Shown here: piece by piece, positions 1 through 28,403 of the stretch | Position numbering within the stretch: position 1 is the first letter of the stretch | Layout of the letters: every line of letters starts with the position of its first letter | IMG/VR virus record: IMGVR_UViG_3300042483_000152 | Location: 1-28,403 of that record | Strand: one strand, 5' to 3' | Source: a virus | Length of the DNA stretch: 28,403 nt | The notes under the pieces: generated by a model | The model's database searches: none | The model's input: only the letters and a program-made list of their open reading frames with translations | Told to the model about the DNA's origin: nothing | Translations under genes and position numbers: made by a program

Positions 1-1771
1 CATTCGCAGTCAAATAGGTGTTATTATCTACCGAACCATCCGCTTTTAAAAATTGAGTATCTACGCCTCCAGCTTTAATTAATGCAGTTGCAGTAATATC
101 AAACAATCCCAAATTAACATCAGTTGTAGCACCTGTATATGGAACGTAACCAGTTAATGAAGCAGATGTTAAATAAGTATTGCTGTCTACGCTACCATCC
201 GCCTTTAAAAACTGAGTAGCTAAACCGCCTGATTTTATAAATGAGTTTCCAGTAATATTTCCATCCTGTGAAATTGAAGCCTTTAATACACTCGAAGCGC
301 CATAAAAATTAGCAATTGTATTTGATAAACTTGTAACACTTAAACCTACACCTGTGCCAGATGTTAATTGAGCAGCAATATCACTAGTACTTTCAGCAAC
401 TATTGCCCTGCCACTATTAGATGTAGCCTTTACCGCAATAGAAGTAGACGAACTTGCATCAACTGCAATATTGGTATCAGTAACTGATACAATAGCAGGA
501 ACTCCAATTGTATTAAAATATGTAGTTGCTTGAAATGTTTTACTACCTGTAATCGTTTGGACAGTACCTAATGTAACGTAACCGCTTAATACAGCACCAT
601 AATTAGGAATATTTAGTATTCCTGTTCCGCTATCGTATGTTGAATCACCCGAACTACCAATAGTAGTTAAGCTTATTGCTGTTCTAGCTCTTGCATTTGT
701 AAAGTATAATTGTGAAGGTCTGCTAGGTAATGTACCTGCCCCTTCTAATACATCGCCAGTAACCAAGCTAACTGTACCATTATACCCATTTACGGAAGTT
801 ACTGAATCAGTATTGTCTACCTTCTCCCACGCTGTGCCTGCAAATATTGCCCAATCCCCTACTTTCCAGTCAGTAATGCCATCTAAGTTTGTTGAGCCAT
901 CAACACTAACTATGTAATAGTACCCATTTGTTCCAACTCCACTTGCCAGTGCAGGTGTATTAGTTAAAGCATCCCATGTTCCTTGAAAGATTGAACCCCC
1001 AATAAGGCCATTGATTTGATTTTGAACCTTACCAAATGCAGCTAATATTGAATCCGTAGAAGCAACCGCCCCGCCTGTTACATTCAAACCTGTTAATACC
1101 TTACCTATTACAGCAGTATTACTTAGTGTTACAGATGCAGCACCCGGCCCTGAAGCAGTAGCTTCTCCAGTTAAAGAAGTTATGTAATTACCAGCGTCTT
1201 GTTTGGCATTGAACGTACTCCAATCAGAAGGACTTAATGCCCCACGATTAGTTGCAGATGCAGTAGGTACGTTTAATGTTATAACAGGAGTAGTAGTGCC
1301 ATTGACTACCGTAGAACTAAGGTCTGTTCCTGTTGTTCCTAATGTTAAAGCAGCAACTGAAGTTACCGTACCTAAATATTGGTCGGTATATTGAGGAATA
1401 TTTAAAATTGAACCAATAAATGTTGAAGCACCACTTGAACCTATTGTGGTAAGTGTTATTGCGTTCTGCTTAGTATTAAATGTAGTCCAGTCCGTAGAGC
1501 TTAAATATCCGCTTACGCCAGAACTAGATTGCGACATAGAAAAAGCTCCAGTCGTATTATTATATAGTAATGGCGAAACAGCAGAAAATGATGCAAGAGT
1601 AATAATCCCAGACAATGGCGTTGTTGAGCCATCCCCAAGCAATATATCATTTGATGTACCTGCAATCTTAATTATTTTATTAGCAGTAAAATTGCCTTTA
1701 TGGAGAAATGTACTCGTTGTACCAAGACCACTTTCAATTTCAAAATAGTTTAATTTATATGGTACTGCCAT
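1..1771 (-). CDS. Tail fibre / receptor-binding protein, C-terminus cut by window edge
   Basis: The frame is open from the ATG at 1769-1771 (MAVPYKLNYFEIESGLG) to the window edge with no stop, giving at least 590 residues. It is rich in Thr, Ser, Gly and Asn and built from degenerate repeats of the kind found in fibres of Bacteroidota phages: SSTDWTTFNTKQNA and SPSDWSTFNAKQDA; LTTIGSSG...LNIP twice; GYVPYTGATTDVNLG; and FLKADGSVDxNTYLT twice near the edge. Such proteins form trimeric beta-structured fibres that contact the host surface; that role is inferred from repeat style and from its place at the end of the late block. The receptor-binding tip or chaperone domain would lie beyond base 1. 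It follows the 182-residue gene by 18 bases, so it is probably co-transcribed with it. Confidence 0.85.
   Translation of the reverse strand, partial: MAVPYKLNYFEIESGLGTTSTFLHKGNFTANKIIKIAGTSNDILLGDGSTTPLSGIITLASFSAVSPLLYNNTTGAFSMSQSSSGVSGYLSSTDWTTFNTKQNAITLTTIGSSGASTFIGSILNIPQYTDQYLGTVTSVAALTLGTTGTDLSSTVVNGTTTPVITLNVPTASATNRGALSPSDWSTFNAKQDAGNYITSLTGEATASGPGAASVTLSNTAVIGKVLTGLNVTGGAVASTDSILAAFGKVQNQINGLIGGSIFQGTWDALTNTPALASGVGTNGYYYIVSVDGSTNLDGITDWKVGDWAIFAGTAWEKVDNTDSVTSVNGYNGTVSLVTGDVLEGAGTLPSRPSQLYFTNARARTAISLTTIGSSGDSTYDSGTGILNIPNYGAVLSGYVTLGTVQTITGSKTFQATTYFNTIGVPAIVSVTDTNIAVDASSSTSIAVKATSNSGRAIVAESTSDIAAQLTSGTGVGLSVTSLSNTIANFYGASSVLKASISQDGNITGNSFIKSGGLATQFLKADGSVDSNTYLTSASLTGYVPYTGATTDVNLGLFDITATALIKAGGVDTQFLKADGSVDNNTYLTAN
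10..258 (-). repeat. Two-copy 53-residue repeat in the tail fibre
   Basis: Bases 10-99 and 169-258 are similar at the DNA level, offset by 159 bases (53 codons). Both encode ITxxxxIKxGGxxTQFLKAD followed by GSVDxNTYLT. The repeat may continue past the window edge. It is likely a structural unit of the fibre shaft, able to expand or contract by recombination. Confidence 0.75.
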
Positions 1772-1789
1772 TTAAGCCTAGATTAAATT

Positions 1790-2338
1790 TTAAATAAATA
1801 TTATTTCAATAATTTCTGTTGTACCAAATCCCTCGAATCCTACCACTAGATAAGTAACAGGGAAGTATTGAACTGTAACAGGGATGCTATCCATAAACAC
1901 TCCATACAAAGGAGATGATGGAGGGAAATCCGTTGACAAATCAATGTAGTAACCGATTGATGGATTGTACTCGATATCAGCACCAGACTTGATGATTACA
2001 GTTTTCGTATTTCCGCCAACTACAATCGCTATTACACTTTCGCCAATACTTTGGTATTCAGAATTAATAGTGTTGTAAGTAGAGTTAAAGCTGTCTACCT
2101 GCTGACACTTACTTACAAGAACATTTATTAAGGCATCGTAGTTAGGCAAAGAATCTCTATAATCGTAGTTCTGATACAGCGTTGTGTACAGAATTAATAT
2201 ATCTCTTTGTCTAAATTTAAGCTCATTATAAATATCAGAATATAGGTATAAAAAGTTGTCCTGTATTCTATCAGATATAATTAATATCGCTCTTTGCGCT
2301 CTTAGAAGCTGTTCTTGTATGTATTCTGGTGTAAGCAT
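1790..2338 (-). CDS. Hypothetical virion-associated protein (182 aa)
   Basis: I do not recognise this family. The first half is predicted helical (MLTPEYIQEQLLRAQRAILI, then regular Leu/Ile/Tyr spacing), and the second half is beta-like with many Val, Ile and Thr. There is no signal peptide or membrane segment. The start ATG overlaps the stop of the upstream 173-residue gene (TAATG), indicating translational coupling, and the tail fibre follows after 18 bases. Its place between small structural-type proteins and the fibre suggests a fibre-attachment or distal tail part, but this rests on context alone. Confidence 0.7.
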   Translation of the reverse strand: MLTPEYIQEQLLRAQRAILIISDRIQDNFLYLYSDIYNELKFRQRDILILYTTLYQNYDYRDSLPNYDALINVLVSKCQQVDSFNSTYNTINSEYQSIGESVIAIVVGGNTKTVIIKSGADIEYNPSIGYYIDLSTDFPPSSPLYGVFMDSIPVTVQYFPVTYLVVGFEGFGTTEIIEIIFI

Positions 2339-2859
2339 TACAATACTTGATTATTTATAACATTTTGACCTCTATCTAATGCTTTTTGCGCCGCTACCAG
2401 AGAACCATACAAAACGGAAACCTGTGAATTTATCTGCTCAATTACAATATCAATTGAGCTTAACTGCGCCTGAACATCCGCAATCCCTACTAAATCGGTA
2501 GACAAAAATCTTGAAGCTTGAATATTATACAGGCCTTGCTCTAAATATCTATTTAAAGCTACTTGTCTTGTTATTGTATATACTGATGCAGGGTCTATTG
2601 CAGTAGGTACTAAAGTCATAGATATAGTTAAAGCCATATCATGAGTTAATCCTGTTAATGAAATTACTCCTGTTGGGTAATTAACAAAACTAAATGGTAT
2701 TGGATTAGCATATCCTGCCAATGGGTTATTTTGTGAATCTAAAACAGTTAGTGTCCTACTAATGTATGTTTCACTACCCTCATTTTCAGTAGTATCTGTA
2801 ACTGTAAATGAAGCAGGACTTGCCGCTTGGCTAACCGTAATGCTCGCTGTAATCGCCAT
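2338..2859 (-). CDS. Hypothetical structural protein, Ig-like N-terminus plus helical tail (173 aa)
   Basis: Residues 1-110 look like a beta-sandwich (alternating Thr/Ser/Val strands, ITASITVSQAASPASFTVTD at the start), while residues 115-173 look helical (AQLSSIDIVIEQINSQ and so on). That bipartite plan resembles small decoration or fibre-base proteins, but no family is recognised. It lies 12 bases after the 113-residue gene and overlaps the next gene by TAATG, so the three small genes and the fibre form one unit. Confidence 0.7.
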   Translation of the reverse strand: MAITASITVSQAASPASFTVTDTTENEGSETYISRTLTVLDSQNNPLAGYANPIPFSFVNYPTGVISLTGLTHDMALTISMTLVPTAIDPASVYTITRQVALNRYLEQGLYNIQASRFLSTDLVGIADVQAQLSSIDIVIEQINSQVSVLYGSLVAAQKALDRGQNVINNQVL

Positions 2860-2871
2860 GATTTATCCTCC

Positions 2872-3213
2872 TTATGCTGGTATTGTGTTTACTGCTACTT
2901 GTGCTTCTGCATTGTAGATTGCCTTTCCATCAGGAATTTCTGCAAAACCAACTAATGTATCACCATCAGCTGCACTTGCAGGAAGTTTATCCAACGTCAA
3001 GGTAAATACAGGCTTGCCACCAACAGAAGTGATAGCAACTGTTGCTACTGCGGTAGAATCGCCACCAATCATCCATGCAGAACGAGTAGTATTGTAGATT
3101 TCAATGTTTGAAGGCGTAACATCTGCGTTCGTTAAGTTTGAAACTGCAACCTTTTTTGTTGATGCAGTAAAGGCAGTAGATATACTATTGCCTACTCCGA
3201 ATTGTACTTTCAT
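2872..3213 (-). CDS. Small hypothetical virion protein (113 aa)
   Basis: This short Thr/Ala/Val-rich protein (MKVQFGVGNSISTAFTASTK) contains a likely beta-sandwich core and has no cysteines, membrane segments or recognisable catalytic motif. It is the first gene after a strong promoter-like box at 3234-3241, with a leader of about 20 bases to the ATG. Its own promoter and position suggest it may be made in quantity, as expected of a decoration or minor structural protein. That role is inference. Confidence 0.7.
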   Translation of the reverse strand: MKVQFGVGNSISTAFTASTKKVAVSNLTNADVTPSNIEIYNTTRSAWMIGGDSTAVATVAITSVGGKPVFTLTLDKLPASAADGDTLVGFAEIPDGKAIYNAEAQVAVNTIPA

Positions 3214-3233
3214 ATTTGTATGATTTTGTTAAA

Positions 3234-3241
3234 CAAATATA
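3234..3241 (-). promoter_or_regulatory. Promoter-like -7 box TATATTTG
   Basis: Read on the minus strand, TTATATTTGTTTAAC lies 20 bases before the ATG at 3213. TATATTTG matches the Bacteroidota -7 consensus TAnnTTTG. No convincing -33 TTG is visible upstream. The same extended sequence recurs before 15101 and 23674. It sits in the 49-base gap after the 2075-residue gene and would drive the distal tail/fibre genes. Confidence 0.6.
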
Positions 3242-3262
3242 AGAGTTGAATTTGAAGTATTT

Positions 3263-6200
3263 TTAGTCTTTGACTGCGCCTAACTCTTCTGGATTATCTT
3301 TATAATCCTTTTTCATTTTATCGGTAGCATATCTCTTAGCTTCACTCATTAAAAGCTTTTTAATCGCTGATTCGCTATCTTTTATAGTTCCTGCTTCAAT
3401 TAATCTTTCTACTTTTTTCTCAAAAGAACGACTTTCTTCATTTTCGTCTATATACTCTTGGATATAATCTTTTCTTTCGGCTACCTTGCTTGGAGTTAGC
3501 TTATATGTAACATTGTTTATTTCCAACGTAAGCGTTTCTGGGATTACATTTGTAATTTGCTCTTTAGCAAAAGAAGTAGCATTTGATTTTAGCTTAGTAA
3601 CTTCTTTATCTAAATTCTCCTCACTTAGTTTATTTAAATTATTTTTATCTTCTTTTATTCTAGCAATAATATATTCAGACCATATTTTTTCATACTTATC
3701 AGATTGTTCTTTAGTCATCTTTACTTGACTATCAGTTTCTAAATTATATATCTCTTGATTAACATCTCCTTGGATATTTAATTTTTTATTTTTTAAGAAC
3801 AACTGCACATCTTTATCTTTTACATAGTTATTCACTCTTGCTCTACGTATATCCTTGCTGTATTCTTGATAACCTAAACCAGATACCCCGATAGGCAAAA
3901 TAAATAAAGCATCTATCGGAGAACCCTCTTTAAATGCTGCAAAAATATCATCTGCGTACATGGGATATATCTTTATTATCTCATAAGGGTCAAATGCTTC
4001 GCCTATCGAATTTTTACCACTAAATGCACTATAAAGATATGAAGTGTTTGGAGCAAGCTTATTTCTCCAGAATGAGCCAACAGATTTTTTAGCAAATTCA
4101 GCATAACTATTAGCATCTTTTTCGCTAACCGTTGGGTCAAATCTATTATACGCTGCATGAACCAATCTAAGGAATGTTCTTATGTAAACACCTTGGCCTG
4201 CGGTTAAATCTATTACTCTTTTACCTATTCTTACTTTCATAAAATCAGGTTCATCATAGTCAAGACTAACGGTAGCCCCAAGTAATGCAGCCACAGCGGT
4301 TGTAACAATTATTTGAGATGCTACGTACCCAGCCATATCTTTGAGTGCTTCAACCCTTACGGTTTTATCAACACTTGGATTTAAATAGTAAAATGGGTTT
4401 AATTTTCTAAAGGTAGATGAATAAAGCCTTGCGCCATAAAAAACAGTTCCCAAGGTTTCTTTAATCATGCTGCCCTCTTTACTTGGCTGCTTGTCAGACA
4501 AAATCGGTAATTTACCCCTACCTGTATCTGTCATTACCCTTGCGGCCGCCTGCTCATACGCTTCTTTTGAGTTTTCTCTTGTTTTGCCTTGAGATAATAA
4601 AAATCTTACTTGACGCTGATACAATAAAAATCTTGCATAATTTGTCCAAGCCGCAGCTGCTCTTGCGGAAATCTTTATACCTGCTCCTAAAATTGGTATT
4701 CGCTGAACAAAACCTTTAACTGGGTGGCTTTCATCTCTTAGCTCTATATTATTGCTACCTAAATCAGTATAAACAATACCATCGTCTTTGCTTCTTAAAA
4801 AATCAGGGTTTTTTTCAATATCATACATTAATCTATTATATCTCTTTTCAGAGAACATAGTATTTAGCATTTTATTGTAAGCATCAACACCTATGTTTAT
4901 TGTTCTTGGATTAAGCATAATTGAAACACCTTGTCTAAGAGGTATAGAAATATCAATAGACGTTTGGACAACCCTTTTTATTTCGGCTAATTCCCTTAAT
5001 ACAAGCAATCTTTTCCTCCAAGGGCTTAATGCTTCATATTCTTTTTTATCTCTACGTATTCTAGTTTCCTCTTTAAACTTTATGTATTCATCTTTTAACT
5101 TTAATGTTTCATCATCAAGAATTATTGGTATTGGTGCTTCTATAACATCAAATTCACCATTCTCAATTTCTTTCTTTAAATCATTTATTTTGTTCTTATA
5201 GAATGTTTGTCTTGCTTGTAACTTTGATGGGTATGTTAAATCTGGATTACGCTTTTTTATTTCCAAAATAGCTTTTTCTAAAGCTTCAACTTTTTCGCTT
5301 TTTACCCTTTTTTGAACAAGATTCTTGGTTTCTAAAATACCCTTTTCTAATTGCTCAACTTTAATTTCTAATTTCGCCTGCATTTCTAAATCGCGAATTT
5401 CTGCAAGTTTTGCATTTTTTGTTTTTCGCGTATTAGGGTATTGCCCTGCAAGCATCATCTTTACATCAAGCTCGGTTAGTTCAGGTATATCGTTTATAAA
5501 TTCATCTCTAATCCCTTTTACAATTTCTTTAAGTTCGTATATGCCTTCATCTGCGTAACTTTGAAGCATTTTTTTAGCAAATGGGGCTAATGCGATTAGC
5601 TCTCTTTGATAAGGAACTATGACTGCACTATACGAGTTTCTTATTTTTCTTAATTCTTCCCTAGCATCAGAAACATATTGTTGTCTTTTTTGTTTAAAAT
5701 CTCCTTTTACTTCTTTTCTTTTGATTATTTTAGATTGTAATTTTTTGTTTAGAGCCTCTTCAATAGTATTTTTTTCTAGCTCCTCATATTTTTCTAATGA
5801 TTTTTTAGCCTTGTTGTATTTTTCAGTAAGGTCTTTAATTTCATCTTCTGAAAGGTCTGCATATCTGTTTTCTTCATCAAGATAGGAAGCTAAATTATCT
5901 TCAACCGCAATCAACCCATCAAATGCTTGCACAGTTCTTCCTGCACTAGTCTTCAAGATATCTAAGGCACTCATTAAGTCCTTTCGTTCTTGAAGCAATT
6001 CTGGAGTTGGGTTATTGTTTATACGAGCAGTAAGAGAGATAAAATACCTTCTTAGCAACTCTATTTCAACATCTGATGCTTTAGGGTCTTTATTTATTCT
6101 TTTTATAAGTTTTGGCACACTATACCCCTCTTCTAGTAACCTTGTGGCTTCTTCTTCTAACGCCGCCCTGCTTTTTACTTCATACTGATATTGCTCTTCA

Positions 6201-9200
6201 CCAAGCTCTTCACGCTGTCTTTGGGCTTCTTTTTTAGTAATCCCCATTACACCAAACTCTTCCTTATTTTTTTCAGCCTGTATCTTTTCAGCTTCAGGTA
6301 TGAAGTCAGCTAAAGTTTTCTTCCCTTTATCATTTGCTTCATTCCAAGCATCTCTTACCTCTTGTGTTACAGATTCGCCAATACTTTTTGCAAACTCGTC
6401 TATATTTGGCTTTATATTAGCTAAACCTGATTGAACAATCTGTTTAATGTAAGCCTTGGCTACACCAACCAATGCCTTGTGGTATTCAAATAAAGCTTTT
6501 GCGTTTTGTTCAGGGTCAGAATAAATACCTAAGTTTTTATTCAACTTGCTTAATGCTGCACTTGCTTCTTTTAACTTTTCTTTTGCTTGGGTTAGCTCAT
6601 TCTTGAATAATGGAATACCTTCCTTAACTGCTTGTTTAAGTTCAGGAGTTATGTCTATTGAGTATTGGGTTCTAGCTCCTGCCTCGCCCTCTGTTTCGCC
6701 TGTATAAATTACTTTAATATTCTTTAAATCATATCCTAACTCCTTCGCTACCTGATTAGGGGTTTTATAGTTTTCTGGCATTTTTTTGGATTCGTTACCA
6801 TCTTTATCTATAAGTGTAAACTCACCATCAAAACTTCCTAAAAATTTATTGGTTTTATTATCCCACATCCTAAAACCGCTACGCTGAGTAGCAAGGTCAA
6901 TAACCTTCGGCTCTTGCTTAAACAAAGTCTTAGCTACGTTACCTACAATACCTAAGCTACCTTCTGATGGAGAACCGTAGAACCCTTTCATGCCTTTACC
7001 ACCAACTTTTAAATCCGCCCCTTGAAGTGTTATATTTTCTCCTTTGGGTGTAGAAAGTATTTTATCGGCATAATCTTTACCAATTACGTTATCTAATCTT
7101 TGACCCTTGTAGTTCCCTTCTCTTATAATTCCGTTTTCTACTTCCAAATTCTCGGTTGTACCATTTGATAGTTTAATATCTACAAAAAACAATCCATCAA
7201 CATCTTCTACCGCTTCTACATCAATTTTATCTACTTGCTTTGATAAATCATACCTATTATTCTGCTGCTCTCCAGTTGTCCACGCAAGTTTATCAGCACC
7301 TTGTGCTACTGCTTCTTTTAATGCAGTCTTTAAGCCTAACTTAGTCCATGCGTTTGTGTCTGTTACGAAAGGGGCAGATGGTGTTTTTTGCCCTCTACCT
7401 TCTCCTTTTGCCTCTATAAGTGCAAGTTCAAGCGGTTTTATTTCTTGTTGGTAAATATCTCCTCTTTTTAAAAAATCAGCTTCTTTTGATTGTTTTTCTT
7501 TTGCTTCTTTTATTTTATTTTCAATTTCTTTAATTTTTTCAGATTGACTAACTTCAAAACCTTCTTTCTTCCCTTGCTGCCCCCAATCTGATTGCACCTC
7601 CTCTAAGAATAAAACCTTATTGCCATCTACATCAGTACGAGTATTCATTCTTAGGTGAACAAGGATATTTAATTCGTCAAAGTGGGATGATTGGAAAGAA
7701 GGTTTATTAGCAATTTCTTTATCTCTTAAATCTTCATATTCTTTTTGAAGTTTAGTCCTCTCCAAATAAGATAAATCGTAAAACTGTTCTTCATTATACC
7801 CTTTAGATTTAATAAAATCCCATCTATTAGGCGTTTTTGTCTTTTTAGGCAAAGTAACCAACACCTCTTTGTAGTTCTCTTTCTCTCCTTCTAATTGGTA
7901 TTGCGAGAATTTAGTTCCACGTTCTTCAAATTTATCACTTCTTAATTCATTCATTAATTGAATTAATGCAGGGGCTTTTACCTCTATAAATTCACCTGTT
8001 TCTACAATTTTATATCCATACTTATCTTTTGAGCCATAATATCTCATAGGAGTTGTTCCGTTAGGCTTACTCTTATTTAATATTTCATCTATTTCATCAT
8101 TGCTTCTTCTATGCTGCTGCTTCACAACTTCAACAACCTCAATGCGATTGTTCTTCATGTAGTCAAGCAATTCTTTTCTGCTGATAGGTCGGTCTGCGTT
8201 ACTTTCCAAGAAGTCTTTTACTCCTGTGTAATTTAACTCATCGCCCTCCGTAACGCCACTCAATACCTTCATCCAACCCTTACCTGTGGCTTTGTCGGTC
8301 TTAGCTTCCGCAATACCCTTTTCTAATGGAGAATAAAACCCATTAACAAGTTCTACCGTAGCTTTATCTTCTAATGGTTGAACAATTAAGTCTTCGCCAT
8401 TTACCTCAATTCCGCGCAGTCCTAACTCGCTAATAACCCTATCGTTGTACGCTTTCTTATTCCAAGCACCTCTGTTGTTCTTCTGAATGTAGTTTAATCC
8501 TCTCTTGATTGCATCCGCTACTGCTACGCCTGCTTCAATAGCTATTGCTACTGTTTCTATCGCTCCGTTCCAGACTGCAATAGGAAGGCCTAAAGTAGCG
8601 TCAAACGCTTTACCTTTACTATCTATCTTTGCCCCACGAATTGCAGCTGCCATTTCTTTGGCTTTTGCAAATTTTTCTTTAGCAATTTCTAATTCGGTTT
8701 TACCCTTTTTTGATATTTGCTTTTTCTGATACTCGTATTTTTCCAACGGAGTTTCAAGTTCGCCAAATCCTGCTTCTTCAAATTCTTTTTGTCTAGCTAT
8801 ATCCTCTTCTGTAACACCTATCTCTTCTAGTCGCTCTTTGGCAACAAACGCTTTCCGTTCTGATTCACGACCCTTATTGACCGTTTCAAACCCTTTCTTA
8901 GCAACAGATTTAGGAATAGTCATTTTACCTGTTAAATCAGAATATCTTTCAAGCAACGCTTGCTCTACATTAGACCTAGATTTCTTTTTAAAGCCATCTA
9001 AGTCTTTATATTCTAATATAACATCTATAAAATCGCTTGGTTCAACAGACATGCCTAATTGGTCTTGAAGCTCTTCAGCTTGCACATCCAGTCCTGATGC
9101 CTTCTTATTTGTAGAATCAATATATTTTTTACGAAGCTCTGGAGTTAAGTTATTTAAGTCGTTATATTCTGCCCAATCTTTTTCTCTAATCTTACCAATA

Positions 9201-9490
9201 TACTGCATGATTTGATAATCCTTAAAATTAGTATCTTCGGCAGTAGGCAAACTAAAGTACTTTGCAGCAATTACATTCGGGTCTGTTTCTTTTGAAATAG
9301 CATAAATTTCAGCATCCTCTTCGCTATCAAACTCGGTTCTCTCAACCTGTTCAGCCATCTTTTTGAATTTGCTGTTATCAACAATGCCATCTTGAACCAT
9401 TTGGTCAAGAAGTCCATCATGTAACATAGACGCATACTCTTCAAAAGAGTATTTTTTACCTTCAAACGTAATTATACAAGGACTTGCCAT
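3263..9490 (-). CDS. Giant internal virion / polyvalent-type protein (2075 aa)
   Basis: At 2075 residues this is the largest gene in the window. Residues about 600-760 hold a segment known from very large phage and prophage proteins: HFDELNILVHL, LEEVQSDWGQQGKKEGF and KLAWTTGEQQNNRYDLSKQVD. Residues about 1000-1490 are charged and coiled-coil-like. Residues about 1493-1900 match another region common in such proteins: DISIPLRQG, TGRGKLP, LNPFYYLNPS and a hydrophobic stretch VASQIIVTTAVAALLGATVS near 1727. A second hydrophobic stretch is near 300-320. These are features of large polyvalent proteins, packaged in the head and ejected with the DNA. I see no DxDxD-type polymerase signature. It starts at an ATG 6 bases after the ferritin-like gene. 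Biochemical function is unknown; an internal/cargo role is inferred from size, domains and neighbours. Confidence 0.85.
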   Translation of the reverse strand: MASPCIITFEGKKYSFEEYASMLHDGLLDQMVQDGIVDNSKFKKMAEQVERTEFDSEEDAEIYAISKETDPNVIAAKYFSLPTAEDTNFKDYQIMQYIGKIREKDWAEYNDLNNLTPELRKKYIDSTNKKASGLDVQAEELQDQLGMSVEPSDFIDVILEYKDLDGFKKKSRSNVEQALLERYSDLTGKMTIPKSVAKKGFETVNKGRESERKAFVAKERLEEIGVTEEDIARQKEFEEAGFGELETPLEKYEYQKKQISKKGKTELEIAKEKFAKAKEMAAAIRGAKIDSKGKAFDATLGLPIAVWNGAIETVAIAIEAGVAVADAIKRGLNYIQKNNRGAWNKKAYNDRVISELGLRGIEVNGEDLIVQPLEDKATVELVNGFYSPLEKGIAEAKTDKATGKGWMKVLSGVTEGDELNYTGVKDFLESNADRPISRKELLDYMKNNRIEVVEVVKQQHRRSNDEIDEILNKSKPNGTTPMRYYGSKDKYGYKIVETGEFIEVKAPALIQLMNELRSDKFEERGTKFSQYQLEGEKENYKEVLVTLPKKTKTPNRWDFIKSKGYNEEQFYDLSYLERTKLQKEYEDLRDKEIANKPSFQSSHFDELNILVHLRMNTRTDVDGNKVLFLEEVQSDWGQQGKKEGFEVSQSEKIKEIENKIKEAKEKQSKEADFLKRGDIYQQEIKPLELALIEAKGEGRGQKTPSAPFVTDTNAWTKLGLKTALKEAVAQGADKLAWTTGEQQNNRYDLSKQVDKIDVEAVEDVDGLFFVDIKLSNGTTENLEVENGIIREGNYKGQRLDNVIGKDYADKILSTPKGENITLQGADLKVGGKGMKGFYGSPSEGSLGIVGNVAKTLFKQEPKVIDLATQRSGFRMWDNKTNKFLGSFDGEFTLIDKDGNESKKMPENYKTPNQVAKELGYDLKNIKVIYTGETEGEAGARTQYSIDITPELKQAVKEGIPLFKNELTQAKEKLKEASAALSKLNKNLGIYSDPEQNAKALFEYHKALVGVAKAYIKQIVQSGLANIKPNIDEFAKSIGESVTQEVRDAWNEANDKGKKTLADFIPEAEKIQAEKNKEEFGVMGITKKEAQRQREELGEEQYQYEVKSRAALEEEATRLLEEGYSVPKLIKRINKDPKASDVEIELLRRYFISLTARINNNPTPELLQERKDLMSALDILKTSAGRTVQAFDGLIAVEDNLASYLDEENRYADLSEDEIKDLTEKYNKAKKSLEKYEELEKNTIEEALNKKLQSKIIKRKEVKGDFKQKRQQYVSDAREELRKIRNSYSAVIVPYQRELIALAPFAKKMLQSYADEGIYELKEIVKGIRDEFINDIPELTELDVKMMLAGQYPNTRKTKNAKLAEIRDLEMQAKLEIKVEQLEKGILETKNLVQKRVKSEKVEALEKAILEIKKRNPDLTYPSKLQARQTFYKNKINDLKKEIENGEFDVIEAPIPIILDDETLKLKDEYIKFKEETRIRRDKKEYEALSPWRKRLLVLRELAEIKRVVQTSIDISIPLRQGVSIMLNPRTINIGVDAYNKMLNTMFSEKRYNRLMYDIEKNPDFLRSKDDGIVYTDLGSNNIELRDESHPVKGFVQRIPILGAGIKISARAAAAWTNYARFLLYQRQVRFLLSQGKTRENSKEAYEQAAARVMTDTGRGKLPILSDKQPSKEGSMIKETLGTVFYGARLYSSTFRKLNPFYYLNPSVDKTVRVEALKDMAGYVASQIIVTTAVAALLGATVSLDYDEPDFMKVRIGKRVIDLTAGQGVYIRTFLRLVHAAYNRFDPTVSEKDANSYAEFAKKSVGSFWRNKLAPNTSYLYSAFSGKNSIGEAFDPYEIIKIYPMYADDIFAAFKEGSPIDALFILPIGVSGLGYQEYSKDIRRARVNNYVKDKDVQLFLKNKKLNIQGDVNQEIYNLETDSQVKMTKEQSDKYEKIWSEYIIARIKEDKNNLNKLSEENLDKEVTKLKSNATSFAKEQITNVIPETLTLEINNVTYKLTPSKVAERKDYIQEYIDENEESRSFEKKVERLIEAGTIKDSESAIKKLLMSEAKRYATDKMKKDYKDNPEELGAVKD

Positions 9491-9496
9491 AAATTA

Positions 9497-9997
9497 TTAT
9501 GCGAATAGCTTTTTCTCTAAAAGTAATAGGTTCATTTTGTCTTTAGGGTTTACACCCTCTAGCATGTTTAGCTTGTCAGAATATTCTGCTACTGCTAAAC
9601 GCTGGATTGTTCTATAATGTTGCAAGAAATCAAAGGTACATAAATCTCCTGTTTTAAAGACTTTCATACTTGTATCTTCGTATTCCTCATACAACTTGTA
9701 TTCAATCACATAGGCCTTATCTAATGCGGCCACAAGGTCTGTAAATTCAGATGAAGGGGTTTCAATCTTGGGTAGATTAACTATTACGTTCCAATCTACA
9801 AGATATTTCTCAATACCTGCTGCATGTTTGAACTCTTCCTCGCTTTCGTGTGCGAAAAACTCTGCTGCCTTAAAATAGCCAACCCCTTGACACCAATTAC
9901 TAATTGAACGATACAAATAAGCCGCATCAAATTCATCTTTAAGTCTTGGTAACAATAGCTTTACTATTTCTTCTGGTAGTTTAATAGGTTTTTTCAT
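9497..9997 (-). CDS. Ferritin-like di-iron protein
   Basis: This 166-residue all-helical protein resembles bacterial ferritin (FtnA type, usually about 165 residues). Ferritins oxidise Fe(II) and store iron in a 24-subunit shell. Aligned by eye with E. coli FtnA, all ferroxidase A/B ligands are present: Glu22, Glu55, His58, Glu99 and Gln132. Of the third (C) site, Ile131, Leu134 and Ala135 replace acidic residues. FLQHY and LPKIETPSSEF match the helix-D and loop regions of ferritin. I chose the ATG at 9997; an in-frame TTG at 10012 would overlap the upstream gene and add five residues. It lies 5 bases after the 905-residue gene and 6 before the 2075-residue gene, so it is expressed with internal virion proteins. 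It could protect DNA from Fenton damage, be packaged, or have lost storage function; context does not decide. Confidence 0.8.
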   Translation of the reverse strand: MKKPIKLPEEIVKLLLPRLKDEFDAAYLYRSISNWCQGVGYFKAAEFFAHESEEEFKHAAGIEKYLVDWNVIVNLPKIETPSSEFTDLVAALDKAYVIEYKLYEEYEDTSMKVFKTGDLCTFDFLQHYRTIQRLAVAEYSDKLNMLEGVNPKDKMNLLLLEKKLFA

Positions 9998-10002
9998 ATT
10001 AT

Positions 10003-12720
10003 TTATGGGCAATTACCCTTTTTTGTTATTAATCCCTTTTCTTCTAATTGCTTACTGATATCTTTCCAGTTGTCATCAATGTATTTTATTGATGGATTTT
10101 GCTCTAAGAATGTCTTTCTTTTAGCCGACAAAGTGCGTTTTTTTGAAGAACCTTCCGTACCACTAATATCGTAGAATAAATCGACTGCTTTTTTAAATGC
10201 TAGTCTTGTTGCAACTCTTGGCTTTGGTAATGGTTTTGCTTTTGCAGGTGCTTCTTTCTTAGGCAATAAAGGAGTAATAAGCTTATCGTACCTATCGTAT
10301 ATCTCGTCAAACTTCTTTAAGTCTTTAGCGTCTGTAATCTTAGTTCTATCTACTTTGCCATCCGTTAAATACTGCTCTGCTTTAGGTAAAGCTGTCTTTA
10401 GTTCAGCTTGTTCGTCTGCTCTTAGTTGTTCTACTTGTTGTACAGGGGTTACTTCTTCTGCCTTGACACCTTCTTCGGTAACGCCTTTAGGTTTTGCTTC
10501 GGGTTCTCCTTGCTCCACTTCTTCGCCAACTTTGGCTCTTGACTGTACAGGTACTTGACCTGCTGCTTGCTTTTGAATGGCATCTTGTGTTGGTTTAGGT
10601 GTTAATAAATCTTCTACTGCTTTTACTAATTCAGGGTTGCTGCCATCTGCTTTTGCTTTGTGGTAGGCTTCTGAGATGTCTTGAACTTGTATATCAACAT
10701 TTGAGCCTAATGTACTATTGAAAAAATCAAGATTATTGTTAATAAGTCCAAAGTAATCTTCATTACTTAAACTATCCAACGCCTTAATCGTACTCTCTAC
10801 ATCTTTTAAAGCATCTACGGTAGGTTCTTGTGTTGGTTTAGTTTGTTGTTCTAATGCAGCTAGTTCTTCTTCTATTGCATTTCTTTCGTCTACAAGAGAT
10901 GAAGACTTATTAATTATTTCGTTTAGCTTTATCTCGTTTTCTGATTGTGGTTGGCCTACTCTTCTATCTTCATTATTTACAATCTCAACTAATCTGTTTT
11001 GCTCTGGAACAAGCAAATCAATTTCTTCTTGCAAAGAATCTATTTCAGCTTTCTTAGTTTCTATATCTTCCGATACAACTTCTTCAGGCTTACCTATTTC
11101 AGCTTCTTCAGGAACAGGAATTATATTCTCTGCTCTCTTGTTTAAGTCCTTCTGCTCTTGCTCCCATGTAGCTTGGTCTATCTCTTCTGCTTGAAACTTT
11201 CTATTGGATTCCCTAACTTCTTCTCCTATTGATTCTTCTGTATCAAAGGTTGGTTGAGGAACATCAGGAACTTTTTTCAAAATTTCATCTATCTCTTTTT
11301 CAATAGCTTCTTTTTGAAATCCTAAAATAGTTTTTGTACTTTCAGATATATCAGAATTTTCAATTGCGGATTCTACTTTGTCGAGTCTTGAATTTAATTC
11401 ACTAATCTGTATTTTTTGATTATCTTCTAAATTTTCTGTTTCTTTCCTATCAACATTTACTAAATCATCTATTTTTTCATTAGTATTTTCTAATACTTCA
11501 AGAATAGCTTCCTTAGCATCTGGCTCAATATTATCATTTGCCAAATCTTGCAGCGCTTCCGTTTTTTGCTGCTCTAATTCATTACCCTTTACTTTGTTTT
11601 TAGGGTTAATAAGTCTTTTAGCTAATCTAACACCACCAGAAACGGCAGCAGTACCTGCAAAACCTTTTGCGTAAGCCTCTAGACCTTGAACAGAAGCCAT
11701 TTTATCTGCAGCGGCTATCGCAGCATCTTCTACGCTAAGTCCGTTTGCCAAGGCTAAATTAGCTTCATCTAGACCTACTTGAACCCATTCTGTTAAACCC
11801 TCTTTATTCCATTCTGTTCCTAAGAGCAAGGCTTTCTTAAATCCACTTCCCGTAAGTTTCTTGCTTATGGCTTTTGTAAATCCCTTCAAACCAATCTTTT
11901 CCATGGAATACGCAACACCGCCTATTGCAGCAGGAACTCCAAAATCAGCATCTCCACTTTTGTATAAATCCTCTGTTGAAACACCCTTTGCTTTTGCTTT
12001 TGCAGTATTGTAGTCATAAAGTCCGCCACCAACCATTTCGGTAACTAGTAACGAACCACCAGATAAAGCACTAGGAATTATTGTTGAAACTAACCCCCCA
12101 GCAGCATCAACAACGCCAGCCGCTAAACCTGGTATATTAAAGTTTTGTGCATTCTCAACAATCCCAGCAGTAGGCTTTGTTTGTGTACCTAAATAATCTA
12201 ATGACTGAAGCGATTCGTTTCGTATTTGTTCTGGCGTTCTTCCTGTAACAATATCAAATCCATCGCTAGAGAACTCTATTCTAGGTAAAGAAGTCAATTT
12301 GCCTGTCAAATCTTTCCCTAAAACTTTTTCAAATACATCGACAGATGTAAGACTTAATCTAGGCAATACTCCCTTTAGTGAATTAGCCACATTGTAAACA
12401 GTATTCTTAATACTTTCTAAATTGCTTAATGGCTTTTCCGCTTTTGGTAAAGCTGGCTGCTTCTGAACAGGTGGTTTATAGTCCTTTACTTGTTCTTTGT
12501 AAAGCTCTTGCCCGGATTGAGTTAAAAAACTAGGCGTACTAGTATCGACTTGGGTTTGGAAAGGCAGAGAACCAGTCTTTGAAGGCTTCGTACCAGTCGG
12601 AGCAACGGGTTGAACAGGATTTTTTTTTTCAACGGGTTGATTTCCAAGATATTTATCTGGGTCAAAACCAGATGGTTTTGCATCGCTTTTTAAATATTTA
12701 TCTGGGTCAAATTTTGGCAT
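10003..12720 (-). CDS. Internal virion / cargo protein with duplicated FDPDKYL motif (905 aa)
   Basis: The N-terminus carries FDPDKYL twice (residues 4-10 and 19-25), a motif I associate with the starts of large phage internal proteins. A Pro/Gln-rich linker (about 30-95) follows. Residues about 195-240 form a Gly/Ala-rich hydrophobic segment (LAAGVVDAAGGLVSTIIPSA) with further short ones near 265 and 355, suited to membrane insertion during ejection. Residues about 380-830 are highly charged and coiled-coil-like. The C-terminus (about 840-905) is compact and basic. It lies 9 bases after the 568-residue gene and 5 before the ferritin-like gene. No enzyme motif is visible. The internal/ejection role is inferred from composition and neighbours. 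Confidence 0.75.
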   Translation of the reverse strand: MPKFDPDKYLKSDAKPSGFDPDKYLGNQPVEKKNPVQPVAPTGTKPSKTGSLPFQTQVDTSTPSFLTQSGQELYKEQVKDYKPPVQKQPALPKAEKPLSNLESIKNTVYNVANSLKGVLPRLSLTSVDVFEKVLGKDLTGKLTSLPRIEFSSDGFDIVTGRTPEQIRNESLQSLDYLGTQTKPTAGIVENAQNFNIPGLAAGVVDAAGGLVSTIIPSALSGGSLLVTEMVGGGLYDYNTAKAKAKGVSTEDLYKSGDADFGVPAAIGGVAYSMEKIGLKGFTKAISKKLTGSGFKKALLLGTEWNKEGLTEWVQVGLDEANLALANGLSVEDAAIAAADKMASVQGLEAYAKGFAGTAAVSGGVRLAKRLINPKNKVKGNELEQQKTEALQDLANDNIEPDAKEAILEVLENTNEKIDDLVNVDRKETENLEDNQKIQISELNSRLDKVESAIENSDISESTKTILGFQKEAIEKEIDEILKKVPDVPQPTFDTEESIGEEVRESNRKFQAEEIDQATWEQEQKDLNKRAENIIPVPEEAEIGKPEEVVSEDIETKKAEIDSLQEEIDLLVPEQNRLVEIVNNEDRRVGQPQSENEIKLNEIINKSSSLVDERNAIEEELAALEQQTKPTQEPTVDALKDVESTIKALDSLSNEDYFGLINNNLDFFNSTLGSNVDIQVQDISEAYHKAKADGSNPELVKAVEDLLTPKPTQDAIQKQAAGQVPVQSRAKVGEEVEQGEPEAKPKGVTEEGVKAEEVTPVQQVEQLRADEQAELKTALPKAEQYLTDGKVDRTKITDAKDLKKFDEIYDRYDKLITPLLPKKEAPAKAKPLPKPRVATRLAFKKAVDLFYDISGTEGSSKKRTLSAKRKTFLEQNPSIKYIDDNWKDISKQLEEKGLITKKGNCP
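12646..12711 (-). repeat. Duplicated FDPDKYL coding motif
   Basis: Two copies of a sequence coding for FDPDKYL lie 45 bases apart at the 5' end of the 905-residue gene (on the plus strand both contain atatttatctgggtcaaa or a near match). Near-identity at the DNA level suggests a recent duplication or constraint. The motif may be a packaging or docking peptide for head-internal proteins; that is speculation. Confidence 0.7.
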
Positions 12721-12729
12721 AACTTTATT

Positions 12730-14436
12730 TTATATTTTTTTATCTGCTTTTAATTTATCTTTTATTGCCTTAGCTCTTGGGTCTTTCGGATTTGAATTGG
12801 CCCAATTTAAAGCAGCAGAGTCTTCTACACTCATTTCTGAACCTTTATTTGGCTTAGTTACTTTACCGCCTTTACTTTTAACGTATTCCTCTGCCGATAG
12901 TCGACTCCCCTTAGCCATTTTAGCTAACTGTGTGTAGGTATAGGTTTTCCCATCTATTTCATATTTAGTATTGCTAAATTCTTTAGATAAATCTTTTATT
13001 TCTTTTATTATTTCATCTGTCATCTCAACACCTCTGGCAACATTTTTTTCTTTAATTAATTTAAATATTGCATCTTCTTCACTATTGTTACCTCTTGGGG
13101 CAGGGGCTTCCACTTTAGCTTTTGGTTGCATACTAGAAGCAGCCCATTCATCTTCAACAGCCTTTATTACTTTTTTATAGTATTTGTCACCACGAATATC
13201 GGCTGGCAAATTAGATGGATTAATAACATACTCATTGTCATCTTCATCCATTATTGTTGCTCTTAATTGTGTTTTTCCGCCCTTTACTATATTGTAACCA
13301 ATACCAGTCAATTTATATGTACCGGCTTCTAATCCCCTATTTATCCCTTTGTCAATATCAAATGCAGTATCTACTTGCGACATTGCAAACGCAGTAGGAT
13401 TAACAGCTGAATACACAGGGAACTCGGAAGTTACCATACTACCCCCTAGTTTTTGAGTAGTGCCATCTTCATTAAGAATAGGCTTCCCTGTACTTTTATA
13501 TATCAATGGTAATTTTTTACCTATAAAATTCTTTGGCCTTACAACAATCTCTGCATTAATACCAGCTCCGCCACCAGCTGCTTCAGATTCCCTTAATGCA
13601 AGACTTCTTCTTTGATATTCAGACATCCCCGGCACAAATTTCTCTTCGCTATAATCTATTGCAGGATTTTTACTTACCCAATCAGGTATAACGATAGCCT
13701 TAAACTGGTCATCTGGCAAATCTTCATATTGTTTATACATCTGGCGTAATCCTGCTCTTAATTTGGGACTTACATCAAATGATAAAGAGGTTGCAAAAAT
13801 TTGCTCCTTTGGAGTAACGCTCTTGGTGCTTGATACAAAAGTTCCAGCATCATTGCCTAATTTACCAGCTCTTTGAACAAATGATGGTTTAACTGCATCT
13901 AATAAAGATTTTTTTATTTTGTCAAGTTCAGACATTGTAGAAGAAGCATCAATCTGCTGTTCTAAAGTAGATAAATCCCTTACATATCTAGGGTCTTTGC
14001 GTGATAATGATTTTGATAATTGAAATTGCTCTACCGCTTCAGGCTTATACCTATCCCTAATATTAGGATTCATAAACATTTTGGCTGCCGCATCTTCTCC
14101 TTTTGCCAACTCTCTACTATCAGCACCTACCGCAGCAGTATTAAGCATGCTTTCATCAAACTCTCTTTTAAGTCTTATTTTTTCAGAAGGATTTCTTGTA
14201 GCATTTAATTTATTAAATATATCTTTTGATTTGTTGTAAGATTCTAAAAATTCAGGCATATCCCCTTGCCTAACACCTTCAACTTTTACTTTCGACAAAT
14301 CATCTTGCAAAGCCTTTTGTTCGGCTGCAAGTCTTGCTTGTTGCTGCGCTAAAGTCTTGGCATAGACATCTACTGCTTTTTGCGTTTGGTTATATACCTG
14401 CGCCTGACCTGCTATATTCGCTCCCTCTAATGCCAT
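12730..14436 (-). CDS. Putative internal virion / cargo protein (568 aa)
   Basis: The first 120 residues are helical and Gln/Ala/Lys-rich (AKTLAQQQARLAAEQKALQD), with a mixed middle and a basic C-terminus. No membrane segment or catalytic motif is recognised. The start overlaps the stop of the preceding 221-residue gene by a base, indicating coupling. It belongs to a run of four large helical proteins plus ferritin between the muzzle genes and the fibre genes, the usual location of packaged cargo proteins in crAss-like podoviruses. That assignment is by context. Confidence 0.7.
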   Translation of the reverse strand: MALEGANIAGQAQVYNQTQKAVDVYAKTLAQQQARLAAEQKALQDDLSKVKVEGVRQGDMPEFLESYNKSKDIFNKLNATRNPSEKIRLKREFDESMLNTAAVGADSRELAKGEDAAAKMFMNPNIRDRYKPEAVEQFQLSKSLSRKDPRYVRDLSTLEQQIDASSTMSELDKIKKSLLDAVKPSFVQRAGKLGNDAGTFVSSTKSVTPKEQIFATSLSFDVSPKLRAGLRQMYKQYEDLPDDQFKAIVIPDWVSKNPAIDYSEEKFVPGMSEYQRRSLALRESEAAGGGAGINAEIVVRPKNFIGKKLPLIYKSTGKPILNEDGTTQKLGGSMVTSEFPVYSAVNPTAFAMSQVDTAFDIDKGINRGLEAGTYKLTGIGYNIVKGGKTQLRATIMDEDDNEYVINPSNLPADIRGDKYYKKVIKAVEDEWAASSMQPKAKVEAPAPRGNNSEEDAIFKLIKEKNVARGVEMTDEIIKEIKDLSKEFSNTKYEIDGKTYTYTQLAKMAKGSRLSAEEYVKSKGGKVTKPNKGSEMSVEDSAALNWANSNPKDPRAKAIKDKLKADKKI

Positions 14437-15101
14437 TATGAATTAAATTTTGAACCAAGTGTTGGCATGCCTTTACCTCTAAGATATCGTGCTGGGTTAA
14501 AATTAGCGTTATATGTAGGATTAGGTTTCGGAGTATCTTCATCGCCAGAATTTCCGTACATATACATTTGTCCTACTTGCGAAAGCTCACTAAGACCACC
14601 CATAACATTTTGTCTACCAGCACCCATTAAAGCACTTGCAGCTGCTGCATTCTCTTGGTATTTACCAAACTTATCCCACTGCTGTTTTGCTAGTTGTTGC
14701 TGTCCTAACTGACTACGATACCCCATTGCAGCATTCTCGTTAGACATTCTTGCTTGCGCATCAGCTACATCTAAATTCATTGTAGCATCATTACCTGCCC
14801 TTACCATTCCTGCAAGACCTCTAGGATTACCCATTCTACCAAATTGGCGCAATGCACCTGCTTGATTTCTTTGAAAATTCTGTTGAGCTTGATTGTATTG
14901 TTGTTGAGGAAGTCCTACTCGTGCCCTATTTTCAGCTAACGCTAAATTTTTTGTAAATGATTCTGGTATTGCATAATCAGGCCTAACATTTTTCTTTGCT
15001 AGTTTCCTACCCTTTGCCCCTTGGAATATACCTTGGATGCCCTTTATAACTGATGGTATTGCTGATATACCTGCTGCTACTACTGCTGCTGGAATTGCCA
15101 T
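14436..15101 (-). CDS. Small internal virion protein, hydrophobic N-terminus (221 aa)
   Basis: Residues 1-28 form a hydrophobic segment (AIPAAVVAAGISAIPSVIKG) followed by a basic patch (GAKGRKLAKK). The remainder is Gln/Asn/Ala/Met-rich and helical (QQQYNQAQQNFQRNQAGALR). This plan resembles T7 gp14-type ejected proteins and similar proteins in crAss-like phages, which enter the envelope with the DNA. I see no sequence-level match to gp14 itself. It is the first gene after a promoter-like box and begins the internal-protein unit. Confidence 0.7.
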   Translation of the reverse strand: MAIPAAVVAAGISAIPSVIKGIQGIFQGAKGRKLAKKNVRPDYAIPESFTKNLALAENRARVGLPQQQYNQAQQNFQRNQAGALRQFGRMGNPRGLAGMVRAGNDATMNLDVADAQARMSNENAAMGYRSQLGQQQLAKQQWDKFGKYQENAAAASALMGAGRQNVMGGLSELSQVGQMYMYGNSGDEDTPKPNPTYNANFNPARYLRGKGMPTLGSKFNS

Positions 15102-15117
15102 AATTTTATTGTTTTAA

Positions 15118-15125
15118 CAAATATA
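15118..15125 (-). promoter_or_regulatory. Promoter-like -7 box TATATTTG
   Basis: On the minus strand TTATATTTGTTAAAAC lies 16 bases before the ATG at 15101, in a 36-base gap. It matches TAnnTTTG and the extended sequence at 3234 and 23694. It would drive the internal/cargo protein unit separately from the YkgJ-like gene upstream. No clear -33 box is visible. Confidence 0.6.
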
Positions 15126-15137
15126 AGGTTAAATAAT

Positions 15138-15440
15138 CTATTTTTTAATTCGGTACTTTTTATAAATTCCCTCTTCCTTCATTAAAGTATGGCAAGCCTT
15201 TATATTTATTGCATAAAACTTCTTTTCGGAAATTCCATAAAATTTTATAAATTCATCTACATTGCATATTAAAGGTCTTTTGTCATAAACCTTGCACTTC
15301 CCATCATCATTAAGCATCTCGCACTTGCCTGTTTTATCCCATGAATAAGGGAATGCCAATTCAGGATTTTCATCTATAATGTCTTTTGCTCTATCTATAT
15401 GCCTGCAACATGCTCCGCACCCAGTGCATGGGAAACTCAT
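15138..15440 (-). CDS. YkgJ-like cysteine-cluster (Zn/Fe-chelating) protein
   Basis: This 100-residue protein has the cysteine pattern of the YkgJ / CxxCxxCC family: Cys5, Cys8, Cys11 and Cys12 in FPCTGCGACCRH, then Cys40, Cys49 in DGKCKVYDKRP, and Cys59. Such domains bind zinc or an iron-sulfur cluster; the cellular role is unsettled. It overlaps the upstream gene by TAATG, so it is translationally coupled to the last muzzle-type gene, and is followed by a promoter for the next unit. It is not an obvious structural protein. It may act in the cell (an accessory gene riding in the late operon) or in maturing a virion part; neither can be told from sequence. Confidence 0.85.
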   Translation of the reverse strand: MSFPCTGCGACCRHIDRAKDIIDENPELAFPYSWDKTGKCEMLNDDGKCKVYDKRPLICNVDEFIKFYGISEKKFYAINIKACHTLMKEEGIYKKYRIKK

Positions 15441-16378
15441 TAACGAACTCCAATAAGCGATTTCTCGGAATGAACCGCAACAGAGAACAGTCTTAATTTT
15501 GTCGATTCGGTAGACACAATTTCCATTAGTAAATAATTACCCTTTAAAACATTTCCGTTTAAGATTTCACCTACGCTATTTTTATCCCTTAGAAATGATG
15601 CGCTATACACGCCTTCTACGGAGTTTATTGTTACAGTTGTTGAACCATCAACAAGGGTTGCTTTAGTGAAGTCAGAGGCCACCAAATCACTTATCTGACC
15701 AAGACTAGTTTCTATACCATCTTCGGTAGTAACCATAAGCATATTGCTTTGCACAGACATACTTTCAAACGTACTTACAAACGCTGCCTGCTGATTGAAT
15801 GGCAGATTTACTATTGTATCATATTGAACACCGTAAAAATTGTTTCTGCTTTCAGAATTGTTTTGGTGTAGATAAAGTTGGCCATTTTTAAATGTGTACA
15901 AATTTATAAACAAACCAAATCCACAATCAGGGTTATAAGTGTAGAAAGAACTCCACTTGTTATTCTCTTCACTATAAACAATGTTGTTACGCTGTTTTTC
16001 GGTTGTTACAACTGCTGTATTTCTAATGTTAAATATTTCTACCGTACAATCAGTATTTGAAAACATTCTAAACCTTGGAGAAGTGCCTGTGCATGTCAAG
16101 GTTTCAATAAAAAATCCACTAGCTATTCGTTGCGCTCCTGCTGTATCACCCATAAATGCTTGCGTATAAAGAACGCTTGCGCTCCCAGTAATGGTTGCTA
16201 TTCTATAAGTTATTTCATAGGTTTTGCCAGCCTCAACAGCAAAGCCATTAAGGTAAATACTACCTGCGTTACATACTTCGTGAGTAGCTACACTACTACT
16301 AAAAGACCAGCCAGTAGTAACGGATTGCGTTACTAAGCTTACATTTAATGGCGTGTTTTCTAATGTTGTAAATCCCAT
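15440..16378 (-). CDS. Tail protein: beta-sandwich plus detached C-terminal part of muzzle/stabilization protein
   Basis: I chose the ATG at 16378 (MGFTTLENTPLN, 312 residues); an upstream in-frame TTG at 16384 falls inside a promoter-like box. Residues 1-120 look like a beta-sandwich of carbohydrate-binding style (WSFSSSVATHEVCN, AGKTYEITYRI). From about residue 128 on, IVYSEENNKWSSFYTYNPDC, TFKNGQLYLH and RNNFYGVQYD are, from my knowledge of crAss-like and related phages, the end of the large muzzle/stabilization protein. Here that end is a separate gene, 43 bases after the stop of the 1726-residue protein and in a different frame. I infer the two products assemble together at the distal tail. 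Confidence 0.7.
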   Translation of the reverse strand: MGFTTLENTPLNVSLVTQSVTTGWSFSSSVATHEVCNAGSIYLNGFAVEAGKTYEITYRIATITGSASVLYTQAFMGDTAGAQRIASGFFIETLTCTGTSPRFRMFSNTDCTVEIFNIRNTAVVTTEKQRNNIVYSEENNKWSSFYTYNPDCGFGLFINLYTFKNGQLYLHQNNSESRNNFYGVQYDTIVNLPFNQQAAFVSTFESMSVQSNMLMVTTEDGIETSLGQISDLVASDFTKATLVDGSTTVTINSVEGVYSASFLRDKNSVGEILNGNVLKGNYLLMEIVSTESTKLRLFSVAVHSEKSLIGVR

Positions 16379-16381
16379 ATT

Positions 16382-16389
16382 CAAATATA
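16382..16389 (-). promoter_or_regulatory. Promoter-like box TATATTTG very close to a start codon
   Basis: GTTATATTTGAATATG on the minus strand places a TAnnTTTG match only three bases before the ATG at 16378. If active, the transcript would be nearly leaderless or start inside the gene, so activity is less certain than for the other boxes. It lies exactly at the point where the muzzle is split into two genes. Confidence 0.35.
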
Positions 16390-16421
16390 ACCTATAATTT
16401 TAATCTTATTGATATTTAATA

Positions 16422-19400
16422 TTATGCTGTTACTAATGCAATTGCATTTGTTGCTCTTGTGTAAGTAAATGTTAGTATAACTGCACCTACACTTATACCC
16501 ACCGTTCCATCTCCTCCACCAATAACTTCTGCTGACCATGATGACGCTGGTGGCCCCCCAGAAGGTATTGTTGTCGGTATGTATGTACCCGGCTCTCCAG
16601 TCATTGTCATTGACGTATCTGCAAACTCTCTTTGCCATAGACCAGTTTTTGTTCCTGCCGTAGCTGACCGCCCTCTGATTTTAAATACAAATGTAGGTAT
16701 AGCTACATCATCTGGGTATTGAGCAATTAGTTTACCTATATTGAACAAGAATCTTCTTTTTAATGTAGTCTGGTCTATATTATCTGATGCTAATATGTAT
16801 GCCGATGGGGCTGGGTCTGTTTCTAAGTAGAAGTTTAATCCATCTCTTGCTGCAATAACATTTGATTCTGAAACCCCAGCTGTGTCAATATAAGCACAAA
16901 CATCTAATGTAGCATCATTAAACATATCTACTGAAATTATCGCATTAATAGTATCAACCAAACACGTTGCATTTGTATTTGCATAGTCCTGACCGTTTGC
17001 TAGTATATCTGCTTCCGCTTGATTGTCAGCATCTAATTGCGATATTAAAGAGGTATATGTGTCTGCTGGTACAGTATATGTTACATAAGTACCACTAGAG
17101 CCTTCTGTACAGTCATCTTTTTGAAATGATTCACTAATTTCAATGTTGCTATAAACCGCGTCTGGAGTATTGATATAACTAATATTGTAAGAAGTTTTAG
17201 GTATTGCATTAAACTCTCCAGACATTCCATTTACTACTGTAATGGTTGTATTGTAAGCTCCTCCTAGTGGAACATTTGTTAATGTGAAGTCAAGGTCATA
17301 AATGGAGTTATTGTTAATAACCAACTTGCCTGTATTAGCATCATCTAACCAATTGAATCCATTGTTGTTCTGTGGTTGAGAAAACTGCGCTGTGTACAGT
17401 ACAAATTCGGCATCGGTATTGTCAATAAATCTAAAGTCTACAACAGGGAAAGAGCTATTTGTTGTTAATGGTGCAGACGATGAATTGTCCATACTAAACA
17501 ACGATGCTATATAATCGGTAGAATCACTATTAGATAATGCAACAGCATCATACACAACTCCGCCAACGGCAGTAAAGCTATAACTAGCTAAATCTGGTTC
17601 TAATGGGTCAGTCTTTAGTCCACTATTGTAAATCTCTGTACTATCTGCTTCAATAACAAGTGAAGCACTAGAACCTGTTGGCCAAGGATATCCTGTGACG
17701 CTATGAGCTATTGCAATTGTTACCGAATCCCCTTCAAATACTGGAGATATGACTCCTGTACTTGTAGCAAAAATATTGCCTATGTTGATTCCATTAACAA
17801 CTGGAACAAGTATTAAATCTACATGAGGGTCTGCATCTTTAGTTAGTGAGTAGTTTACTGTAACTGGTAAAGCCTCTCTAGTTAATATAGAGTAAGTATC
17901 AGAATATGTTCCTACCGTTAATGTAGTTCCAACTGAAGTATCGTAAGACGCTGATGATGTTCTTCTAACTTGTGCAGTTTGGCTATTGGTTATAGTCCCT
18001 GCTGTTGAAACCCAAGTTCCACCATTTATTCTATATTCTCCACCAACAATTGAAATATCTACCAATCCTGTAATTCCTGTTATTGTAACAATGTTTGAGC
18101 TGTACATCGTACTAATTTCAGCTTCGGTTACATCGGTAAATACAAATGCAGTCGGAGTTTCATCCTTAGTTGTTACACTAAATGTAGAAGACACAGAACC
18201 CACTGTAAGCGTTGTAGATAAAGTAGTGTTCTCTATTGCAGACGATGTTAATCGAACTGAAACATTTGAGTCTGGATTTACAAATCCCGATGTGTTTGTC
18301 CACGCTTCTTCGTTGATACGATACTGTCCGCTTCCAGAAATACTTATTGGAGCAGGTATATTATTACCTATAATCAATACAGGATTGGATTCGTATAATG
18401 TGCTGTAATTCGCACCCATAATAGTATTCAAATCAAATAGATTAGGGTTTGAGTTACCCTCTTCAATCGTAAGACATACTTTTTTTGTTGTAGCAGAACC
18501 ACCACTTGGCGTAAAGGTAAACGTAAAGTTGTCTGCTCCTGTTTCACCAAAATCTGGAGTGTAAGTAGCTATGCCTGTTGTAGAATTATACACAGCAACT
18601 CCTTTAGTTCCGTTTGTAACAAGAGATATGCCAGACGCAGGTATTACATAAGTATCGTCTAACTGCCAGCTAACTGTATTAAAAGGTATAGAAACTAAAA
18701 CATCCCCTGACGTTTCATTGGTAAGTAAATACTCATTATAAAATATATCGTAGTACCCTATAATCTTTTTACCAGATTCATATACTTCCTGCAATGTCTT
18801 TTTAAAGTACTTACTCATTTTGCCAGAAATAGTATCTACGCCATCAAGCCCTGCTCGAATAGGTTCGCTTCTAAAAGGGTCTACAAAGTAAATATTGTTA
18901 TTCCATTCAGCGTAGCTTTCTTTTGCGTTGCCCATACCAATATTCTTGCCATTGTAACGAACAAAGTTAAAAAGCCTGACAGATATAGCATATTGCGCTG
19001 TTGCTTGCTGGTCTTCTAAAACCGATTGAAAAACAGGAACATATCCTACCTTTAACTCTTGAAGTACAACCAATACGTTGTTTCTTTGGCGTATTTTTCT
19101 TATCCAGCCGTAGTTTGATGAGGTTTCACCATCACCATCTCCATAAATATTTTCAGGGTAAAACTTTACAAGCCCATTTACTATTGAACCTCTTTGAAAA
19201 ACATCTGAATATCTAATACTCCCTCTTCTTTCTATTCTACCTAATTCATCGTTATATGTTCTTGGCTTTCCGTAAGAATAAAATTCGCTTGCGTAAAAGT
19301 CACTGAAGTTAAAATCTTCAACTACAATAAGGTCTGTTTGGGTTAAATCTACGGCATTAGCCATCTGTCTAGTTTTTATATAGACATCTCCTGTTTTTAT

Positions 19401-21602
19401 TGTTCCAGAAGTTACGCTATGCGCCCCATCAATAATTGGGTAAGACAACCCTATTTCATAAAATAATTGCTCCGCATATTCCTGCTGACCGTTTACGGTA
19501 GTTACTCGTTTTTTAGGTGTATAGATTTCAAGAAGTGCATTATTGTTGCCTAAAACAAGAGGGTCTACATCGGCAGGCTTTTGAACCTTTAAATAATAAT
19601 TAGTAACAGGAGGTTCATCAGTAGTTACGTCTATTGTAAAATCTACAACCTCAACATCAATTTTATTAAACCAATTTTTAACTGTTGTATCATCTCCTAT
19701 ATTGTAATAAACAAAAGTACATCTATCGCCTGGGCTATACTCATAGTTTAAAACACTTGACGAATTTTTCTCATTGAATTTTAATAATGAGTTTATATTA
19801 AATGTAAAATAATTCGCATCAGTTCTTGTATAATCTATTTCTCCTTGAACCCACAATGTTGTTTGGTGTGTGGTATTTTTAGACAAACCCCACCCATAAT
19901 ACGCTGCATCGGCAGGAGGGTTATGGTTTATTTGCCAAGTAATCATAGAAGCAAGTCCTTCTATTTGTGAGTAAGAAGGTGTTTTTATAATATACCTATC
20001 ATCAGTACATATAGGGAAGTATCTTCCCCATCTGTCCTTATACCACAAAAATGCTTGATAACTTGAATTTGATTTTAAGGTAGGCCTGCTTACTAATTCA
20101 CCAGTTCCTGCCCCAAACAACTCAACACTTACGGATAATGTTTGTTCTTTTTTACCACTAGGCGTTTCATTAGAACGTCTTGTAGAATAAGTTAATATAA
20201 CCTCATCTCCAGAAACACTAACGGAAAATGGGAACAGCAATGATACACCAAAAGATGTAACAGCAGCTAATGTATTATTATTTTCAGTATCTTTAACTGT
20301 ATATATATAATCAGAACCTGGGTATAGATTGCCATCTAAATCCGATACAACAATTTTAAATTTATCCCCAGTTTTAGCTACCCCTCTATAATAAACCGTA
20401 GTTCTTCTAAAATTAGGTTTAAATATGCTATCATTGACTACTACCTGAACCCAATTAGCTACCCTTAAAGCTCCTAAAGGATTTTCTGGCACTTTAGCTA
20501 CATTTGGATTATAAGTAACCGATTCAATCAAAACATCTGTTTCTGGTCTTGGATAGCCTTCTGTAAGTCCACCTAATGCTAAAAGATTTCCATTAACATT
20601 TTCTAATGTTTCGCACTTTAAAGGAACAAAATCATAAGGTATATCCGTTATTAAGGGGTCTTCATTTATATAAAGTCCATCATTGTAAAAACAAAAACTG
20701 TATATATTTGTTACAGGGTCGTAAACTTCACGAATTTCACCCTCAAAACTTATAACTAAATTTGGTAAAGCTAATATTGCAGCCCTTGTTATGCTTTTTA
20801 TTGAGAAAAAATCTTGATTCCCTATTCTTGCAATAACATTTAAAGACTTAGCTCTATTCGTTCCAATATTTACATGAACAATAAGCACGTTATTTTTTGT
20901 AACAACTGAACCTACCGCTTGCGTATCTTCATCTTCTGGAACTTCTCTTTTACTTATAATTGAGAAAGAGCTATATTCATCATCCAAATAAATATATTGA
21001 TACATAAATTGGAATAGCCTTTCCTTTAATAAGTTAGAGCCTCTTGTTGAATCGCTTCTATACTCTACTAAAGGAGGTGTCATCGGTTGCGCCTTGATAA
21101 TCAAAAAATCATCTTGTTCAAGAGGGCCATAACCACCAGCTTCTAATCTTGTTAGGTTGGTTATACATGGCTGATTTTTACCATCTGTCCACGCTAATAA
21201 GTAATCATTAATTAGCTTAATGTCATTTACATAATATTCAGGGTCTAATGGAAGAATATCTTTATCGCCACTATCCGTAAGGTTAGTAAATATATTTTCT
21301 TGCGTATTGTTATCGTAATTTAATTTCGCTATAACATTGTACTGTTGCGAATTGTAAATAAAAGAATACGCTGTACGTGTTACTTCAAACCCTGCCGCAC
21401 CAATAGTCTTATTCAATCCTGTTGGCAAAGTATTTGTAATTAAAGCATTGCTTTCTGGATTAGTGGCAAGACCTTCTTCGCTTTCAGAAGTTCCCGTAAC
21501 ACGAACATTGTACGCATCTACGTAATCATTCTGTTGAATAAATTCAACAGCATCATCCGTATTCATTCCACCTTGACGAAATAACTTTATATTCTCTGCC
21601 AT
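16422..21602 (-). CDS. Muzzle / tail stabilization protein with Ig-like and DUF5977-like extension (1726 aa)
   Basis: Residues 1 to about 960 resemble the large distal tail protein of crAss-like podoviruses: an N-terminus with FRQGGMNTDD and DAYNVR, then beta-rich repeats and a conserved-looking end (FVDPFRSEP, GKKIIGYYDIFYNEYLLT, about 941-960). This part probably forms the beta-propeller nozzle closing the tail. The remainder is unlike it: an Ig/cadherin-like domain (about 965-1045, with YTPDFGETGADNFTFTF), two homologous domains of about 95 residues (1049-1146, 1147-1243, each with YRIN(E/G)xxW and LTVG), further beta-rich regions, and a DUF5977-like domain (about 1490-1546, SFQKDDC ... 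YTVPADTY ... ANTNATC). These modules are typical of surface adhesins of Bacteroidota. The ATG at 21602 lies 4 bases after the preceding gene. The usual C-terminal muzzle signature is absent here and occurs in the next gene. Confidence 0.8.
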   Translation of the reverse strand: MAENIKLFRQGGMNTDDAVEFIQQNDYVDAYNVRVTGTSESEEGLATNPESNALITNTLPTGLNKTIGAAGFEVTRTAYSFIYNSQQYNVIAKLNYDNNTQENIFTNLTDSGDKDILPLDPEYYVNDIKLINDYLLAWTDGKNQPCITNLTRLEAGGYGPLEQDDFLIIKAQPMTPPLVEYRSDSTRGSNLLKERLFQFMYQYIYLDDEYSSFSIISKREVPEDEDTQAVGSVVTKNNVLIVHVNIGTNRAKSLNVIARIGNQDFFSIKSITRAAILALPNLVISFEGEIREVYDPVTNIYSFCFYNDGLYINEDPLITDIPYDFVPLKCETLENVNGNLLALGGLTEGYPRPETDVLIESVTYNPNVAKVPENPLGALRVANWVQVVVNDSIFKPNFRRTTVYYRGVAKTGDKFKIVVSDLDGNLYPGSDYIYTVKDTENNNTLAAVTSFGVSLLFPFSVSVSGDEVILTYSTRRSNETPSGKKEQTLSVSVELFGAGTGELVSRPTLKSNSSYQAFLWYKDRWGRYFPICTDDRYIIKTPSYSQIEGLASMITWQINHNPPADAAYYGWGLSKNTTHQTTLWVQGEIDYTRTDANYFTFNINSLLKFNEKNSSSVLNYEYSPGDRCTFVYYNIGDDTTVKNWFNKIDVEVVDFTIDVTTDEPPVTNYYLKVQKPADVDPLVLGNNNALLEIYTPKKRVTTVNGQQEYAEQLFYEIGLSYPIIDGAHSVTSGTIKTGDVYIKTRQMANAVDLTQTDLIVVEDFNFSDFYASEFYSYGKPRTYNDELGRIERRGSIRYSDVFQRGSIVNGLVKFYPENIYGDGDGETSSNYGWIRKIRQRNNVLVVLQELKVGYVPVFQSVLEDQQATAQYAISVRLFNFVRYNGKNIGMGNAKESYAEWNNNIYFVDPFRSEPIRAGLDGVDTISGKMSKYFKKTLQEVYESGKKIIGYYDIFYNEYLLTNETSGDVLVSIPFNTVSWQLDDTYVIPASGISLVTNGTKGVAVYNSTTGIATYTPDFGETGADNFTFTFTPSGGSATTKKVCLTIEEGNSNPNLFDLNTIMGANYSTLYESNPVLIIGNNIPAPISISGSGQYRINEEAWTNTSGFVNPDSNVSVRLTSSAIENTTLSTTLTVGSVSSTFSVTTKDETPTAFVFTDVTEAEISTMYSSNIVTITGITGLVDISIVGGEYRINGGTWVSTAGTITNSQTAQVRRTSSASYDTSVGTTLTVGTYSDTYSILTREALPVTVNYSLTKDADPHVDLILVPVVNGINIGNIFATSTGVISPVFEGDSVTIAIAHSVTGYPWPTGSSASLVIEADSTEIYNSGLKTDPLEPDLASYSFTAVGGVVYDAVALSNSDSTDYIASLFSMDNSSSAPLTTNSSFPVVDFRFIDNTDAEFVLYTAQFSQPQNNNGFNWLDDANTGKLVINNNSIYDLDFTLTNVPLGGAYNTTITVVNGMSGEFNAIPKTSYNISYINTPDAVYSNIEISESFQKDDCTEGSSGTYVTYTVPADTYTSLISQLDADNQAEADILANGQDYANTNATCLVDTINAIISVDMFNDATLDVCAYIDTAGVSESNVIAARDGLNFYLETDPAPSAYILASDNIDQTTLKRRFLFNIGKLIAQYPDDVAIPTFVFKIRGRSATAGTKTGLWQREFADTSMTMTGEPGTYIPTTIPSGGPPASSWSAEVIGGGDGTVGISVGAVILTFTYTRATNAIALVTA
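17870..18455 (-). repeat. Two tandem Ig-like protein repeats in the muzzle extension
   Basis: Two consecutive segments of about 95 codons encode related proteins: each has a xYSS/xYES-(N)-(I)VxI entry, YRINEEAW or YRINGGTW, xVRxTSSA, TTLTVG and a closing FSVTT or YSILT. They differ widely at the DNA level, so the duplication is old or was acquired as a pair. Confidence 0.75.
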
Positions 21603-21606
21603 AATA

Positions 21607-22380
21607 TTATGCTCTAGCGGTTAAGCCAGTCAAACTTCTCTTCTTGGCTGTAAATTCTGAAGCGTAAGCCTTATTAATACGCATTTTTGCTAAACGCATT
21701 TCTCTATAATACTCGTTTTTGTATTCTCTTACCTGACCTGCACTAAACTTTTTAACCATATCAGTAGAACTTTTCCATCTAATATAACACATAAACGCCT
21801 CTTCAGCCATCGTGTTAATAAAATAATCGTCATCAGTTTCCTTGTAGCCATCGGATAGGTATTCAAAAAGTATTTCTTCATATTTGTTTTTTGGATTAAG
21901 CAAAATGACTTTTGCTCCCTCATCAATATCAAAGTCGCAAATTTGTGCTGTACCACTATTTAAACCAAATAGAGTATAAGACGTTCCGCCCCACCAGTAA
22001 TTACTGTAAAGATACGGATAAGGCAATGGTGCTACATAGTTGCCTATCGTGGTAAGCTCTGGAACACCTGCATTTCTATCTTCTTCATTCCGATAAATAG
22101 CATGATATTGCGAAAGTTGCTCATTCTTTGTAAATGTTATAATCTCTCCTCTTTCGTTAACAATACCCATTTTTGAATAGGTAAGATAATCTACTGGAAG
22201 ATTTACCGTATTATTTGGATTAACAGGAAGCAACACAGTCATCATTTGACCTGTAATATCTAAATTGAATGCACGAGAACCACGAACACCAATATTATAC
22301 AAACGTCTAAATTGATGCGAGCTTTGGTCTGCGCTATCTAAAAATTGTGCTACTAATTGTCTTAATCCTATCGTTGCCAT
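21607..22380 (-). CDS. Tail ring / adaptor protein (257 aa)
   Basis: The protein (MATIGLRQLVAQFLDSADQS) is of mixed alpha/beta character. It resembles structural proteins encoded just before the muzzle in crAss-like phages, which form rings below the portal. A Tyr-rich region (residues about 117-140, PYPYLYSNYWWGG) and a basic Arg/Lys/Tyr-rich helical end (residues 210-250) are visible. Spacing to both neighbours is 2-4 bases. The exact ring position cannot be told from sequence. Confidence 0.7.
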   Translation of the reverse strand: MATIGLRQLVAQFLDSADQSSHQFRRLYNIGVRGSRAFNLDITGQMMTVLLPVNPNNTVNLPVDYLTYSKMGIVNERGEIITFTKNEQLSQYHAIYRNEEDRNAGVPELTTIGNYVAPLPYPYLYSNYWWGGTSYTLFGLNSGTAQICDFDIDEGAKVILLNPKNKYEEILFEYLSDGYKETDDDYFINTMAEEAFMCYIRWKSSTDMVKKFSAGQVREYKNEYYREMRLAKMRINKAYASEFTAKKRSLTGLTARA

Positions 22381-22382
22381 AA

Positions 22383-23024
22383 TTATTGTACCGTTGATAA
22401 GTCACGAGCATCATTCATTACATCTTCTGGTAACCCCTTTGATACTCTTAACATTTGAAATATCTTTCCTATAATCTCACTCTCCACACTTTTTGGAACA
22501 TTAAGAGTAGCAGTTAGCAAATCGCCAGTACTACTTATAGCTCCAACCATTGTGATATTTACCGAAGTAAACATGTATTCTTGTATATTATCGTAATACA
22601 GTTTGCCATTCTCAATATAAGACAAAATAAAGCCACGCACAGCAGGCAACATATCCTGCATAAACTTATCCTTGTTTTTCATTAAAACTATCTGCCTACG
22701 TCTTCCCTGTATGCCTAGAGGAGTAATACTAACTATCTCTTGGTTGTTTGGTAACGCAGCAGGTATTTGTGGTAAAACAGAATAGTTCTGCTTTAGTAAA
22801 CTATCGTAAGCAACAGGAACACTTGTAAATGTAGATGTGAACGTATCATTTGCATAAGTAGTTTCACCTAAGTTACTATTCTCAAATGCGTTTTTCCTTG
22901 CCTGAACAGCAACTTCTTGCGCCACCAATTCAGCAATATACCTTAAACTGAAAGATGCGTCATCAGAAGGAATGCCACCATATAGCATTGTCCTAATTTG
23001 TTCACTTATTTGCTGATATGTCAT
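22383..23024 (-). CDS. Tail ring / adaptor protein (213 aa)
   Basis: The N-terminal pattern (MTYQQISEQIRTMLYGGIPSD, then SFSLRYIAELVAQEVAVQAR) resembles ring proteins of crAss-like phages that dock on the portal. A basic RRRQIV stretch follows near residue 107. The start ATG overlaps the stop of the upstream gene (ATGA), giving translational coupling, and the next gene starts 2 bases later. The role is assigned from sequence style and from location between head genes and muzzle. Confidence 0.7.
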   Translation of the reverse strand: MTYQQISEQIRTMLYGGIPSDDASFSLRYIAELVAQEVAVQARKNAFENSNLGETTYANDTFTSTFTSVPVAYDSLLKQNYSVLPQIPAALPNNQEIVSITPLGIQGRRRQIVLMKNKDKFMQDMLPAVRGFILSYIENGKLYYDNIQEYMFTSVNITMVGAISSTGDLLTATLNVPKSVESEIIGKIFQMLRVSKGLPEDVMNDARDLSTVQ

Positions 23025-23674
23025 TTCGCTTGTTGGGTTTCTAATTGTCCAAATTGTTGCAACATGCCATCTCTCATGTTCATTGCAATATCTTGTAATG
23101 CAAGATAAATAATATTATCTAAATCTGTTTGATTCCACTCTGGCTGAACAGATAAGGTTGCATTATAAACAGGTCTGCCACTAACCAATGTGTATGCCCA
23201 AACACTTGTTGTAGGAGCTTTTAAATACACTAAAACAGCACTCGTTAAATTAGTAGGATAGAACTGTAAATATGTTTTGTATTCCGTATAAATAGGAAAT
23301 GTAGATGTAGGAGCTTCTATCTTTGATGATAAATGGTTTGCCAATCTATCTTTTTCTACTCTAACTATTGGGTATTGTTCAGTACCAACGACATGTGTTA
23401 AAGCATCTACGTGAAATAAATCAGCAGGAAATGTATATTTTCCAGCCGAAGAACCAGTAGTAGGCAAAGTCAAATCAATTGGGTCACTAAAAAATCTACT
23501 TAAAGCATCAGATATACGCTGTGTCTTATAATATTGTGCATAAAGAGAATTATAATATTTAATTTCCGCTCTAGGGAATATCAAATTAAAATCATTTGGA
23601 GAAATATTCCCCAAAAAACCGCTCTTATTGGCACGATACTGAATTAACTTATATATTTCGTTGATGTTTGCCAT
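23021..23674 (-). CDS. Head-tail adaptor / ring protein (217 aa)
   Basis: I place the start at the ATG at 23674 (MANINEIYKLIQYRANKSGF). An in-frame upstream start at 23707 would overlap a promoter-like box and add an atypical Cys-containing peptide. The protein has an N-terminal helix, a central beta region (KYTFPADLFHVDALTHV) and a C-terminal helix (DLDNIIYLALQDIAMNMRDG), a plan shared by connector proteins in Bacteroidota podoviruses. It is the first gene of the neck/tail unit and overlaps the next gene by ATGA. Confidence 0.7.
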   Translation of the reverse strand: MANINEIYKLIQYRANKSGFLGNISPNDFNLIFPRAEIKYYNSLYAQYYKTQRISDALSRFFSDPIDLTLPTTGSSAGKYTFPADLFHVDALTHVVGTEQYPIVRVEKDRLANHLSSKIEAPTSTFPIYTEYKTYLQFYPTNLTSAVLVYLKAPTTSVWAYTLVSGRPVYNATLSVQPEWNQTDLDNIIYLALQDIAMNMRDGMLQQFGQLETQQAK

Positions 23675-23693
23675 TGACGTTTTTTTACTTAAA

Positions 23694-23701
23694 CAAATGT
23701 A
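23694..23701 (-). promoter_or_regulatory. Promoter-like -7 box TACATTTG
   Basis: On the minus strand GTTACATTTGTTTAAG lies 19 bases before the ATG at 23674 and 34 bases downstream of a hairpin terminator. It matches TAnnTTTG and shares TTTAA downstream with the box at 3234. Placed between a terminator and the first neck gene, it is the best-supported promoter in the window. Confidence 0.65.
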
Positions 23702-23729
23702 ACACAAAAAAGATAATAGTTTTTTAAAT

Positions 23730-23760
23730 CAAAAAACCCCACACCTTTCAGCATGGGGTA
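23730..23760 (-). terminator. Rho-independent terminator after the 303-residue gene
   Basis: On the minus strand, ACCCCATGC and GTGTGGGGT pair (9 pairs, two of them G-T) around a 6-base loop TGAAAG, followed by a run of six T. It lies 37 bases after the stop codon of the 303-residue gene and ends the head-gene unit. Confidence 0.85.
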
Positions 23761-23796
23761 AAACAAAGAGAGAATTTGGACAGAATCCTCTTTTTA

Positions 23797-24708
23797 TTAA
23801 ATCAATTTAGAAACTTGCTCAAATAAATCAAGAATTTCTTGTTCCTTATCTACTGCCCTTTCAGCTAATTGACTTGCAACATCCGCATTTGGCGCGATGC
23901 TAGTAATATCTGCCTTACTTTCTGACCAGATAAGCTTGCCGCTGTTTTTGTTTACAGAAACAATACCAACCTTTACAGCTTCAGCAAAAGCATACTGATA
24001 CTTATTTTTTGGATTTACAAAATGCTTAACGAAGTAAGCAGGATTTGCCTTAGCGTTTACGATGAAGTCTTTTCTTACTCCTGCTTCGCTTTGCTCCAAG
24101 CTTATGCCTAAAACACTTGCAAACTCATACATCTCTTTTACAGAAGCATTTCTTGCAGCACTTTCAGATTCCCATGCTAAATCAAGGTTCGCTTGTGTAC
24201 TCTTTAATATCGCTTCTGGGTTAAGAAGTCTATAAACAGGAGGTATCTTCTTTAACTGCTTTTTCTTAGCCTCATACATGTCTTGAATCATCAATGCAGC
24301 TAATTTAGACTTCTCTATTCCTCTAACCATCAACTTGCCATTTTTAAATTCAAGCTGATTGTCTGTATTTGAAAGCAATGATGCTTCTTCTTCTTTAGTT
24401 AAATCACGCTGTTCATCAATCCAAATAGATTCTTCTGTATTGATAAATCTCCACGCTCTTTGACGATTATCTTCTTCATCCCACGCAAGGCCACTATTGG
24501 GTATTGCAAATGTAGGAGGATATAAAGAATCGCTTTTACCTACACTTTTTTCGCTATTTCTTCCTGTTATAACAACAATCTCTGGCTTGTAAAGTGCATG
24601 CGTTCTAATTAACTCAAATTCAAAAACCTTATCCAAGTCATCAACAACATGGGTAGGCTTTTTCCCGAAATTGGGATTTCCTTTTTTCTTTTCAATTAAT
24701 GCTTCCAT
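23797..24708 (-). CDS. Hypothetical protein downstream of the capsid gene (303 aa)
   Basis: I do not recognise this family. It begins with a basic segment (EALIEKKKGNPNFGKKPTH), has a beta-like middle part (residues about 30-75) and is helical and charged after about residue 130 (KLAALMIQDMYEAKKKQLKK). It has no cysteine, signal peptide or membrane segment. It is bracketed by two hairpin terminators, one between it and the capsid gene and one after it. No promoter-like box is visible in front of it, so it is probably expressed by reduced read-through from the capsid gene. A minor capsid, head-completion or assembly role is possible from position only. Confidence 0.7.
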   Translation of the reverse strand: MEALIEKKKGNPNFGKKPTHVVDDLDKVFEFELIRTHALYKPEIVVITGRNSEKSVGKSDSLYPPTFAIPNSGLAWDEEDNRQRAWRFINTEESIWIDEQRDLTKEEEASLLSNTDNQLEFKNGKLMVRGIEKSKLAALMIQDMYEAKKKQLKKIPPVYRLLNPEAILKSTQANLDLAWESESAARNASVKEMYEFASVLGISLEQSEAGVRKDFIVNAKANPAYFVKHFVNPKNKYQYAFAEAVKVGIVSVNKNSGKLIWSESKADITSIAPNADVASQLAERAVDKEQEILDLFEQVSKLI

Positions 24709-24730
24709 TTTTTTCTCTTTGGTTTTTATT

Positions 24731-24761
24731 TAAAAAAGGGTGGAGAATTTCCCCACCCTTC
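24731..24761 (-). terminator. Hairpin terminator just after the major capsid gene
   Basis: On the minus strand AAGGGTGGGG and CTCCACCCTT pair (10 pairs, one G-T) around the loop AAATT, followed by TTTTAAATAA. It starts 12 bases after the capsid stop codon. It probably stabilises or ends the capsid transcript and lowers expression of the next gene. Confidence 0.85.
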
Positions 24762-24772
24762 TTGCCTAATTA

Positions 24773-26110
24773 CTAGGACTTCTTTAATATAACATATTGG
24801 TTCGCAGCGAATACCATCACTCCGTAATATGCCTGCTGAAATACATCTAATTCCAACTTGGTAGTCTTACCGTTTGGAGAAAGACCTCCAGTTTCACCGA
24901 TAACAACCTTACCGAATCCAGGGATGTTCTGGTAACGAATACAGAAGTTAGGAACAATGTTCTTAGTTCTTGCATCTTGTCCAGTTCCTTTAGGAATCAA
25001 TAAACCGAAATTATCACGAGTAGTTCCTGCAACATTATTGCCATAGAAAGCTGACTGTGAGAACGGTAAGTAACGAGTGAAGTTGTACTTACGGTTGTAT
25101 GGAGTAAATGACTTAAATCCTCTTGCAAGGTCTAAATTATCCATGTTACCTGTTTGTGCGTACAAAATAGCACCGTTATTGAAATCGTTACCTAAAGCAT
25201 TTTGGATTTCGATACTTTGGTTAGTATCAGACAACCAATCATACTCACCCGGCCCGCCTTGTGCATCAATCTGACGCTCGATTTGAGCGAAAGTAGTTTG
25301 TGCGCCCATTGTAGAGTAGTATTGAGTAGTTCCGTTTGCTTGTACTTGTTGGATAACTCCAGCAGTACCAGATTCGTTGTACCCTAAGTTGTCAGTAAGG
25401 TTTGAATCCATAAGAGCAACTTCTTTTTGAAGCATCATCTCATAGTTGTCATCCTTTAACTGCTTGTACTTGTAAAAACGCTGACCATCAATTTCGAAAT
25501 CAATTCTTTCCGCCATTGATAAATCAGTGAACTTACTATCCTTACGGATTTGAGTACAGTAGTTTGTGTACTTGTCGATGTTACGAACTTCAGTACCTGT
25601 GTAATCAGATGCTTCACCTAAGTACTTGTAACCTCTGTTCTGTAATACATCACCTGCAAGAGTTGAAGCATTATCAGTAGAAATTACTGGTGTTAATACA
25701 AAAGTGTGAGCATAAGGGGTAGATTTATTTGGCACTGCACTTACACGAGATTCAACTCCTGTACGGGCATTGTAATAAATCTGACCCTCATTCGGTAAAG
25801 AACGAGTACCTGAAGCTGAATAAGCTCCAGCAGCAACAGTAATAGTAGCTGGTGCGCCTGCTGATACAGAAACCGCTGCGGATGACTGTACGAAGCCCAT
25901 TGCACGACCTGCTTGCTCATACCAATAGAACAATTTGTTGTCCGTAGGCATTTCATTACCTGCTAATTCGTTCATCATAACAATTGGAACGAACTTCCAT
26001 TTGTCGATAAATTGGTTGTACGCGCGTGGTACAATAATATTAAGCTCGCTAATAAGCGTGCCTGCTCTGGTTACAGAGGGGGTGGTAAAACTTGATGGTA
26101 AAGCTGACAT
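24773..26110 (-). CDS. Major capsid protein
   Basis: At 445 residues it fits HK97-fold capsid proteins of crAss-like podoviruses (often 450-500). It lies after portal and probable scaffold, the standard order, and is followed directly by a strong terminator. The start (MSALPSSFTTPSVTRAGTLI) is followed by a region with VPIVMMNELAGNEMP, a central long helix (DDNYEMMLQKEVALMDSNL, about 215-240) as in the spine helix, and a beta-rich end (TKLELDVFQQAYYGVMVF). It appears to use C-ending and CGT codons more often than neighbouring genes, for example in the stretch coding YNRKYNFTRYLPF, consistent with high expression. The assignment rests on order, size, fold-like features and codon use. Confidence 0.82.
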   Translation of the reverse strand: MSALPSSFTTPSVTRAGTLISELNIIVPRAYNQFIDKWKFVPIVMMNELAGNEMPTDNKLFYWYEQAGRAMGFVQSSAAVSVSAGAPATITVAAGAYSASGTRSLPNEGQIYYNARTGVESRVSAVPNKSTPYAHTFVLTPVISTDNASTLAGDVLQNRGYKYLGEASDYTGTEVRNIDKYTNYCTQIRKDSKFTDLSMAERIDFEIDGQRFYKYKQLKDDNYEMMLQKEVALMDSNLTDNLGYNESGTAGVIQQVQANGTTQYYSTMGAQTTFAQIERQIDAQGGPGEYDWLSDTNQSIEIQNALGNDFNNGAILYAQTGNMDNLDLARGFKSFTPYNRKYNFTRYLPFSQSAFYGNNVAGTTRDNFGLLIPKGTGQDARTKNIVPNFCIRYQNIPGFGKVVIGETGGLSPNGKTTKLELDVFQQAYYGVMVFAANQYVILKKS

Positions 26111-26144
26111 CTTGTTGGGTTTTAAATTAGTTTATTTTTGTTAA

Positions 26145-27218
26145 TTATTCCCCAGCTTCCATTGCTACTTGCCAGAATGGTTTAGAAACTTTAAAATCAG
26201 ATGATGATTTATCATCCATATCAATATTCTTTATATCTCTGGAAATAACTTCTTTTCTAGTAGCTGTTTTTATTTGCGTTGCTACTGACCCAATCATTTT
26301 ACCTTCATTTTCTAATTTATACACATCCTCGGCAATCTTTAGAATATTAGGGCTTCCTTCTTGGTTAAACCAGCCACGCTTTGTTAAATAATCTGAAGCA
26401 TTAAAGTCTTTCATAGTATTAGTTAAGCTCGCTTTTTCTTCATCAGTAATTTTGTAAACGACATCCTCGCCATTTAGTTTATACTTGAAATCAGAAAGTT
26501 TAGGAACTTCACTAGTTACCATTTCCTCCCATTGCTTATTTGCTTCTGCAACTTCAGCTTCGGTAGGCTCGACTTGTGATTCTTGACTTATTTTTGGAAA
26601 TTCTATGGTTTTCTTTTGCTCATCCAATGAACGTCTTGCTTCCCTTGCATCCCTTGCGAGTATTGTTTCACGTTCATCAATAAGCTCGTTAAATTGAACT
26701 GCTTTTTCGTACTCTTCTGGATAAATATCTTCATCTATTTCAGTCAAGTCTTTTTTAGCCGATAAATTTCCGTACTTTGATTTAATTTCAATAGCGATAT
26801 CCTTATCAGTCCATGTAGGATTAGAGCGTGTAAGGTTTTCTTTTACAACATCAAAATCCGACATAGCCGAATAATCTTTTCTTTTTTCAGATAAGTAATT
26901 GAAAACTTCTTCTTCTTTACCTGCTTGAAGTGCATCTAAAAGCTGTTTAGCTTCTAAACTCATTTCTGGGTACTTCTCAACAATCTTTTCTGCTACTGGT
27001 GTAGCTACTTCTACTGTTGTTTGCGAAGGCTCATCTTCGATAATAGTAGCACCTTCTGGTAAAACTATTTCTACTGTACTTTCAACTACTGGAGCTGGAG
27101 TATCGTCATTAGAAGAAACAATCTCTGCTCCTTCTGTTGTGGTTTCTACAATCTGTTCATCGAAATTATCAAGAACAGCGTCTTCCCACGTTTTTGCTAC
27201 ATTTACTTTTTCACTCAT
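26145..27218 (-). CDS. Probable capsid scaffolding protein
   Basis: The 357-residue protein is strongly acidic, with a disordered, Val/Thr/Glu-rich first 90 residues (VVESTVEIVLPEGATIIEDE) and helical, charged middle and end. It lacks cysteine and membrane segments. Location between portal and major capsid protein and this composition are the hallmarks of phage scaffolding proteins, which guide procapsid assembly and are then removed. The C-terminal segment (DFKVSKPFWQVAMEAGE) could be the capsid-binding end. No protease motif is seen here or nearby. The family is not recognised at sequence level, so the role is contextual. Confidence 0.7.
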   Translation of the reverse strand: MSEKVNVAKTWEDAVLDNFDEQIVETTTEGAEIVSSNDDTPAPVVESTVEIVLPEGATIIEDEPSQTTVEVATPVAEKIVEKYPEMSLEAKQLLDALQAGKEEEVFNYLSEKRKDYSAMSDFDVVKENLTRSNPTWTDKDIAIEIKSKYGNLSAKKDLTEIDEDIYPEEYEKAVQFNELIDERETILARDAREARRSLDEQKKTIEFPKISQESQVEPTEAEVAEANKQWEEMVTSEVPKLSDFKYKLNGEDVVYKITDEEKASLTNTMKDFNASDYLTKRGWFNQEGSPNILKIAEDVYKLENEGKMIGSVATQIKTATRKEVISRDIKNIDMDDKSSSDFKVSKPFWQVAMEAGE

Positions 27219-27245
27219 TTTGATTTGTCTTTAAATTCTCTACTA

Positions 27246-27253
27246 CAAACTTA
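27246..27253 (-). promoter_or_regulatory. Weak promoter-like box TAAGTTTG
   Basis: TCTAAGTTTG on the minus strand lies in the 61-base gap between portal and scaffold genes, 27 bases before the ATG at 27218. It fits TAnnTTTG but not the extended TTAYATTTGTTWAA shared by the other boxes, and a TTG 12 bases upstream is too close to be a normal -33 element. Confidence 0.3.
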
Positions 27254-27279
27254 GACTATAAAAATCAACTTTTTTTCAT

Positions 27280-28403
27280 TTACATCATTTGCTCTGCTTC
27301 GCCTTCCATCATCTGCTCTTCGCCCATAGCCATTTGCTCTTCGCCTTGACCCATTTGCTCCTGCATCATGCCTTGCTCTTGCTGTTGCTGCATCATCATC
27401 TGTTCTTCTTCGGCAGCCATTTGCTGTTCCATTTCGGCAGCTTCTCTTTCATTTTCAGCAAGCTCTTCCATAAGTAACTGCTTGTTAGTTTTATCTACCA
27501 ACCCAATTCCATCGAAAATCATTGAAGGCATCTGCTCGATAGTCTTTCCTTGTGCAAACAAAGATTTCATAAGCTCTATCTTTAGAATGCTTGAGTATTT
27601 AGTTATCTCTTCAACCTTCATGGCTTCAAGTTTATCATTTTCTCTTGCCTTCTCTAAATCATTTTTAAGCTGAATAACTTGCATTTCTCCATCGGACTTT
27701 GCTTTTGCAGCAGCAATTGCAGCTTCCGTATTTGATTGAGAATTTAATTGAGCTTCTTTTATTTTTTGCTTTTCACGTTTCTTTTGTCTTGCGGCCAATA
27801 AATAAGAAGCATATTTTACATTTGTTTGAGATAAAGATTCTGCTTGTAAAGCATCTTGAAGCGTAATCTCTTTATTGTTTAATGCAATATTGATACGCTC
27901 TTGCAATATAGCTTGCGCAGTATCATCTAAAACAGCCTCAATCTTAACATCGAATTGCGCTCTTTCAAAATCATCAGTTGATTCAACTATTACATACTCT
28001 ACTTTATCATTACCAAGCGCGGCCATATACCCTTCGTAACCACCTTTTTTGTAGACCAAAATATCCCAACCTAACTGCTGAACCTTTTGTGCAGTAGGCT
28101 CCATTATATTTAAGTAAGCGTTGTATATATAATTTGAAGCACTTTCTCCCTGCTTTCTAGCATCTTGAAATACTTGTTTCCCAACCGCTTGATTATTTAT
28201 TTGTCCAGAATCTAATGCGTTAGAACCTATAATAACAACAAGCTTTTGATATTCAGACTGCCATTGAGCTTCCAACCGTTGTAATTTGTTTGAGAAGTTT
28301 ACGTTGTTTGGCGTAATCGGAGGTTGCCTTCTTTCTTCGCCATCATCCCCAATACCTTTATAGTACATATTACCTGTTTGTAGGTAAATTCCGTATAACT
28401 GCA
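27280..28403 (-). CDS. Portal protein, C-terminal part (N-terminus beyond window)
   Basis: The frame continues without a stop past the ATG at 28368 to the right edge (QLYGIYLQTGN precedes MYYKGIGDDGEERRQPPITP), so this is the end of a longer gene. The visible 374 residues contain helical segments and a region (VEYVIVESTDDFERAQFDVK, then LDDTAQAILQERINIALNNK) that resembles the portal of crAss-like phages. A long helical barrel-like section (residues about 190-260 of the visible part, Lys/Glu/Ala-rich) is followed by an extreme Met/Gln/Glu-rich tail. The portal is the dodecameric DNA channel of the head. Position ahead of scaffold and capsid genes supports this. Confidence 0.8.
   Translation of the reverse strand, partial: QLYGIYLQTGNMYYKGIGDDGEERRQPPITPNNVNFSNKLQRLEAQWQSEYQKLVVIIGSNALDSGQINNQAVGKQVFQDARKQGESASNYIYNAYLNIMEPTAQKVQQLGWDILVYKKGGYEGYMAALGNDKVEYVIVESTDDFERAQFDVKIEAVLDDTAQAILQERINIALNNKEITLQDALQAESLSQTNVKYASYLLAARQKKREKQKIKEAQLNSQSNTEAAIAAAKAKSDGEMQVIQLKNDLEKARENDKLEAMKVEEITKYSSILKIELMKSLFAQGKTIEQMPSMIFDGIGLVDKTNKQLLMEELAENEREAAEMEQQMAAEEEQMMMQQQQEQGMMQEQMGQGEEQMAMGEEQMMEGEAEQMM
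27283..27440 (-). repeat. Low-complexity Met/Gln/Glu tail of the portal
   Basis: The last 50 or so codons of the portal gene are almost entirely Met, Gln, Glu, Ala and Gly in short imperfect repeats (EEQM, GEEQMAMGEEQMMEGEAEQM). The opposite strand therefore shows long spurious open frames. The tail is probably disordered. Confidence 0.8.

Follow-up and report, generated by a model that had tools for sequence, protein, structure and literature searches.

The locus raises the question of whether one conserved tail protein, the crAss-like muzzle, can be made as two separate chains. In the virus DNA of 28,403 nucleotides analysed here (IMG/VR record IMGVR_UViG_3300042483_000152, hereafter the window), the initial annotation had proposed that a muzzle gene was divided in two, with a surface-type domain on each side of the cut. 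Our analysis confirmed the division in the window and supported its interpretation as a two-chain muzzle.

The two muzzle genes of the window

The features of the locus are summarized in Table 1. The open reading frame of the second chain was listed as 15440-16384 (-) with a TTG start at 16384 (314 aa); the true start is probably the downstream ATG, because the closest relatives start there. The spacing and the change of frame between the two genes were as first described, judging from the positions of this ATG and of the first-chain stop (TAA at 16424-16422 (-)).

Table 1 Features of the muzzle locus in the window.
Feature	Position	Strand	Basis
Second-chain gene	15440-16378	(-)	ATG start 16378, 312 aa
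Muzzle C-terminus, second-chain residues 131-312	15443..15988	(-)	C-terminal profile match; contiguous in phi38:1 gp97; gp44 1200-1279
CBM-like beta-sandwich, second-chain residues 1-121	16016..16378	(-)	pLDDT up to 90 over 22-121
Gap, first-chain stop to second-chain ATG	16379..16421	(-)	43 bases; frame changes; read from sequence
First-chain gene	16422-21602	(-)	ORF, 1726 aa
Appended adhesin-like array, first-chain residues 962-1726	16425..18719	(-)	Missing from unitary muzzles
DUF5977 domain, first-chain residues 1484-1547	16962..17153	(-)	Pfam PF19404, E 2.8e-25; nearest relative L088 diverges just before
Third module, first-chain residues about 1147-1243, repeat of the preceding Ig-like one	17874..18164	(-)	L016 matches
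Two beta/Ig-like modules, first-chain residues about 989-1149	18156..18638	(-)	pLDDT 80-92; Ig-fold matches Z 6-7
Muzzle body, first-chain residues 1-961, ending ...KKIIGYYDIFYNEYLLT	18720..21602	(-)	phrog_14478 E 7e-54; profiles; hhalign 99.4%
Upstream virion structural gene	21607..22380	(-)	phrog_13977 E 4e-16
Ring/adaptor-like structural gene	23021..23707	(-)	phrog_14543 E 1e-13; weak SU10_adaptor, below cut-off

Muzzle profiles matched residues 6-350 (N) and 714-961 (M) of the first chain and ended at 961, in agreement with the annotated limit of the muzzle similarity at about residue 960. The following 765 residues, described initially as some 770 residues of Ig-like and DUF5977-like modules, were found to contain Ig/cadherin-like modules and DUF5977. 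The usual end of the muzzle was said to sit in the next gene, behind a beta-sandwich of about 120 residues; indeed, the C-terminal muzzle profile matched residues 135-267 of the second chain, and the structure model of the preceding part is a CBM-like sandwich.

Both parts aligned to one unitary protein in related phages, which agrees with the claim that one conserved tail protein became two. Cellulophaga phage phi38:1 gp97, a single chain of 1324 aa, matched first-chain residues 1-350 and 712-960 and then, unbroken, second-chain residues 118-214; residues 712-960 correspond to gp97 828-1072, and residues 118-214 to gp97 1063-1160. Of the second chain of phage phi46:3 (241 aa), 98% aligned to the final 240 residues of gp97. 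Furthermore, profile-profile alignment, on which the link to crAss001 gp44 rests, tied both ends of the muzzle to that protein. With hhalign, the environmental family including the window aligned to the gut crassvirus muzzles in the N-terminal region (99.4% probability, 313 columns) and in the M-C region (99.4% probability, 294 columns), and the second chain aligned to gp44 1200-1279 (64.9%). PDB sequence searches with the first chain, phi38:1 gp97, and a 9-row profile gave no match, and that with the second chain gave two chance-level matches only. An additional C-terminus beside a complete muzzle, which the initial annotation had named as evidence against the division, was absent from the 26 records searched by second-chain alignment, split genomes of 58-76 kb among them; each record had one C-terminal region, which in phi46:3 was matched as two adjacent pieces.

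The window shares with gp44 (PMC10172136) the profile of both ends and the place in the tail gene block, and Ig-like insertions and length variation are known in that muzzle. However, gp44 is a single chain that makes a tight turn where the muzzle of the window is cut, whereas the latter comes as two chains, one free end bearing a large array of modules and the other a CBM-like domain. Because the single chain is an architectural trait of the known gp44-like muzzles and the window has two ORFs in different frames, its muzzle is a variant of this family and not a standard member.

Two structural genes lie just upstream of the muzzle, although the ring/adaptor identity is weak. Directly after the second chain, and overlapping its stop, a small CxxCxxCC protein, putatively Zn/Fe-chelating, is encoded at 15138-15440 (-). 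A ferritin-like protein (Pfam Ferritin, E 1.3e-20) is encoded within the structural gene block at 9497-10012 (-), and a 2075-aa protein at 3263-9490 (-) had no match in Pfam or PHROGs.

The cut mapped to about residues 1197-1200 of gp44, within ...NDVYFTYK / DHCLCYSELINQFTSF..., and would correspond to the hairpin that joins strands two and three of a late propeller blade; this topology was read from the sequence alignment and the strand pattern, not from coordinates. The muzzle body of the first chain would run from the N-terminal region, where the propeller starts, to the end of the second strand of the cut blade, and second-chain residues 131-312 would provide the other two strands and everything after. 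According to the gp44 report (PMC10172136), the IG2 domain ends at 1021, so that the cut lies after it, and the muzzle is conserved, its length varying by insertions in the crass and IG2 regions.

Introns and inteins are numerous in crassviruses (PMC7886860), and the halves might be rejoined by an intein, a split intein, or a self-splicing intron to give a mature muzzle of one chain. We consider this very improbable. No Rfam intron was matched up to E 0.1 in 15300-19200 or at gathering scores in seven sources, and no intein family of Pfam was found in either window protein. A stop codon and a new start codon separate the halves, which are read in different frames. The second chain of many split phages begins 3-15 residues before the conserved strand, which leaves no space for an intein half, and the extensions are recognisable adhesin-type domains, which also argues against a rejoining of the halves.

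Recurrence of the same cut among relatives

Viral contigs were scanned with the second chain as the seed and the best 80 loci were kept. After near-copies were removed, the 48 non-redundant muzzles comprised 26 with a split at this hairpin and 22 unitary ones, a ratio that is not a prevalence figure given this seeding and selection. In the tree of the shared regions, a one-clade origin of the split rows was rejected (p-AU 3.5e-9). Parsimony gave four changes between the split and unitary states, at least two of which are forced by well supported branches; Maribacter phage Panino was coded here as a simple frameshift, and counting it as split gives five. The clade of the window (L008, L009, L010, L012, and L015; support 100/100) is far from phi46:3 and from the split clade holding most marine contigs. 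What the initial annotation had missed is that, in the sequences compared, the split is no isolated case: the same cut is present in distant lineages, and always with an extension. The tree is unrooted, and the unitary state of gp44 and of the other gut muzzles seen suggests fission as the direction. Three tRNA genes lie just upstream of the muzzle gene in L010 (4504-5025).

The window phage is flavobacterial-type, and the same cut is present in isolates. Phages phi38:1 and phi40:1 have the unitary gp97, whereas phi46:3, phi13:2, phi18:3, and phi19:3 have a split pair. As in the window, these pairs carry the extension on their first chain, with cadherin/Big_9 in the case of phi46:3; they differ in having other extension modules and a second chain without the CBM-like domain. 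The records seen for these pairs carry no split-muzzle annotation.

In phi18:3, the first chain (gp114) and the second chain (gp115) were both identified by MS/MS, as stated in GenBank notes. This supports a two-chain muzzle in the virions of one split lineage; phi18:3 belongs to a lineage other than that of the window, to which the result may extend by analogy. The distance matrices of the two halves agreed in the split forms (r 0.92) and in the unitary forms (r 0.86), which is compatible with joint assembly but is not proof of it, as shared descent also gives such agreement.

These observations also bear on whether the muzzle gene is a degenerate, frame-broken one or an assembly artefact. 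Simple frameshifts do exist in the family: one breaks the muzzle gene in the record of Panino (L004, 7500-7725), and L057 probably has another. However, the same cut occurs in many independent contigs and in the four sequenced isolates, the split genes have long intact reading frames, a conserved second-chain sequence, and, for phi18:3, MS/MS detection, and no intact one-chain muzzle gene was seen in phi18:3 or phi46:3. We hold degeneration or an artefact, like the rejoining of the halves, to be very improbable.

Domains and genes added at the cut

The hairpin linker of the unitary muzzles was 6-102 residues long (median 21), and every split muzzle had a first-chain extension of 121-1075 residues (median 366). 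Pfam domains in the extensions included TSP1, Big_9/cadherin, BACON, and He_PIG, with DUF5977 in the window. The thrombospondin type 1 repeats (TSP1) formed arrays, with 8 copies in L077 and 11 in L079.

AlphaFold2 modelled the array of the window confidently only over about residues 989-1149; the remaining array and much of the body gave no usable model. The middle part (about residues 700-850), where a gp44-like muzzle would have its 'crass fold' domain, had a pLDDT below 50 and no PDB sequence match, and Foldseek/VIA listed no muzzle for a model whose muzzle part was too poor to judge. The first Ig-like module was cadherin/Big_9-like, with a match to NF012211 (tand_rpt_95) at E 5e-4, below its curated cut-off. 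Residues 1053-1149 and 1147-1243 each matched L016 at 53% identity.

The array was homologous only to the extensions of L088 and L008-L016. Within the clade of the window, the first 180 or so appended residues were common and the proximal two modules conserved, with the remainder differing. Between the window and L088, the bodies were 75% identical and the appended parts 90% identical over 523 residues; the similarity then ended and the distal ends were unrelated. This looks like a replacement of the distal end in a comparison of two sequences of which one, the L088 contig, ends soon after. The extensions of L008 and L009 contain Thr-rich linkers (28-31% Thr). With these linkers and a glycosyltransferase gene between the muzzle halves, the L008 array is possibly glycosylated.

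The best structure match of the second-chain sandwich was CBM16 (2zez; Z 8.4, rmsd 3.5 over 105 residues). CBM16 rows headed the match list, with a Z score near the level reached by common folds. This domain had no Pfam match, and the CBM likeness is that of the fold of the model. When the second chain was folded alone, residues 22-121 were confident and the muzzle part had a pLDDT below 50, which may reflect the shallow alignment (10 rows). A folded CBM-like part next to an unstructured muzzle part would be expected of a piece that needs a partner, although such a model does not prove it.

The extension could also be structural, serving as a spacer, a collar, or an assembly aid of a two-chain muzzle. 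The proximal two modules are kept across the clade, Ig-like domains are often spacers, and the extension length ranges widely, all of which would fit such a role. However, close relatives have different distal ends, built of module types that are common in adhesion and carbohydrate binding; we regard a purely structural extension as unlikely, though well ahead of the two alternatives above. An adhesive function is the reading that we prefer. BACON and Ig-like modules on tail proteins of crAss-like phages (PMC6949934; PMC13370021) are similar in being modular adhesin-type domains of Bacteroidota phages, some of which bind epithelium or mucus. In the accessible parts of these reports, the modules are on other tail or structure-adjacent proteins and no chain break in a muzzle is described.

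The spacing between the halves ranged from 0 to about 3.5 kb and often included further genes. In L008 these encode an MT-A70 methylase and a GT2 glycosyltransferase, and in L041 a GlcNAc transferase (PF11397). Other cuts were found near window residues of about 113 and 185 (L022, L040, and kin) and about 158 (L041 and L072); those near 158 and 185 are close to the IG1 start in gp44. The upstream pieces at these N-terminal cuts each carry 180-1180 extra residues. Muzzles of three ORFs, with a cut near the N-terminal propeller/IG1, were seen in L022, L034, L040, L045, and L048, and in L041, L043, L044, L047, L050, and L072. Because unitary relatives such as L018 have insertions at two of these other cut places, the comparison points to sites tolerant of insertions as the places where cuts arise. 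At their natural C-terminus, the unitary muzzles of L059, L060, and L071 carry 780-1000 extra residues.

Proposed assembly and meaning of the split

Taken together, these findings make it probable that the muzzle of the window consists of two chains, with a propeller closed in trans and free ends that display adhesin domains. The first chain would build the body up to the second strand of the cut blade and then run into the Ig/cadherin-like and DUF5977 array. The second chain would begin with the CBM-like sandwich and continue with the remaining blade strands, followed by the muzzle C-terminus. The two chains would most likely assemble without a covalent link. An internal hairpin would thereby become two free ends bearing predicted binding domains on the tail tip, with up to six copies per free end if the muzzle is hexameric as in crAss001. 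The free ends could act as a cassette site where domains, and even entire genes, are gained and lost, which would tune the binding targets of the phage.

The nozzle protein of T7-type phages also has a propeller and a ring-joining domain, which are common to gp44. It closes the tail with a propeller, as proposed here, but as one chain; this likeness is drawn from the literature and not from sequence. We found no published description of a split or two-gene muzzle in the open-access literature (subscription journals were outside the search).

The recurrence of the same cut in distant lineages therefore looks like an evolved way of mounting adhesins on the tail tip. In a wider form, which we hold to be about evenly balanced, nozzle propellers would have been cut repeatedly into at least two chains at insertion-tolerant loops, with the ring closed in trans and the cuts serving as ports for swappable adhesin domains or genes.

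The muzzle has been described as highly conserved in crassviruses and as the ejection gate. Annotations that call the C-terminal piece a hypothetical protein miss part of it. The hosts of phi18:3 and its relatives are culturable Cellulophaga, which makes the idea directly testable. A two-chain muzzle with an adhesin-type array would be a route by which a hexameric propeller nozzle may gain receptor-binding parts without tail fibres.
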